Origin: Isoptericola variabilis 225
GTDB lineage: Bacteria > Actinomycetota > Actinomycetes > Actinomycetales > Cellulomonadaceae
Length of the DNA stretch: 64,000 nt
Reading direction: 5' to 3'
Assembly (NCBI RefSeq): GCF_000215105.1
Contig: NC_015588.1
Location: 1,240,001 to 1,304,000, forward strand
In this document: positions 1 through 64,000 of the stretch, piece by piece
How the letters are laid out: each line of letters opens with the position of its first letter
Position numbering within the stretch: the stretch's first letter is position 1
Translations under genes and position numbers: made by a program
Notes under the pieces: model-generated
The model's database searches: none
The model's input: only the letters and a program-made list of their open reading frames with translations
What the model was told of the DNA's origin: nothing

Positions 1-2118
1 CTGGACGAATCCCGCCCGATGGGCGGCGTCCTGGACGCTGTCGGTGAAGACGAGCGCCTTCTTCTCGGCCGCGTCCAGCTGGGCGGTGCCGAACAGGCTC
101 GAGAGCGACACCGACAGGAGCGTCGCGATGGCGGAGCCCAGGAACCGGATGCCGTCGGTCTGCCCGCAGGACGGGCACTCGTCGTCCTTGGACGGCTTGC
201 CGCCGGCGTCGTCGGTGCGGTGCGTCAGCACGGGCAGCACGTCGCCGTCGCCGGTGTCGGACTCGTCGGGCTTCTTGAGGGCAAGACGTCGCTCGTGGAC
301 GAGGAACCACCAGAGGTTCTCGACCGGCTCGCCGCGCTCGGCCCGCTCGCCCTCGACCGGTGCATGGATGAGCGCGCGGAAGCGGTCGTCTCCACGCAGG
401 TGTCGGAGCCGGATGCCCTCGTCCTGGGTGTCGAGGTCGCTGCCCGTAGGGGCGAGGGCGACGCCCCAGCCGGACCGGCCGCAGTGCCGGCAGTAGAGAG
501 CGGGAAAGTGGCGGGCACCGGTGTCCGGACCGTCGGCGTCGGGGTCCCCCACGAGGACGCCCTCGTCCTCCCAGGCGAACTGCGCCAGCCCCGTGGCGGC
601 ACGGTTGAGGCGCGTCAGCTCGCGCGTCCAGAGGTGCACGTCCACGGACAGAGCCCCACGGCCGCACTCCTTGCGGAGGTGCGAGAGCGCGGAGAGCAGC
701 GCGGTGAGCACCTGTTCTGCGCGCGCGGGCCAGCTCGGGTCCATGAAGCGGCCAGGCATGATGCGGGCCAGCTCGGCAAGATCGGTGGCATCGCGCGTGT
801 GCTCGATCAGCCAGCCGACCAGCGGATGGGCCTTGGCGAGCGTCAGGAGCGCATCGCCATCATCGTCGGTGAGATCCGGGACCTCCCAGGCGGGCTCGAC
901 CACGTCGCCCGCCTCGGCTCCCTCCGGCCGGTTCCGGTACAGGTGGGCCAGCACGGTTCGTGTGAGCGTGTCCGGGTCGAGGTCACTCAGCCGTGGGAGC
1001 CGATCCTGCTCCCATCCGCCGAGCGCCTGGCCCAGGACGTCAGCGACGACCGGGTCGACGTCGATGGGCACGAGACGGCGCGCCGCGACGTCCTCGGGTG
1101 CGGACCCGACCCATTCCGCCAGCGGCAGGCGCGACTCGGTGACGACGGCGTCCTCACCGAATTCCTCGCCGAACACGGTTCGGGCGAACTCGAGCATCGC
1201 GGTGGGGTCGCCCTTGTCGCCGAGCGTCGCCGACGTCGCCACGGGGGTGACGATGCCGAGCGGGCGCCGGACGTCCTCCGGTGCGAGGCCGGCGGCCGCC
1301 AGCCCGTCGGGATCGCTCGGCCAGTGCGACTTGAGCGCGAGGCCAAGCCGGCGGATCAACATCGCGACGTCAGTGCCCTGTGCGCCGTCGTAGGTGTGGA
1401 ACTCGTCCAGCACCAAGTACTGGAGGCTGCGGGCGCTCGCGGACCAGAGCTTGGCGTCGGCGTGCCGCAGGAGCAGCTGGTCGAGCATCTTGTAGTTGGT
1501 CAGCAGGATGTCGGGAGGGCTGTCCCGGATGACCGACCGGTCGGTGATGAGCCCGGCGGCGCTCACCCTGGTGCGCTCGGGTCCCTGCTGGCCGGTGTAG
1601 AGCGCGGCGGTGACGCCGGCGAGCCCGTCCTTGGTCGTCAGCAGCTCGGTGAGGCGCTTGGCCTGATCGTTGGCCAGCGCGTTCATCGGGTAAAGGATGA
1701 TCGCCTTCATACCGCTCACGCCGGCGCGCTTGGCCCGCAGCACGTGGTCGAGGATCGGGTACAGGAACGACTCCGTCTTGCCCGAGCCCGTGCCCGTGGT
1801 GACGAGTGTCGGCTGCGGACGCCGGAGCGATCCGTCCGGTCCGAGGCTCGAGAGCCGACGGAACGCCGCAGCCTGATGGCCGTAGGGCGGGAAGCCCTCG
1901 TACCACTCGAGGCGGTCCCGCCACCCGTCGTCCGCCGGCCGGAACGGGAGACGGAGGCGCACGTACGGGCCACGGAAGAGCCCGGTCGACGGCGAGCGGA
2001 GGAAGTCCTCGAGCGAGGCGCGCGTGCCCGCGTCGGCGAGCGAGAACGTCGTGCCGAGGTACTCGAGCAGGTGGGCGCGCAGCGACTCGGCCTGCGCGAC
2101 CGGCAGGAGCTCGCTCAT
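1..2118 (-). CDS. Large DEAD/DEAH-box helicase, 3' end outside window (DISARM DrmA-like or related)
   Basis: This is the third gene of the minus-strand defence-like operon; 706 codons are visible and it runs off the left edge. It starts at an ATG whose first bases overlap the stop of the methyltransferase (ATGA, 2118-2115). The Walker A motif GTGSGKT lies near residue 108, preceded by a Q-motif-like YGHQ. A DExH box (VLDEFHTYDGAQGTD) lies near residue 236. Further on are CxxC pairs (YCRHCG, CPSCG) that could bind zinc, and a motif-IV-like stretch (KALVFTDSVQDAAHR) at the edge. This layout is known from superfamily 2 helicases of the DUF1998-associated class found in phage defence. Membership of DISARM rests on gene order and is inference; a Druantia-like or unnamed helicase-methylase system is possible. 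Any C-terminal DUF1998 domain would be outside the window. Confidence 0.8.
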   Translation of the reverse strand, partial: MSELLPVAQAESLRAHLLEYLGTTFSLADAGTRASLEDFLRSPSTGLFRGPYVRLRLPFRPADDGWRDRLEWYEGFPPYGHQAAAFRRLSSLGPDGSLRRPQPTLVTTGTGSGKTESFLYPILDHVLRAKRAGVSGMKAIILYPMNALANDQAKRLTELLTTKDGLAGVTAALYTGQQGPERTRVSAAGLITDRSVIRDSPPDILLTNYKMLDQLLLRHADAKLWSASARSLQYLVLDEFHTYDGAQGTDVAMLIRRLGLALKSHWPSDPDGLAAAGLAPEDVRRPLGIVTPVATSATLGDKGDPTAMLEFARTVFGEEFGEDAVVTESRLPLAEWVGSAPEDVAARRLVPIDVDPVVADVLGQALGGWEQDRLPRLSDLDPDTLTRTVLAHLYRNRPEGAEAGDVVEPAWEVPDLTDDDGDALLTLAKAHPLVGWLIEHTRDATDLAELARIMPGRFMDPSWPARAEQVLTALLSALSHLRKECGRGALSVDVHLWTRELTRLNRAATGLAQFAWEDEGVLVGDPDADGPDTGARHFPALYCRHCGRSGWGVALAPTGSDLDTQDEGIRLRHLRGDDRFRALIHAPVEGERAERGEPVENLWWFLVHERRLALKKPDESDTGDGDVLPVLTHRTDDAGGKPSKDDECPSCGQTDGIRFLGSAIATLLSVSLSSLFGTAQLDAAEKKALVFTDSVQDAAHRAGFVQ

Positions 2119-5100
2119 GTCGACGCCCCGGTCTGCGCGGCCAGGCGGCGCTCGAACTCCGCGTAGGCCTGCCGCATGTGGGCCTCGCGGTCGAGGGTCT
2201 GGAACGGAAGCTCGTAGGTATAGGCGACACCACTGCCCGGGTGCACTGCGGTGAGCTCGTCCTCCGAGAATCTGCCGTTGTTGCCGCCCTTCTTGCGCCA
2301 GGTGGTCAGGACGCTGTTCGGAACCAGGCGGCCGTTCTCGTCGTAGTGGTCGCGGTTGCGGTCGTAGCCGTAAAGCACCGGGAACTGGGTGCGGTAGATA
2401 GTGCAGAGCTCGTCGGCGGTCAGGCCCAGGGACAACGCCACCAGGGCGTCGATCTCCAGCAGTGCCTGACGGCGGTCCTCAGCCCGACGCAGCGGTGTGT
2501 CCGGGGTCCACTCCGGGCCGACGTCACCGAGGTCGGCCCAGCCCGTGCGGTGTGGGAGGCCGGTCCACGAGTCGTCGCGAAAGGCCGGGTCGTAGCACTC
2601 GGCCCACAGGTCGGCATAACCTTCCGTGACGCAATTCAGGCGTAGGGTCCGGATGGCAAGCTGACGACGAGACCGGCTATCGGGCAGCGGGAGGCGGTTG
2701 AAGGTCGAGTAGATGATGTCGCTCTTCGGCGCGACGCGAACCATGAAATCGGCGATGAGCGAATGAGAACTGGCAGCCGCCAGCACGAGATCCGACTGCG
2801 GCCCGTCCGTCAGTGCGGCTGAGTAGACGAGGTGCATGTGGGCGGAGCCTGGCGGTACCAATGCGGGGATCAGAGTTCGCTCACCAGTGTTGGCAGCCAT
2901 GCGGCGCCAGGCGAGGCGGTAGAAGGCGCGGGCGGAGACTGTCTCGGTCCGGACGGTGGTTCCGTCGGCCCGGATGGCGGTTTCGACGTGGCGGACGTAC
3001 TTCGGGTCTACGGTAGGGGACCCGTCGACGGGCTCGCCGTCCCGGCCCATCACGACCTGCCGCGTCCAGTGCGTGTACGCAGCGTCGTACGCCTTGCGGT
3101 CGCCGCGCGGCTTGTACGACGTCGTAGGGATCGCCTTCGCGTCGAGCGTTTCGGCATCGACTGTCGACCAGTCGAGGTTGTTTGCCATGGTTGCATTGGG
3201 TGACTTATATGCAGGGTTTGCGACGTGGATGTGCGGACCCTGGATGATTACGTCATCCCAAGACTCTGGCTTTCCCCAGTCCTTCTCGAAGTGACCTTTC
3301 TTGAAGTCCGTGGTTTCGTTCCATCCTTGCGAGAACTGGGCGCGTAGACCTGCAATGCGGTGTGCACCAGATAGCTTACCTAGCACATCTGCGGTAGATC
3401 GGTTTACAGTGTAGATCATTCGACTTTCAATTGCGGGGGTGCTGCCGTCTTCAATGGTTCGCCACCAGGTGGCGAGAACGCCTTCGTCGACCTTGATTAT
3501 CCGGTCGCGATGTGGTCGCACTTCCCAGGCCCCGTCGAGGTCTTTGAGACCTGGCTCCGCGCCGCTGCCGTCGTGGGAGAGAGATCGATCGATGGTGTCT
3601 GGATGGAATATCCAAGCAGCCTGGAGGAAATTAGGCTCACCGGGGGAGCCGTAGACATGAACGCCCCATGGCTTCATGTCATGGTGGGTCTCGGCGAATA
3701 GTTTGAGTTCGTTCTTGAAGTACCAGTGACGCCGCAGTCGTGAGTATGTTGCGGCGCGAAGTTTACCCGCCTTTTCGTCGGTGAAGTGAGACTCCAAATG
3801 GATTAGGCCTGTTGTCCCTCGTATCGACTTGTGGCGCCACGTCTGCTCCATGAAGCAGCGGTATAGATCGGCACGGAGGCCGACGAGGTGTGGGTACTCG
3901 TTCGAACTGGACACGGCCTCGCGGGTGGCGATCGTCGCGGTCAATGAGTCGAGGTAGAAGTTCCGAGCGGCCGGAGTGGCAAGAATGGCGCTGCGCAACT
4001 CACTCGCGCGTGACGTCGCGAGTTTCCCTTCGAGCGCGAACGCCACCTCATGCTCACCGAGGGCAGCAGCCTCGTCGAAGTCGGGCCGGACCCACGGCGG
4101 GTTTCCGACCTGGAGGTCGAAGCCACCGCACGCGGCGAACACCGGCGCGAAGTCGAGCTCCCAGTGGAAGAAGCCCTGCTGTTCGGCGACCCGCTGGCAG
4201 ACGACCAGCCACGGGTGGTCGCGCAGCACTCGCTCGGGCGGCTGCACACCGGCGAACGAGAGTTCGAGCTCCTCCGCCTCGTTGAGCTCGTCCCAGTCGG
4301 CGGTGGTCGCAAAGGTCTGGTTCCCGCCGGTCCACTTCCTCCCACGACCGGATGCGCCGGTCTCGGCGTGGACGCCGAGCACCGCACGCAGGCCAGCGAT
4401 CCACTCGTCCAGGTCCGGCGGTTCGGTCAGAACCTCCTCGCCGTCGTCGCCCGTAACTCGGGTCACTGCGTCGGTGAGCGGCCAGAACCACAGCGCACAC
4501 CAGGCGTCCATCACCAGCCGCAGCCGCTGGTAGGCGCCTCGAGCGTCGGCGAGCGCGGCCTCGATCTGCTCGCGCGTGACGGCCCCGCCGACGGGCAGGT
4601 CGTCCGCACCCCAGACCTCGATGGACCGCCGGACCTGATCCTCGGCGATGCGGAGCCGCTGGTGTGCCAGGTCCCAGAGCGCCTCGACGCGGTGGGCGAG
4701 GTTGACGAGCTCGTCTGCCTGCTTCTTGGACGGCGTGACGAGCACCGCCTTGCGCCAGGCCTTGAGTCGGGCGAGTGCTTCAGGAGCGAGCTCCTTGGCC
4801 TCCTTCGCCTCGACCGCGCTGCCCCACCCTGCGGCGGGGAGCAGGAAGTGGTGGATGCGCCCGCCGACGTCGCCCAGTGAGCTCGAGCGTCCGGCGGCAC
4901 GGTCGGCGTCGGACGGCGCGAGCGGCACGTCGGCGGGGACGGCCGTGAGCCACGCCTTCTTGGCGAGCTGGTCGCGGCGATACACCGCTCGCCGTGCCCC
5001 GATGAGCGAGTTGCCGCGCTTCAGGTGCAGACCGAACCACGGTGCCTGGAGGCCCTTGCCCATCGTGTCGAGCCACAGGGAGATCTCGGCGAGCTCGACG

Positions 5101-7067
5101 GCGGTGCCGTTGAGGTCCACACCGTAGACGTTGTGCAGGGCGATGTACGCCTTGACCCTCTGGAGCTCGGTCGCGTACGCGTCGGGGTCGATGCGAACGC
5201 CGGTTTCCTCCTGCCGACGACGCAGGTATGCGGCGGCGAGCTGGCGCACGGCCTCGATCGCGAACGCCCCGGAGCCGAGAGCCGGCTCGCACACGGTGAG
5301 GTCGAGGATCTCGCGGGCCGACATCTTCCGGGGGACCTCGCGGCCCTCCCACTCGACGGAGCCTTCCTTCACCTCGTCCGGCCCGATGAGCTCGACGAGC
5401 GCCTGCGACACCGTGAACCGGGTGAGCACCTCGGGCGTGTAGTACGAGGCGGACTGTTGCCGCTCCCGACCCGCGAGCCGGAACACGAACGTGCCCTTCT
5501 CGTGGACCACCGGCTTGAGCTCGCCCGTCACCTCGTCCGGCGTACGCACGAAGTCCTTGGGGGCGATGGACTGCGAGCGGGTCACCGGGACGACCCAGGA
5601 GCCCTTCTCGGGGTTCCCGTCCTTCGCGACCTCGTGCAGGTCCTCCTCGGCGAAGAAGCCGGTGTAGGACATCAGGCCCTCGTAGACCGCGCCCAACTGG
5701 TTGATGCCGAGCTCGGCGTACGAGATGAACCCGCGGTCCTTGCCCTTGGACTCCTTGCTCAGCAGCAGGTGACGTAGCACCTTCTGGAGTGCGGCGTTGC
5801 CGAGGCCGACCTCATCGATGAGCTTCGTCGCCTGGGGCAGGAAGAGGTCCGCACGCAGCGGCTGGAACGTGAGGCCGTCCTCGCCGTCGTCGACGCGCTG
5901 GATCTCGCCGTCGACCGACCCCTCGCGGTGCTCGCCCGCCGCCCCGTCGTGCCCCTGGTCGACGAGGTGGAAGAGCGTCGCGAGCGACTCGTACAGGTGC
6001 GTGCCCTCCATGGCCCGCGGTCCGGCGATCTCGACGAGCGTCAGCTCGCGCAGCCGATCCAGGCTGTACCCCTGCTCGTACGCCGGCTCGCCGACGGGAA
6101 GCACGCCGAGCTCGGGGGAGGCCTCGGCGTACAGGAGGAAGAGGATGCGGTACAGATAGCGCAGCGACTGGCGGGCGAGGTTCTGCGCCTCGCTCTGCGG
6201 CAGCGGTTCGAGGCCCTGTGCCGCCCGACGTCGGACCACCTCGTTGGCGATGATCTCGATCGACAGCCGCACGCCCTCACGGAGGTCTTTCGAGACGCCC
6301 ACGGTGTGCTTGACAGACTCGTCCAGGACGGTGGGCCACCACAGATTGCCTTCGGAGTCGGGGGCCAGCGATGCCGCCTCGAGGCAGGTGAGTGCGCGGT
6401 CGGTCTCGCCGCCGCGCTTGTCGTCCGCGCGCTCCGCGACGAGCTGCAGGTCGACCGCGAGGTAGCGACCCTCGGCCCAGCGTTCCTTCTCCGCGACCAG
6501 CAGCCACCCGCCGGCCAGCACGAGCGCGAAATCCGGTGCGTCCTCCTGCACGAAAAGGTGCGACAGCAGCCGGGCGACCGAGAAGATCTCCGTCTTCTCG
6601 TCGACCTCGTAGGGCTCCAGGAGCGTCCGGTCGCGGCGAGCGGGCTTGATCGGGTCACCCTTGGCGAGCAGGCTCTCGACGTCCTTGACGGCGATCGCCT
6701 CGACGATGACGAGCGGCGCCGCGGCCTGGTCCAGGCCGGTCGCGTGCACCCACTCGACGGGCCCGACCTTCTTGCGCTGGTAGGCGACCGAGGCGTAGCC
6801 GAGCACGCGGCGCAGCTCCGCGTACAGGTCGGGCAGCAGCGCATACCGGCCTCCCTCCTCGCCGAGCTGCGACAGCATCCCGAGGAGGGCCCCGCGGGCG
6901 CTGACGAACCGCCTGCGCGCGGTCTCCTCGCCGTCCTTCTCGGCGGCGTCCCACGCCTTGCGGCGGTCGAGCACGTGCGCCTGGAAGGACTGCTTCGTGC
7001 TGTCCGAGCCGAAGTAGTGCTCGCTGATCCAGTCCTCGCCGACGACGATCGCGTCGCTCGTGGGCAT
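2115..7067 (-). CDS. Eco57I/PglX-type class I DNA adenine methyltransferase (DrmMI-like)
   Basis: A 1,650-residue protein, likely an N6-adenine DNA methyltransferase that marks host DNA for the neighbouring helicases. SAM motif I (EPALGSGAFAIEA) lies near residue 594 and the catalytic motif IV NPPW near residue 989, in the order expected of gamma-class enzymes. The long N-terminal part (about 1-560) has no motif I recognise. The start is the ATG at 7067 (MPTSDAIVV), which shares one base with the stop of the helicase (TGATG); the frame stays open far upstream, but only as antisense shadow of the helicase gene. The C-terminus overlaps the next helicase by 4 nt. A stretch encoding roughly residues 1056-1296 is clearly poorer in G+C than its surroundings and lies where a target-recognition domain would be expected. 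Confidence 0.85.
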   Translation of the reverse strand: MPTSDAIVVGEDWISEHYFGSDSTKQSFQAHVLDRRKAWDAAEKDGEETARRRFVSARGALLGMLSQLGEEGGRYALLPDLYAELRRVLGYASVAYQRKKVGPVEWVHATGLDQAAAPLVIVEAIAVKDVESLLAKGDPIKPARRDRTLLEPYEVDEKTEIFSVARLLSHLFVQEDAPDFALVLAGGWLLVAEKERWAEGRYLAVDLQLVAERADDKRGGETDRALTCLEAASLAPDSEGNLWWPTVLDESVKHTVGVSKDLREGVRLSIEIIANEVVRRRAAQGLEPLPQSEAQNLARQSLRYLYRILFLLYAEASPELGVLPVGEPAYEQGYSLDRLRELTLVEIAGPRAMEGTHLYESLATLFHLVDQGHDGAAGEHREGSVDGEIQRVDDGEDGLTFQPLRADLFLPQATKLIDEVGLGNAALQKVLRHLLLSKESKGKDRGFISYAELGINQLGAVYEGLMSYTGFFAEEDLHEVAKDGNPEKGSWVVPVTRSQSIAPKDFVRTPDEVTGELKPVVHEKGTFVFRLAGRERQQSASYYTPEVLTRFTVSQALVELIGPDEVKEGSVEWEGREVPRKMSAREILDLTVCEPALGSGAFAIEAVRQLAAAYLRRRQEETGVRIDPDAYATELQRVKAYIALHNVYGVDLNGTAVELAEISLWLDTMGKGLQAPWFGLHLKRGNSLIGARRAVYRRDQLAKKAWLTAVPADVPLAPSDADRAAGRSSSLGDVGGRIHHFLLPAAGWGSAVEAKEAKELAPEALARLKAWRKAVLVTPSKKQADELVNLAHRVEALWDLAHQRLRIAEDQVRRSIEVWGADDLPVGGAVTREQIEAALADARGAYQRLRLVMDAWCALWFWPLTDAVTRVTGDDGEEVLTEPPDLDEWIAGLRAVLGVHAETGASGRGRKWTGGNQTFATTADWDELNEAEELELSFAGVQPPERVLRDHPWLVVCQRVAEQQGFFHWELDFAPVFAACGGFDLQVGNPPWVRPDFDEAAALGEHEVAFALEGKLATSRASELRSAILATPAARNFYLDSLTATIATREAVSSSNEYPHLVGLRADLYRCFMEQTWRHKSIRGTTGLIHLESHFTDEKAGKLRAATYSRLRRHWYFKNELKLFAETHHDMKPWGVHVYGSPGEPNFLQAAWIFHPDTIDRSLSHDGSGAEPGLKDLDGAWEVRPHRDRIIKVDEGVLATWWRTIEDGSTPAIESRMIYTVNRSTADVLGKLSGAHRIAGLRAQFSQGWNETTDFKKGHFEKDWGKPESWDDVIIQGPHIHVANPAYKSPNATMANNLDWSTVDAETLDAKAIPTTSYKPRGDRKAYDAAYTHWTRQVVMGRDGEPVDGSPTVDPKYVRHVETAIRADGTTVRTETVSARAFYRLAWRRMAANTGERTLIPALVPPGSAHMHLVYSAALTDGPQSDLVLAAASSHSLIADFMVRVAPKSDIIYSTFNRLPLPDSRSRRQLAIRTLRLNCVTEGYADLWAECYDPAFRDDSWTGLPHRTGWADLGDVGPEWTPDTPLRRAEDRRQALLEIDALVALSLGLTADELCTIYRTQFPVLYGYDRNRDHYDENGRLVPNSVLTTWRKKGGNNGRFSEDELTAVHPGSGVAYTYELPFQTLDREAHMRQAYAEFERRLAAQTGAST
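3180..3900. other. Low-GC segment inside the methyltransferase gene (probable target-recognition region)
   Basis: Between about 3180 and 3900 the sequence is conspicuously A/T-richer than the rest of the gene (for example gacttatatgcagggtttg near 3201). It still encodes an uninterrupted reading frame, about residues 1056-1296, directly after the NPPW catalytic motif. In Eco57I/PglX-type enzymes this position holds the specificity domain. I infer that the specificity segment was exchanged or acquired from a lower-GC source. Confidence 0.6.
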
Positions 7068-10000
7068 CAGTTCTCTCCCTCGAAGTCCTGCGGTACGACC
7101 ACCAGCAGCGGGCGCAGCAGCGTCCGGCTCGGCTCCATCTGCCTGGCGAGCGCCGTCTCCTCGTCGACGCCCGACTGACGCTCGGTGATGCGCGCGCGCC
7201 CGGCGGCCACCTCCCTGCTCATCAGAGCCGACGCCTGCATGCGCCAGCGCTGAGTCCGCTGCAGCCAACCCTGCACGCGCTCGGCGGTCTCGCTCTTGAT
7301 CGCGGCGATCTGATCGTCGACCTGGACCTCCGCCGACCTCACGGCGGCGGCGACGAACGGTTGGAGGTTCTCCACCCCGTCGAGCGCACCGGTGTTCGTC
7401 GTGCTCAGCGCGAGCGACGCGATGGCCGCGGGAGCGGACTCGTGCGCCTGCGAGAGGGGGAGAGACGGTGTGCCCGTCGGGAAGGTGACGGTGAGGTACG
7501 ACGTCGCCACTACCTGCCCGCGCGTGTTGGTGAGCGTGGCCTGGATGAGCACCGTCAGGTGCTCCACGCCGCCCCGAACGGCGAACACCGAGTCGCGGCT
7601 CATGCCCTCGGCAGCGAGGGCGCGGTCGCACGCCCAGTCGAGGATCGGGTGGAGCGGAGCCAGGTAGTGGCCCGCCGGCCAGGTGGTCGAGTCCTCGAGC
7701 TGTGAGTTCTTCGCTTGCTCCAGCTCGAGCCGGCCGCGGTCGACCGTGGTGGCGAGCGTGAGCTTCTCCGTCACCCGGCGGCTCTGCAGGTAGGACTGCG
7801 GAAGCACCTCGAAGCGCTGCCGCAGGTCCGCCGTCCTGCGCCCGCTGAGGTCCATCGTGACCAGGCCTTGCCGGGCGTGGTGCGTCCACGCGACGCCGTT
7901 CGGCGGCGGCGCGCCAGGATTCGCCAGGGCTTCGTCGAGCGCGTCCTTGAGGAAGGCGAGGTCGTCGTCGTAGACGCCGGTGCCTGCGCCGACCTCGATG
8001 TCCGTCTCGGCCGGCTCGACCGCGGCCTGGGCGGGTTCGGTGGTCGGCGCGGTGCTGAAGAGACGGGCGAGCAGGCCGGCGGGACCGTCGTCGGCCTTGA
8101 CGTCCTCGACGTCGGCGACCACGTCGTCGAGCGACTTCGCCTCGCGCAGCACCTCTGCGATCGCCTTCTCCTCGGCCTTCACGCTGTACTGGCCCATCAG
8201 GGAGGCGGTGTCACCGAGCGCCTTGTGCGCGTGGTGCTCACGCTCGACGAGCTTTGTCAGCACCCGGATGTCTCCGCCGAACCGCCGGGTGTTCTGCGGG
8301 TCGAGGAGCAGCGTGACGATCTCGGGCCGGTGGCGCTGACCGTACCGGTCGATACGGCCGTTGCGCTGCTCGATCCGGATGAGCGACCACGGGATGTCGT
8401 AGTGCACCAGGTGGTGACAGTGGCTGTGCAGGTTCACGCCCTCGGACGCGACGTCGCCCGTGACCAGCACGCGGATCGGAGAGGAAGCGAGCTTGAACGA
8501 CTCGACGATCTCCTGCTGCTCGACGTCCGACAGGCCGCCGTGCAGCACGACGACGTTCTGGTCCGTGAGCCCCAGATCCTTGCGGAGCTTCGTGGCCAGC
8601 CACTCCAGCGTGGCCACGCGCTCGGCGAAGACGACGGCACGGCGCTCGCTACCCTTCGCGACGCCGATGGTCGTGAGGTGCTCGACGAGGGCCTCGTACT
8701 TGGCGGACGGTTCGACCAGGGAACGCTTCGCGAGGTCGTGCAGGCGCTGCAAGGCGGCGCGCTCGGCCGACGCCGTGGCGGTCCCGGTGGGTGCGAGATC
8801 CTCCGCCACACCGTCGGTCGAGGTGTCGTCCGCGTCGTCCGTCGGCCGCATCATCTCCTCGACGTCGTCCTCGGCGGACGCACCGCCGTCGAGCACACGC
8901 ATCCGCTTGCGGACCGACTCCTCGAGCGCAGCCGGGGACGAGAGAAACGCCTTGGCGAGGGTCCAGGGAAAGAGGGTGGCGCCACCCTTGCCCGAGTACG
9001 GGCTGCGGCCGCCGGTGGGCCAGAGCCACGTGTCCTCGAGCTCCTGGGCGATCTCCTCCTCGATGGGCGACGCCTTCACCAGCCGGTTCTGAGGCTCCTT
9101 GCGCTCGGCCCAGTCCGAGCCGACGACGCTCGCGACGTCCGGGGAGTGGCGGTGTCGGCGGATGATGAGGCGCTTGACCTGCTCCTCGTCGAGCTCGACG
9201 CCGTCCGGCTTCACGGCACTCGGCTCGAGCATGCGGATGAGCGCGGCGAAGGACTTCGGATCACCGTTGTGCGGGGTGGCGCTGGCGAGGATGAGCGCGT
9301 CCGTCTTCTGCGCCAGGAGCGTGGCGAGGCGGTTGTTCTGTGTGGCGCTGTTGGTGACGTTGTGCGACTCGTCGATCACGACGGCGTCCCAGCGGTGCTT
9401 GCGCAGATGGGCCACGTACTTGTCCGACTTGAGCGTGTCGATCGAGATGATGACGCGCTTGAAGAACGCGAACGGGTTCCGGTTCGCCGGCAGCTTCTGC
9501 CGGATGCGCTGGATGCCCGTGGAGTCGAGGCGCACGAAGGGAAGAGCGAAGCGGGTCCAGAGCTCGAACTGCATCTGCTCGAGCACGTGCTTGGGCGTCA
9601 CGACGAGGATGCGCTCGCCGCGGCCGCGGCGGACGAGCTCGCTGAGGATCATGCCGATCTCGAGCGTCTTGCCGAGGCCGACGGCGTCGGCGAGCAGGAT
9701 GCGCGGACGGAGATTGTCCGGGTCCAGCGCCTTGCGGACCGCCGCGAACTGGTACGGCAGCGGGTCCGCCAGCGCCTGGGTGCTCACCGTGAGGCTCTTC
9801 TCCGCGATGGGCACGTGCGTCTTGCGCAGCATCGCCTCGAGCCACAGGCGCGACCGCCGGTAGTGGGGTGAGCCGTCAGCGACGACCTTCGTCCTCGTGG
9901 GGTCCGCGACCTGGATCGTGTCAAGTGCGGTGCTGAACGTGGCGACCGTGTCGCGGACGAGCTCCGACAGACCGAGGACGTGGACGAAGTGCCCGTCCGT

Positions 10001-10117
10001 CGTGGGCTCCACCTGCGTCACGAGCCACTCTTCGTCCCGCACGATCACGACCGATCCCGGTGCGGCCGAGAAGGTCGCGGGAGCTGCGTCGGGGGAAGCG
10101 GCGGTCGTTGCCGTCAC
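7067..10117 (-). CDS. SNF2-family helicase/ATPase, DrmD-like
   Basis: First gene of the operon, 1,016 residues. An N-terminal beta-rich stretch (VVIVRDEEWLVTQVEP) precedes a SNF2 core with Walker A (DAVGLGKT, near residue 142), a DESH box (VVIDESHNV, near residue 248) and motif III (ASATPHNG). The C-terminal helicase lobe carries VLHGGLSD, TGDVASEGVNLH and the motif VI arginines in QRNGRIDRYGQ near residue 580. The stretch ELWTRFALPFVRLDS followed by SIDTLKSDKY is typical of the SNF2 helicases annotated as DISARM DrmD. It starts at a GTG with a good ribosome-binding site (GAGGTG, 7-nt spacing) and is translationally coupled to the methyltransferase. The family is known to act as a DNA translocase in anti-phage defence; the specific system is inferred. 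Confidence 0.88.
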   Translation of the reverse strand: MTATTAASPDAAPATFSAAPGSVVIVRDEEWLVTQVEPTTDGHFVHVLGLSELVRDTVATFSTALDTIQVADPTRTKVVADGSPHYRRSRLWLEAMLRKTHVPIAEKSLTVSTQALADPLPYQFAAVRKALDPDNLRPRILLADAVGLGKTLEIGMILSELVRRGRGERILVVTPKHVLEQMQFELWTRFALPFVRLDSTGIQRIRQKLPANRNPFAFFKRVIISIDTLKSDKYVAHLRKHRWDAVVIDESHNVTNSATQNNRLATLLAQKTDALILASATPHNGDPKSFAALIRMLEPSAVKPDGVELDEEQVKRLIIRRHRHSPDVASVVGSDWAERKEPQNRLVKASPIEEEIAQELEDTWLWPTGGRSPYSGKGGATLFPWTLAKAFLSSPAALEESVRKRMRVLDGGASAEDDVEEMMRPTDDADDTSTDGVAEDLAPTGTATASAERAALQRLHDLAKRSLVEPSAKYEALVEHLTTIGVAKGSERRAVVFAERVATLEWLATKLRKDLGLTDQNVVVLHGGLSDVEQQEIVESFKLASSPIRVLVTGDVASEGVNLHSHCHHLVHYDIPWSLIRIEQRNGRIDRYGQRHRPEIVTLLLDPQNTRRFGGDIRVLTKLVEREHHAHKALGDTASLMGQYSVKAEEKAIAEVLREAKSLDDVVADVEDVKADDGPAGLLARLFSTAPTTEPAQAAVEPAETDIEVGAGTGVYDDDLAFLKDALDEALANPGAPPPNGVAWTHHARQGLVTMDLSGRRTADLRQRFEVLPQSYLQSRRVTEKLTLATTVDRGRLELEQAKNSQLEDSTTWPAGHYLAPLHPILDWACDRALAAEGMSRDSVFAVRGGVEHLTVLIQATLTNTRGQVVATSYLTVTFPTGTPSLPLSQAHESAPAAIASLALSTTNTGALDGVENLQPFVAAAVRSAEVQVDDQIAAIKSETAERVQGWLQRTQRWRMQASALMSREVAAGRARITERQSGVDEETALARQMEPSRTLLRPLLVVVPQDFEGEN

Positions 10118-10143
10118 GTAGGTTCACCTCGAAAAGTCCTAGC

Positions 10144-10168
10144 CGAAGGGTGACTCAGTCACCCTTCG
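10144..10168. promoter_or_regulatory. 25-nt perfect palindrome upstream of the defence-like operon
   Basis: Two 12-nt arms, cgaagggtgact and agtcacccttcg, flank a single central base. The element lies 26 nt upstream of the GTG of the SNF2 helicase, over the expected core promoter; a weak -10-like TAGGAC lies just downstream on the minus strand. It also follows the stop of the EVE-like gene by about 105 nt, so it could be an operator or a terminator. There is no T-run, which favours an operator slightly. Confidence 0.55.
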
Positions 10169-10274
10169 CGGATCGTACCTACTGGACGAAGCGGTCTGTG
10201 GCCGGCTGTCGCGATACCGCGTCATTGCGAGCTCAGGACGCGGAATTTCACCCGATCGTGCGCGGTGCGGCGCA

Positions 10275-10778
10275 TCACCGGGTCGAGCTCGCTGCGTACC
10301 ACCGGGTGTACTCGCCGAGGTTGCCCGGCCCCGTGACATCGTCGAGTCTGGCGCGGATCCGGTCCGCGTCCGCATCGGGAAGGTGCACCAACGGTCGGCG
10401 AAGGCGGATCGACCAGGCGTCGCCCGCGCCGTCGAACGCAGACAGCCGCGGGACGAGCGGAGCAAGCTCGAGGCCCCGCCCGAAGGGTGCGACGTCGCCG
10501 AGGTCGAGTCGGCAGCCGACGGGAAAGGTGCGGTCGCCGAAACGAGCAGGTTCGTCCAACGGAGTCACCGGGCCTGCGGCCGTAGCGATGCCGATGATCC
10601 GGCCACGGTCACGGGTCGGGTTCTTGAAGCAGCCGCGGGTCGTGTAGAGGAACAGCTCGTCGCCTGGCCGCAACGCAGCCACCTCCGACCGCCCGGCGCT
10701 CGGGAACGCGGTGCGGCGTTCGGTCAGGATCCAGCCCAGCGCCTCGCGATCGCCGACGACCAGCAGGTACGACTCCAC
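10275..10778 (-). CDS. EVE/PUA-like domain protein
   Basis: About 167 residues from a GTG at 10778 giving (M)ESYLLVVGDREALGW. The frame is open further upstream, but the typical start of this family is the ESYLLVVGD strand, so the 241-codon version is rejected. The core AALRPGDELFLYTTRG, followed by FKNPTRDRGRIIGIA, resembles the PUA-like EVE fold, which in characterised relatives binds modified bases in DNA or RNA. No strong ribosome-binding site precedes the chosen start. The gene lies on the same strand directly upstream of the helicase-methyltransferase operon, which suggests but does not prove a role in reading base modification there. Confidence 0.65.
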   Translation of the reverse strand: MESYLLVVGDREALGWILTERRTAFPSAGRSEVAALRPGDELFLYTTRGCFKNPTRDRGRIIGIATAAGPVTPLDEPARFGDRTFPVGCRLDLGDVAPFGRGLELAPLVPRLSAFDGAGDAWSIRLRRPLVHLPDADADRIRARLDDVTGPGNLGEYTRWYAASSTR

Positions 10779-11014
10779 CGCTCTAGCGTGCCAGTCGTCT
10801 GGCGCTCCTTGCGCATGGAGACCTGGACCGACCTGCGCGCGAACAGCACGGCCGGCACCTCTCGCGGAGGGGGTGAGCACGCCCGACGGGCAGACTCTTG
10901 GCCAGACTCCGCCTCGCACCATTCTCATCCGGGCGAGCGAGCCGGACTGGCCTGAGCGCGAGACACGTGTCAGGCGCGTGACGGGGCTCTTGTCTTTCAT
11001 CGCGACAGTTACGG

Positions 11015-11420
11015 TTACGGCCTGACGACGGACGCTGCCAGGCGCGCGGGCGCCTGGACGCAGTAGGAGTCCGTGAGCAGCTCGGCGAGCTCCGACCAGT
11101 CGGTGCGCTCGTCGAGCAGCATGCCGACGACGTCGCTGCCCCAGCCGGCCCTGAAGTACGGCTCACCGAGATGCTCGAACGCCGCGACCTCCTCCGGCTC
11201 CGCACGGAAGACGATGCGGAAGCGCTGGTCCTCGCCGCCGAACACATGCGCCACGGTGTTTCCGCGCACGCGCCAGCGCACCCCGGTCCAGGCGTCCTCC
11301 TCGACGCACTCGGGAAAGTGGAGCAGGGCGCTCAGCCGCTAGACGACGTCGAGCGGGACATCAGGTCGATCGGGCACGTCGCCAACCTGCCACTGCCCTC
11401 CGACATCGCCGGTCAGGCGG
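11015..11420 (-). pseudogene. MmcQ/YjbR-family gene, inactivated copy A
   Basis: This is the direct-repeat partner of the intact gene at 16993-17388, about 94% identical by eye. Relative to that copy the reading frame has a nonsense codon (GAG to TAG) at about 11339-11341, just after PDVPLDVV, and the position of the intact copy's GTG start reads GGC. The 88-codon downstream part (MRWRVRGNTVAHVFGG onward) remains open and could in principle be made from an internal ATG at 11281, but without the N-terminal third. The family has a small MmcQ/YjbR fold proposed to bind DNA; its function is unknown. Confidence 0.8.
11018..11406. repeat. Direct repeat, left copy (MmcQ region)
   Basis: About 385 nt that match 16996-17386 in the same orientation, with roughly 25 mismatches counted by eye, most of them towards the right end. 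The pair brackets the secreted modular enzyme at 11932-16932 and a histidine-phosphatase remnant. Recombination between the copies would delete about 6 kb. Confidence 0.85.
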
Positions 11421-11740
11421 TGGCAGCGACTGCCGGCACCAGCGCCGGACGCGCCGCGACCGACCCGTGCCCTGCGACGTCGACACCTGCGGCCACGACG
11501 CGAGCCACGCCGTCGGACACCTCGACCGTGGACACGGACGCGTTCGGCAGCGGGAGAGCCCGCTCGGGTCCACGGTCCACAGGTACGCACCGAGCGCGAG
11601 CCCGTGCCCGACGACGAGCACGTGCGCATCGTCGTCCGTGTCGCCGTGCGCGGTGGTGATGCGGGTGAACGCGTCCCGCACGCGGCCCATGAACTCCGCG
11701 CCGGACTCGCCGCCGCACTGCCTGCGGTCCGTCAGTCTGT
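11413..11740 (-). pseudogene. Histidine phosphatase (phosphoglycerate-mutase-like) remnant
   Basis: Two overlapping minus-strand frames together spell the C-terminal half of a histidine phosphatase. The first reads SGAEFMGRVRDAF, then HVLVVGHGLALGAYL (the second catalytic histidine), then TVDPSGLS. A one-base loss near 11555 shifts the frame, after which the second frame continues PLPNASVSTVEV and ARVVAAGVDVAGHGS. The N-terminal RHG catalytic motif is absent, so the gene is both truncated and frameshifted. It abuts the dead MmcQ copy on the same strand. Confidence 0.7.
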
Positions 11741-11839
11741 CGCCCTGCCCCGCGCCCGCCACGATCCGTCTGCGGCTCAGCCGTGGCCGCGCGCGTCTGT
11801 CGTCACTCGGCGAGGTGGCGGGCAAGTGGCGGCAACTCG

Positions 11840-11869
11840 TTGACCCGTTTCACGCCGCAAACCTACTTT
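11840..11869 (+). promoter_or_regulatory. Promoter for the secreted ThuA/dehydrogenase protein
   Basis: A -35 box TTGACC (11840-11845) is separated by 18 nt from a -10 box TACTTT (11864-11869), about 60 nt upstream of the ATG at 11932. A strong Shine-Dalgarno AAGGAGG (11921-11927) follows. This is the clearest sigma-70-type promoter in the left half of the window. Confidence 0.6.
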
Positions 11870-11931
11870 CGTCGGGCAATGCCCCTTCCATGGAACCGCA
11901 ACGAGGCGGACCACACTTTTAAGGAGGCGTG

Positions 11932-14900
11932 ATGCACCGGCGCATTCTCGTCGCATCCCTGACAGCAGCGGCGCTCGTGGGATCGACGGTCCCAGGTGCC
12001 GCGTACGACCTACAAGGCCAAGCCCCGATCGCGGGGGAGGTCGCGACGGAGGCGGACGAGGAATCACGCTTCCGGGCACTCGTCTTCTCCAAGGTGACGA
12101 ACTTCCACCACGAGTCGATCCCGGCGGGTGAGGCGCTGATCGAGAGCCTCGGCGCGGAGCACGACTTCGACGTCGTGATCGACGACGACGCCTCGATGTT
12201 CACCGACGCGGACCTGGCCACGTTCGACGTCGTCATCTTCAACAACACGAACTCGACCCCGGAGTCCGGGGACTTGCTCGACGCCGAGCAGCGCGCGGCG
12301 TTCCAGCGCTACATCCAGGGCGGCGGCGGGTTCGCGGGCATCCATGCGGCGACCGCCAGCGAGCGCGACTGGGAGTGGTACGAGGGGCTGGTCGGCGCGA
12401 TCTTCTCCCACCACCCCGACTTCAGCGAGACGGGTGGCACGTACCCCGGCCGGATCAAGGTCCTCGACCAGGTCCATCCGTCGACGCGTGACCTGCCGCA
12501 GCTCTGGGAGCGCTCGGAGGAGTGGTACAACTTCGGGACCAACCCGACCGGCGACGTGCACGTCCTGGCACAGATCAAGCTGCGGGACGGGATCCCCGGC
12601 ATGGAGATGGGTGTGGACCACCCGTACTCGTGGTGCCAGGTCTACGACGGCGGCCGGTCGTGGTACACCGCGGGCGGCCACGACCCGTCGTCGTTCCAGG
12701 AGCCCGAGTTCGTCTCGCACCTGCTCGGCGGCATCGAGTGGGCCGCCGGCGTCGAACCCGGCGACTGCGGCGCGACCGTGGACGCGAGCTTCGCGCGCAC
12801 CCTCCTGACCGACGACCTCGCCGACCCGTTCGAGCTCGACGTCATGCCCGACGGGCGGGTCGTCTACATCCAGCGCACCGGCCAGTTCAAGATGATCGAC
12901 CAGGAGACGCTCGAGGTCACGACGATCGGCGACCTCGAGCTCGGGCTGAGCACGGCACGGCACTCCGACGGTCTCACCGGCTTCGCGCTCCACCCGAACT
13001 TCGCCGACAACGGCTGGCTGTACGCGGCGTACTCCGATCCCGACGTCGCACGGGTCAACGTGTCGCGGTTCACCTTCGACTTCGACACGTCCGTGCTCGA
13101 CATGGAGTCGGAGAAGCGGATGCTCGAGTTCCCGACGTGGCGCGACGTGGGCCTGGCGAACGTCCACATGGGCGGCTCGCTCCAGTTCGGCCCTGACGGC
13201 AACCTGTACATCGCCCAGGGCGACAACACCGACTTCTCGCAGTCCGACAACTACGCGCCGATCGACGAGCGTCCGGGCCGGGCACCGTACGACGCGCAGG
13301 CGACGTCGGCGAACACCAACGACCTGCGCGGCAAGGTGCTGCGGATCACCCCGACCGACGACGGTGGCTACGAGATCCCGGAGGGGAACCTGTTCCCGCC
13401 GGAGACGTCGGACCCCGAGCTGACCCGGCCGGAGATCTACGCGATGGGGCTGCGCAACCCGTTCCGCATCTCGGTCGACCCGATCAGCGGAGCCCTGCTC
13501 GTCGGGGACTACGCGCCGGACGCGCGGCAGCCGAACCCCGAGCGCGGACCTGAAGGTCTGGTCGAGTGGAACGTCATCGACGAGCCGGGCAACTACGGCT
13601 GGCCGCACTGCGCCGGCGACAACAAGCCGTACATCGACTACGACTTCGCCACGGGGGAGTCCGGGGAGCCGTTCGACTGCGAGGGCGGGCCGGTCAACGA
13701 CTCGCCGCACAACACCGGCCTGCAGCAGCTGCCGCCCGCGCAGGAGGCGCACATCTGGTACGGCTACGCGCTGTCGGAGGAGTTCCCCGAGCTCGGCACC
13801 GGCGGCGCCGGGCCGATGAGCGGGCCGGTCTACGAGTACGACCCGGAGCTCGACTCCGACACGAAGTTTCCCGAGTACTACCACGGCAAGTGGACCGTCT
13901 TCGAGTACACCCGGAACTTCTACAAGACGGTGACGCTGGTCGAGGAGGACCTGCAGTTCGCCGACGAGCGGTTCGCCCCGGCATCCGCGGGCGACCTGCT
14001 GTCGATCAACCCGTTCCTCGACTCGTGGGACTTCCGGGGGCCGTTCGAGGCCGAGTTCGGCCCGGACGGGTCGCTGTACGTCATCGACTTCGGGGCAGGC
14101 TCCGGAGCGGGGCGTGGTGACCGCAACGAGGGTGCCGGCATCTACCGGATCGACTACGTCGGCGGTGACCGCCCGCCGAGCGTCCAGGCGAGCGGTACGC
14201 CGTCGTCGGGCCAGCTGCCGCTCGAGGTGGCGTTCTCCAGCGAGGGCACCGTCCACCCGTCGGGGCTCGAGATGACCTACCACTGGGACTTCGGCGACGG
14301 CGCTACGTCGACCGAGGCGAACCCGACCCACACGTACGTGGACGCGGGCAACCACACGGCACTCCTGACCGTGACCGACTCGATGGGCCGCAGCTCGGTC
14401 GCCGCGGTGCGGATCGCGGCCGGGAACACCGCACCCGAGGTCGCGTTCCAGTGGCCACCCCACGGCGGGTTCTACGACTGGGGCGACACGTTCGACTACG
14501 AGGTGGTCGTGGACGACGCCGAGGACGGCTCGACGGCGGACGGCACCATCGCGTGCGAGGAGGTGGACACGAGCACCTTCCTCGGCCACGACACGCACGC
14601 GCACCCGGTGGACAACTACACGGGCTGCGAGGGCTCGGTGACCATCCTCCCGGACGCCGGCCACGACGTGGAGACCGACCTCTACTTCGTGCTCGAGAGC
14701 TCGTACACCGACAAGGGGGCACCCGGCGTGACGCCCCTGACGGGCAGCGACGGTCTGCGCCTGAACCCCAAGCGGACGGAGGCCGAGCACTTCAGCGACG
14801 CGAGCGGCGTCGGCGTCTACGACCGCGACCAGGCGAGCGGCGGCGCACGCATCGGAGACATCACCGACGGCGACTGGGTCCGCTACGAGCCGGTCAACCT

Positions 14901-16932
14901 GGCGAACATCGACGCCGTCACGCTCGGCGTCTCGTCGGGCGGTCTCGGTGGCACCGTCGAGTTCCGGCGGGACGCCCCGGACGGCGACCTGCTCGGCACC
15001 GCGACCGTCCCGGTCACCGGCGACTACAACACCGTCGTCGAGGTCACGGCCGAGCTGGAGGATCCCGGCGAGACCTTCACGCTCTACGCGGTGTTCCGCA
15101 ACCCTGCCTGGACCGAGGGCGGGCCCGACCTGCTCGCCTTCGACTGGATGGAGTTCCAAGGCGCGGGCGTCGCCGACCAGAGCGCCCCGCGGGTGACCGT
15201 GGACGCGTCCGTGACCGAGGGTCGCGCACCGCTCGCGGTGGAGCTCACCGGCACGGCCACGAGCCCCGTCGGTCAGGAGATCGTCTCGTACGAGTGGGAC
15301 TTCGGGGACGGCGCCTCGGCTACCGGTGCCGACGCCGAGCACGTGTACACGACCGCCGGCGAGTACCTGGCCGTGCTGACCGTCACCGACGCCGAGGGGC
15401 GGAAGGGTTCGGCCGGCGTCCGGATCACCGTCGGGGAGCCGCTCCCGGTCTGCGAACGGGCGGGATCCGACGAGTTCGACGGCGACAGCCTGGACCTCGG
15501 CCGGTGGTGCACGACCCTCCATCATGATCCGGACGGGTACCAGGTCACGGGCGGCCGGCTGGTCCTGCCGACCGCGCACGGCGAGCTGAACGGAAGCCAG
15601 TTCGACGCGCCCAACCTCGTTCTGCAGCCCGCGCCGAGCGATCCGTGGCAGGTGACGACGCAGGTGACGCTGGAGCCCACCACGGGCTACCAGCAGGCCG
15701 GCCTGCTGCTCATGGCAGACAGCGACCACTTCGCCAAGGCCGTGATGATGGGTCGGCCCGACGGCACCCGCCGGATGTCGTTCTTCACCGTCGCGGGTGG
15801 TCAGGAACGCAACCAGGCGGCGGACTTCGTGGCCCTCCCGGCCGACTTCCCGTCGACGTTCCAGCTGCGGCTGAGCAGCGACGGGGCGGTCGTCACGGCC
15901 GAGTACTCGGCCGACGGCGAGCAGTGGTCGCCGCTGGGCCGCTCGTACGGCGTCGGCAGCAGCGACCTGTGGCACGTCGGGGTGGCGGCGCTCTCCGGAG
16001 GTGGTGGCGACTCGACCATCCCCGTCGTCGACGCGGCCTTCGACTGGTTCCGCATGACGACCGAGGAGCCGCAGCAGTGCCAGGCTCCGGCACCGCCCGA
16101 GGGGTTCACCGCCCTGTGGGACGGCCAGACGCTCGACGGCTGGCAGATGGTCGGCGGCGGGTCGTTCGCGGTGACCGGGGACTGCACCCTGATGAGCCAG
16201 GGCGGCGGCGGGATGCTGTGGTACACGCCCGAGGCGTTCGGCGACTTCCACCTCTCGCTCGAGTACCGGATGAACAACGCCAGCGACAACTCCGGCGTCT
16301 TCATGCGGTTCCCGGCCCCGTGGGACTGGGAGGGCGCTTGGAGCTCCCGGCCCGACGACAGCGTGCGCGGGTACGAGGCGCAGATCGAGGACAACGCCGG
16401 CGGAGGCGATCCCCAGAAGACCGGCTCGATCTACAACTTCGCGTCGATCAACCAGGTCCTCGCCAAGCCGATCGGGGAGTGGAACACCTACGAGATCCGG
16501 GCCGTCGGGCAGACGTACGAGGTGACGCTCAACGGCGAGGTGGTCAACACCTACACCGGTGACGGCAGCCGTGCGCTCGAGGGGCACATCGGCCTGCAGG
16601 CCCACCACAACGGCTCCGACGTCGAGTTCCGCAACATCTGGATCTCGACGGGTGAGGACGTCGAGCCCGAGCCCTCGTTCGAGGGGGTGCGGGAGCTTCT
16701 GGTCGGCCTCGTCGAGACCGGTGCCGTGAGCCCCCAGGGCGAGACCGTGCTGACGAGGACGCTCGACCAGGCCGAGAGCCGGTGCACCGCCGGTCAGGTC
16801 GACGCCGCCGTCAGGCTCCTCGAGGCGTTCGCGACCCAGGCCGCCAACCCGCGGCTGGTGCCCGACGCCGCCGCTCAGGACGAGCTCGTCGGTGCTGCCG
16901 ATGGTCTGAGGGGGTGGCTGGCGGACCAGTAG
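11932..16932 (+). CDS. Secreted multidomain ThuA / PQQ-type sugar dehydrogenase / DUF1080 protein
   Basis: A 1,666-residue exported protein. ATG 11932 is preferred over the overlapping GTG 11929 because it leaves 4 nt after AAGGAGG. A signal peptide (about 1-25, ending VPGAA) is followed by a ThuA-like domain (46-272), a glucose/sorbosone-dehydrogenase beta-propeller (287-743), a PKD domain (753-833, YHWDFGDG), an Ig-like linker, a CBM6-like domain (948-1076, TEAEHF), a second PKD (1085-1169), a DUF1349 concanavalin-like domain (1176-1376), a DUF1080/3-keto-disaccharide hydrolase domain (1389-1573) and a helical C-terminal module (1580-1666). ThuA, this dehydrogenase family and DUF1080 are all linked to 3-keto-sugar chemistry, so I infer extracellular oxidation and cleavage of a glycoside. 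There is no sortase signal or C-terminal membrane anchor. The gene stands alone between direct repeats. Confidence 0.9.
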   Translation: MHRRILVASLTAAALVGSTVPGAAYDLQGQAPIAGEVATEADEESRFRALVFSKVTNFHHESIPAGEALIESLGAEHDFDVVIDDDASMFTDADLATFDVVIFNNTNSTPESGDLLDAEQRAAFQRYIQGGGGFAGIHAATASERDWEWYEGLVGAIFSHHPDFSETGGTYPGRIKVLDQVHPSTRDLPQLWERSEEWYNFGTNPTGDVHVLAQIKLRDGIPGMEMGVDHPYSWCQVYDGGRSWYTAGGHDPSSFQEPEFVSHLLGGIEWAAGVEPGDCGATVDASFARTLLTDDLADPFELDVMPDGRVVYIQRTGQFKMIDQETLEVTTIGDLELGLSTARHSDGLTGFALHPNFADNGWLYAAYSDPDVARVNVSRFTFDFDTSVLDMESEKRMLEFPTWRDVGLANVHMGGSLQFGPDGNLYIAQGDNTDFSQSDNYAPIDERPGRAPYDAQATSANTNDLRGKVLRITPTDDGGYEIPEGNLFPPETSDPELTRPEIYAMGLRNPFRISVDPISGALLVGDYAPDARQPNPERGPEGLVEWNVIDEPGNYGWPHCAGDNKPYIDYDFATGESGEPFDCEGGPVNDSPHNTGLQQLPPAQEAHIWYGYALSEEFPELGTGGAGPMSGPVYEYDPELDSDTKFPEYYHGKWTVFEYTRNFYKTVTLVEEDLQFADERFAPASAGDLLSINPFLDSWDFRGPFEAEFGPDGSLYVIDFGAGSGAGRGDRNEGAGIYRIDYVGGDRPPSVQASGTPSSGQLPLEVAFSSEGTVHPSGLEMTYHWDFGDGATSTEANPTHTYVDAGNHTALLTVTDSMGRSSVAAVRIAAGNTAPEVAFQWPPHGGFYDWGDTFDYEVVVDDAEDGSTADGTIACEEVDTSTFLGHDTHAHPVDNYTGCEGSVTILPDAGHDVETDLYFVLESSYTDKGAPGVTPLTGSDGLRLNPKRTEAEHFSDASGVGVYDRDQASGGARIGDITDGDWVRYEPVNLANIDAVTLGVSSGGLGGTVEFRRDAPDGDLLGTATVPVTGDYNTVVEVTAELEDPGETFTLYAVFRNPAWTEGGPDLLAFDWMEFQGAGVADQSAPRVTVDASVTEGRAPLAVELTGTATSPVGQEIVSYEWDFGDGASATGADAEHVYTTAGEYLAVLTVTDAEGRKGSAGVRITVGEPLPVCERAGSDEFDGDSLDLGRWCTTLHHDPDGYQVTGGRLVLPTAHGELNGSQFDAPNLVLQPAPSDPWQVTTQVTLEPTTGYQQAGLLLMADSDHFAKAVMMGRPDGTRRMSFFTVAGGQERNQAADFVALPADFPSTFQLRLSSDGAVVTAEYSADGEQWSPLGRSYGVGSSDLWHVGVAALSGGGGDSTIPVVDAAFDWFRMTTEEPQQCQAPAPPEGFTALWDGQTLDGWQMVGGGSFAVTGDCTLMSQGGGGMLWYTPEAFGDFHLSLEYRMNNASDNSGVFMRFPAPWDWEGAWSSRPDDSVRGYEAQIEDNAGGGDPQKTGSIYNFASINQVLAKPIGEWNTYEIRAVGQTYEVTLNGEVVNTYTGDGSRALEGHIGLQAHHNGSDVEFRNIWISTGEDVEPEPSFEGVRELLVGLVETGAVSPQGETVLTRTLDQAESRCTAGQVDAAVRLLEAFATQAANPRLVPDAAAQDELVGAADGLRGWLADQ

Positions 16933-16948
16933 GCCGCACGCCCCGACG

Positions 16949-16984
16949 AACCCGCCCGTGGTGGACGCCCACCACGGGCGGGTT
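16949..16984. terminator. Bidirectional hairpin between convergent genes
   Basis: A perfect 16-bp stem (16949-16964 with 16969-16984) and a 4-nt loop sit between the stop of the secreted protein and the 3' end of the minus-strand MmcQ gene. No U-tract follows, as is common in high-GC actinobacteria. Confidence 0.75.
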
Positions 16985-16992
16985 CCGTCTGC

Positions 16993-17388
16993 TCACGGCC
17001 GGACGACGGACGCGGCCAGGCGCGCGGGCGCCTGGACGCAGTAGGAGTCCGTGAGCAGCTCGGCGAGCTCCGACCAGTCGGTGCGGTCGTCAAGCAGCAT
17101 GCCGACGACGTCGCTGCCCCAGCCGGCCCTGAAGTACGGCTCACCGAGATGCTCGAACGCCGCGACCTCCTCCGGCTCCGCACGGAAGACGATGCGGAAG
17201 CGCTGGTCCTCGCCGCCGAACACGTGCGCCACCGTGTTCCCGCGCACGCGCCAGCGCACGCCGGTCCAGGCGTCCTCCTCGATGCACTCGGGGAAGTCGA
17301 GCAGGACACTCAGCCGCTCGACGACATCGAGCGGGACATCAGGTCGATGGGGCACGCCCCGAATCTGCCACGTGCCGCTGACATCCAC
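16993..17388 (-). CDS. MmcQ/YjbR-family protein, intact copy B
   Basis: 131 residues from a GTG at 17388. The chain carries WRVRGNTVAHVFGG, then FRIVFRAEPEE, and ends with DWSELAELLTDSY and QAPARLAASV, matching the MmcQ/YjbR alpha-beta fold (a predicted DNA-binding family of unknown role). It is the intact counterpart of the inactivated copy at 11015-11420. The ribosome-binding site is weak. Downstream it meets the terminator hairpin; upstream lies the HepT gene on the same strand, so it may be the last gene of that transcript. Confidence 0.75.
   Translation of the reverse strand: MDVSGTWQIRGVPHRPDVPLDVVERLSVLLDFPECIEEDAWTGVRWRVRGNTVAHVFGGEDQRFRIVFRAEPEEVAAFEHLGEPYFRAGWGSDVVGMLLDDRTDWSELAELLTDSYCVQAPARLAASVVRP
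16996..17386. repeat. Direct repeat, right copy (MmcQ region)
   Basis: Matches 11018-11406 in the same orientation. Similarity fades just upstream of the gene start (17388) and just after its stop codon, so the duplicated unit is essentially one gene. The two copies differ by about 25 substitutions by eye, including the nonsense change in the left copy. Confidence 0.85.
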
Positions 17389-17424
17389 CGCGAGGTGCGG
17401 GGCATGGTTCGGGCGGGTCTTGGG

Positions 17425-17784
17425 CTACTCGTGGGACCCCAGCATGTCCAGCAGGCGCCGGGCGTGCTCCTCGAGGGAGTCGAGCTCCGTCGTCGCGGCG
17501 CTGTGCAGGAGATCGACGTCGACGATGACGTACTCGTGGACGAAGATGTTGCGCATCCCGACCATGCGCCGCCATGCGTCACCGAACGCTGCCGCCACAA
17601 CTCCGTCTTCCACCGAGTTCGCGGCGATCAGTGCGTCTATCGCGGCGATGAGCTGCATCGAGACGGCGTCATGGAGCAGCGGGTCGTCAAGGTCGAGGCC
17701 TCGGTCAAGGTGTGCGCGGAGTCGGGCGACGTGATCGAGGGAGCGCTGGACGTGCCAGCGGGGACTGCGCTGCGCTGGACTCAC
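17425..17784 (-). CDS. hepT: HepT-like HEPN RNase toxin (DUF86)
   Basis: 119 residues from a GTG at 17784 that overlaps the stop of mntA by 4 nt (GTGA). The HEPN ribonuclease motif R-X4-H-X-Y is present as RNIFVHEY. The rest of the chain is helical (HVARLRAHLDRGLDLDDP, LIAAIDALIAANS). In characterised type VII toxin-antitoxin systems HepT is an RNase neutralised by AMPylation of a tyrosine near this motif by MntA; the tyrosine of HEY is conserved here. The coupling to the nucleotidyltransferase gene makes the pairing firm. Such pairs also act in phage defence, in keeping with the helicase operon nearby. Confidence 0.85.
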   Translation of the reverse strand: MSPAQRSPRWHVQRSLDHVARLRAHLDRGLDLDDPLLHDAVSMQLIAAIDALIAANSVEDGVVAAAFGDAWRRMVGMRNIFVHEYVIVDVDLLHSAATTELDSLEEHARRLLDMLGSHE

Positions 17785-18353
17785 AGGGTGACCGCCTCGC
17801 GTGACACAGTCCGGGCTACATCTGCGACGACCGAGGCGGAGTCGACGACGTCGACATCGACCCCGAGCAGGTTTCGGGCTTCGTCTGCGAAGGCGGCGAG
17901 ATCGCCCAGGCTCCGTCCGCGCGGCACGTCGACCATGAGGTCGACGTCGGAGTCGGGGCCGTCCTCGTTTCGCGCGACGGAGCCGACGAGTCTCAATCGC
18001 CGGAGGCCGTACTTCGCCGTGAGGCGACGCAGCTCCTTGCGGTGCGCGGCGACCTTCCATGCCAGCGGCGACGACGGACGAAATCTCCCGGTCGTCGTCG
18101 CGCCCAGAATCATCCGCAATCCCGGCACGAACGGGGACGCGTCGTTCAAGGTGACCAGCGTTCGACGGCCCGACTGCCGTGATGTCAGCACACCAGACGC
18201 CACAAGAGAGCGGACCTCCCGTGAGACCGTGGACACGGGCATCCCGATCTGGCGCGCGACGTCGGACGCAGAGAGCGGCACTCGGGAGCGGTGCAACTCA
18301 CGCAGCACCTGCTCCTGGAGCTCGGAGCGGAAGAACGGAACGGTCTGCGGCAT
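17781..18353 (-). CDS. mntA: MntA-like nucleotidyltransferase antitoxin with N-terminal winged helix
   Basis: 190 residues from the ATG at 18353. Residues about 10-75 form a winged helix-turn-helix (LSASDVARQIGMPVSTVSRE), followed by a minimal nucleotidyltransferase with the GSX10DXD signature complete: GSVARNEDGPDSDVD near residue 125. Known MntA enzymes AMPylate and silence HepT. Many MntA proteins lack a DNA-binding domain; here the fused helix-turn-helix and a palindrome just upstream of the start suggest autoregulation. It is the first gene of a two-gene operon. Confidence 0.88.
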   Translation of the reverse strand: MPQTVPFFRSELQEQVLRELHRSRVPLSASDVARQIGMPVSTVSREVRSLVASGVLTSRQSGRRTLVTLNDASPFVPGLRMILGATTTGRFRPSSPLAWKVAAHRKELRRLTAKYGLRRLRLVGSVARNEDGPDSDVDLMVDVPRGRSLGDLAAFADEARNLLGVDVDVVDSASVVADVARTVSREAVTL

Positions 18354-18364
18354 GCCATGAGTCT

Positions 18365-18385
18365 ATTGCTCACTTGGTGAGCAAT
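18365..18385. promoter_or_regulatory. Palindromic operator upstream of mntA-hepT
   Basis: Two perfect 9-nt arms, attgctcac and gtgagcaat, are separated by 3 nt, ending 11 nt before the mntA start. On the minus strand a -10-like TAGACT overlaps the palindrome edge and lies 6 nt from the ATG, so the transcript may be leaderless. The HTH domain of MntA is the obvious candidate to bind here (inference). Confidence 0.65.
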
Positions 18386-18421
18386 GCCACTGGGCCTCAG
18401 GGGAACCGTCTGGCGTGACGA

Positions 18422-18504
18422 GTCCGTGACTCTGCGTCACGTTTGTGACCGAGCGTCACGGACCCTGCACACCACACCGTCTCCCGGGCGTGACTCTGCG
18501 TCAC
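18422..18504. repeat. Dispersed GTGAC-N5-GTCAC hairpin element, copy 1
   Basis: 83 nt with three GTGAC-N5-GTCAC hairpins. The first two are enclosed in a larger palindrome with arms GTCCGTGAC and GTCACGGAC (18422-18462). The element aligns along its whole length with 32803-32884, including the shared core ACACCACACCGT. It lies between two minus-strand genes and its last hairpin overlaps the stop codon of the glycosidase gene. It may act as a terminator. Confidence 0.75.
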
Positions 18505-20519
18505 ATCTCCTCGACCTGAGCCCGCCCGGCCGGGTCGAGGGAGACGGTGAACGTCCGCGACCCGACGCGCACGCCCTCGAACCGCAACGACCCCACGGGC
18601 GACGGGGCGATCGGCGCAACGTCGAGCCCGCCGTCGTCCGACGGCGACAACCCCAGCACCGCGGCGAGCAGCGCGACCGCCGACGCCGCGGACCACGCCT
18701 GCGGGTGGCACGCGGCCGGGTAGGGCAGCGGCCCGGGGCCGTCGCCGACGGCGTTGCCGCCGTACAGCTCGGGGAGCTGGTAGTCCATGTGCTGGGCCGC
18801 CTCGAGCAGCCCGCGCGCCAGCACGGCCGCCTCCGCGCCGAGCCCGGCGCGCGCCATGCCGTGCATCGCGATCGCGGTGTCGTGCGTCCACACCGTGCCG
18901 CCGTGGTAGCGCAGCGGCCAGTAGCCCTTCGAGCGCGCGGACAGGGTCCGCAACCCGTAGCCCGAGCTCATGTCGGGCGCGACGAGCCGGCCGGCCACGA
19001 CCTTCTCCTCGTCCGGGTCGAGCAGGCCCGTGCCCAGCAGGTGGCCCATGTTCGAGGCCACCGAGTCGACCGGGTTGCCGTGCCGGTCGAGCGCGATCGC
19101 GACGTACGGGCCGGCGTCGTCGGACAACCAGAACCGCTCGCGGAACCGTGTCTTGAGCTCGGCGGCCCAGGACCGCCACTCGTCGCCGCCGGAGCGCCCG
19201 AACGCGTCGAGCAGCTCGGCCCCGCCGACGGCCGCCTCGTACGCGTACGCCTGCACCTCGCTCAGCGCGATGGGCCCCTCGGCGAGCCGGCCGTCGTGCC
19301 ACTGGATCGAGTCGCCCGAGTCCTTCCAGCCCTGGTTGCTCAGCCCGTGCCCGCTGGCGTCGGCGTAGTCGAGGAAGCCGTCGCCGTCGTTGTCGCCGTG
19401 GTCGCGCATCCAGGCGAGCGCGCGCTCGAGCGTGGGCAGCAGCTCCTCGACGTCGGACGCCGCGAGCCCCCAGCGCCAGGCGTCGTGCAGCAGGCAGACC
19501 CACAGGCTCGTCGCGTCGACCGTGCCGTAGTACAGGGGCGGCAGCACCGTGCCGTCGTCGACCTCGAGCTCGGCGCTGCGCACCTCGTGCAGCATCTTGC
19601 CCGGCTGCTCGGCCGTCTCGACGTCGGACACCGTGCCCTGGCGGGCCGCGAGCGTGCGCAGCGTGCCGCGCGCGAGGTCGGTGCCGAGCGGCAGCAGCAT
19701 GCGCGCGGCCCACAGGGAGTCGCGCCCGAACAGCGTGAAGAACCACGGGGCGCCCGCGGCGACGAACGTCTCGCCCGGCGCGAAGTCGGCGCTCATCCGC
19801 AGGCCCGCCAGGTCCTCGAGCGACCGGCGGACCAGGGGAGCGAGGCGCTTGTCGTCCGCGGCGACCACGGGCACCGACCACTCGGGCTCGGCGCTCGCCG
19901 GCGCCGACACCACGGCCGGCACCTGCGTGCGCACGCCCCAGCGCAGCGTCACGACCTCGCCGGGCGTCACGGTGACGTCCCAGGTGAGCGTCGCGCCGTC
20001 GTCGTCGACCTCGACCGACGCGCCGGGCGCGGACACGTCGACGACGGCGGTGCCGTCCGTCCAGCGCACGCCCTCGGGTACGGCCTGGGGCGGCAGGGGC
20101 GACGTCGCGGCGCCCTGCTTGACGTCGTCCATGCGCGCGAGGTCGCTCGCGAGGCGCAGCGTCACACGGCCCGAGACCGGGTCGTCGGTGCCGCAGGACA
20201 GTTCGAGCTCCTCGCTCACCTCGCCCGGGCGCAGCACGCGCCGCCGGCGCAGCATCGCCGTCGGGTCGGCGCCCGGGCCGTCGATCATGCGCAGCACGCC
20301 GACGGCCTCGAGCTCGGCCGGACCCGAGCGGCCGGCCGAGATCTCCTCCGGCAGCAGGTCGTTCACGCGCACGACGGCGGTGCTCAGCACGCGCACGTCG
20401 GCGTGGTACACGCCCTGGGCACCGTGGGGGTGGACCTGCCCGTCACGGGCGCACCACACCTGGCTCGGTGCCTGCAGGGTCACCAGCAGGTCGTGCAGGA
20501 AGGGCTGGACTCCGGCCAT
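18501..20519 (-). CDS. Glycogen-debranching-type glycoside hydrolase (MGH1-like)
   Basis: 672 residues from the ATG at 20519 (MAGVQPFLHDLLVTL), which has an AAGGAG upstream; the longer open frame to 20759 runs through the promoter region. The N-terminal part (about 1-190) matches the glycogen-debranching N-terminal domain (GVYHADVRVLS). The C-terminal part is an (alpha/alpha)6-barrel with FTLFGRDSLWAARMLLPLG, QGWKDSGDSIQWHDG and YPAACHPQAWSAASA. Members are described as amylo-alpha-1,6-glucosidase-like enzymes acting on alpha-glucans; no signal peptide is visible, so it is probably cytoplasmic. It is divergent from a LacI regulator, with two operator-like repeats between them. Confidence 0.85.
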   Translation of the reverse strand: MAGVQPFLHDLLVTLQAPSQVWCARDGQVHPHGAQGVYHADVRVLSTAVVRVNDLLPEEISAGRSGPAELEAVGVLRMIDGPGADPTAMLRRRRVLRPGEVSEELELSCGTDDPVSGRVTLRLASDLARMDDVKQGAATSPLPPQAVPEGVRWTDGTAVVDVSAPGASVEVDDDGATLTWDVTVTPGEVVTLRWGVRTQVPAVVSAPASAEPEWSVPVVAADDKRLAPLVRRSLEDLAGLRMSADFAPGETFVAAGAPWFFTLFGRDSLWAARMLLPLGTDLARGTLRTLAARQGTVSDVETAEQPGKMLHEVRSAELEVDDGTVLPPLYYGTVDATSLWVCLLHDAWRWGLAASDVEELLPTLERALAWMRDHGDNDGDGFLDYADASGHGLSNQGWKDSGDSIQWHDGRLAEGPIALSEVQAYAYEAAVGGAELLDAFGRSGGDEWRSWAAELKTRFRERFWLSDDAGPYVAIALDRHGNPVDSVASNMGHLLGTGLLDPDEEKVVAGRLVAPDMSSGYGLRTLSARSKGYWPLRYHGGTVWTHDTAIAMHGMARAGLGAEAAVLARGLLEAAQHMDYQLPELYGGNAVGDGPGPLPYPAACHPQAWSAASAVALLAAVLGLSPSDDGGLDVAPIAPSPVGSLRFEGVRVGSRTFTVSLDPAGRAQVEEM

Positions 20520-20564
20520 GATGGCGACTCCTTCGGTGCGGAGCGGAGGGTCCGCGAGGGTTCG

Positions 20565-20616
20565 GCTTGAACGTTCCAAGCAGTCACGATAGCGTCCTGT
20601 CGTAGATCGTTCAAAC
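20565..20616. promoter_or_regulatory. Two LacI-type operator half-repeats in the divergent promoter region
   Basis: CTTGAACGTTCCAAG (20566-20580) is an almost perfect palindrome centred on ACGT. A second related site, GATCGTTCAAAC (20605-20616), has the same TTGAACG core in inverted orientation. Both lie between the glycosidase start (20519) and the LacI start (20677), typical of local repression by the LacI protein. Confidence 0.65.
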
Positions 20617-20676
20617 GGTGCCGACGGAGCGCCGTCGGGCGCCTGTCGACCGGCCGGGGATCGCGAGGGAGCTGGC

Positions 20677-21777
20677 ATGGCGGAGGGGTCGAGGCCGACG
20701 CTGGTGACCGTGGCCGAGCACGCCCGCGTGTCGCGCCAGACGGTCTCCAACGTGCTCAACTCGCCCGAGATCGTGCGTCCCGAGACTCGCGAGCGCGTGC
20801 TGCGTGCGATCGAGGAGCTCGGCTACCGGCCCAACGTCGTCGCGCGCCAGCTGCGCACCCGCCGCTCGTCGGTGCTCGGCCTGCGCATGCCCCCGGCGTC
20901 GGACGGCATCAGCGGCCAGGTGCTCGACCGCTTCCTGCACGCCCTCACCGACGAGGCGCAGCGCGCGGGCCTGCGCGTCATGCTCTTCACGGCCGAGGAC
21001 GACGACGCCGAGATCCGCGAGTACCAGACCCTGCGCGCCACCACGGGCATCGACGGCTTCGTGCTCGCCAACACCCACGCGGGCGACCCGCGCACCCAGT
21101 GGCTGTGCGACCACGACGTGCCGTTCGTGACGGTCGGCCGGCCGTGGGACGACGGCGGTGCCCCGGGCGCGTCGACGTCGGACGACGGACTGCCGCACAA
21201 GGTCGACGACCACCCGTGGGTCGACATCGACGGCCGCGCCGGCACGCGCGCCGCCACGCAGCACCTGCTCGACGCCGGTCACCGGCGCGTCGCGTTCCTC
21301 GGCTGGCCCGAGGGCTCGGGCGTCGGCGACGACCGCCTGGCCGGGTGGCTCGAGACGCTCACGGACGCCGGGCTGGCGGGCGACGCCGTCGTGCAGCGGA
21401 CCGAGGACAGCGTGGCCATGGGCGCTGCGGCGGCCAACCGCGTGCTGCGCGACGACGACGTGACCGCGCTCGTGTGCGTGAGCGACTCGATCGCGCTCGG
21501 GGCGCTCGCCGCGGCGCGCGAGCTCGCGGCGTCGCGGCCCGACCGGGCGCCCGTGGCGATCACCGGCTTCGACGACACGCCCGTCGCGCGCGCCGTCGAC
21601 CTCACGAGCGTCGCGCAGCCCGTGGCCGACGTCGCGGCCCGCGCGATCGAGCTCCTGCGCGGCCAGCTCGACGCGCGGCCCGACAGCCCCGACGCGAGCA
21701 CCGGCGTCGCACAGGACCGGCAGGTCCTCATCGAACCCCACCTCGTCGTGCGCGCGACGAGCCGCGCCGCGCGCTGA
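20677..21777 (+). CDS. LacI-family transcriptional regulator
   Basis: 366 residues. An N-terminal LacI helix-turn-helix (VTVAEHARVSRQTVSNVLNS) and hinge (LGYRPNVVARQLRTRRS) are followed by a periplasmic-binding-protein-like sensor with the usual landmarks GLRVMLFTAEDD, GIDGFVLANT, HRRVAFLGWPEG and ITGFDDTPVA. It is transcribed divergently from the debranching-type glycosidase and most likely represses it from the TTGAACG palindromes. Directly downstream lies the remnant of a sugar-binding protein, so the regulator probably once also controlled an ABC importer. The effector is not predictable from sequence. Confidence 0.9.
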   Translation: MAEGSRPTLVTVAEHARVSRQTVSNVLNSPEIVRPETRERVLRAIEELGYRPNVVARQLRTRRSSVLGLRMPPASDGISGQVLDRFLHALTDEAQRAGLRVMLFTAEDDDAEIREYQTLRATTGIDGFVLANTHAGDPRTQWLCDHDVPFVTVGRPWDDGGAPGASTSDDGLPHKVDDHPWVDIDGRAGTRAATQHLLDAGHRRVAFLGWPEGSGVGDDRLAGWLETLTDAGLAGDAVVQRTEDSVAMGAAAANRVLRDDDVTALVCVSDSIALGALAAARELAASRPDRAPVAITGFDDTPVARAVDLTSVAQPVADVAARAIELLRGQLDARPDSPDASTGVAQDRQVLIEPHLVVRATSRAAR

Positions 21778-21781
21778 CCGC

Positions 21782-21938
21782 AGCGACGGCGTCCCTTCGG
21801 GCGACGCCGAGACGCAGGCCGTGACCGAGGCCCTCGAGGCGTGGTCCGCCGAGTCGGGCATCGAGGCGAACCTCAACGTCGCCGCCGACCTGCCCCAGCA
21901 GCTCAGCCAGGGCTTCGCGGCCGGTTCTCCGCCCGAGC
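21782..21938 (+). pseudogene. N-terminal remnant of an ABC sugar-binding protein
   Basis: The plus-strand frame reads SGDAETQAVTEALEAWSAESG followed by LPQQLSQGFAAGSPP, the characteristic early region of extracellular sugar-binding lipoproteins of ABC importers. No signal peptide precedes it and the frame breaks at about 21938, where a terminator hairpin begins. It therefore appears to be the scar of a deleted importer operon downstream of lacI. Confidence 0.65.
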
Positions 21939-21954
21939 ATCTCGGTCGGTCAGT

Positions 21955-21994
21955 CGGAGCTCGGTCGGCACCTGGAGGTGCCGACCGAGCTCCG
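21955..21994. terminator. Long hairpin between lacI region and pectate lyase gene
   Basis: 19-nt arms (21955-21973 and 21976-21994) are perfectly complementary and extend imperfectly outwards to about 21940-22010 through repeated CGGTCGG blocks. The hairpin sits between genes pointing at each other, so it can end transcription from both sides. Confidence 0.75.
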
Positions 21995-22027
21995 AGCTGC
22001 CGACCGAAGCCGGCGTAGCGGCGAGCG

Positions 22028-24394
22028 TCAGCGGCCGGTGCCCGCCTTGCCCGGGCGCTCGGCCGGCGCGAGGGCGCCGACGTGCCCGCCGTCGGTGCCG
22101 GCCGTCGCCAGGACGGACCGGAACGTCGGCCGGCCGAAGTCGCCCCAGACGATCGCGCCGTCGTCGTCCCGCGCGTACGACGCCGGGGCGGTGAGCGAGA
22201 CGAGGTCGCGCGGCGCGACGACGAACGTCCCGTTCGTGCTGGCCGTGCGCGCGCCGTCGTGGAACAGGTTCGTCGCGTCCACGACGCCGGAGACCCAGTC
22301 CCGTCCGTCGGTGCCGGGGGAGTCGGTGCGGATCGACAGGTTGTCCCGGAACACGCCCTGCTCGTCCGAGGTGAAGTAGGGGTTGATCCGGAAGATGAAG
22401 TTGAACCGCTTGTTGTCGACCGACGTGTTGCCCGACACCTCGAGACGGCCCGGGTTGAAGTTGTCCGTGAAGCCGTCCATGTTGTTGTCGAACGCGAGGT
22501 TGCCCCGCACCACGTGCGCCACGGGCAGGCCCTCGCCGCCGAGCTTGAAGCCGCTGCCGGACGTCCCGTCGGCGTTGTAGCCGTCGGACAGCGTGCCGTT
22601 CGAGTAGGAGATGTTGCCCTCGAGCGTGATCGGGAAGTTCGGGCCCTCGTTCGTGCGGTTGTACAGGTCCCAGCCGTCGTCGATGTTGTGGTGCGCGACG
22701 TTGCCGCGGAACACGTTGCCCGGCCCGACGCCGAGCTTGGCCGCGAAGCCGTCGGCGTTGATGTCGGACGCGTCGCGGTTGTCGTGCGACTCGCTGTCGA
22801 CGACGAGGTTGTGGGCGGGCCACGTCGCCGGGTCCGATCCCGGGCCGGACAGCTGGACGCCCGTGTCGCCGTTGTAGTTGACCAGCAGGCCGTCGAGGAC
22901 GTTGTTCGAGCCGGAGACGCGCACGCCGTTCGACGCCGACCTCGTCACGTGCAGGTCGCTGAGGTGCCAGTGGTCGGCGTCGAGCTGGATGACGCGCGAG
23001 AGCGTGCCGCGGCCGTCGATCGTCACGTCGGCGCCGTCGTGGGGGCGCAGCGCCTTGGGCGCGTCGGCCGTGCCGGAGTAGGGCGCGGCGATCACGACGT
23101 TCGACGACGGCGCGTAGGTGCCGCCGAGCAGCTCGACCGCCTGGCCGGGCAGCACGTACCGGATCGCGGTGACGAGGTCGAGCGGGCTCTCCGCGGAGCC
23201 GTCGCCGTCGGGCGTGCCGTCGGGGGCGGCGAGGAGGACGTCGCCGGCGGCGAGCTCGCGCACGTCGACCGAGAGCGTGCGCGTGAGAGGCACGCTGCTC
23301 GGCGCGGCCGGGTCGGTCGGCGTGTACGTCGCCGTGACGGCGTTGCCGCCCGTCGCGAGGGCGAGCGTCGCGGCGAAGTCCTCGCCCGCGCGCACGGTCG
23401 CCTGCTCGACGACGGTCTCGCCGTCGACGGCGACGTCGATCGTCCCGTCGTAGCTCGCCCGCGCGGAGAACGGGTACGCGGTCGCGCCGTGGTGCTGCGG
23501 CGAGGTGACGGTGAACGTCACGGGCGTGACGGGCGCGGGCGCGACCGGACGCGGCTGCGTGTTCGCCTCCGACAGCGTGAGCTCGACGTTCGAGAAGGTG
23601 ACCGCCGCGTTGCGCGACGCGTACAGCCCGACCGTCATGGTGTCCGGGTCGATGTCCTGGACCCAGTCGGCGCCCACGAGGCTGTGGCTGTGCTCGACGC
23701 CGTCGACCTCGGCGGTCATGACGAACTCGGTGTCGGTGCGCTCGAGCGTCATGCGGACCGGGGTGTCCAGGTAGCGCTGGTAGCTCGAGCTGCTGGAGCC
23801 CGGCACGAGGGCGACGACCGGGCGCTCGCTGCCGAGGCTGCCCCACGGCTCGGTGACGCCCGTGCGCACGAGGGCGACCGGGCCGTTGCGGAAGATGCTG
23901 GTCGAGGCGATGTTCGACGCCGCCGGGACCTCCTCGAAGCCGGGCAGCATCGGGTCCTGACGGGCGCCGCCGTTGACGTCGCGCACCATGAGGCCCGCGC
24001 CCTCCTGACCGCTGGGGTTCGCGCCCGTCTCCGGCCCGAGCTGGTGCAGCGTGACGTCGGCGGACAGGACGAAGTTGTGCTCGTTCGGGTCGAGCTCGAC
24101 GTGGTAGAACGTCAGGCCGTCGTGGCCCGGGGCGATCTTGCCGCCGCGCGACTCCATGAAGATCTCGCCCTCGACCGTCCCCGGCACGTCGGGCACGGCG
24201 TGGTTGACGCCGACCTTCTCGGGCAGCACGTTGGCCGAGAAGCTGAGGTCGGTCGACTGGCCGAAGGTGATCGACTCCCAGACGAGGTCCTCGACCGTGG
24301 CGTCGGCCGAGGCTGCCGGCAGGGGAGCGAACGCCACCCCGGCGAGGACGAGCGAGCCGATCGCGGCGGACGACCGGCGGGCGGAACGGTTCAT
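22028..24394 (-). CDS. Secreted PL9-like pectate lyase
   Basis: 788 residues from the ATG at 24394. The signal peptide (about 1-30) reads IGSLVLAGVAFAPLPAASA. Residues 31-270 form a beta-rich domain with DUF1349/laminin-like character (GAGLMVRDVNGG, VGLYASRNAAVTFSN); an Ig-like linker follows to about 385. The rest is a right-handed parallel beta-helix with repeated N-rich turns: ASNGVRVSGSNNVLDGLLV, then INADGFAAKLGVGPGN and HHNIDDGWDLYN, which resemble the family 9 pectate lyase signature where an aspartate cluster binds calcium. It probably cleaves polygalacturonate outside the cell. A perfect LacI-type palindrome lies just upstream. No substrate importer is visible next to it. Confidence 0.85.
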   Translation of the reverse strand: MNRSARRSSAAIGSLVLAGVAFAPLPAASADATVEDLVWESITFGQSTDLSFSANVLPEKVGVNHAVPDVPGTVEGEIFMESRGGKIAPGHDGLTFYHVELDPNEHNFVLSADVTLHQLGPETGANPSGQEGAGLMVRDVNGGARQDPMLPGFEEVPAASNIASTSIFRNGPVALVRTGVTEPWGSLGSERPVVALVPGSSSSSYQRYLDTPVRMTLERTDTEFVMTAEVDGVEHSHSLVGADWVQDIDPDTMTVGLYASRNAAVTFSNVELTLSEANTQPRPVAPAPVTPVTFTVTSPQHHGATAYPFSARASYDGTIDVAVDGETVVEQATVRAGEDFAATLALATGGNAVTATYTPTDPAAPSSVPLTRTLSVDVRELAAGDVLLAAPDGTPDGDGSAESPLDLVTAIRYVLPGQAVELLGGTYAPSSNVVIAAPYSGTADAPKALRPHDGADVTIDGRGTLSRVIQLDADHWHLSDLHVTRSASNGVRVSGSNNVLDGLLVNYNGDTGVQLSGPGSDPATWPAHNLVVDSESHDNRDASDINADGFAAKLGVGPGNVFRGNVAHHNIDDGWDLYNRTNEGPNFPITLEGNISYSNGTLSDGYNADGTSGSGFKLGGEGLPVAHVVRGNLAFDNNMDGFTDNFNPGRLEVSGNTSVDNKRFNFIFRINPYFTSDEQGVFRDNLSIRTDSPGTDGRDWVSGVVDATNLFHDGARTASTNGTFVVAPRDLVSLTAPASYARDDDGAIVWGDFGRPTFRSVLATAGTDGGHVGALAPAERPGKAGTGR

Positions 24395-24415
24395 GACTCA
24401 CTCCATCGTGTGTGG

Positions 24416-24427
24416 GAAACCGGTTTC
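24416..24427. promoter_or_regulatory. Perfect 12-bp palindrome upstream of the pectate lyase
   Basis: GAAACCGGTTTC, with the central CCGG typical of LacI-family operators, lies 22 nt upstream of the lyase ATG (24394). It is unlike the TTGAACG sites of the nearby LacI gene, so a different, unlinked LacI-family regulator is likely. Confidence 0.65.
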
Positions 24428-24459
24428 TGGACCGTAGCACAGGACGGTGGTTCGCCGCA

Positions 24460-24471
24460 GCAAGCGCTTGC
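24460..24471. promoter_or_regulatory. Second 12-bp palindrome in the lyase-cutA intergenic region
   Basis: GCAAGCGCTTGC is a perfect palindrome, 66 nt upstream of the lyase start and 28 nt upstream of cutA. The AAGCGCTT core resembles LacI/CcpA-class operators. It could set the lyase promoter, the divergent cutA promoter, or both. Confidence 0.55.
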
Positions 24472-24498
24472 CCGACGCCGGAGGGTTACGGTCGGTCC

Positions 24499-24816
24499 AT
24501 GACCGACCTCGTGCAGGTGGTGACGGTGGTGGACTCGGACGACGTCGCGAACGCGCTCGTGCGGGACGCGGTCGCGGCGCGGCTCGCCGCGTGCGGGCAG
24601 GTCGACGGGCCGCTCACGAGCACGTACTGGTGGGAGGGGCAGGTCGAGACCGCGACCGAGTGGCGGGCGACGCTCAAGACGACGGCGGAGCGCGCCGCGG
24701 CGCTCGAGGCGTTCCTCGTCGGGCAGCACCCGTACGACGTGCCCGAGGTGCTGACCACGCCGGTGACCGGCGGGAACCCCGACTACCTGCGATGGGTGGC
24801 CGGCGAGGTGCGCTGA
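24499..24816 (+). CDS. cutA: CutA-like divalent-cation tolerance protein
   Basis: 105 residues from the ATG at 24499. The small ferredoxin-like CutA fold is evident from VVTVVDSDDVANAL, RLAACGQVDGPLTSTYWWEG and the C-terminal LKTTAERAAALEAF and HPYDVPEVLTTPV. CutA proteins form trimers; their link to copper tolerance comes from enterobacterial genetics and the biochemical role is unclear. A TACGGT -10 box lies 6 nt before the ATG and no Shine-Dalgarno is visible, so the message is probably leaderless. Confidence 0.88.
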   Translation: MTDLVQVVTVVDSDDVANALVRDAVAARLAACGQVDGPLTSTYWWEGQVETATEWRATLKTTAERAAALEAFLVGQHPYDVPEVLTTPVTGGNPDYLRWVAGEVR

Positions 24817-24835
24817 GCGCGATGCGGCGGGAGAC

Positions 24836-25693
24836 TCAGCCCAGGCGCGCGCTGAGCACGAGCTGCTCGCCGGCGTCGAGCCGCACGTCGACGAGGCGGA
24901 CGCCGGGCGGCAGCGCGGCCTGCAGGTCGATGCGGCGGTTCGCCACGGCCTCGACCCGGGCGCGGGCCATGCCGAGCATCGCGGCGACGAGTGGGTTGCC
25001 GCTCGAGAGCCGGACGTCGCCGACCTCGAGGACCATGTCGTCGCGGACCGCGGCCGAGGCGACGGCCTCGACGCTCGCCGACAGGAAGCTCTTGCGGACC
25101 TTGGCGTCGACGCGCACGCTCGCCGAGCGCGGGCCGTGCGAGTCGATCTGCACGTCGAGGTCGGTGAGCTGCACGCCCTGCGAGGACAGCGCGACGGCGA
25201 GGATCCCGTGCAGAGTGCCGACGAGCCCGCGGCGGTCCACCGCGACGCGCGCGTGCCCGGCGACCGGGTGCGCGTCGTCGGGCTCGATCGGCTGGATCCC
25301 GACCGAGCCGTCCGTGCCCTCGACCCACGCGAACCGCAGCCCCTCGGCCTCGGCGGTGACGTCGACGGGCAGGTCGACCGCGGTCAGCGGGTGCGCGTCG
25401 ACGCGCACCCGGCGTGCCGTCGCCTCCTCGCGCCGGGCCGCCGGCGGCGAAGCGAACCTGCGGGCGTCGGGCTTGTGCTGCGAGGTGCCGAACGCGACGC
25501 CCGTGAGGTCGACCTCGAGCGACGCGACGTCGGCGCCGTCGAGCTGCGCGACGATCGGCGCCCGGTCGAGCCCCTGCACCGCGGGGCCGGCCGCCTCGAC
25601 CAGCACGCGGCGCAGGCGTGCGGCGAGGTCGTCCCCGGTGGTGGGGCGGGGGGCGGAGCCGAGCGGCAGGAAGTCGAGGCGGTGCGACGTCAT
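24836..25693 (-). CDS. Hypothetical protein, possibly LmeA/DUF2993-like
   Basis: 285 residues. No signal peptide or membrane segment is visible. The C-terminal half alternates hydrophobic strands with short helices (LVGTLHGILAVALSSQGVQ, then LTDLDVQIDSHGPR) and ends with LPPGVRLVDVRLDAGEQLVL, a pattern reminiscent of DUF2993/LmeA lipid-binding proteins. The resemblance is weak and I do not assign a function. It is convergent with cutA, leaving 19 nt between stops. The start ATG at 25693 is the only one in a good position; the frame to 25745 belongs to another reading frame. Confidence 0.6.
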   Translation of the reverse strand: MTSHRLDFLPLGSAPRPTTGDDLAARLRRVLVEAAGPAVQGLDRAPIVAQLDGADVASLEVDLTGVAFGTSQHKPDARRFASPPAARREEATARRVRVDAHPLTAVDLPVDVTAEAEGLRFAWVEGTDGSVGIQPIEPDDAHPVAGHARVAVDRRGLVGTLHGILAVALSSQGVQLTDLDVQIDSHGPRSASVRVDAKVRKSFLSASVEAVASAAVRDDMVLEVGDVRLSSGNPLVAAMLGMARARVEAVANRRIDLQAALPPGVRLVDVRLDAGEQLVLSARLG

Positions 25694-25721
25694 GCCCCGA
25701 CCCTAGACGCCAGGCCGCCCC

Positions 25722-25753
25722 GACTTCACGCGCAGCGGACTTCACGCGCAGCG
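25722..25753. repeat. Tandem 16-bp duplication
   Basis: The 16-mer gacttcacgcgcagcg occurs twice in a row, immediately before the point where the truncated VOC gene begins. It looks like a deletion or slippage junction. Confidence 0.7.
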
Positions 25754-25756
25754 CCG

Positions 25757-25957
25757 GCGTCGATCGTCTACCTGCGCGTCCCGGGCCTGCGCGCGCGGCT
25801 CGACGAGCTGCGCGCGGCCGGAGTGACCGTGGAGTCGGAGCCGCACGTCATCTTCACGCACGCCGACGACAGCCTCGGGCCGGCCGGGGCCGACGAGTGG
25901 CAGGCATTCGTCCGCGACTCCGAGGGCAACCTCGTCGGGCTGGTCGACTTCGCCTAG
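25757..25957 (+). pseudogene. C-terminal remnant of a VOC/glyoxalase-family protein
   Basis: The frame reads ASIVYLRVPGLRARLDELR, then PHVIFTHADD and AFVRDSEGNLVGLVDF, the second half of a VOC-fold (glyoxalase/bleomycin resistance) protein ending at a TAG. No start codon or N-terminal half is present; a 16-bp tandem duplication sits at the break. It overlaps the 3' end of the minus-strand DUF4126 gene by 4 nt. Confidence 0.7.
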
Positions 25958-26565
25958 GTCGACTCGGCCCAGGCCGCGCCGCGGCCCTGGCGTCGTCGCC
26001 GCACGCCGCGCCACACGAGCACGGCCGCCACCACGAGGGCGATCAGCACCGGCACGACGAGCACCGGCAGCAGCACGGCCGCGACCGACAGCCCCACCGA
26101 CCCGACGTCCTCGGCCGCCGACACCACGGGCGCGGCCGTGCCGGCCGTCGTCGTGTTGGCGACGACGCGCGCGCCCGCCTTGGTCGCGTGCGCCACGAGC
26201 GCGAGCACGATCCCGAGCACGACCGGCACCCACTGGCCCGACTCGACGAACGTCGCCGGGTCCGTGACCGTGGTGGTCTCCGACGTCGCGCCCGCGCCGA
26301 ACGCGATGCCGCCCGCCGTCGGGCGCACGACCGTCTGCACCACGTCGTTGATCGAGTCGACGACGGGGATCTTGTCGGCGACCATCTCGAGCGACAGCAG
26401 CACCGCGAGGATCACCAGGACCCAGCCGTTCTCGAGCCACGCCCACGCGGGCGGCAGCGTCACCAGGTCCGTGTACCGGGACAGCAGGCCCAGCCCCAGC
26501 AGCGGGATCCAGGCGTTGAGACCCGCGGCCAGGGCCAGGCCGCTGCCGGTGGCGAGCTCGAGCAT
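25954..26565 (-). CDS. DUF4126 membrane protein
   Basis: 203 residues with at least four hydrophobic segments: LALAAGLNAWIPLLGLGLL near the N-terminus, VLVILAVLLSLEM, WVPVVLGIVLALVAHATKAG and a long C-terminal pair (VAAVLLPVLVVPVLIALVV). The early NAWIPLLGLGLL and the mid-protein ADKIPVVDSINDVVQT block are typical of the DUF4126 family of unknown function. The arginine-rich tail is cytoplasmic by the positive-inside rule. It ends convergent with, and overlapping, the VOC remnant. Confidence 0.8.
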   Translation of the reverse strand: MLELATGSGLALAAGLNAWIPLLGLGLLSRYTDLVTLPPAWAWLENGWVLVILAVLLSLEMVADKIPVVDSINDVVQTVVRPTAGGIAFGAGATSETTTVTDPATFVESGQWVPVVLGIVLALVAHATKAGARVVANTTTAGTAAPVVSAAEDVGSVGLSVAAVLLPVLVVPVLIALVVAAVLVWRGVRRRRQGRGAAWAEST

Positions 26566-26579
26566 GGCCCCAGTGTGGC

Positions 26580-27398
26580 CTACCGCCCCAGCGACAGCAG
26601 GTCGGCGCCCAGGGCGGCGGCGGCGATCTGACCGGCCGCGGCCGCGGCGAGCACCGACGAGACGGCCATCGGGAAGTCGGCCGAGTGCGCGAGGTCGCCC
26701 GCGGCGGACACCCCCGGGAGGCTCGTGCGGCCGAACGCGTCGATCGCGACCGAGCCCGAGTCGCGCAGCTCGAGGCCCAGCTGCTCGGCGAAGGGCGCCG
26801 CCTGGCGCTGCTTCGGTGCGACCATGAGGCCGCCGAGCTCGACCGTCGTGCCGCCGTCGAGCACGACGCGCGCGCCGGGCCGGCCGTCGTCGAGGGTGTG
26901 CGGCTCGACACGCACGACGGGCTCGGTCACGACGTCGACCCGGCGCGTCTCGAGCACGGCGGCGATGTCGGCGGTGAGCTCGCCGCCGTCCGCGAAGACC
27001 GTGAGCGCGCTCGCGACCGGCGCCATGAGCCCGGCGGTGTGCCCGATGTGCTGGCCCGCACCGAGGATCCCGACGCGCGTGCCCGCGAACTCGTGGCCGT
27101 GGCAGTACGGGCAGTGCGCCGCGACCGTGCCGAACAGCTCCGCGACGCCGGGCGTTCCGGGCAGGTCGTCGACGACGCCGGTCGCGAGCAGCAGGCGCCG
27201 CGCCGACACCGAGCCCTCCGTGGTGCGGACCTCGAAGCCCTGCGCGTCGCGGTCGTCCGCGTCGAGCACGCGCACCTCGACCGCCTCGACGTCGCGCACC
27301 GCCACGGTGTCGTACTTCTTCAGGTCGCGACGGGCCGCGGCGCGGAACTCGGCCGGGGTGTCGCCGTCGTGCCCGATGACGTCGTGCGCGTCGGCGTG
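26580..27398 (-). pseudogene. Thioredoxin-reductase-like FAD oxidoreductase, 5' end deleted
   Basis: About 270 codons of an NAD(P)/FAD-dependent oxidoreductase remain: IGHDGDTPAEFRAAARRDL, then HCPYCHGHEF (a CxxC active-site pair), the NAD-site glycines in VGILGAGQHIGHTAG and the final AAGDLAHSADFPMAVS. The first 40-50 residues with the FAD-binding GxGxxG are missing. The frame continues upstream only as antisense to a truncated MerR gene, and the junction is near 27398. A deletion has therefore removed the promoter and N-terminus. Confidence 0.75.
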
Positions 27399-27680
27399 AT
27401 CCTCACGTCCAAGACGGCGGGCATGAGCCTCGACCAGGTGCGGGCGCTGCTCGACGCGGAGGCCGAGGGCCGGCGCGAGGTCCTCACCGCGCACCTCGCC
27501 GAGCTCGACCGGCGGCAGGCCGAGATGGAGCGCTCGCGGCACATGACCGAGCACGCGCTCGCCTGCCGCGCGCACGACATCGCGACCTGCCCGAACTTCC
27601 GCGCGCACGTCGCGGACCTGGTCGACGGCGACGGGCGCTGGCCGCACCCGGTGCCGACGGCTCAGGCCTCCGCGGGGTAG
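27396..27680 (+). pseudogene. MerR-family regulator, DNA-binding domain deleted
   Basis: The frame reads VILTSKTAGMSLDQVRALLD, then a coiled stretch (AHLAELDRRQAEMERSRHM) and RAHDIATCPNFRAHVADLV, as in the C-terminal half of MerR-like regulators. The winged-helix N-terminus is absent, and no start with a ribosome-binding site precedes it. It joins head-to-head with the truncated oxidoreductase, so one deletion apparently removed both 5' ends. The 3' end overlaps the hydroquinone-reductase gene. Confidence 0.65.
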
Positions 27681-28741
27681 AGCGGGTTGTGCCCCGGGGC
27701 GACGCGCTCGTCGTCGCGCACCGGCGGCGGGGGAGTGCCGCCGTCGCCCCACGGCTTGCCGCCGAGCTCGTCGCGCCCGTGCTCGGTGAGCCAGCCCGAC
27801 AGGTCCGGCCCCTGCGGCACGATCTGCGTCGGGTTGATGTCGGTGTGCACGACGTAGTAGTGCTGCTTGATCTGCACGAAGTCGACGGTGTCGCCGAAGC
27901 CCGGCGTCTGGAACAGGTCGCGCGCGTACGCCCACAGCACCGGCATCTCGGAGAGCTTGTTCCGGTTGCACTTGAAGTGGCCGTGGTAGACGGCGTCGAA
28001 CCGGACGAGCGTCGTGAACAGCCGGACGTCGGCCTCGGTGATGCGGTCTCCCATGAGGTAGCGGCGCGTCGCGAGCCGCTCCTCGAGCCAGTCGAGGGCA
28101 GTCCAGAGCCGCGCGTACGCGGCGTCGTACGCCTCCTGCGAGCCGGCGAAGCCGCACCGGTACACGCCGTTGTTGACCTCGGTGTAGACGCGGCGCATGA
28201 CGGAGTCCATCTCGGCGCGCTCGTCCGGGTCGTCGGGGACGAGGCGCGGCGCGCCGTCGCGGTGGAACGCGGTCCACTCCGTCGACAGGTCGAGCGTGAT
28301 CTGCGCGAAGTCGTTGGTCACGACCGCGCCGTCGCGCGTGTCGACGATCGCGGGCACCGTGATGCCCCGCGGGTAGCCCGGCTCGCGCCGGAAGTACGCC
28401 TCCTGGAGCCGCTCGATGCCGAGCACGGGGTCCTTGCCGCCGGGGTCGAGGTCGAACGTCCAGCTGCGCTCGTCGTGCGTCGGGCCGGGCAGGCCGAGGC
28501 TGATCGCGTCCTCGAGGCCGAGCAGGCGCCGCACGATGATCGCCCGGTTCGCCCACGGGCACGCACGCGCGGCGATCAGCCGGTACCGGCCCGGCTCGAC
28601 GGGGTAGCCGTCGGCGCCGTCGCGCGTGATGCGCGTCGTGATGTACCGCGAGTCGCGGACGAACTCCTGGCCCTTGACGGTGTACGTGCCGCCACGGCCG
28701 TGCTCCGGTCGCTCCTGGTCCTTCGTCCCGGCGTCGTTCAT
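27662..28741 (-). CDS. Glutathionyl-hydroquinone reductase (Xi-class GST family)
   Basis: 359 residues. The catalytic cysteine motif of this family is intact in ARACPWANRAII, followed by family blocks TVPAIVDTRDGAVVTNDF, VYRCGFAGSQEAYDAA and KCNRNKLSEMPVLWAYARDL. Known members (YqjG, PcpF, ECM4) reduce glutathionyl-hydroquinones; in actinobacteria, which use mycothiol, the physiological thiol is likely different (inference). The length matches the actinobacterial family. It stands next to the truncated MerR/oxidoreductase pair, which may once have belonged to the same redox locus. Confidence 0.88.
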   Translation of the reverse strand: MNDAGTKDQERPEHGRGGTYTVKGQEFVRDSRYITTRITRDGADGYPVEPGRYRLIAARACPWANRAIIVRRLLGLEDAISLGLPGPTHDERSWTFDLDPGGKDPVLGIERLQEAYFRREPGYPRGITVPAIVDTRDGAVVTNDFAQITLDLSTEWTAFHRDGAPRLVPDDPDERAEMDSVMRRVYTEVNNGVYRCGFAGSQEAYDAAYARLWTALDWLEERLATRRYLMGDRITEADVRLFTTLVRFDAVYHGHFKCNRNKLSEMPVLWAYARDLFQTPGFGDTVDFVQIKQHYYVVHTDINPTQIVPQGPDLSGWLTEHGRDELGGKPWGDGGTPPPPVRDDERVAPGHNPLYPAEA

Positions 28742-28780
28742 CCTTCAATCGTAGGCGCCCGGGGCGACGCTCGCCCGGGG

Positions 28781-29476
28781 CTACCCCTGGATGCCGGTGG
28801 CCTGGTGGGCGCTGCCGACGGGCTTGGACTCCGGCGACCCCCGCTCGCGCAGGTAGATCGACAGCACGACCATCGCCAGCACCGCGAGGAACTCCGACTG
28901 CCAGTTCTGGATCGTGCGCGACCAGAACTCCGGCAGCGCGAGGTACTGCGTCCACGTCACGGGGTCCTGGAGGTTGCGCAGCTGCTCCTCGCTGTACGCG
29001 ACGGCGCCCGCGACCGACTGGGCGAACCACGAGCCGACGAAGATGGCGCCCATGACGATCGCGAGGGAGTGCGAGTAGACCGAGAGCTTCCAGCCGCCGG
29101 CCCGCGCCCACGTGGGCGAGTCCTCCTGCACGTGCCGCCCGACCTTCTGGTCCTTGTCCGACTCACGGCCCGCCTTCTCGAGCTCCTTCGACTCGGGCGA
29201 GCCCTTCTGCACGAACCACACCGTCGCGACGATGAACAGCAGGAACTGGAGGAACTCGGACTGCCAGTTCTCCGTGATGTCGACCCAGTACGACGACGAC
29301 AGCACGTAGTCGCCCACGCCGACGGGCTCGAGGCCCCCGGAGAGCTGCTCGCGGTTGAAGTACGCCGTGCCGACGAACGCCTGCCCGGTCATCGAGGCCA
29401 GGAAGATCGCGGCGAAGAACAGGCTCAGGCCGTTCTCCTTGAGCAGGGAGCCACCCCTGGCCTGTGCCGCGCTCAC
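28781..29476 (-). CDS. DUF6766-like membrane protein with internal duplication
   Basis: 231 residues from a GTG at 29476. Four hydrophobic segments are arranged as two related halves: each half has a first membrane span, a short extracytoplasmic loop, then NWQSEFL, a second span and RGSPESK or KGSPESK. The linker between the halves is charged (AGRESDKDQKVGRHVQED). The tandem symmetry indicates an ancient duplication within the gene. The function is unknown. The start overlaps the stop of the 30-residue peptide gene (GTGA), so the two are translationally coupled. Confidence 0.8.
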   Translation of the reverse strand: MSAAQARGGSLLKENGLSLFFAAIFLASMTGQAFVGTAYFNREQLSGGLEPVGVGDYVLSSSYWVDITENWQSEFLQFLLFIVATVWFVQKGSPESKELEKAGRESDKDQKVGRHVQEDSPTWARAGGWKLSVYSHSLAIVMGAIFVGSWFAQSVAGAVAYSEEQLRNLQDPVTWTQYLALPEFWSRTIQNWQSEFLAVLAMVVLSIYLRERGSPESKPVGSAHQATGIQG

Positions 29477-29565
29477 CGGTGCACCGCCGCGAGCGCGATC
29501 GCGAGCGCGAGGCCGACCGCGATCAGCACGAGCGTCGCCGTGAAGATGATGCGCTGCGTCGTCAT
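29473..29565 (-). CDS. 30-residue single-span membrane peptide
   Basis: The frame MTTQRIIFTATLVLIAVGLA continues ALAIALAAVHR and is essentially one hydrophobic helix. It is too short for most gene finders. It overlaps its upstream neighbour by 4 nt (ATGA at 29565-29562) and its downstream neighbour by 4 nt (GTGA at 29476-29473). This double coupling is strong evidence that it is translated. The function is unknown; it may assemble with the DUF6766-like protein. Confidence 0.65.
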   Translation of the reverse strand: MTTQRIIFTATLVLIAVGLALAIALAAVHR

Positions 29566-29999
29566 GCCTGCACCTCGCAGTCGTAGGGCCGTTCGGGGCG
29601 TTGCTCGCACGCGGCGGCCGTGACGATCCACCGGTCGCCCGAGCGCGTGAGGAACACGGTGTCCGACGCCGTGATCACCTGGGCCTGGGTGCCCGAGACG
29701 TGCACCTCGGCCACGGTGGCGTCGGCCGCCCGGTGCGCGAGCGCCGGGGCCACCTGGGGGTCCTCCACGAGCGCCGTGGCGCACGGGGCCTGCGCGTCCT
29801 TCTCGAGCGCCTCCGCGGCGTCGGGCAGGAGCATCGCGCACGCGGCCTGCCCGTCCTGAGCGGCGACCGCCGCGTAGAAGTCGGTCACGGCCGACTCGGC
29901 GTCGCCCTCCATGACTCCCGGCCCGGCGCAGCCGGCGAGGGTCGTGCCGGCCGCGGCGAGCAGTACGACGGCGGTGGCCCCCCTGGTGCTCGATGGCAT
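29562..29999 (-). CDS. Small lipoprotein
   Basis: 145 residues with a lipoprotein signal peptide: VVLLAAAGTTLAGC, where LAGC is the lipobox. The mature domain (ESAVTDFYAAVAAQDGQAAC, then FLTRSGDRWIVTAAAC) resembles the NTF2-like/DUF4878-type folds of many actinobacterial lipoproteins; several cysteines could pair. It is the first gene of a tightly coupled three-gene operon with the 30-residue peptide and the DUF6766-like membrane protein, so all three probably act at the cell envelope. Confidence 0.8.
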   Translation of the reverse strand: MPSSTRGATAVVLLAAAGTTLAGCAGPGVMEGDAESAVTDFYAAVAAQDGQAACAMLLPDAAEALEKDAQAPCATALVEDPQVAPALAHRAADATVAEVHVSGTQAQVITASDTVFLTRSGDRWIVTAAACEQRPERPYDCEVQA

Positions 30000-30042
30000 G
30001 CGCCCATCGCGCGCCGGACCTGCATCTTCGCAACCGGAGCGG

Positions 30043-30633
30043 TCAGGATCCCGCCTTCGCGGCGGCCTTCTGCGCCTTCTTGAACGCGCGCACCTCGGCC
30101 AGCGACTCGGCGCTCGTGACGTCCGCGATCGACCGCCGCGACCCCTCGTCGCCGTAGTGCCCGGCCGCCTCCTGCCAGCCCGGCGGCCGGATGCCGCGCT
30201 GCTTGCCGAGCAGGGCGAGGAAGATCTGCGCCTTCTGCTTGCCGAAGCCCGGCAGCGCCTGCAGACGTGCGAGGACCTCGGCCCCGGTGGGCCGCCCCTC
30301 GGCGCCCGGCATGGTCCAGATCTTCGTGACGTCGCCGTCGTACTCGTCCACGACCGCGCGGGCCACGGCCTGGACCCGACCCGCCATCGACCGGCCGTAC
30401 CGGTGGATCGCCGGGGGAGTGGTCGCGAGCGTGACGAACTCGTCCGGGTCGGCGTCGGCGATCGCGCGCGGGTCCAGCGTGCCGAGCCGGTCGCGGATCT
30501 TGCGCGGGCCCGCGAACGCGTGCTCCATGGGGTACTGCTGGTCGAGCAGCATCCCGATCAGCAGGGCGAACGGGTCCTCGCTCAGCAGCGTGTCGGTCTC
30601 GGCGTCGCCGGTGATCCACAGGTCGGTAGCCAT
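30043..30633 (-). CDS. HhH-GPD-type base-excision repair protein
   Basis: 196 residues from the ATG at 30633. FALLIGMLLDQQYPMEHAF and the helix-hairpin-helix LQALPGFGKQKAQIFLALLGK match the HhH-GPD family of DNA glycosylase-like proteins common in actinobacteria; the lysine- and alanine-rich tail (KKAQKAAAKAGS) may contact DNA. I do not see the FeS cysteines of Nth/MutY. On the minus strand a GACAAT -10 box lies 6 nt before the ATG, so the message is probably leaderless. Confidence 0.82.
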   Translation of the reverse strand: MATDLWITGDAETDTLLSEDPFALLIGMLLDQQYPMEHAFAGPRKIRDRLGTLDPRAIADADPDEFVTLATTPPAIHRYGRSMAGRVQAVARAVVDEYDGDVTKIWTMPGAEGRPTGAEVLARLQALPGFGKQKAQIFLALLGKQRGIRPPGWQEAAGHYGDEGSRRSIADVTSAESLAEVRAFKKAQKAAAKAGS

Positions 30634-30750
30634 GGCGTCATTGTCCACCGCGCACCGGACGGCGACATCTTTCACCCGGGGCGGTGCCGCGCGGCCATTG
30701 ACGGCGCCTGCCGGCGGGAGGACCGTTGAGGTGGACGAAGGAAGTGCACC

Positions 30751-31314
30751 ATGCGCCGTCGGATCCTCACCTGGCTGTCCGTCCTGTCGCTGCTCCTCGC
30801 CGGGACGGCGCTCACGGCGCCGCCGGCGGCGGCCCATCCCTACTGCGGGCAGGTGTGGGGCTCCCTCGCCAAGGGCGACCCCGGCATGTCCGCGGGCCAG
30901 CTCACGAACGTCCGCGCCGGACGCCACGCCTGCTTCGACCGGCTGGTGCTCGACATCGACGAGCCGCTCACCGGCTGGTCGGTGCGCTACGTGAGCCGGA
31001 TCGTCATGGACGGCTCGGGGCAGGTCGTCCCGGTCGACGGCGGGGCACGCCTCGAGGTCGTCGCGCGCGTCGGCGTCGTCCCGACCGACTCGTTCTTCGT
31101 CGGCCCCGGCCGGACCCTCGTGGACACCACCGGCTACCGCACCTTCCGCGACGTCGCGTGGGCCGGCAGCTTCGAGGGCATCACGACCGTCGGCCTGGGC
31201 GTGCGGGCGCGCCTGCCGTTCCGCGCGTTCGTCCTCGCCGGGCCCGGTGACGGGTCGCGGCTCGTGGTCGACGTCGGGCACCGGTGGTGCGCCGTCGGCC
31301 ACGTCGACTGCTGA
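30751..31314 (+). CDS. Secreted AMIN-like domain protein
   Basis: 187 residues with a classical signal peptide (LSVLSLLLAGTALTAPPAAA, cleavage near residue 28). The mature part has a beta-sandwich pattern (ACFDRLVLDID, WSVRYVSRIVMDGSG, FRAFVLAGPGDGSRLVVDV) typical of the AMIN-like domain proteins of actinobacteria, plus cysteines near both ends. AMIN domains in other proteins target cell-wall or envelope components. A GGAAG precedes the ATG. It is transcribed divergently from the HhH-GPD gene. Confidence 0.8.
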   Translation: MRRRILTWLSVLSLLLAGTALTAPPAAAHPYCGQVWGSLAKGDPGMSAGQLTNVRAGRHACFDRLVLDIDEPLTGWSVRYVSRIVMDGSGQVVPVDGGARLEVVARVGVVPTDSFFVGPGRTLVDTTGYRTFRDVAWAGSFEGITTVGLGVRARLPFRAFVLAGPGDGSRLVVDVGHRWCAVGHVDC

Positions 31315-31347
31315 GGCTCCTGCCGGAGGTCCGAGGCCCGGCGGGCG

Positions 31348-31785
31348 CTACGCCGCCGTGAGCCGGCCGACCATGAGCTGGCGCACGCGCGAGATGCGGA
31401 CGAGCGCCCGGGCGGGGCCCCGCAGGACGCGCGCGGCCTCGTCGGCACCGACCACGCGGACCCGGTCCACGCGGTACTCGGTGCTGCGCCGCGTGAGCCG
31501 GCCGCGTCCGGCCGACTGGAGGTTTGCGAACCAGTCGACGTCGGCCCCCCACGGCAGCGGGACGACGACGAGCACGTCGCTCGCGTCCGACGGCGTCACC
31601 GGGTTGCCGGGTGCCACCTCGAGCGGCTCGCGCCCGGCGAACGCGACGACCGGGGTGGCGTAGTGCCGGCCCGTGGAGCGCCCGACGTGGTGCACCGTGG
31701 CCCACGGCGGGAGCCGCCCCGAGAACTTCAGCACGTACGGGTTCACGCGCCTCGCCGCCTCGACGGCACGCTTCGACATCGGCAT
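31348..31785 (-). CDS. Deazaflavin (F420)-type nitroreductase-family protein
   Basis: 145 residues from the ATG at 31785. The split-barrel fold of the Ddn-like family is recognised from NPYVLKFSGRLPPWATVHHVG, the STGRHYATPVVAFAGRE block and WGADVDWFANLQSAGRG. Members bind F420, or in some branches fatty acids, heme or biliverdin. Its stop lies near the AMIN-like gene, and it follows the XRE gene after only 4 nt, so the two form an operon. A putative F420-0 importer lies 1.1 kb upstream on the same strand, which supports F420 as cofactor. Confidence 0.8.
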   Translation of the reverse strand: MPMSKRAVEAARRVNPYVLKFSGRLPPWATVHHVGRSTGRHYATPVVAFAGREPLEVAPGNPVTPSDASDVLVVVPLPWGADVDWFANLQSAGRGRLTRRSTEYRVDRVRVVGADEAARVLRGPARALVRISRVRQLMVGRLTAA

Positions 31786-31789
31786 GCCG

Positions 31790-32629
31790 TCATCGTGCGT
31801 CCGCGCCCGGTGCCGCGCACCCGGCGAGCTCCTCGCGCAGGACCTGGAGCACGCGCTGCGTGTGCCCGTCGGCGACCTGGATCTCGTCGAGCGGCTGCGC
31901 GCGCATCGTGCCGAGCTCGGTCTCGACCGGAACGGCCCGGACGAGCTCCTCGGGCTCGACGAGCCGGACGCGTGCGGGCGGGCCGTCGAACGGGCCCGTG
32001 AGCGTGAACCTCCGGTCGGTGCACTCCTCGAGGACCTGCATCCGGACGAGCTCGGTCGCACGGGCGAACCGCGCGACCGCCTCGTCGTGCGGCATGCGCG
32101 CGAGCTCGCGACGGTGCGGGACGCCGCCGATCGGCATCCAGGAGCGCCATCCCGTCGGCGTCACCTGGAACAACAGGTCGCACAGGCGGTCGGTGAGCCA
32201 GCGCCAGGTCTCCGGCACGTCAGCGAGCGCGACGTCGACCGCGTCGACCGGCACCGGCGCGCCCAGCAGCGACGCCGCGGCCACGCCCTCGAACCGGTGC
32301 GGCGGCGTGTTGAGGTTGGGCGTCTCGTCGGACAGCGCGGCCAGGGTGAGGAGCGCCTCGACGGTCGCCGGCGGGTCGTCGCTCGCGCGGCGGGCGGCGA
32401 TCGCCGCGCGGACGTCGGCGTCGAGCGGGTCCAGCTCGATGCGTACCTGCTTGCCGGCTGCCGCGAGGATCCGCTCGAGCATGGGCAGAGACGGGTTGCG
32501 GCCGCCCGACTCGATGCGCGTGAGCGTCGTGCGGCTCACGCCGGCCCGCGCGGCGAGGACGTCCTGGGTGAGCCCTGCCTCCCACCGGACGGTGCGGACG
32601 AGCCCGCCGATGTCATGGATCGTCGTCAT
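31790..32629 (-). CDS. XRE-family helix-turn-helix regulator
   Basis: 279 residues from the ATG at 32629 (MTTIHDIGGLVRTV). An N-terminal XRE helix-turn-helix is clear: RWEAGLTQDVLAARAGVSRT, then LTRIESGGRNPSL. The C-terminal 200 residues have no recognisable catalytic motif and probably sense a ligand or partner. The frame to 32821 passes through the intergenic repeat and is not used. It lies 4 nt upstream of the nitroreductase-family gene and may control it. Upstream is a 280-nt intergenic region with hairpin repeats. Confidence 0.82.
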   Translation of the reverse strand: MTTIHDIGGLVRTVRWEAGLTQDVLAARAGVSRTTLTRIESGGRNPSLPMLERILAAAGKQVRIELDPLDADVRAAIAARRASDDPPATVEALLTLAALSDETPNLNTPPHRFEGVAAASLLGAPVPVDAVDVALADVPETWRWLTDRLCDLLFQVTPTGWRSWMPIGGVPHRRELARMPHDEAVARFARATELVRMQVLEECTDRRFTLTGPFDGPPARVRLVEPEELVRAVPVETELGTMRAQPLDEIQVADGHTQRVLQVLREELAGCAAPGADAR

Positions 32630-32802
32630 GCAGCGCAGGGTGGCGGACGCGGCTCTCGTCCCGGCGCTGCGGCGAGCGAGCTGTGGACGACGTCGGGGTG
32701 CGGCCCGGTGGGGGCGGGCGTCGGACGGCGTCGCTGCTGCGCGAGTGCGCCGGCGCGGTCGGTGACCGTGGGTCACGTGCGGGAGACGGACAGGTGTGCC
32801 GG

Positions 32803-32884
32803 GTCCGTGACTCAGCGTCACATTCGTGACTCTGAGTCACGGCGCGGGAACACCACACCGTTTTCCGGGGTGACTCCGGGTCGC
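32803..32884. repeat. Dispersed GTGAC-N5-GTCAC hairpin element, copy 2
   Basis: 82 nt aligning along its whole length with 18422-18504: GTCCGTGACTC at the start, a second GTGAC-N5-GTCAC hairpin (32826-32840), the shared ACACCACACCGT core and a last degenerate hairpin. A further GTGAC-N5-GTCAC unit lies just outside at 32762-32776. As with copy 1, it lies between minus-strand genes, just after the stop of the upstream one. The rest of the 280-nt gap (32630-32909) shows nothing recognisable. Confidence 0.75.
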
Positions 32885-32909
32885 ACGGGGACAGGACGCG
32901 CGCGGTCGC

Positions 32910-33733
<824 letters not shown>

Positions 33734-33737
<4 letters not shown>

Positions 33738-34810
33738 GAGCGGGCCCGTCCTCTCCAGAGCAGCAGGGCGAACACCGGCGCGCCGATCGCGGCCGTGACG
33801 ATGCCCACGGGCAGCTCGCGCGGCTCGAACACCGTGCGGGCCAGGGTGTCCGCCCACACGAGGAACGTCGCGCCGCACAGCGCGGACAGCGGCAGCAGCG
33901 CCCGGTGACGGGCCCCGGTGAGCACGCGCACGGCGTGCGGGAGGATCAGGCCGACGAAGCCGATCGAGCCGGACTGCGACACGAGCGCACCGGTGAGGAG
34001 CGCGACGCCGACGAGCAGCACCCAGCGCACGCGCGCCACCGGCACGCCGAGCGCGGCGGCCGCCGTGTCCCCGAAGGTGAACGCGTCGAGCATCGAGCCG
34101 GTCGAGGCGAGCAGCGTCCCGAGCACGAGCGCCGCACCTCCCGCGATCGCCACCGACGTCCACGTGGCGCCCGCGACCGAGCCCATGAGCCACGAGAGGA
34201 TCTCGCGGTACTGGTCGCCCTTGGCCGACCAGAAGATGACGAACGACGTCGCCGCCGCGGCGAGCTGGGACACCGCGAGACCCGCGAGCACCGTCCGCGT
34301 CGGCGTGAGGCCACCGGTCCCGGCCCCCGCCCCGCGGCCTGCCGCCGCGGCGAGCAGCAGCGTCGCGGCGAGCGCCGCCGTCGCGCCGACGAACGCCGCG
34401 ACGGGCAGGAGGACCGTCGCGCCGAGCACGAGGACGCACGCCGCGCCGAGGCTCGCGCCCGAGGACAGGCCGAGCAGGTACGGATCGGCGAGCGGGTTGC
34501 GCGTGAGCGCCTGCATGACGACGCCGCACACCGCGAGGCCCGCGCCGACGGCCGCGGCCGTGAGCACGCGGGGCAGCCGCAGCTGCCAGACCATGCCGTC
34601 GACGAGCCGGTCGGGCGCGGCGTGGCCGAGCACGTCGCCCAGGCCGAGCCGGGTCGCGACGACGTGCCACACGTCGGCGGGCGACAGCGCGGCCGGGCCG
34701 ATGGTCACGGCCACGACGACGGTCGCGACGAGCACGGCCGCCGCGACGACGGCCGCGACCGCCGCACCACCGGTCGCGGTGGTACGGCGGGGCGCCCGCA
34801 CGTCACTCAT
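33734..34810 (-). CDS. FecCD-type ABC permease (putative F420-0 importer)
   Basis: 358 residues with about ten membrane spans. Family motifs include LRLPRVLTAAAVGAGLAVCG, then ALTRNPLADPYLLGLSSGAS and GFVGLILPHAVRVLTGARHR, the last being the cytoplasmic coupling region. FecCD permeases import siderophores or cobalamin; the actinobacterial TIGR03869 subgroup is proposed to carry F420-0. The ATG at 34810 overlaps the 3' end of the substrate-binding gene, and its stop overlaps the ATPase start (ATGA). Confidence 0.87.
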
Positions 34811-35867
34811 CGAGGTCGAGCCCCGCGAGCTGGTCGGCGAGGTCGACGACGGCGTCGACGTTGCGCACGCCGGCCTCGGTGGCCGGGAACGGGACCACGA
34901 GGTACCGCCGATCGCGCACCGCGGTGAGCTCCGCCGTCGCGGGGTTGGACTCGAGGCGCTCGATCTTGTCGTCGGCGGAGTTCCACAGCGCGTCGACGAG
35001 GACGATGACGTCGGGGTCGGCCTCGATGATCTGCTCCCACGAGAACGAGGTCCACGTGTCGTGCACGTCGGCCGCGACGTTCTCGAGCCCGACCGCGTCC
35101 ATGATCATCTGCGGCGCGCCGATGCCGGCCCCGACGTAGGGGATGTCGCTGCCGGAGGAGTACCAGAGGGCGGTGAGGCCGCGGTCGTCGGGCACGACGG
35201 ACTCGAGCGTGGCCCGCTGCTCGGCGACGAGCCGCTCGGCGCCGTCGGCGGCGTCGAAGATCGCCCCGACCTCGGCGATCTCGGCGAAGACGGTGTCGAA
35301 GGTCAGCGGGTCGGGCATGTAGCCCTCGCCCTTGCAGGCCGCCGGCGAGACGTACGTGCTCACGCCGAGCTGGGCGAGCGTGTCGCGGTCGCCTGCGCCG
35401 TCGGCCGTGACGTTCGACTCCCAGCCGGCGTAGACGAGGTCGGGCTCGAGCGCGAGCACCGCCTCGGTGCCGGGAACCTCGTCGCTGAACGGCTCGGCCA
35501 CGGGCGTGCCCGCGGCGGCGTCGGCGAGCGAGTCGGGCACGGGGCCGTCGAGGAACGCGGACCCGACGATCCGGTCGCCCAGGCCGAGCGCGAGCAGCAT
35601 CTCGGCGGTCGACGACTTGATCGTGACGACGCGCTCGGGCGGTGCGTCGAACGTGACGTCGTGGCCGCAGTTGTCGAGCGTGAGCGGGTACGACGACGCG
35701 GCACCGGCCGTGGTGGCGGCCGGTGCGGCGGGCGCGTCGGCGTCGGCGGACGAGCAGGCCGCGAGCAGGCCGACGACGGCGGACAGGGCGAGGGGCAGGG
35801 CGACGGCAGGGGCGCGACGAGGCACGACGACTCCGGGGGATCGGTCGGACGACGAACGACGCGTCAT
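34803..35867 (-). CDS. ABC substrate-binding lipoprotein (putative F420-0 importer)
   Basis: 354 residues from the ATG at 35867; an alternative GTG at 35825 with a GGAG site would give 340 residues and a more usual signal peptide (PRRAPAVALPLALSAVVG). The lipobox is LLAAC. The mature protein is a class III (BtuF-like) binding protein: VVTIKSSTAEMLLALGLGD, LVYAGWESN, YVGAGIGAPQMIMDAVGLEN. NCGHDVTFDAPPERVVT and the ACKGEGY block fit the proposed actinobacterial F420-0 binding family (TIGR03868). This is a family-level inference; a cobalamin or siderophore ligand is possible. It is the first gene of the three-gene operon. Confidence 0.82.
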   Translation of the reverse strand: MTRRSSSDRSPGVVVPRRAPAVALPLALSAVVGLLAACSSADADAPAAPAATTAGAASSYPLTLDNCGHDVTFDAPPERVVTIKSSTAEMLLALGLGDRIVGSAFLDGPVPDSLADAAAGTPVAEPFSDEVPGTEAVLALEPDLVYAGWESNVTADGAGDRDTLAQLGVSTYVSPAACKGEGYMPDPLTFDTVFAEIAEVGAIFDAADGAERLVAEQRATLESVVPDDRGLTALWYSSGSDIPYVGAGIGAPQMIMDAVGLENVAADVHDTWTSFSWEQIIEADPDVIVLVDALWNSADDKIERLESNPATAELTAVRDRRYLVVPFPATEAGVRNVDAVVDLADQLAGLDLDE

Positions 35868-35957
35868 CTCGCGTCACGCGGAACCGCGGCCCAGATGCGC
35901 GGGCCGCGCCGACGGGCCACATGCCGGCCCGTGATCCGCCGTCGAGCCTAGTACGCC

Positions 35958-36617
35958 TCAGGCGCGGGTCGCCGTCACCAGCAGGTACTCCCAGCCCATC
36001 GTGCCGTCGTCGCGCAGGTGCCGGTCGCCGAGCAGCTCGCGGACGTGCGCCTCGTCGCCCCACAGCGGCGGCGGCTGCGCGCCCGGGGGCGGCGGAGGAG
36101 CGTAGGGCCTCATCGTCGCGAACATCTCGCCGATGAACCCGGACGGCGTCCACGCGACGTTGCCGATCCGTCCCCCGGAGCGCGTGACGCGCACCAGCTC
36201 GTCGGCCGCGAGCCGGTGGAACGGGGCGAACATCACGCCGACGCACGACATCGTCACGTCGAACGCGCCGTCGTCGTACGGCAGGGCGTGCGCGTCGGCG
36301 ACCTCCCAGCGCAGGGTCGCGCCGCGCTCCTCGGCGAGGCGGCGGCCGGCGTCGAGCACCTCGGGCGCGATGTCGGACGCGACGACGTCGGCGCCGGCGA
36401 GCGCGGCCGGGATCGCGGCGTTGCCGGTGCCCGCGCCGACGTCGAGGACGCGGTCTCCGGGTCCGACGCCGAGCGCCTCGACGAGGGTGGCGCCCAGCGT
36501 GGGGATGACCGTGGTCGCGATGGTCGGGTAGTCGCCGGACGCCCACATGGCACTGTGCTTGGTGCGGACGGTGTCGAGCAGCTCGGCGGGGACGGGGTCG
36601 TTCTGCGTCAGGCTCAT
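35958..36617 (-). CDS. Class I SAM-dependent methyltransferase
   Basis: 219 residues from the ATG at 36617, preceded by AAGGAG. Motif I VLDVGAGTGNAAI, the acidic loop VVASDIAPEVLDAG, motif II DAHALPYDDGAFD and post-motif VRVTRSGGRIGNVAW give a typical UbiE/Methyltransf_25 fold. The substrate is unknown. It lies upstream of the importer operon on the same strand with 90 nt between, so it may share a function but is not obviously co-transcribed. Confidence 0.85.
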   Translation of the reverse strand: MSLTQNDPVPAELLDTVRTKHSAMWASGDYPTIATTVIPTLGATLVEALGVGPGDRVLDVGAGTGNAAIPAALAGADVVASDIAPEVLDAGRRLAEERGATLRWEVADAHALPYDDGAFDVTMSCVGVMFAPFHRLAADELVRVTRSGGRIGNVAWTPSGFIGEMFATMRPYAPPPPPGAQPPPLWGDEAHVRELLGDRHLRDDGTMGWEYLLVTATRA

Positions 36618-36809
36618 CGCGGGCTCCTTCGGATCCGGTGCCCCGGAGTCCACCTTCCCGCCGCCGTCCGTGCCGCACCAGGGCCCGACGAGATGAAATC
36701 CGCGTCCGCCGTCGCGACGTCGCACCCGGGAGGCGGCGTGCGTGGCCGCCGGGACGCGGCGACGGTGGAGGCGGACCTCGACAGCGACCGCGACACGGGG
36801 AGGACGAGG

Positions 36810-37157
36810 ATGTCGGAGCAGGACCGGCTCGCGCAGGTGCGCGAGGGGGTGGACGTGGTCGACAGCGCCGGGAACAGGGTCGGCACGGTCAAGGAGGTGC
36901 GCGGCGGCGACCCCGACGCCGTGACGTCCGCGGGTCAGGACCAGGGCGGCGGAGGCATCGTCGACACGTTCGCCGGTGCGCTCTTCGACCGGGACATCCA
37001 CGAGCAGGCGCGCGAGCGCCTGATCCGCTCGGGGTACGTGCAGATCGACGCCGCGGGGCTGTTCCCGGGCGACCGGTTCGCCGCGGCGGACGAGGTCGAC
37101 CGCGTCGAGGGCGACACGGTGCACCTCACGGTCGACGCCGACTCGCTGGTCGGCTGA
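36810..37157 (+). CDS. PRC-barrel/DUF2171-like small protein
   Basis: 115 residues from the ATG at 36810 with a GGGGAGGA site close upstream. The sequence VREGVDVVDSAGNRVGTVKE, then SGYVQIDAAGLFPGDRFAAA and DTVHLTVDADSLVG, shows a PRC-barrel-like beta-fold as in DUF2171 proteins. Such proteins are common and often linked to stress, but the function here is unknown. The arrangement is divergent from the methyltransferase gene. Confidence 0.75.
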   Translation: MSEQDRLAQVREGVDVVDSAGNRVGTVKEVRGGDPDAVTSAGQDQGGGGIVDTFAGALFDRDIHEQARERLIRSGYVQIDAAGLFPGDRFAAADEVDRVEGDTVHLTVDADSLVG

Positions 37158-37237
37158 CGGCCGCCGCAGATCTCACGAAGTCGTGACGTCCGCGCCCGCG
37201 GGCGCTCGTCGCGCGCGTCCGGTGGGACGCTGGAGTC

Positions 37238-38863
37238 ATGGGCACGACGGCGGGCCGCTGGGCGGCGCTCGCGGGCGTGGTCGCCGCGGGGACGGGTCTC
37301 GCGGTGGCCGAGCTCGTCGCGGCGTTCGTGGACCCGGCCGCGAGCCCGGTGCTCGCCGCGGGTGCCGCCGTCGTCGACGGGGTGCCCGGATGGCTCAAGG
37401 ACCTCGCGGTCGCGTGGTTCGGCACGGCCGACAAGGCCGTGCTCCTGGCCACGATGGGCGTGGTGCTCGCCGCGGGCGCGGCGCTCGCGGGCGTGCTCGA
37501 GCGGCGACGCCCGCCCGCGGGGGCGCTGCTGCTCGCCGCGGTCGGCGTGGTGGGCGGCGTCGTCGCGGCGGCCCGGCCCGGCGCGACCGCCGTGTGGGCG
37601 GTGCCGTCGCTCGTCGGCGTGGGCGCCGGCGTCGTGCTGCTCCGCGTGCTGGTCGCCCGCCTGCCCGCCCCCGCACGCGTCGTGTCAGAAACCCAGTGGG
37701 CCAGAACCCACCACTCTTCTGACACGGGCGTGGACGGTCCGCGGCTGTCAGAAACCCAGTGGGCCGGAGCCCACCACCCTTCTGACACGGGCGTGGACCG
37801 ACGGCGGTTCCTCGCCTGGAGCGGCGTGAGCGCGGCGGCGGCCCTGGTGGCGGTCGCGGCGTCGCGGGCGGTGAGCGCCGGGAGCCGGGCGGTCCAGGCG
37901 GTACGGGAGTCATTGCGCCTGCCGACGCCCGCGACCCCGGCGCCGCCCGTGCCGCCCGGGGCGGACCTCGGCGTCGAGCGCGCCGAGCCGTACATCACCC
38001 CCAACGAGACCTTCTACCGGATCGACACCGCGCTGCGGGTCCCCACCCCCGACCCCGCGGGGTGGTCGCTCACCGTGACCGGTCTGGTCGACGCGCCGTT
38101 CACGCTGACCTGGGACGAGCTGCTCGCCCTGCCGCTCGTCGAGCACCACGTGACGCTCACCTGCGTCTCCAACCCCGTGGGCGGCCCGCTCGTCGGGAAC
38201 GCGCTGTGGCTCGGCTACCCGGTGCGGGAGCTCCTCGTCCGCGCCCGCCCGCAACAAGGCGCCGACATGGTGCTCTCGCGCAGCGTCGACGGCTTCACCG
38301 CGGGCACGCCGCTCGACGTGCTGCTCGAGGAGTCGCGCACGTCGCTGCTCGCGATCGGCATGAACGGCGAGCCGCTGCCGCCCGAGCACGGCTTCCCCGC
38401 GCGCCTGGTGGTTCCGGGCCTGTACGGGTACGTGTCGGCGACCAAGTGGGTCACCGAGCTCAAGGTCACGCGGTTCGCCGACGACGAGGCGTACTGGACG
38501 CCCCGCGGCTGGTCCGAGCGGGGGCCGATCAAGCTGTCGAGCCGCATCGACATCCCGCGGCCCGGGGACGACCTGCCGGCCGGCGAGGTCGTCGTCGCGG
38601 GCGTCGCATGGGCGCAGCACACCGGGATCTCCGGCGTCGAGGTGCGGGTCGACGACGGCCCGTGGGTCACCGCCGAGCTCGCCGACACCGTGGGCCCCGA
38701 CACGTGGCGGCAGTGGCGGTTCGTGTGGGACGCGCCGCCCGGCGACCACCTCGTCGCGGTCCGGGCGACGGACGCGGACGGCGTCGTGCAGACCGGCGAG
38801 CAGACGCCCGTCGCACCCGACGGCGCGACCGGGTGGCACACCATCAGCCTCACGATCGTCTGA
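37238..38863 (+). CDS. Membrane-anchored sulfite-oxidase-family molybdopterin oxidoreductase
   Basis: 541 residues. The N-terminal 140 residues hold three or four membrane spans. A low-complexity linker (about 148-190) made by two tandem palindromic elements follows, then a further hydrophobic segment (FLAWSGVSAAAALVAVAA). The catalytic domain (about 250-445) has the sulfite-oxidase molybdopterin fold, with the pterin-binding region NETFYRID and the cysteine ligand in LTCVSNPVGG. A C-terminal Mo-co dimerisation domain (GEVVVAGVAWAQHTGISGVE) ends the protein. Such membrane-tethered enzymes are common in actinobacteria; the substrate is unknown. The linker does not appear conserved in nature and is explained by repeat insertion. 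Confidence 0.85.
   Translation: MGTTAGRWAALAGVVAAGTGLAVAELVAAFVDPAASPVLAAGAAVVDGVPGWLKDLAVAWFGTADKAVLLATMGVVLAAGAALAGVLERRRPPAGALLLAAVGVVGGVVAAARPGATAVWAVPSLVGVGAGVVLLRVLVARLPAPARVVSETQWARTHHSSDTGVDGPRLSETQWAGAHHPSDTGVDRRRFLAWSGVSAAAALVAVAASRAVSAGSRAVQAVRESLRLPTPATPAPPVPPGADLGVERAEPYITPNETFYRIDTALRVPTPDPAGWSLTVTGLVDAPFTLTWDELLALPLVEHHVTLTCVSNPVGGPLVGNALWLGYPVRELLVRARPQQGADMVLSRSVDGFTAGTPLDVLLEESRTSLLAIGMNGEPLPPEHGFPARLVVPGLYGYVSATKWVTELKVTRFADDEAYWTPRGWSERGPIKLSSRIDIPRPGDDLPAGEVVVAGVAWAQHTGISGVEVRVDDGPWVTAELADTVGPDTWRQWRFVWDAPPGDHLVAVRATDADGVVQTGEQTPVAPDGATGWHTISLTIV
37681..37726. repeat. 46-nt palindromic element, copy 1 (in coding sequence)
   Basis: The outer arms CGTGTCAGAA and TTCTGACACG and the inner arms GTGGG and CCCAC are present. 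It is read in frame as VSETQWARTHHSSDT in the linker of the sulfite-oxidase-like protein. It is exactly the same length as the copies at 37744, 52421 and 55868. Confidence 0.85.
37744..37789. repeat. 46-nt palindromic element, copy 2 (in coding sequence)
   Basis: The second copy is in tandem with copy 1, offset by 63 nt (21 codons). Both are followed by GGCGTGGAC, so copy 2 probably arose by duplication of copy 1 plus its flank. It reads LSETQWAGAHHPSDT. Its first two bases differ from the other copies. Confidence 0.85.
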
Positions 38864-38868
38864 CTCGC

Positions 38869-38874
38869 TAGGGT
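38869..38874 (+). promoter_or_regulatory. Leaderless -10 box for the SDR gene
   Basis: TAGGGT lies 6 nt before the ATG at 38881. There is no Shine-Dalgarno, and the upstream gene stops only 17 nt before, so transcription probably starts at the start codon. Confidence 0.5.
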
Positions 38875-38880
38875 GCGGCC

Positions 38881-39657
38881 ATGACCAGCACCGCACCGCA
38901 GACCCGTCGCGCGCTCGTCACGGGCGCGTCGTCCGGCATCGGGGCCGCCACGGTCCGCCGCCTGCGCGCCGAGGGGTGGGACGTCGTCGCCGCGGCCCGT
39001 CGGGCCGAGCGACTGGAGGCGCTCGCGGCCGAGACCGGCGCGGAGGCGTACCCGCTCGACGTGACCGACGACGCCGCGGTCGCGGCGCTCGCGGCCCACC
39101 TCGAGGCCACGGGCGGTCTCGACGCCGTGGTCAACAACGCCGGGGGAGCGTTCGGCCTCGACCGCGTCGAGGACGCCGACCTGCAGCAGTGGCGGGACAT
39201 GTACGAGCTCAACGTCCTCGGCACGCTGCGCGTGACCAAGGCCGTGCTGCCGCTGCTGCGGGCGTCGGCCGCGCGCACCGGCGGGAGCGACGTCGTCGTC
39301 GTGACGTCGACCGCCGCGCACGGCGCGTACGAGGGCGGCGCCGGCTACACCGCCGCCAAGCACGGCGAGCGCATGCTCTCGACCACGCTGCGCTGGGAGA
39401 TCGCCGGCGAGCCGATCCGGGTCATCGAGATCGCGCCCGGCGCGGTGGCCACGGAGGAGTTCTCGCTCGTGCGGTTCGACGGCGACGCCGAGCGGGCGGC
39501 CAAGGTCTACGAGGGCTACCAGCCGCTCGTCGCCGACGACGTCGCCGACACCATCGCCTGGACCCTGACCCGGCCGGCGCACGTCAACGTCGACCTCGTC
39601 GTCGTGCGGCCGCGCGCGCAGGCGCACAACGAGAAGATCGCGCGCACCGGCGTCTGA
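38881..39657 (+). CDS. Short-chain dehydrogenase/reductase
   Basis: 258 residues. The cofactor motif TGASSGIG near the N-terminus, VVNNAGG, and the catalytic YTAAK are all present. ARRAERLEALA after the second strand suggests NADP preference. The C-terminal part (GAVATEEFSLVRFDGD) is typical of the YdfG-like, serine/3-hydroxy-acid dehydrogenase subgroup. The substrate is unknown. It starts 17 nt after the sulfite-oxidase-like gene but with its own probable leaderless promoter. It ends at an inverted repeat before the ileS leader. Confidence 0.87.
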   Translation: MTSTAPQTRRALVTGASSGIGAATVRRLRAEGWDVVAAARRAERLEALAAETGAEAYPLDVTDDAAVAALAAHLEATGGLDAVVNNAGGAFGLDRVEDADLQQWRDMYELNVLGTLRVTKAVLPLLRASAARTGGSDVVVVTSTAAHGAYEGGAGYTAAKHGERMLSTTLRWEIAGEPIRVIEIAPGAVATEEFSLVRFDGDAERAAKVYEGYQPLVADDVADTIAWTLTRPAHVNVDLVVVRPRAQAHNEKIARTGV

Positions 39658-39663
39658 GGTCCG

Positions 39664-39722
39664 CGAGAGAGCGACCCGTCGCCGAAGAAGGGCTCTCGGG
39701 CCGGTGTCCCGTCGCTCTCTCG
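39664..39722. terminator. Inverted repeat after the SDR gene
   Basis: The 12-nt arms cgagagagcgac (39664-39675) and gtcgctctctcg (39711-39722) are perfectly complementary, with a GC-rich 35-nt loop that can fold further. Placed between the SDR stop and the ileS leader, it probably ends upstream transcription. Confidence 0.6.
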
Positions 39723-39774
39723 ACGACCGATCGCCATCTCGGCGCAGGTGGGGGAACGGAGTTGCGTGCCCGGC

Positions 39775-40010
39775 TACGATGGACGCACAGGCGTCGACCC
39801 GGCCATCACCGGTGAGCCTCCGGAAGAACGGCTCGCTCGCGAGCTCACTAGACCCGGACGGGTAGGCCCGTCACAGCCGTCAACGAGCGGCGGATCCCGG
39901 ACCCCGGGGCCCGCAAGCGGGGTGGTACCGCGGCCCTGCGCACGCCCAGCGTGCGCCGGCGTCGTCCTCGCACAGCAGTGCCGTCGTCGTACCACCTGTC
40001 CAGGAGCCCA
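39775..40010 (+). promoter_or_regulatory. Translational T-box riboswitch for isoleucine upstream of ileS
   Basis: The T-box core TGGTACCGCGG (39923-39933), complementary to the tRNA acceptor end region, is present. A short stem I region (about 39785-39820) carries ATC (39805-39807) in ggccatcaccgg, fitting an isoleucine specifier, and is followed by the conserved GGAAGAACGG-like stretch. A TACGAT -10 box lies at 39775-39780. No terminator or U-run follows the T-box, and the Shine-Dalgarno AGGAG (40002-40006) is close downstream. This fits the actinobacterial class with a very short stem I that controls translation by sequestering the ribosome-binding site. Confidence 0.85.
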
Positions 40011-40013
40011 CCC

Positions 40014-43000
40014 ATGGCCTATCCGCTGCACCGCTCGACCACCGACCCGAAGAGCCCGGGCGCCGCGTTCGGCATCGCCGGCGTGCCGGCCTCCCCGCAG
40101 CTGCCGCAGATCGAGCGCGACGTCCTGGCGTACTGGGAGCAGGACGACACGTTCCGCGCGTCGGTCGAGAAGAACCCCGCGGGCGAGGACGGCAGCAACG
40201 AGTTCGTCTTCTACGACGGCCCGCCCTTCGCGAACGGCCTGCCCCACTACGGTCACCTGCTCACGGGCTACGTCAAGGACGTCGTCCCGCGCTACCAGAC
40301 GATGCGCGGCCGGCGCGTCGAGCGCCGCTTCGGCTGGGACACGCACGGGCTGCCCGCCGAGCTCGAGGCGATGAGCCAGCTCGGCATCAAGACCAAGGAC
40401 GAGATCCTCGAGCTCGGCATCGAGAGGTTCAACGACGCCTGCCGCCGCTCGGTGCTCAAGTACACCTCGGAGTGGCGCGACTACGTCACCCGCCAGGCGC
40501 GCTGGGTCGACTTCGACAACGACTACCGGACGCTCAACCCGACCTTCATGGAGTCGGTCATCTGGGCGTTCAAGCGCCTCTACGACTCCGGGCTGGTCTA
40601 CGAGGACTTCCGCGTCCTGCCGTACTGCTGGAACGACCAGACGCCGCTGAGCAACCACGAGCTGCGCATGGACGACGACGTCTACCAGACGCGCCAGGAC
40701 CCGGCCGTCACCGTGGGCCTCGAGGTCACCTCGGTGCCCGACGCCGCGGCCGCGGCGGGCCTGCAGCCCGGAGACAAGCTGCTCGTGTGGACGACGACGC
40801 CGTGGACGCTGCCGTCCAACCTGCTCGTCATGATCGGCCCCGACATCGACTACGTCGTCGTCGAGTCGGCGCACACCGGCTCGCCGCTGCGCTACGTGCT
40901 CGCCGAGGCCCGCGTCGACGCGTACGCGCGCGAGCTCACCGACGACGGCGCGGACGCCCCGCGCGTCGTCGCGCGCCTGACCGGCCGCGACATGCTCGGC
41001 GCGACCTACACGCCGCCGTTCTCCTACTACGAGGGCCACGAGCGCGCGCACCGCGTGGTCGAGGCCGACTTCGTCACGACGACGGACGGCACCGGCCTGG
41101 TGCACAGCGCCGGCGCGTTCGGCGAGGACGACAAGATCGTGTGCGACCGCGAGGGCGTCGCGTCGGTCATGCCCGTGCGCGCCGACGGCACGTTCACGCA
41201 CCCGGTCGACGAGTACGCGGGGCTGCAGGTCTTCGACGCCAACCACCCGATCATCGACCACCTCAAGGCCCGCACCCGCGGCGAGGACCAGGCGGGCGCG
41301 ACGACGCCCGGCACGGTGCTGCTGCGCCGCGAGTCGTACGCGCACTCCTACCCGCACTGCTGGCGGTGCCGCCAGCCGCTGATGTACATGGGCGTGTCCT
41401 CGTGGTTCGTCGAGGTCACCAAGATCAAGGAGCGCATGCTCGAGCTGAACGAGCAGATCTCCTGGACGCCCGCCCACATCAAGCACGGCCAGTTCGGCAA
41501 GTGGCTCGAGAACGCGCGCGACTGGTCGATCACGCGCAACCGGTTCTGGGGCTCGCCGGTGCCCGTGTGGAAGAGCGACGACCCGGCGTACCCGCGCGTC
41601 GACGTCTACGGGTCCTTCGAGGAGCTCGAGCGCGACTTCGGCACCCTGCCGCGCAACGCCGCCGGGGAGCCGGACCTGCACCGGCCCTACGTCGACGAGC
41701 TCACGCGGCCCAACCCCGACGACCCGACGGGGAGGTCCACGATGCGCCGGGTCGAGGACGTGCTCGACGTCTGGTTCGACTCCGGCTCGATGCCCTACGC
41801 GCAGGTGCACCACCCGTTCGAGAACGCGGAGTGGTTCGAGCACCACTTCCCGGGCGACTTCATCGTCGAGTACATCGGCCAGACGCGCGGGTGGTTCTAC
41901 ACGCTCCACGTCCTGGCCACGGCCCTGTTCGACCGCCCGGCGTTCCGCACGGCGCTCTCGCACGGCATCGTGCTCGGCTCCGACGGGCGCAAGATGAGCA
42001 AGTCGCTGCGCAACTACCCGGACGTCAACGAGGTCTTCGACCGCGACGGCTCCGACGCGATGCGCTGGTTCCTCATGGCCTCGCCGATCCTGCGCGGCGG
42101 CAACCTCGTCGTCACCGAGGAGGGCATCCGCGACGCGGTGCGCCAGGTGCTGCTGCCGCTGTGGAGCACGTACTACTTCTTCACCCTGTACGCGAACTCC
42201 GCCGGTGACGGGTCGGGCTACGAGGCGAAGCCCGTGGTCGCCGAGCGCGTCGCGAGCCTGCCCGCGCTCGACCGGTACCTGCTCGCGCGCACGCACGACC
42301 TCGTCGCGCGCGTGACCGACCAGCTCGACGCCTACGACATCGCCGGCGCGTGCGAGTCGGTGCGCGACCACCTCGACGTCCTGACCAACTGGTACGTGCG
42401 CACCCAGCGCGACCGGTTCTGGGCCGAGGACCCCGACGCGTTCGACACGCTGTGGACCGCGCTCGAGGCGCTGTCCCGCGTCATGGCTCCGCTCGCGCCG
42501 CTGCTCACCGAGGAGGTCTGGCGCGGCCTGACCGGCGGCCGGTCCGTGCACCTCGCCGACTGGCCGGTGTCCGACGGCGCGGTCGAGCCCGCGCTCGTGG
42601 CCGACGACGCGCTCGTCGCGGCCATGGACGAGGTGCGCGCCGTCGTCTCGACGACGCTCGCGCTGCGCAAGGCCAACGCGCTGCGCGTGCGCCAGCCGCT
42701 CGCGCGGCTCACCGTGGCGGTCGACGACCCGGAGGCGCTCGCGGACTACGTCCCGCTGCTGGCGAGCGAGCTCAACGTCAAGCAGGTCGACGTGCTGCAC
42801 GCCGACGCCGCGGCCGCCGAGCGGTTCGGCATCACCGAGCGGCTCGCGGTCAACGCCCGCGCCGCCGGCCCCCGCCTGGGGCGCGGCGTGCAGGCGGTCA
42901 TCAAGGCCGCCAAGGGCGGCGCCTGGCACCGGGACGCCGACGGCGCGGTCGTCGTGGCGACCGACGACGGCGAGGTGCCGCTGCTCGAGACCGAGTACGA

Positions 43001-43382
43001 GCTGACGACCGTGGTCGCTCAGGGTGCCGGCGGGGCGGACGGCGCCGGCGACGAGGTCGCCGCGAGCGTGCTGCCGGGCGGCGGGTTCGTCGTCCTCGAC
43101 CTCGCGCTCGACGACGCGCTGCGCGCCGAGGGCTACGCCCGCGACGTCGTGCGCGACGTCCAGGACGCGCGCAAGGCCGCGGGCCTCGAGGTCTCCGACC
43201 GGATCGACCTCGAGCTCGACGTGCCCGCCGCGCACGTCGCCGACGTCGAGGCGCACCGCGAGCTGGTGATGCGCGAGACGCTCGCCGTGTCGCTGGCCGT
43301 GGCCGGCGTCGACGGGGCCTCGCGCGCGGTGCGCGTGCGCAAGGCCGAGAACGTCGCCGTCGAGCAGGGGGAGGGTGCGTGA
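40014..43382 (+). CDS. ileS: Isoleucyl-tRNA synthetase, type 2
   Basis: 1,122 residues from the ATG at 40014, 7 nt after AGGAG. The HIGH motif appears as LPHYGH near residue 77 and KMSKS as GRKMSKS near residue 659. The editing (CP1) domain lies between them ([14 protein letters not shown]). The length, the [15 protein letters not shown] block and the C-terminal extension mark it as the eukaryote-like type 2 enzyme, which is known to be mupirocin-tolerant in characterised cases. It charges tRNA-Ile in the cytoplasm and is controlled by the T-box just upstream. Its stop overlaps folC by 4 nt. Confidence 0.96.
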
Positions 43383-44779
43383 GCGCCGCGAAGAAGGGCT
43401 CGGGCAAGGCCGCGCGCGAGGCGGCCGAGGACGCCGTCGCGCGCGAGCAGCTCAAGGAGGTCTACGCGCACATCATGTCGCGTGCCCCCGAGCACGACAT
43501 CGACCCGACGCTCGCGCGCGTCCAGCGCGTCCTCGAGCTGCTCGGCGACCCGCAGCACGCGTTCCGCTCGATCCACCTCACGGGCACGAACGGCAAGTCG
43601 TCGACCGCGCGCATGACCGAGCGCCTCGTGCGCGAGCACGGGCTGCGCACGGGCCTGTTCACGTCGCCGCACCTGACGAGCGTGACCGAGCGGATCCAGG
43701 TCGACGGCGAGCCGCTGAGCGCGGCGCGCTTCGTCGAGGTGTGGGAGGACGTCGCGCCCTACGTCGGCGTCGCGGACCGCGAGTCGGCCGAGGCCGGCGG
43801 CCCGCCGCTGAGCTTCTTCGAGGTGCTCACGGTCATGGCGATCGCGGCGTTCGCGGACGCGCCCGTCGACGTCGCGGTGATCGAGGTCGGCATGGGCGGC
43901 CGGTGGGACTCCACGAACGTCGTCGACGGCGAGGTCGCGATCCTCACCCCGGTCGGCATCGACCACGAGCGCTGGCTCGGCTCGACGCTCGAGGAGATCG
44001 CCACGGAGAAGTCGGGCATCGTCAAGGAGCGCGCGACCGTGGTCAGCGCGCTGCAGGCGCCCGAGGTCGACGAGATCCTGCGCGCCCGGGCGTCCGACGT
44101 CTCCGCGCGGCTGCTGCGCGAGGGCGTCGAGCTCGAGGTCGCGGGCCGTCAGCTCGCCGTCGGCGGCCAGCTCGTGAACCTGCGCACGCCCGCCGGCCTC
44201 TACACCGACGTCCCGGTGCCGCTGCACGGCGAGCACCAGGCGCACAACGCGCTGCTCGCCCTCGCCGCGGTCGAGCAGCTGCTCGGCGGACGGACCCTCG
44301 ACGGGGCCGTCGTCGAGGCCGCGTTCGCCGACGTCACCGCGCCCGGGCGGCTCGAGCTCGTGCGGTCGAGCCCGACCGTGCTCGTCGACGCCGCGCACAA
44401 CCCGCACGGCGCCGAGGCGCTCGTCGCGGCGCTCGAGGAGGCGTTCGGCTTCCGCACGCTCGTGGGCGTCGTGGCCGTCATGGCCGACAAGGACGCCGAG
44501 GGGCTGCTCGCCACGCTCGAGCCGACGCTCGCGTCCGTCGTCGTGACCCGGAACTCGTCGCCGCGCTCGGCGGACCCGCACGACCTCGCCGAGGTCGCGC
44601 GCGAGGTGTTCGGCGAGGACCGCGTGCAGGTGACGGAGCGCCTCGACGAGGCGATCCAGGTCGCGACCGACCTCGCCGAGCGCGACGACGCCGTCGGCGT
44701 CGGCACCGGCACGGGCGTGCTGGTCACCGGCTCGGTCATCACCGTCGCCGACGCGCGGATCCTCCTGGGCCGTGGCTGA
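43379..44779 (+). CDS. folC: Bifunctional folylpolyglutamate/dihydrofolate synthase
   Basis: 466 residues from a GTG at 43379 overlapping the ileS stop (GTGA). A lysine-rich N-terminal extension (about 1-25) precedes the Mur-ligase core: P-loop [14 protein letters not shown], the [15 protein letters not shown] loop, [26 protein letters not shown], and the C-terminal domain with [12 protein letters not shown]. It adds glutamates to folates (and forms dihydrofolate). The partner DUF4233 gene, which follows folC directly in many actinobacteria, is displaced here by about 5 kb of dha and TetR/MFS genes. Confidence 0.95.
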
Positions 44780-44907
44780 GGCCCCGGGCGTCCCGTCGTG
44801 AGCGGCGTCCCGTGCGCTCCTCGCCGCGCGGGTGTTTGATGGTCCGCAGGGCGTGCGGGTCGCGCCGGGGCGGCCCGGCGCCTCGTGACGAGGAGGGACG
44901 TGCTGCG

Positions 44908-45903
<996 letters not shown>

Positions 45904-45955
45904 CACCCGCGGGCCGGTGACCGGCCCGAGGCCGTCGGGAGAGGGAAGGGGCGCG

Positions 45956-46606
45956 ATGACGCTCGACGTGGCATGGTCCGAACGCTGGGTGCGACGGTCG
46001 GCGGAGGCGCTCGCCGCCGCCCGGGACGAGCTCACGGAGCTCGACCGGCAGATCGGCGACGGCGACCACGGGGAGAACATGCACCGCGGGTTCCGCGCCG
46101 TGGTGGCCAAGCTCGACGACGGCGCGGAGCGCACGCAGGTGGGCCAGGTGCTCAAGGTCGTCGCCACGACGCTCATGTCGTCGGTCGGCGGCGCGTCCGG
46201 CCCGCTGTACGGGACGGCGTTCCTGCGCGCGGGCAAGGTCACCGAGCGCGACGCGCTCGACGCGCACGGCGTCGTCGTCATGCTCGAGGCCGCGCTCGAG
46301 GGCATCACGACGCGCGGCAAGGCGACCACGGGCGAGAAGACCATGGTCGACGCGTGGCAGCCCGCGGTCGACGCCGCGACGCGCGCCGCGCAGGACGGCG
46401 CCGACCCGGTCGCGGTGCTCCGGGCCGCGGCCGAGGCGGCCGACGCCGGGGCGACCTCGACGATCCCGCTCGTGGCGACCAAGGGTCGCGCGTCGTACCT
46501 CGGCCCCCGCTCGGCGGGGCACGAGGACCCGGGCGCCCGCTCGACCGCGCTGCTGCTCGGTGCCGCGCTCGCCGCCGCGCTCACGGACGAGGTGCCTGCG
46601 GCGTGA
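45956..46606 (+). CDS. dhaL: Dihydroxyacetone kinase subunit DhaL
   Basis: 216 residues from the ATG at 45956 (GAAGGGG upstream). The Mg-ADP binding aspartates are in RQIGDGDHGENM, followed by SVGGASGPLYGT and the late TSTIPLVATKGRASYLG with the lid loop GPRSAGHEDPGA. It holds ADP/ATP that is rephosphorylated by DhaM and passes phosphate to dihydroxyacetone on DhaK. The frame upstream of 45956 lacks a better start. Confidence 0.95.
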   Translation: MTLDVAWSERWVRRSAEALAAARDELTELDRQIGDGDHGENMHRGFRAVVAKLDDGAERTQVGQVLKVVATTLMSSVGGASGPLYGTAFLRAGKVTERDALDAHGVVVMLEAALEGITTRGKATTGEKTMVDAWQPAVDAATRAAQDGADPVAVLRAAAEAADAGATSTIPLVATKGRASYLGPRSAGHEDPGARSTALLLGAALAAALTDEVPAA

Positions 46607-47373
46607 CCGTCGGCCTCGTCCTCGTCTCGCACTCGGTCCTGCTCGCCGAGGGCACGGCCGAGCTGGCGCGCGAGATGGCGCCCGACGTCGTCGTGCGCGT
46701 CGGCGCGGGCGACGCCGAGGGCGGCCTCGGCACGTCGCTCGAGCGGGTGCAGGCCGCGCTCGAGGACGTCCTCGCGCAGGCCGACGCCGCGATCGTGCTG
46801 GCGGACCTCGGGTCGGCGGTGCTCACCGTCGAGACCGCGTTCGAGGTCGACGAGTCGCTCGCGGGGCGGGCCCGCCTGGTCTCGGCCCCGTTCGTCGAGG
46901 GCGCGGTGGCCGCGGCCGTGACCGCGCAGCAGGGCGCGGGTGCCGACGCCGTCGCCGCCGCGGCCGAGGGTGCGGTGACGTCGATCGGCCAGCCCGGGCC
47001 GGTGCTCGAGCTCGTCGAGACCCGGGACACCGGGGGAGCGGCCGGCACCGTCCTCGCGGGCGAGGCTGTCGGCGTCGTCGAGGCGCCCGGCGCCGAGGCG
47101 CCCGGCGCCCAGGACGGCGTGGTGACCGCGCGCGTGACCGTGCCGAACCCGCTCGGGCTGCACGCCCGGCCGGCCGCGGTGCTCGCGCGCACGGTCGCGG
47201 ACCTGGGCGTCCCGATGACGGTCGACGGCGTCGACGCGACGAGCGTCCTGCAGTTGCTCGCGCTCGGCGCCACGGGGGGCCGGGAGCTCGAGATCGCGGC
47301 GCGCGGGGAGCGCGCCGAGGCGGCCGTGGCCGTCGTCGTCGGCCTCATCGAGGGCGGCTTCGGCGAGGTGTGA
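46603..47373 (+). CDS. dhaM: DhaM phosphotransferase (EIIA-mannose-type domain fused to HPr)
   Basis: 256 residues from a GTG at 46603 overlapping dhaL (GTGA). The N-terminal EIIA-man-like domain (1-130) has its phospho-histidine in VLVSHSVLLAEG. An alanine- and glycine-rich linker leads to an HPr domain (about 168-256) with its active histidine in NPLGLHARPAAVLA. There is no EI-like third domain, unlike E. coli DhaM. It relays phosphate from PEP via EI to DhaL. The fused HPr may let the chain work with general EI alone. Confidence 0.94.
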   Translation: MTVGLVLVSHSVLLAEGTAELAREMAPDVVVRVGAGDAEGGLGTSLERVQAALEDVLAQADAAIVLADLGSAVLTVETAFEVDESLAGRARLVSAPFVEGAVAAAVTAQQGAGADAVAAAAEGAVTSIGQPGPVLELVETRDTGGAAGTVLAGEAVGVVEAPGAEAPGAQDGVVTARVTVPNPLGLHARPAAVLARTVADLGVPMTVDGVDATSVLQLLALGATGGRELEIAARGERAEAAVAVVVGLIEGGFGEV

Positions 47374-47395
47374 CGCGGCTCACCGGAAACTACAG

Positions 47396-47424
47396 TTGGT
47401 GAAAAAATGCAGCCGCTGCAGAAT
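47396..47424 (+). promoter_or_regulatory. Promoter and operator of the TetR/MFS pair
   Basis: TTGGTG (47396-47401) and CAGAAT (47419-47424) are 17 nt apart; the -10 ends 6 nt before the GTG at 47431, so the tetR message is probably leaderless. The spacer holds an inverted repeat TGCAG-ccg-CTGCA (47408-47420), a good candidate operator for autorepression. Confidence 0.55.
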
Positions 47425-47430
47425 TGAGCG

Positions 47431-50146
<2,716 letters not shown>

Positions 50147-50162
50147 GCCCTCGGCCCGCCGG

Positions 50163-50168
50163 TAGGGT
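50163..50168 (+). promoter_or_regulatory. Leaderless -10 box for ndk
   Basis: TAGGGT ends 7 nt before the ATG at 50176, and no Shine-Dalgarno is present between the preceding stop (50146) and ndk. Confidence 0.5.
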
Positions 50169-50175
50169 TCTGGCT

Positions 50176-50643
50176 ATGACCGACGTCGCGCAGAACACCG
50201 TGCCCGCCGAGCCCACCACCCCCGCCGCCGAGCGCACGCTCGTCCTCGTCAAGCCCGACGGCGTCCGCCGGGGCCTGTCCGGCGAGGTGCTGCGCCGCAT
50301 CGAGGCCAAGGGCTACACGCTCGCGGCCGTCGAGCTCAAGAGCGCGACGCCCGAGCTCCTCGCGGAGCACTACGCCGAGCACGCCGGCAAGCCGTTCTAC
50401 GGCCCGCTCGTCGAGTTCATGCTCTCGGGCCCGATCCTCGCCGTCGTGGCCGAGGGCCAGGGCGTGATCGCCGGCTTCCGCTCGCTCGCCGGGGCCACCA
50501 ACCCGACCGAGGCCGCCCCCGGCACGATCCGCGGCGACCTGGCCCGCGACTGGGGCCTGAAGGTCCAGCAGAACCTCGTGCACGGCTCCGACTCGGTCGA
50601 GTCGGCCGAGCGCGAGATCGCCCTCTGGTTCCCGCACCTCTGA
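50176..50643 (+). CDS. ndk: Nucleoside diphosphate kinase
   Basis: 155 residues, slightly longer than usual because of a 17-residue N-terminal extension ([18 protein letters not shown]). The core [20 protein letters not shown] and the phospho-histidine loop [20 protein letters not shown] are intact. It equilibrates nucleoside di- and triphosphates. A TAGGGT box 7 nt before the ATG suggests leaderless transcription. Confidence 0.96.
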
Positions 50644-50692
50644 CGGCGGCGCGGGAACGGCGGATCTCCGCGGTTTCCGGCCGCCGCGCGGT

Positions 50693-50698
50693 TAGGCT
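50693..50698 (+). promoter_or_regulatory. Leaderless -10 box for smc
   Basis: TAGGCT ends 6 nt before the GTG at 50705. There is no Shine-Dalgarno, supporting this GTG as both transcription and translation start. Confidence 0.5.
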
Positions 50699-50704
50699 CA
50701 CCAG

Positions 50705-53700
50705 GTGCACCTCAAGACGCTCACGCTCCGGGGCTTCAAGTCGTTCGCCTCGGCGACGACGCTGAGCTTCGAGCCGGGCATCACGTGCGTCGTCGGGCCC
50801 AACGGCTCGGGCAAGTCGAACGTGGTCGACGCCCTGGCGTGGGTCATGGGCGAGCAGGGCGCCAAGTCGCTGCGCGGCGGCAAGATGGAGGACGTCATCT
50901 TCGCCGGCACGTCGGGCCGCCCGCCGCTCGGCCGCGCCGAGGTGTCGCTGACGATCGACAACACCGACGGCGCCCTGCCGATCGAGTACACCGAGGTCAC
51001 CATCTCCCGCACGCTGTTCCGCAGCGGCGGGTCGGAGTACGCGATCAACGGCAGCTCGTGCCGGCTGCTCGACATCCAGGAGCTCCTGAGCGACTCGGGC
51101 ATCGGGCGCGAGATGCACGTCGTCGTCGGGCAGGGACAGCTGGACGCCGTGCTGCGCGCGACGCCCGAGGAGCGCCGCGGCTTCGTCGAGGAGGCCGCCG
51201 GCGTCCTCAAGCACCGCAAGCGCAAGGAGAAGGCGCTGCGCAAGCTCGAGGCGATGGCGGGCAACCTCGCGCGGCTCACGGACCTCACCACGGAGCTGCG
51301 CCGCCAGCTCGGCCCGCTCGGGCGGCAGGCCGAGGCCGCGCGCAAGGCCCGCACCGTGCAGGCCGAGCTGCGCGACGCGCGGTCGCGCCTGCTCGCGGAC
51401 GACCTCGCCCAGCTGCAGGCCCAGCTCGAGCAGGAGCGCGCGGACGAGCGCGCCCTCCGCCGGCAGCAGGCCGCGACCGAGCAGGCCCTCGGCAAGGCGC
51501 GCGAGCGCCTGGCGCGCCTCGAGGTCGCCGCCGCCGGCACGACGGCCGAGGCCGGCCGCGCCGCCAACACCTTCCACGCGCTTACCGCGCTGCGCGAGCG
51601 GCTGCGCGGGCTGCGCACGCTGGCCGACAAGCGCGTGCGCCTGCTCGGGTCGGCCGAGCCCGAGCACCGGGGCCAGGACCCGGCCGAGCTCAAGGCCCAG
51701 GCCGAGCGGGCGCGGGCGTCGGAGGCCAAGCTGACCCCCGAGGTCAAGCTCGCGCGCGCGGCGCTCGAGGACCCCGTCGCCCCGCGCACCGCCGCGAAGG
51801 AGGCCGCCGCGGCGGCCCAAAAAGGAGCTCCGCCACCTGCTGCGCGGCGCGGCGGACCGGCGCGAGGGCCTGGCCCGGCTCGCGGGGCAGGTCGCGGCGC
51901 GCCGCAGCCGGGTCGAGGCGGCGGACGCCGAGCTCGAGCGCGTCCGCGCTGCCCTCGAGGAGGCCGAGAAGCGGGCGGACGAGGCCACGCGCGAGTTCGC
52001 CGCTCTCGAGACCCAGGTCGTGGGCGCCGAGGAGGGCGAGGAAGGGCTCGACGCCGAGCACGAGGCGGCGACGCGCGAGCTCGAGGAGGCGCGCGCCGCC
52101 GTCGCCGCGCTCGAGGAGGCGGCCGCCGCGGCCGACAAGGACCGCGCGACGTGGAGCGCGCGCGTCGAGGCGCTCGAGCTCAGCCTCGACCGCAAGGACG
52201 GCGCCGGGGCGCTGCTCGCGGGCGACGTGCCGGGCGTGCTCGGCTCGGTCGCCGCGCTGCTCGGCGTCGAGCCGGGGTTCGAGGACGCGGTCGCCGCCGC
52301 GCTCGGCCCGCTCGCCGACGCCGTGGCGGTCGAGAGCCTCGACGCCGCGGTCGACGCGCTGCGGTCGCTGCGCGACGACGACGCCGGCCGCGCGGGCCTC
52401 GTCGTCGGCTCGCCCTCGCCCGTGTCAGAAGCCGGGTGGGACGGAGCCCACCAGCGTTCTGACACGGTGCCCGACGGCGCCCGGCGCGCCACCGACGTCG
52501 TGACCGTCTCGGGACCGGCCGCCGGGGCGCTGCGTGCCGTGCTCGCCGACGTCGTCGTGGTCGACGACCTCGCCGAGGCCCGCGCGCTCGTCGCGGCGCA
52601 CCCCGAGGTCGTCGCCGTCACACGGGCGGGAGACCTGCTCGGCGCGACGCGCGCGTGGGGCGGCTCGGCCGCCGCGCCCAGCGTCCTGCACCTCACGTCG
52701 GCGCTCGAGGAGGCCCGCGCCGGGCTCGAGGAGGCCGTGGCCCGCGGCGAGCGCTGCCGCTTCGAGCTGGGCGGCGCGCGCGACCGCCTGGGCCGCGCCC
52801 AGGAGCGCCACGACGAGACGCTCGAGCGCCTGCACGAGTCCGACGCCGCGCTGGCCGCGGTCGCGGAGCAGCTCGGCACGCTCGGCGCGGCGCAGCGTGC
52901 GGCACGGGCCGAGGCGGACCGCCACCGCGCGACGCTCGAGCAGGCGCTCGCGCGCCGCGCGGCCGACGAGGCCGAGCTCGCCGAGCTGGCCCGCCGCCTC
53001 GAGGTCGCCGAGGCGGAGCCCGCGCAGTCCGACGAGGCGATCGCCGAGGCGCAGGCCGCGCGCGACGCGCGGCAGGCCGAGGCGACCGCGGCACGCACCG
53101 CCGAGACGGAGGCCCGTCTCGCGCTGCGCACTTCCGAGGAGCGGGCGCGCGCCGTCGCCGGACGTGCGGCGGGGCTCGCCCGCGCCGCGGCCCAGGAGCG
53201 GCAGGCGCGCGAGCGGGCCGCCGCCCGCGCCCGGGCGCGCGCCGCCCAGGCCGAGCGGGCCGCCGCCGTGCGCACCGACGCGACGACCGCGCTCGCCGCC
53301 CTCGACCGGTCGATCGAGCGGGCGCGGGACGAGCGCGCCGCGGCCGACGAGGCGCGCGCCGCGCGCCAGGCCGAGCTCGACGCGGTGCGGGCCGACGTCG
53401 AGCGGCTGACGGCCGAGCTGCGCGACCTGACGGACGTCGCGCACCGCGACGAGGTCGCGCGCGCCCAGCAGCAGCTGCGCCTCGAGCAGCTCCAGGCCCG
53501 CGCGGTCGAGGAGCTCGGGACGGACCCCGACGCGCTCGTCGAGGAGTACGGCCCGCACCGCCCCGTGCCGGTGCCCCGCCCGGAGGACGCCGCTCCCGAC
53601 GAGCCCGACCCGGAGCCGGTGCCCTACGTGCGCGAGGAGCAGGAGCGGCGGGCGCAGGCCGCCGAGCGCGCGCTCAGGCGCATCGGCACGGTCAACCCGC

Positions 53701-54293
53701 TCGCGCTCGAGGAGTTCGCCGCGCTCGAGGAGCGGCACCAGTTCCTCACGACGCAGCTCGCGGACCTCAAGAAGTCGCGCGAGGACCTCCTGCACATCGT
53801 CGAGGAGATCGACGAGCGCGTGCAGCAGGTGTTCGCCGAGGCGTTCCGCGACACCGCCGCCCAGTTCGAGCGCGTGTTCCCGCGCCTGTTCCCGGGCGGC
53901 GAGGGCCGGCTCGTGCTCACCGACCCGTCCGACCTGCTGACGACGGGCATCGAGGTCGAGGCGCGCCCCGCGGGCAAGAAGGTCAAGCGGCTCTCGCTGC
54001 TCTCGGGCGGCGAGCGCTCGCTCACGGCCGTGGCGTTCCTGGTGTCGATCTTCAAGGCCCGCCCGAGCCCGTTCTACGTCATGGACGAGGTCGAGGCCGC
54101 TCTCGACGACGTGAACCTGGGACGCCTGCTGGAGATCTTCCGCGAGCTCCAGGAGGACTCCCAGCTCATCGTCATCACCCACCAGAAGCGCACCATGGAG
54201 ATCGCCGACGCGCTGTACGGCGTGACGATGCGGGGCGACGGTGTGACGACCGTCATCTCGCAGAGGCTGCGCGAAACCGCCGACGCATTGTGA
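50705..54293 (+). CDS. smc: Chromosome segregation protein SMC, with a +1 frameshift as given
   Basis: The N-terminal ATPase half is read from the GTG at 50705: [15 protein letters not shown] and Walker [15 protein letters not shown]. Coiled coil follows. At the run AAAAA (51819-51823) the frame moves: removing one A restores CAA AAG GAG (QKE) and the chain continues to 54293. The corrected length is 1,195 residues, normal for SMC. The hinge lies at about 52200-52690. The C-terminal half has the ABC signature [13 protein letters not shown] and Walker [14 protein letters not shown] 46-nt palindromic element is inserted in frame in the hinge at 52421. The frameshift may be a sequencing error, a real mutation or a slippage site; smc is usually important for growth. 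Confidence 0.9.
52421..52466. repeat. 46-nt palindromic element, copy 3 (in the SMC hinge)
   Basis: The arms CGTGTCAGAA and TTCTGACACG are perfect. The inner arms are GTGGG and CCCAC. It is read in frame as [15 protein letters not shown] between the hinge stretches GLVVGSPSP and [12 protein letters not shown], in the same translation frame as the copies in the sulfite-oxidase-like gene. Confidence 0.85.
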
Positions 54294-54303
54294 GAATGTC
54301 CCC

Positions 54304-54654
54304 GTGATCACCTACGTCCTCTGGGTCGCGCTCAGCATCCTGCTCGCCCTCGCCGTCTTCCTCGTGGCGAGCGTGATGGAGCGCCGCGACGCCCGCTCGG
54401 AGGACGCGCCCGGCGGGCTCGTGCAGTTCTGGCGCGACTTCCGCTCCGGCCTGCGCCGGGGCGACCGGCGCCGCACCCCCAAGCCCGTCGACACCGACAT
54501 GGACGCGTTCTTCGCCGCGACGGTCGAGTCCGCGCCGGGGTACGTCGACGCCGAGGAGCTCACCGACGTGCTGCAGCGCGCCCGCGAGCAGGCGCGCCAC
54601 ACGCTGCACGTGGGCCACGTCGAGGTGAGCCGCCCGGCCCGCAGGAGCGCCTGA
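54304..54654 (+). CDS. Small single-span membrane protein between smc and ftsY
   Basis: 116 residues from a GTG at 54304. An N-terminal membrane segment (VLWVALSILLALAVFLVASV) is followed by a basic stretch (RSGLRRGDRRRTPKP) and a helical C-terminal part. I do not recognise a family. A GAGAAT -10-like box (54292-54297) ends 6 nt before the GTG, so it may have its own leaderless promoter even though it starts 10 nt after smc. The position suggests a link to chromosome segregation or membrane targeting, which is only inference. Confidence 0.7.
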   Translation: MITYVLWVALSILLALAVFLVASVMERRDARSEDAPGGLVQFWRDFRSGLRRGDRRRTPKPVDTDMDAFFAATVESAPGYVDAEELTDVLQRAREQARHTLHVGHVEVSRPARRSA

Positions 54655-54684
54655 CGTCACAGTGCGTCTGGGAGACTGGGGCGC

Positions 54685-55857
54685 GTGACTGATCAGCTCT
54701 GGCTCTGGCTCACGCTCGGCATCCTGGTCCTCGCCGGTGGCGGCGCGGCCCTGCTCGCACCCCTGCGCCGTCGTCGCGGCGCCCCGCCCGTCGACGAGAC
54801 GGGCGACCGTTCCGCGGGCGGCACGACGACGGACGAGCGGCCCGGGGGCACGGCCGTCCTCGAGCCCGAGGCGCCGTCGCCCGCCGAGGCCGCGGCACCG
54901 CCGGCCGTCGAGAGGCCGGCGCCCGCCGCGGGCCGCCTGGTCCGCCTGCGCGACCGCCTCGCGCGCTCGGGCTCCCCGCTGGGCGCCCGCCTGCTCACCG
55001 TGCTGTCGCGCGACCACCTCACCGAGGACGACTGGGACGAGATCGAGGAGACGCTCCTGCTCGCCGACATCGGCGCCGGCCCGGCCGGGGAGCTGCTCGA
55101 GGCGCTGCGCACGCGCGTGCGCGTCCAGGGCGCGCGCGACGGCGCGTCGGTCCGCGCCCTGCTGCGCGAGGAGCTGATCAAGGTCGTCGACCCCAGCCTG
55201 GACCGCTCGGTCGCGACGTCCCGCCCGGTGTCCGACGACGGGACGCCCGTCCCCGCCGTCGTGCTCGTCGTCGGCGTCAACGGCACGGGCAAGACGACGA
55301 CCGTCGGCAAGCTCGCGCGCGTGCTCGTCGCCGAGGGGCGGACCGTGGTGCTCGGCGCGGCCGACACGTTCCGCGCGGCCGCGGCCGACCAGCTGCAGAC
55401 CTGGGGCTCGCGCGTCGGCGTCGAGACGGTGCGCGCGGACCGCGACGGCGCCGACCCGGCGTCGGTGGCGTTCGACGCGGTGCGCAAGGGCACGGCCGAC
55501 GGCGCCGACGTCGTGCTCGTCGACACCGCCGGGCGCCTGCAGAACAAGGCCGACCTCATGGACGAGCTGGGCAAGATCACGCGCGTGATCACGCGCGAGG
55601 CGCCCCTCAGCGAGGTCCTCCTCGTGCTCGACGCCACCACGGGCCAGAACGGCCTCAACCAGGCGCGCGTGTTCGGCGAGGTCGCCGGCGTCACGGGCAT
55701 CGTGCTGACCAAGCTCGACGGCACCGCCAAGGGCGGCATCGTCGTGGCCGTGCAGCGCGAGCTCGGCGTGCCCGTCAAGCTCGTCGGTCTCGGCGAGGGT
55801 CCCGACGACCTGGCGCCGTTCGACCCGGAGGAGTTCGTCGACGGCATCCTCGGCTGA
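54685..55857 (+). CDS. ftsY: Signal recognition particle receptor FtsY
   Basis: 390 residues from a GTG at 54685. An N-terminal hydrophobic segment (LWLWLTLGILVLAGGGAALL) and an acidic, proline-rich linker replace the long A domain of E. coli FtsY and probably anchor it in the membrane. The NG domain follows: the P-loop in GVNGTGKTTTVGKLA, ADTFRAAAADQL, DTAGRLQNKADLM and TKLDGTAKGG. It pairs with Ffh (59555-61174) in co-translational targeting. A GAGACT box 7 nt before the start fits leaderless expression. It ends at the strong 46-nt hairpin. Confidence 0.95.
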   Translation: MTDQLWLWLTLGILVLAGGGAALLAPLRRRRGAPPVDETGDRSAGGTTTDERPGGTAVLEPEAPSPAEAAAPPAVERPAPAAGRLVRLRDRLARSGSPLGARLLTVLSRDHLTEDDWDEIEETLLLADIGAGPAGELLEALRTRVRVQGARDGASVRALLREELIKVVDPSLDRSVATSRPVSDDGTPVPAVVLVVGVNGTGKTTTVGKLARVLVAEGRTVVLGAADTFRAAAADQLQTWGSRVGVETVRADRDGADPASVAFDAVRKGTADGADVVLVDTAGRLQNKADLMDELGKITRVITREAPLSEVLLVLDATTGQNGLNQARVFGEVAGVTGIVLTKLDGTAKGGIVVAVQRELGVPVKLVGLGEGPDDLAPFDPEEFVDGILG

Positions 55858-55867
55858 CGTCGAGTCC

Positions 55868-55913
55868 CGTGTCAGACGTCTGGTGGGCCAGAGCCCACCA
55901 GACGTCTGACACG
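55868..55913. repeat. 46-nt palindromic element, copy 4 (after ftsY)
   Basis: This is the most symmetrical copy: the 20-nt arm CGTGTCAGACGTCTGGTGGG (55868-55887) is almost perfectly complementary to 55893-55913. It lies 11 nt after the ftsY stop and probably works as its terminator. It is the only one of the four copies outside coding sequence. Confidence 0.85.
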
Positions 55914-55979
55914 GGGTTCGGTGCGGTCGCGTCTCATCTCTCGGACGGGAAACCCAACGTTTACGCGCGGGTGGCGCTT

Positions 55980-56017
55980 GTCACACGCCCGTAACGCGCG
56001 AACAGTCCAGGTGAAAC
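55980..56017 (+). promoter_or_regulatory. Candidate GlnR box upstream of amtB
   Basis: Four 5-nt sites are spaced by exactly 6 nt: GTCAC (55980), GTAAC (55991), ACAGT (56002) and GAAAC (56013). The streptomycete GlnR consensus is GTnAC-n6-GAAAC repeated twice. The first and last sites fit well, the second partly, the third poorly. It ends 58 nt before the amtB ATG. Nitrogen control of the operon is the expected role. Confidence 0.5.
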
Positions 56018-56075
56018 CCCGCTCATCGACGGTTGTTCCCGACCGGCCGCACGGGCTGGCGAAGGGAGACAACAG

Positions 56076-57685
<1,610 letters not shown>

Positions 57686-57690
57686 CCCCG

Positions 57691-59508
57691 GTGAGCAGCC
57701 TCCCGTCACCGGGCGGCGACCCCGCGCAGGCCCCGCACCCCGGCACCGGGGTGCGGGGCCCTGTCGTGGGGCTGCGCGCCGACCTCCTCGCCGCCGCCGC
57801 CGAGCTCACCGCTCCCGGACGGTCGGGCGTCGCGCGCCGCGCCGCGCTCCAGCAGATCGTCGTCGACCGGCTCGGCGCGCTGTACGCCGAGGCCACGGCG
57901 GACGTCGAGCCCACGGGCCTCGCGCTCGCCGCGGTCGGCAGCCTCGGGCGCGGCGAGCTCGGCCCGCTGTCCGACCTCGACCTCGTGCTCGTCCACGACG
58001 GGCGCACGCACAAGCCCGAGGCGCTCGCGCGCGTCGCCGAGCGCCTCTGGTACCCGCTGTGGGACTCCGGCGTCGACATCGACCACGCCGTGCGCTCGCT
58101 GAGCCAGACGCGCCAGCTGGCGTCGAAGGACCTGCCGGCCGCGGTCGGCTGGCTCGACGTCCGCCCGGTGGCGGGGGACGCCGTCGTCGTGCACCGCGCG
58201 GCGTCGGCCATCCTCACCGACTGGCGCTCGGCGTCGCGCCGCCGCCTGCCCGAGCTGCTCGCGGGCGTGCGCGAGCGCGCCGCCCGCGCGGGCGAGCTCG
58301 CCTACCTCGTCGAGCCCGACCTCAAGGAGGCCCGCGGCGGCATCCGGGACGCCGTCGTGCTCTCGGCGCTCGCCGCGACGTGGCTCACCGACCGTCCGCA
58401 CGGGCGCGTCGACCAGGCGTACGCGCACCTGCTCGACGTGCGCGACACGCTCCAGGTCGTGACCCGGCGCCGCGCCACCCGCCTGGTCCTGGCCGACCTC
58501 GACGAGGTCGCGGCGCGCTGCGGCTTCGACGACCCGGACGAGCTGCTCGCGAGCCTCGCCGCGGCCGGCCGCGAGATCTCGTTCGCGCTCGACTCGACCG
58601 TGCGCCGCGCCCGCCAGGCGCTGCAGCGCCCGGTCGCGCGCAAGCCCGTGCTCGTGCGGGGACGGCGCACGCCGCCGCGCCTGCGCTCCGTCGGCGACGG
58701 CCTCGTCGAGCACGACGGCGAGCTCGTGCTCGCGGTCGACGCGCAGCCCGCGAGCGACCCGCTGCTCAGCCTGCGCGCGGCCGCGACGGCGGCCCGCACC
58801 GGGCTCGTCCTGTCGCCCGTGACCGTGCACTCGCTCGCGCAGTGCCCGCCGCTCGACGAGCCGTGGCCCAAGGCCGCGCGCGCGCACCTGCTCACCCTGC
58901 TCGGCGCGGGCCCCGCGCAGGTGCACGTGTGGGAGGCCCTCGACCTGGCCGGCGTCGTGACGACGTGGATGCCCGAGTGGGCCGGCGTGCGCAACAAGCC
59001 GCAGCGGGCCGCGATCCACCGGCACACGGTCGACCGCCACCTCGTCGAGACGGCGTCGCTCGTGCCGCGCGCCCGCAAGGAGGTCGCGGCGCGGCACGAC
59101 GGACCGGTCGCGCGCACCGAGCCGCTGCTGCTCGCCGCGCTGCTGCACGACGTCGGCAAGCGGCGCGGCGCGGTCCACGACGACCACTCGGCCGAGGGCG
59201 CGCGCGTCGCGCCGCTCGTGCTGCGCCGGATGGGCTTCGAGGAGGACGTCGTGCGCGACGTCACCACGCTCGTGCGCGAGCACCTCACGCTCGCGCGGCT
59301 CGCCACGGAGGAGGACCCCGACGACCCGGCCACGATCGCGGCGCTGCTCGACGCCGTCGGGCACCGCCGTGACCTCCTCGAAGAGCTGCGCGTGCTGACC
59401 CAGGCCGACGCGTCGTCGCTCGGGCCGATCGGCTGGACCGCGTGGCGCGCGCGGCTCGTCGACGACCTCACGGCCCGGGCGCGCGAGGCGCTCGCGGCCC
59501 GCCGGTAG
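57691..59508 (+). CDS. glnD: PII-modifying nucleotidyltransferase GlnD lacking ACT domains
   Basis: 605 residues from a GTG at 57691, 5 nt after glnK; the upstream open frame is shadow. The nucleotidyltransferase motif is [16 protein letters not shown] (near residue 76). The HD phosphodiesterase motif is in [11 protein letters not shown] (near residue 486). The chain ends about 120 residues after it ([14 protein letters not shown]), whereas family members of about 750-890 residues carry two C-terminal ACT domains that sense glutamine. No ACT remnant fits in the 46 nt before ffh. It probably still modifies GlnK, but glutamine sensing must differ. Confidence 0.9.
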
Positions 59509-59554
59509 GCTAGGGGACCGCACGCATCGACACCCCCCGGTAAGGAATCGCCTG

Positions 59555-61174
59555 GTGTTCACCTCCCTGTCCGACCGGCTCACCTCGACGTTCAAGAACC
59601 TGCGCGGCAGGGGACGTCTCTCCGAGGCGGACATCGACGCGACCGTGCGCGAGATCCGTCGCGCGCTGCTCGACGCCGACGTCGCCGTGCCCGTCGTGCG
59701 CGAGTTCACCGCGGCGGTGCGCGAGCGCGCCCTCTCGGCGGAGGTGTCGGCGGCGCTCAACCCCGCGCAGCAGGTCGTCAAGATCGTCAACGACGAGCTC
59801 GTCGAGATCCTCGGCGGCCAGACCCGCCCCCTGCGGCACGCCAAGACGCCGCCGACCGTGATCATGCTCGCGGGCCTCCAGGGCGCCGGAAAGACGACGC
59901 TCGCGGGCAAGCTCGCGCTCGCGCTGCGCGAGCAGGGGCACACGCCGCTGCTCGTCGCCGCCGACCTGCAGCGGCCCAACGCCGTCACGCAGCTGTCCGT
60001 CGTGGCGGAGCGGGCGGGCGTGCCGGTCTTCGCGCCGCACCCCGGCAACCAGGGCGCGGAGACCGACGCGGTCATCGGCGACCCGGTCGCGGTCGCGCGC
60101 GACGGCGTCGCCGAGGCGCGCGCCAAGCAGCACGACGTCGTCATCGTCGACACCGCGGGCCGCCTCGGCGTCGACGAGGTCCTCATGCGCCAGGCCGGCG
60201 ACATCCGCGCGGCGATCGACCCGGACGAGGTCCTGTTCGTCATCGACGCGATGATCGGCCAGGACGCGGTCGCGACCGCGCAGGCCTTCCTCGAGGGCGT
60301 GGACTTCACGGGCGTGGTCCTGTCGAAGCTCGACGGCGACGCGCGCGGCGGTGCCGCGCTGTCGGTCGCGAAGGTCACGGGCCGGCCGATCATGTTCGCC
60401 TCGACGGGCGAGAAGCTCACCGACTTCGAGGTCTTCCACCCCGACCGCATGGCGTCGCGCATCCTCGACATGGGCGACGTGCTCACGCTCATCGAGCAGG
60501 CCGAGCGCGCCTTCGACGCCGAGGAGGCCGCCCGGATGGCGGCCAAGGTCGAGAAGGGCGAGGACTTCACGCTCGCCGACTTCCTGGTGCAGATGCAGCA
60601 GATGAAGAAGCTCGGCTCGATGAAGAAGATGCTCGGGATGCTGCCCGGCATGGCGCAGATGCGCGAGCAGCTCGAGAGCTTCGACGAGCGCGAGGTCGAC
60701 CGCATCCAGGCGATCATCCAGTCGATGACGCCGGCCGAGCGCGACAACCCGAAGATCATCAACGGCTCGCGGCGCGCGCGCATCGCGCGCGGCTCGGGGC
60801 AGACGACGACGGCGGTCAACCAGCTCCTCGAGCGCTTCGACGCCGCGCAGAAGATGATGCGCCAGATGAGCAAGGGCGGCGGCGTGCCGGGGATGCCCGG
60901 CGTGCCGGGCGGGATGCCGGGCATGCCCGGGATGCCGGGCGCCGGCAAGAAGTCGCGCGGCAAGCAGCAGCCGAAGAAGAAGGTCAAGGGCCGCTCCGGC
61001 AACCCGGCCAAGCGCGCGCAGCAGGAGCGCGAGGCGCTGCAGAAGGCGCTCGGCGGCGGGCCCACGGCCCCGGCCGGGTCGGCGTTCGGCGGCGGCACCG
61101 CGCGCGACGAGGTCGACCTCGACGGCCTCGAGCTGCCGCCCGGCCTCGACAAGCTGCTCGGCGGCGGCCGCTGA
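59555..61174 (+). CDS. ffh: Signal recognition particle protein Ffh
   Basis: 539 residues from the GTG at 59555, with AAGGA 8 nt upstream. The N-terminal four-helix bundle precedes the GTPase: GLQGAGKTTLAGKLA, DLQRPNAVTQL, DTAGRLGVDEVLM and SKLDGDARGGAAL. The M domain (about 300-440) is methionine-rich (LVQMQQMKKLGSMKKMLGML) and binds 4.5S RNA and signal peptides. A low-complexity Gly/Met/Pro tail (GMPGMPGMPG) and a basic KKKVKGRSG stretch extend the C-terminus. It is the partner of FtsY upstream. The ffs RNA was not seen in the window. Confidence 0.96.
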   Translation: MFTSLSDRLTSTFKNLRGRGRLSEADIDATVREIRRALLDADVAVPVVREFTAAVRERALSAEVSAALNPAQQVVKIVNDELVEILGGQTRPLRHAKTPPTVIMLAGLQGAGKTTLAGKLALALREQGHTPLLVAADLQRPNAVTQLSVVAERAGVPVFAPHPGNQGAETDAVIGDPVAVARDGVAEARAKQHDVVIVDTAGRLGVDEVLMRQAGDIRAAIDPDEVLFVIDAMIGQDAVATAQAFLEGVDFTGVVLSKLDGDARGGAALSVAKVTGRPIMFASTGEKLTDFEVFHPDRMASRILDMGDVLTLIEQAERAFDAEEAARMAAKVEKGEDFTLADFLVQMQQMKKLGSMKKMLGMLPGMAQMREQLESFDEREVDRIQAIIQSMTPAERDNPKIINGSRRARIARGSGQTTTAVNQLLERFDAAQKMMRQMSKGGGVPGMPGVPGGMPGMPGMPGAGKKSRGKQQPKKKVKGRSGNPAKRAQQEREALQKALGGGPTAPAGSAFGGGTARDEVDLDGLELPPGLDKLLGGGR

Positions 61175-61177
61175 CCC

Positions 61178-62302
61178 ATGGCGGTCCCGCACGTCCCGCT
61201 CCACGTCAAGGGCCACGTCCTGCTCGGCGAGGACCGCGAGGTCGGCGAGCTGTGGGTGCGCGACGGGCGCGTCAACCTGACGCGGCCCTCGCCGCAGGGC
61301 AGCGCGGCCCGCGTGCTCGAGGGGTGGGTGCTCCCGGGGCTCGTCGACGTGCACTGCCACGTCGGGCTCGACGCCGGGGGAGCGGTCGACGAGGAGACGG
61401 CGACCAAGCAGGCGCTCGCCGACCGCGACGCGGGCGTGCTCCTCGTGCGCGACGCGGGCTCGCCGCTCGACACGTCGTGGGTCCACGACCGGGCCGACCT
61501 GCCGCGCCTCGTGCGCGCCGGCGCCCACCTCGCGCGGCGCCGGCGCTACCTGCGCGGCTACGGGATCGAGCTGGACGACGTCGCGCGGCTGCCCGACGCG
61601 GTGCGCACCCAGGCGCGGGCGGGCGACGGGTGGGTCAAGCTCGTGGGCGACTGGATCGACCGCGACCTGGGCCCCGACGGCGACCTGCGCCCGCTGTGGC
61701 CGCGCGACGTGCTGACCGAGGCCGTCGCGGCCGCGCACGCCGAGGCCGCGCGCGTCACGGTGCACGCGTTCTCCGAGGAGGTCGTCGCCGACCTGCTCGC
61801 CGCGGGCGTCGACGGCATCGAGCACGGCACCGGCATCCCGCGCGAGCTCATGGACGAGGTCGCGGCGCGCGGCGTCCCCGTGACACCGACCCTCCTGCAG
61901 GTCGCGCAGTTCGAGGCCATCGCGCGTCGGGCCGACGGCAAGTACCCGGTGTACGCGGCGCGCATGCGGCGCATGCACCGGCGGCGGTACCAGCAGGTGC
62001 GCGACCTGCACGACGCCGGCGTCCCGCTGCTCGTCGGCACCGACGCGGGCGGGACGATCGCCCACGGGCGCGTCGCCGACGAGTGCGCCGAGCTCGTCGC
62101 GGCCGGCATCCCGGCACGCGAGGTCGTCGCGATGTCGAGCTGGCGCGCCCGCGCGTTCCTCGGCTTCGGTGCGCTGGTCGAGGGCTCGAGCGCTGACCTC
62201 GTCGTGTACCCCGCCGACCCGCGCGAGGACGTCGAGGTCCTCCGGCACCCCACCGCCGTCGTCCTGCGCGGGCAGGTCGTCGCCGAGGGCGGCCGCTCCT
62301 GA
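61178..62302 (+). CDS. Amidohydrolase-family protein
   Basis: 374 residues, starting 3 nt after the ffh stop. The metal-dependent amidohydrolase fold is shown by GLVDVHCHVG (HxH), a mid-barrel lysine (DGWVKLVGD) that may be carbamylated, histidines in VTVHAFSE and GIEHGTGIP, and the late aspartate in LLVGTDAGG. The composite beta-sandwich is formed by both ends (GHVLLGEDREVG, ADLVVYPADP). The substrate is unknown; imidazolonepropionase/prolidase-like members are the nearest. It is co-transcribed with ffh by position. Confidence 0.87.
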   Translation: MAVPHVPLHVKGHVLLGEDREVGELWVRDGRVNLTRPSPQGSAARVLEGWVLPGLVDVHCHVGLDAGGAVDEETATKQALADRDAGVLLVRDAGSPLDTSWVHDRADLPRLVRAGAHLARRRRYLRGYGIELDDVARLPDAVRTQARAGDGWVKLVGDWIDRDLGPDGDLRPLWPRDVLTEAVAAAHAEAARVTVHAFSEEVVADLLAAGVDGIEHGTGIPRELMDEVAARGVPVTPTLLQVAQFEAIARRADGKYPVYAARMRRMHRRRYQQVRDLHDAGVPLLVGTDAGGTIAHGRVADECAELVAAGIPAREVVAMSSWRARAFLGFGALVEGSSADLVVYPADPREDVEVLRHPTAVVLRGQVVAEGGRS

Positions 62303-62310
62303 GCGCCGGG

Positions 62311-62340
62311 TTGGGCGCGGTGCCCAGGCTCTGGCACAAT
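62311..62340 (+). promoter_or_regulatory. Promoter of the rpsP operon
   Basis: TTGGGC (62311-62316) and CACAAT (62335-62340) are separated by 18 nt. Transcription would give a leader of about 120 nt before the rpsP start at 62467. The leader shows GC-rich potential to fold but no known riboswitch. Confidence 0.55.
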
Positions 62341-62466
62341 AGGCCGGTACTCGGCGTGCCCAGGCCCCTCTCACCTGCGCGTGCCGCGTCCTGACCCACC
62401 CACCGCCTGGCCCCCACCCGGTGGTGCGCGCGGTCGAAACCACCAGAACCAGGAGAGACCACCCAA

Positions 62467-62886
62467 GTGGCCGTCAAGATTCGTCTGAAGCGCCTCGGCA
62501 AGATCCGGGCTCCGTACTACCGCGTCGTCGTGGCCGACTCGCGCACCAAGCGCGACGGTCGCGTCATCGAGGAGATCGGGAAGTACCACCCGACCGAGGA
62601 GCCGTCGTTCATCGAGATCTCGTCCGAGCGCGCGCAGTACTGGCTCGGTGTCGGCGCCCAGCCGACCGAGCAGGTGCTCGCCCTGCTCAAGATCACGGGT
62701 GACTGGCAGAAGTTCAAGGGCCTCCCGGGTGCCGAGGGCACCCTGAAGACCAAGGGCGGCGCGTCCGACGCCGCCGCCGCGGTCGAGGCCGTCAACGCCG
62801 AGGCCGAGAAGGTCAAGGCGAAGGCGTCCGAGAAGAAGGCCGAGGAGCCGGCCGCCGAGGCCGACGAGGCTGAGGCCGAGGCCTGA
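62467..62886 (+). CDS. rpsP: Small-subunit ribosomal protein bS16
   Basis: 139 residues from a GTG at 62467 with AGGAG upstream. The conserved core [20 protein letters not shown], then [19 protein letters not shown], is complete; the C-terminal 55 residues are an alanine-, glutamate- and lysine-rich tail typical of actinobacterial S16. It starts the ribosome-maturation cluster rpsP-khpA-rimM-trmD. Its stop shares a base with the khpA start (TGATG). Confidence 0.97.
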
Positions 62887-63125
62887 TGCTCGCCGAGGCC
62901 CTCGAGCACCTGGTGCGCGGCATCGTGGACCACCCGGACGACGTCCGTGTGACCGCGCGGCCGCAGCGCCGGGGCGACCTGCTCGAGGTCCGGGTGCACC
63001 CGGACGACCTGGGCCGAGTCATCGGCCGGGGCGGCCGGACCGCCAAGGCGCTGCGCACCGTGGTCGGTGCGCTCGCCACCGAGGGCCCGGTGCGGGTCGA
63101 CGTCGTCGACGTCGACCGGCGCTGA
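62886..63125 (+). CDS. khpA: KH-domain RNA-binding protein KhpA
   Basis: 79 residues. The single KH domain has the GxxG loop as RVIGRGGRTAKALRTVV after a beta-strand DLLEVRVHPDDLG. KhpA binds RNA, usually with KhpB, and is a standard member between rpsP and rimM. The start overlaps the rpsP stop by one base. A strong hairpin follows the gene. Confidence 0.94.
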   Translation: MLAEALEHLVRGIVDHPDDVRVTARPQRRGDLLEVRVHPDDLGRVIGRGGRTAKALRTVVGALATEGPVRVDVVDVDRR

Positions 63126-63153
63126 GCGGTCGAGCACCCGAGCGACACCCCCC

Positions 63154-63190
63154 GACGAGGCCCGGTCCCACCACGGGACCGGGCCTCGTC
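63154..63190. terminator. Strong hairpin between khpA and rimM
   Basis: A perfect 16-bp stem (63154-63169 with 63175-63190) and 5-nt loop stand alone in the 105-nt gap. There is no U-tract. It probably terminates or attenuates transcription between the rpsP-khpA and rimM-trmD parts of the cluster, or blocks 3' decay. Confidence 0.7.
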
Positions 63191-63230
63191 GTGCCGGAGG
63201 GTGCACCCTGGTGACGGCGAAGGAGGAGAC

Positions 63231-63800
63231 ATGCAGCTGGTGGTCGCGCGCGTGGGACGTGCGCACGGGCTCCGGGGCGAGGTCGCGCTCGACCTGCGCA
63301 CCGACGCCCCCGAGGAGCGGCTCGCCGTCGGCGAGCGGCTCGAGACCGACCCGCCGTCCGCGGGTCCGCTGACGGTCACGCGCGTGCGCGTGCACCAGGG
63401 CCGCTGGCTCGTCACGTTCGCCGAGGCGGCCGACCGGTCGGCGGCCGAGGCGCTGCGCGGCGTCGAGCTCGTCGTCGACGCGGACGCCTCCGACGAGGAG
63501 GACGCCTGGTACCCGCACGAGCTGCGCGGGCTGCGCGCCGAGCTCGAGGACGGCACCGTCGTCGGCGAGGTCGTGGGGCTCGAGCACCTGCCCGCGCACG
63601 ACGCGCTCGCGATCCGCGAGACGGGCGGCGAGCGCACGCTCGTGCCGTTCGTCCGGCAGATCGTGCCCGTGGTCGACGTCGAGGGCGGCCGCGTCGTCCT
63701 CACGCCGCCCGGCGGGCTGCTCGCGCGCGACGCCGCGTCCGTCGTGGTCGACCTGCCCGAGGACGCCGAGCCCGACGGCCGGCCCGAGGGCGAGGCCTGA
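63231..63800 (+). CDS. rimM: 16S rRNA processing protein RimM
   Basis: 189 residues from the ATG at 63231, preceded by AAGGAGGA. The N-terminal RimM domain ([17 protein letters not shown]) and the C-terminal PRC-barrel ([20 protein letters not shown], then [16 protein letters not shown]) are complete. It assists maturation of the 30S head and binds S19. It is followed 1 nt later by trmD. Confidence 0.95.
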
Positions 63801-63801
63801 C

Positions 63802-64000
63802 GTGCGCGTCGACGTCGTCTCGATCTTCCCCGAGTACCTCGCCGCGCTCGACCTGTCGCTCGTCGGCAAGGCCCGACGCGCGGGCCTGCTGGACCTGCGC
63901 GTCCACGACCTGCGGGACTGGACGACCGACCGGCACCGCACGGTCGACGACACGCCGTTCGGCGGCGGGGCGGGCATGGTCATGCGCCCCGACGTGTGGG
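63802..64000 (+). CDS. trmD: tRNA (guanine-N1)-methyltransferase, 5' part only
   Basis: The first 66 codons, from a GTG at 63802, are visible before the window ends. [20 protein letters not shown], then [20 protein letters not shown] and [12 protein letters not shown], are the diagnostic N-terminal blocks of TrmD, the SPOUT-fold enzyme that methylates G37 of tRNAs. The frame is intact up to the edge. Confidence 0.95.

Follow-up and report, generated by a model that had tools for sequence, protein, structure and literature searches.

A dispersed 42-nt palindrome with TGTCAG ends within genes and at gene ends of Isoptericola variabilis 225 and other Actinomycetes

The genome of Isoptericola variabilis 225 (3,307,740 bp in one contig, here G000), with a gene judged dnaA-like by eye that begins near base 190, was analysed from a stretch of 64,000 nt (bases 1240001-1304000, the window). 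This stretch carries four copies of one palindrome, three of them translated as parts of proteins and one lying beyond the end of a gene. The locus thus raises the question of what kind of repeat can occupy both settings, and of how its copies arise.

The repeat unit and its copies in one genome

The four copies were confirmed in the window sequence at the places given in a preliminary description of this DNA (Table 1), against a mean of 0.00 matches in 100 shuffled sequences. The unit had been given there as 46 nt; the strictly shared core is shorter, a 42-nt palindrome TGTCAGA-N28-TCTGACA, and the larger figure adds 2 nt on each side, which read CG...CG in three of the four copies, the second copy having GC on its left. 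Three copies in two protein genes, all in the same frame, and a fourth that is intergenic and terminator-like were found as described. An identical 11 nt follows both copies in the oxidoreductase gene, which suggests a tandem duplication at that place. An Rfam scan of the window gave no match at the gathering threshold. Separately, the smc reading frame changes near 51.8 kb.

Table 1 Copies of the 42-nt palindrome in the window, their host genes and neighbouring genes (window coordinates).
Feature	Position	Strand	Remarks
Element copy 1	37683..37724		in frame in the YedY-like oxidoreductase gene
Element copy 2	37746..37787		forms a pair with copy 1, starting 63 nt after it; also in frame in the oxidoreductase gene
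Element copy 3	52423..52464		in frame in a variable loop of the smc hinge
Element copy 4	55870..55911		intergenic, 12 nt 3' of the ftsY stop; terminator-like hairpin
Molybdopterin-dependent (YedY-like) oxidoreductase gene	37238..38863	+	host gene; PF00174
smc	50705..54293	+	host gene; SMC_N, hinge PF06470
ftsY-like GTPase gene	54685..55857	+	directly upstream of copy 4; SRP54 domains
Ammonium transporter-like gene	56076..57350	+	downstream of copy 4; recognised by eye

The preliminary description would have been refuted by a lack of further copies, and the whole-genome search removed this objection: TGTCAGA-N28-TCTGACA occurs 52 times in G000 and the reversed control pattern not at all. All 52 copies are exactly 42 nt long, although lengths of 42-48 were allowed. 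A sister type of 42 nt with TGTCAGG/CCTGACA ends was recognised in a scan of about 445 kb for degenerate copies, and the wider pattern TGTCAG-N30-CTGACA has 98 matches, the 52 and 46 further ones. Copies also occur in close pairs (<150 nt), 39 of 44 such pairs having a period of 60-63 nt among the matches listed and the loci read in several genomes; no pair with this period was present among the 66 copies listed for genome G105, which has 199 in total. The 19-21 nt between paired copies were not conserved in the pairs compared, the 11 nt of the window pair being the exception.

Copies of the TGTCAGA type are absent from a 659-kb stretch of G000 whose centre lies opposite the dnaA end (P = 0.0025 for the size of the gap and 0.00003 for its centring within 1%, both post hoc). 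In G073, a genome of another genus, none was found in the first 520 kb among 60 listed of 88 copies, which reach 2.97 of 4.45 Mb; the position of its origin was not placed. The gap in G000 would suit binding sites for a chromosome-organising protein, excluded from the terminus. Noc and SlmA are proteins of this kind. This explanation appears very improbable, because the repeat is patchy within one genus, the wider pattern being present in 7 of the 15 other genomes, because copies occur within genes, and because the arms pair where their bases vary (see below).

Copies within protein genes

Sixteen of the 52 copies were assigned by frame composition to 13 protein genes, the gene calls coming from a GC3 script and being uncurated; coding status depends on the choice of start codon. 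Two copies each are carried by the YedY-like oxidoreductase, an E2 acyltransferase and a phytoene-dehydrogenase-like protein, and one each by smc, an MrfA-like helicase, an XPB-like helicase-associated protein, a dynamin-like GTPase, a sacsin-like ATPase, a heavy-metal P-type ATPase, a uracil-5-methyltransferase-like protein, nuoG and hemD (both at the C-terminus) and a NasC-like reductase (at the N-terminus). All 16 are read in frame A (GTG TCA GAA ... TCT GAC ACG), giving a peptide of the type VSExxWAxAHxxSDT; four other copies (L026, L032, L036 and L039) would be read in frame B, near 5' ends, if stop-to-stop frames were used, and start-trimmed calls place these upstream of genes. Frame B is open in all 52 copies and frame C is closed in all 52, while frame A contains a stop in two copies on one strand and in nine on the other. 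If frames A and B were equally acceptable, the chance of finding all 13 genes in frame A would be about 1 in 8000. The Promicromonospora copy L240:9097 is again read in frame A, within an open frame of 846 residues.

The peptide is missing from most homologues of its host proteins. Its presence in distant homologues would have spoken against a dispersed element; among 120 listed oxidoreductase homologues no match to the motif was found, and it was not seen in the smc loop wherever this could be extracted, in 19 of 29 relatives fetched. In some more remote homologues of the XPB-like and phytoene-dehydrogenase-like proteins, peptides that resemble the element's by eye do occupy the corresponding position; the copies there may thus be old and often decayed, or these linkers may be hotspots.

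Insertion into genes, as first proposed, may hold for part of the set. In the MrfA-like helicase a net insertion of 12 residues interrupts a conserved stretch when compared with PDB 6znp, and the GSD at its right end is common to both. The oxidoreductase linker is 47 residues long, its counterparts in the two closest homologues having 26 and 21, and a 21-residue duplication would explain much of this excess. Against a general rule of insertion, the smc and XPB-like genes are nearly or exactly as long as those of element-free relatives: the smc loop has 66 nt and those of four near relatives 57-63 nt, and the XPB-like genes of G000 and G151 are equal in length and unlike in sequence. As judged from these alignments, both copies look more like the in-register exchange of a variable linker than like plain insertion.

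Hairpins at gene ends

Outside genes the copies are concentrated at gene ends. Among 50 copies examined, 24 of the 37 called non-coding lie no more than 22 nt 3' of a stop codon, one of these 24 being the NasC-like copy that is counted as coding elsewhere, whereas only 8.1% of random intergenic points do so. The mean RNA folding energy was -31.4 kcal/mol for the 36 non-coding and -24.3 kcal/mol for the 16 coding copies. A stable hairpin directly after the end of a gene is one feature of intrinsic terminators. The other, a run of U, is missing from the CG-rich right flank, in which position +1 is C in 42 and position +2 is G in 39 of 50 copies.

Pairing between the arms was compared with that of shuffled halves, a comparison that overstates significance as related copies are not independent. 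Over all 21 positions of all 52 copies there was no excess (17.02 paired against 16.98 ± 0.16). At positions 8-15 the 36 non-coding copies had 6.33 of 8 positions paired against 5.67 ± 0.15, and the 16 coding copies had 4.31 against 4.90 ± 0.22, i.e. less than the shuffled halves; codon choice, for example the avoidance of a second Trp, may account for this lower value. In G105 positions 9-11 vary and still pair, in 2.67 of 3 positions against 1.66 ± 0.12 for 45 distinct sequences of the 66 copies listed, and in 2.65 of 3 against 1.66 ± 0.15 for 26 distinct copies taken from individual loci. That bases free to vary should still pair suggests that what is kept or copied is the folded strand.

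Ordinary terminator hairpins could also be kept alike by template switching during replication, in which case no mobilising enzyme would be called for. According to the available part of PMC8794818, RNA hairpins can arise and be preserved through template switching as DNA is replicated. The placement of copies just after stop codons is in line with this, as is the metG-sufE gap (gene names by eye), which in other Promicromonospora species holds unrelated palindromes or nothing. Terminators alone fail, on the other hand, to explain a hexamer and a length of 42 nt common to many genera, or 16 intragenic copies in one frame, and this account is considered unlikely.

The order of an outer box, a covarying 3-bp spacer, an inner box and a loop, together with the position right after stops, recalls folded recombination sites such as integron attC. 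Such a function is hardly credible here: those genes between copies that were inspected look by eye like ordinary core genes, and the attC core consensus differs from the TGTCAG outer boxes. For the former reason the gene between the copies at 393680 and 394783 was also dropped as a candidate mobiliser.

Spread of the repeat and its place among known systems

The TGTCAGA pattern was found in 43 of 150 genomes of the family, at up to 199 per genome, and TGTCAG-N30-CTGACA in 59 of the 150, at up to 200 in one, with the reversed control matching in 1 of 150 for each; some of these matches are single hits and may be due to chance. The length is fixed, 493 of 495 matches to an elastic pattern in six high-copy genomes being exactly 42 nt, with G096 deviating at 43 nt. 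The seventh base is A, G or C depending on the genome, its partner usually being changed to match, and the interior sequence is likewise genome-specific; the outer hexamers and the length are common to many genera. At the level of the class, 51 of 394 genomes match; single hits among them are no better than the control, which gave one or two matches in 10 genomes, but 16 genomes in seven other families carry 5 to 32 matches, their sequences having been inspected for two of these families. Of 38 genomes from other families of the same order, two had a match and none had more than one, which makes the wide distribution very uneven. It may go back to ancient spread followed by loss, to transfer from one lineage to another, or to convergence. 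With one consensus as query, a plasmid collection gave a single partial match (50% covered, E 0.7) and a phage collection none.

Comparison of orthologous sites disclosed places with and without the element. At one Promicromonospora site G105 is 89 nt longer than G133, and the site is empty in all seven other species extracted (of 12). The copy L240:9097 is present in G105 and G111, and G133, G077 and G031 are without it and 54, 57 and 60 nt shorter; it is also missing in G087. At the 3' end of ftsY the element is missing in L099, the closest relative found, and G073 has a copy with an interior of its own; no TGTCAGA copy was seen at the ftsY loci of 80 genomes, a set from which records near the source genome may be missing. 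These sites show gain or loss of the element.

Gain, loss and constant TGTCAG/CTGACA ends around genome-specific interiors would also be expected of short MITEs, i.e. two 21-bp IS terminal repeats joined head to head and mobilised by a DDE transposase whose gene lies elsewhere. TGT...ACA ends are known in several IS families. This origin is regarded as improbable. Flanking direct repeats were not in excess at the 52 copies (2.71 against 2.60 ± 0.13), and thus gave no sign of the target duplication that the preliminary description had suggested looking for; old copies could have lost such a duplication since. Three varying positions pair across the arms, and terminal repeats acting as duplex would not need such pairing. 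In 247 crude gene calls beside copies no transposase-like gene recurred; the largest similarity cluster there has four members, ABC-type ATPases by eye, and was rejected as a mobiliser. Nor was the RAYT-type enzyme found that the preliminary description had named as one to look for: a mobiliser search with the Y1_Tnp profile alone (PF01797) had no match in G000 and one in the 150 family genomes, in G075, which has no elements.

Taken together, the 42-nt TGTCAG-N30-CTGACA is, on balance, probably a hairpin-forming repeat that became dispersed by spreading within genomes, its folded strand being copied by an enzyme or through template switching, with selection of copies as terminators. Under this mechanism the folded strand, as a DNA hairpin or cruciform, would be recognised and copied by a trans-acting enzyme or by replication template switching. 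Copies landing between genes would be retained because they terminate transcription or form hairpins at 3' ends. Within genes, survival would be limited to linkers in which about 14 residues can be added or exchanged, and to the frame giving a mild hydrophilic peptide, and such copies would then lose hairpin strength. A more far-reaching proposal is offered tentatively, at rather less than even confidence. It sees a selfish actinobacterial hairpin, patchily class-wide, that is suited to genes in having 14 codons and a used frame that is stop-free on either strand in most copies and gives the same kind of mild peptide either way; the folded strand would be copied by a putative new enzyme, and the hairpin would act as a terminator between genes and be defused inside them.

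In-frame, gene-invading palindromes have mostly been regarded as a peculiarity of Rickettsia. The present case adds GC-rich actinobacteria in which a genome may hold up to 200 copies, related species that have or lack copies, and 16 copies assigned to 13 genes of one genome. With these it becomes testable what moves such elements, why a single frame is used and whether selection acts against hairpins in mRNA. The element would further provide short terminators and, in proteins such as SMC and MrfA, naturally occurring sites at which an insertion is tolerated.

Literature searches found no published description of this 42-nt element. The earlier statement that no equivalent was known in the lineage stands for the literature searched; in the genomes, elements of similar kind are present beyond the genus and in several further families of the class.

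GTAG-REPs and REPINs, as covered by the available part of PMC3733652, are likewise palindromes near ORF ends that occur in dimers. The present repeat differs in having TGTCAG/CTGACA ends with CG-rich flanks and no GTAG tag, and in the lack of a Y1 transposase in the element-bearing genomes among the 150 drawn. REPINs are near 100 nt in length. MITEs such as RUP and ERIC share inverted ends, the lack of a gene of their own and the ability to fuse in frame with genes, in the portion of PMC10969869 available; they measure 70-300 bp by the corresponding part of PMC3733652, against 42 nt here, where no target duplication was found, nor, with the Y1 profile and in crude calls of neighbouring genes, a cognate transposase. 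CGTC-tagged REPs, among which RPE-4 and RPE-6 are included, are short palindromes that form dimers, are in some cases intragenic and have no associated transposase. In the same extract of PMC3733652 they are tagged at one end with CGTC (or TGTC, CCTC), have stems of 8-9 bp, loops of 4-5 and a CCA-like tail, and are assigned to five phyla that do not include Actinobacteria; the present repeat, in contrast, has TGTCAG at both ends, 42 nt and arms of up to about 19-21 bp.

The likeness to Rickettsia palindromic elements (RPEs) suggested at the outset holds in behaviour, both being palindromic, dispersed and in many cases in frame in unrelated protein genes, to the extent that the available parts of PMC10969869, PMC3767692 and PMC3733652 describe RPEs. 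It ends at size and lineage, RPEs being about 100-150 bp and found in Rickettsia in the available part of PMC3767692, whereas the repeat described here has 42 nt, TGTCAG ends and a home in the Actinomycetes, and is by this description set apart. The best reading is therefore that of a dispersed hairpin-forming repeat which behaves like RPEs, yet departs from RPEs, GTAG-REPs and CGTC-REPs in some or all of the features that were compared.

Palindromes and smc in the window

Twenty palindromes were found in the window, against 2-8 in three block shuffles, and three long ones that lack TGTCAG ends are possibly terminators (table). The gene smc, host of one copy of the 42-nt element, is split in two open frames, and the change of reading frame near 51.8 kb may be a sequencing error or a real frameshift.

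Palindrome types in the I. variabilis genome

A 659-kb stretch centred opposite the dnaA end is devoid of any A-type element (TGTCAGA...TCTGACA ends), the probability of an A-type gap as large as this in the genome being 0.0025 in a post hoc estimate. The genome also carries a second 42-nt palindrome type with TGTCAGG...CCTGACA ends, around which CGAGT/ACTCG flanks are frequent; the 445 kb examined contained 12 copies, including two pairs at 61 nt.

Repeats in Promicromonospora

In G105, an element-rich genome, TGTCAGA occurs in direct-order repeats with a 19-nt period adjoining an element, which can thus be part of a larger iterated structure. The metG-sufE gap of L180, L181 and L182 holds a family of palindromes of ~60 nt unrelated to the TGTCAG element, whose outer arm is directly repeated in the flanks with a ~20-nt period. 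Another dispersed inverted repeat, of ~70 nt, flanks a tract of short repeats.

Coordinates of the features described
Feature	Source	Position
Long palindromes without TGTCAG ends	window	16948-16985, 21954-21995, 63151-63193
smc, two open frames	window	50705-54293
A-type gap	I. variabilis genome	1326012-1985328
TGTCAGG...CCTGACA type, example copies	I. variabilis genome	L041:449, L041:510, L043:6617, L043:6678
Direct TGTCAGA repeats	G105	L059:2549-2655
~70-nt inverted repeats	Promicromonospora	L240:3315-3401, 3630-3700
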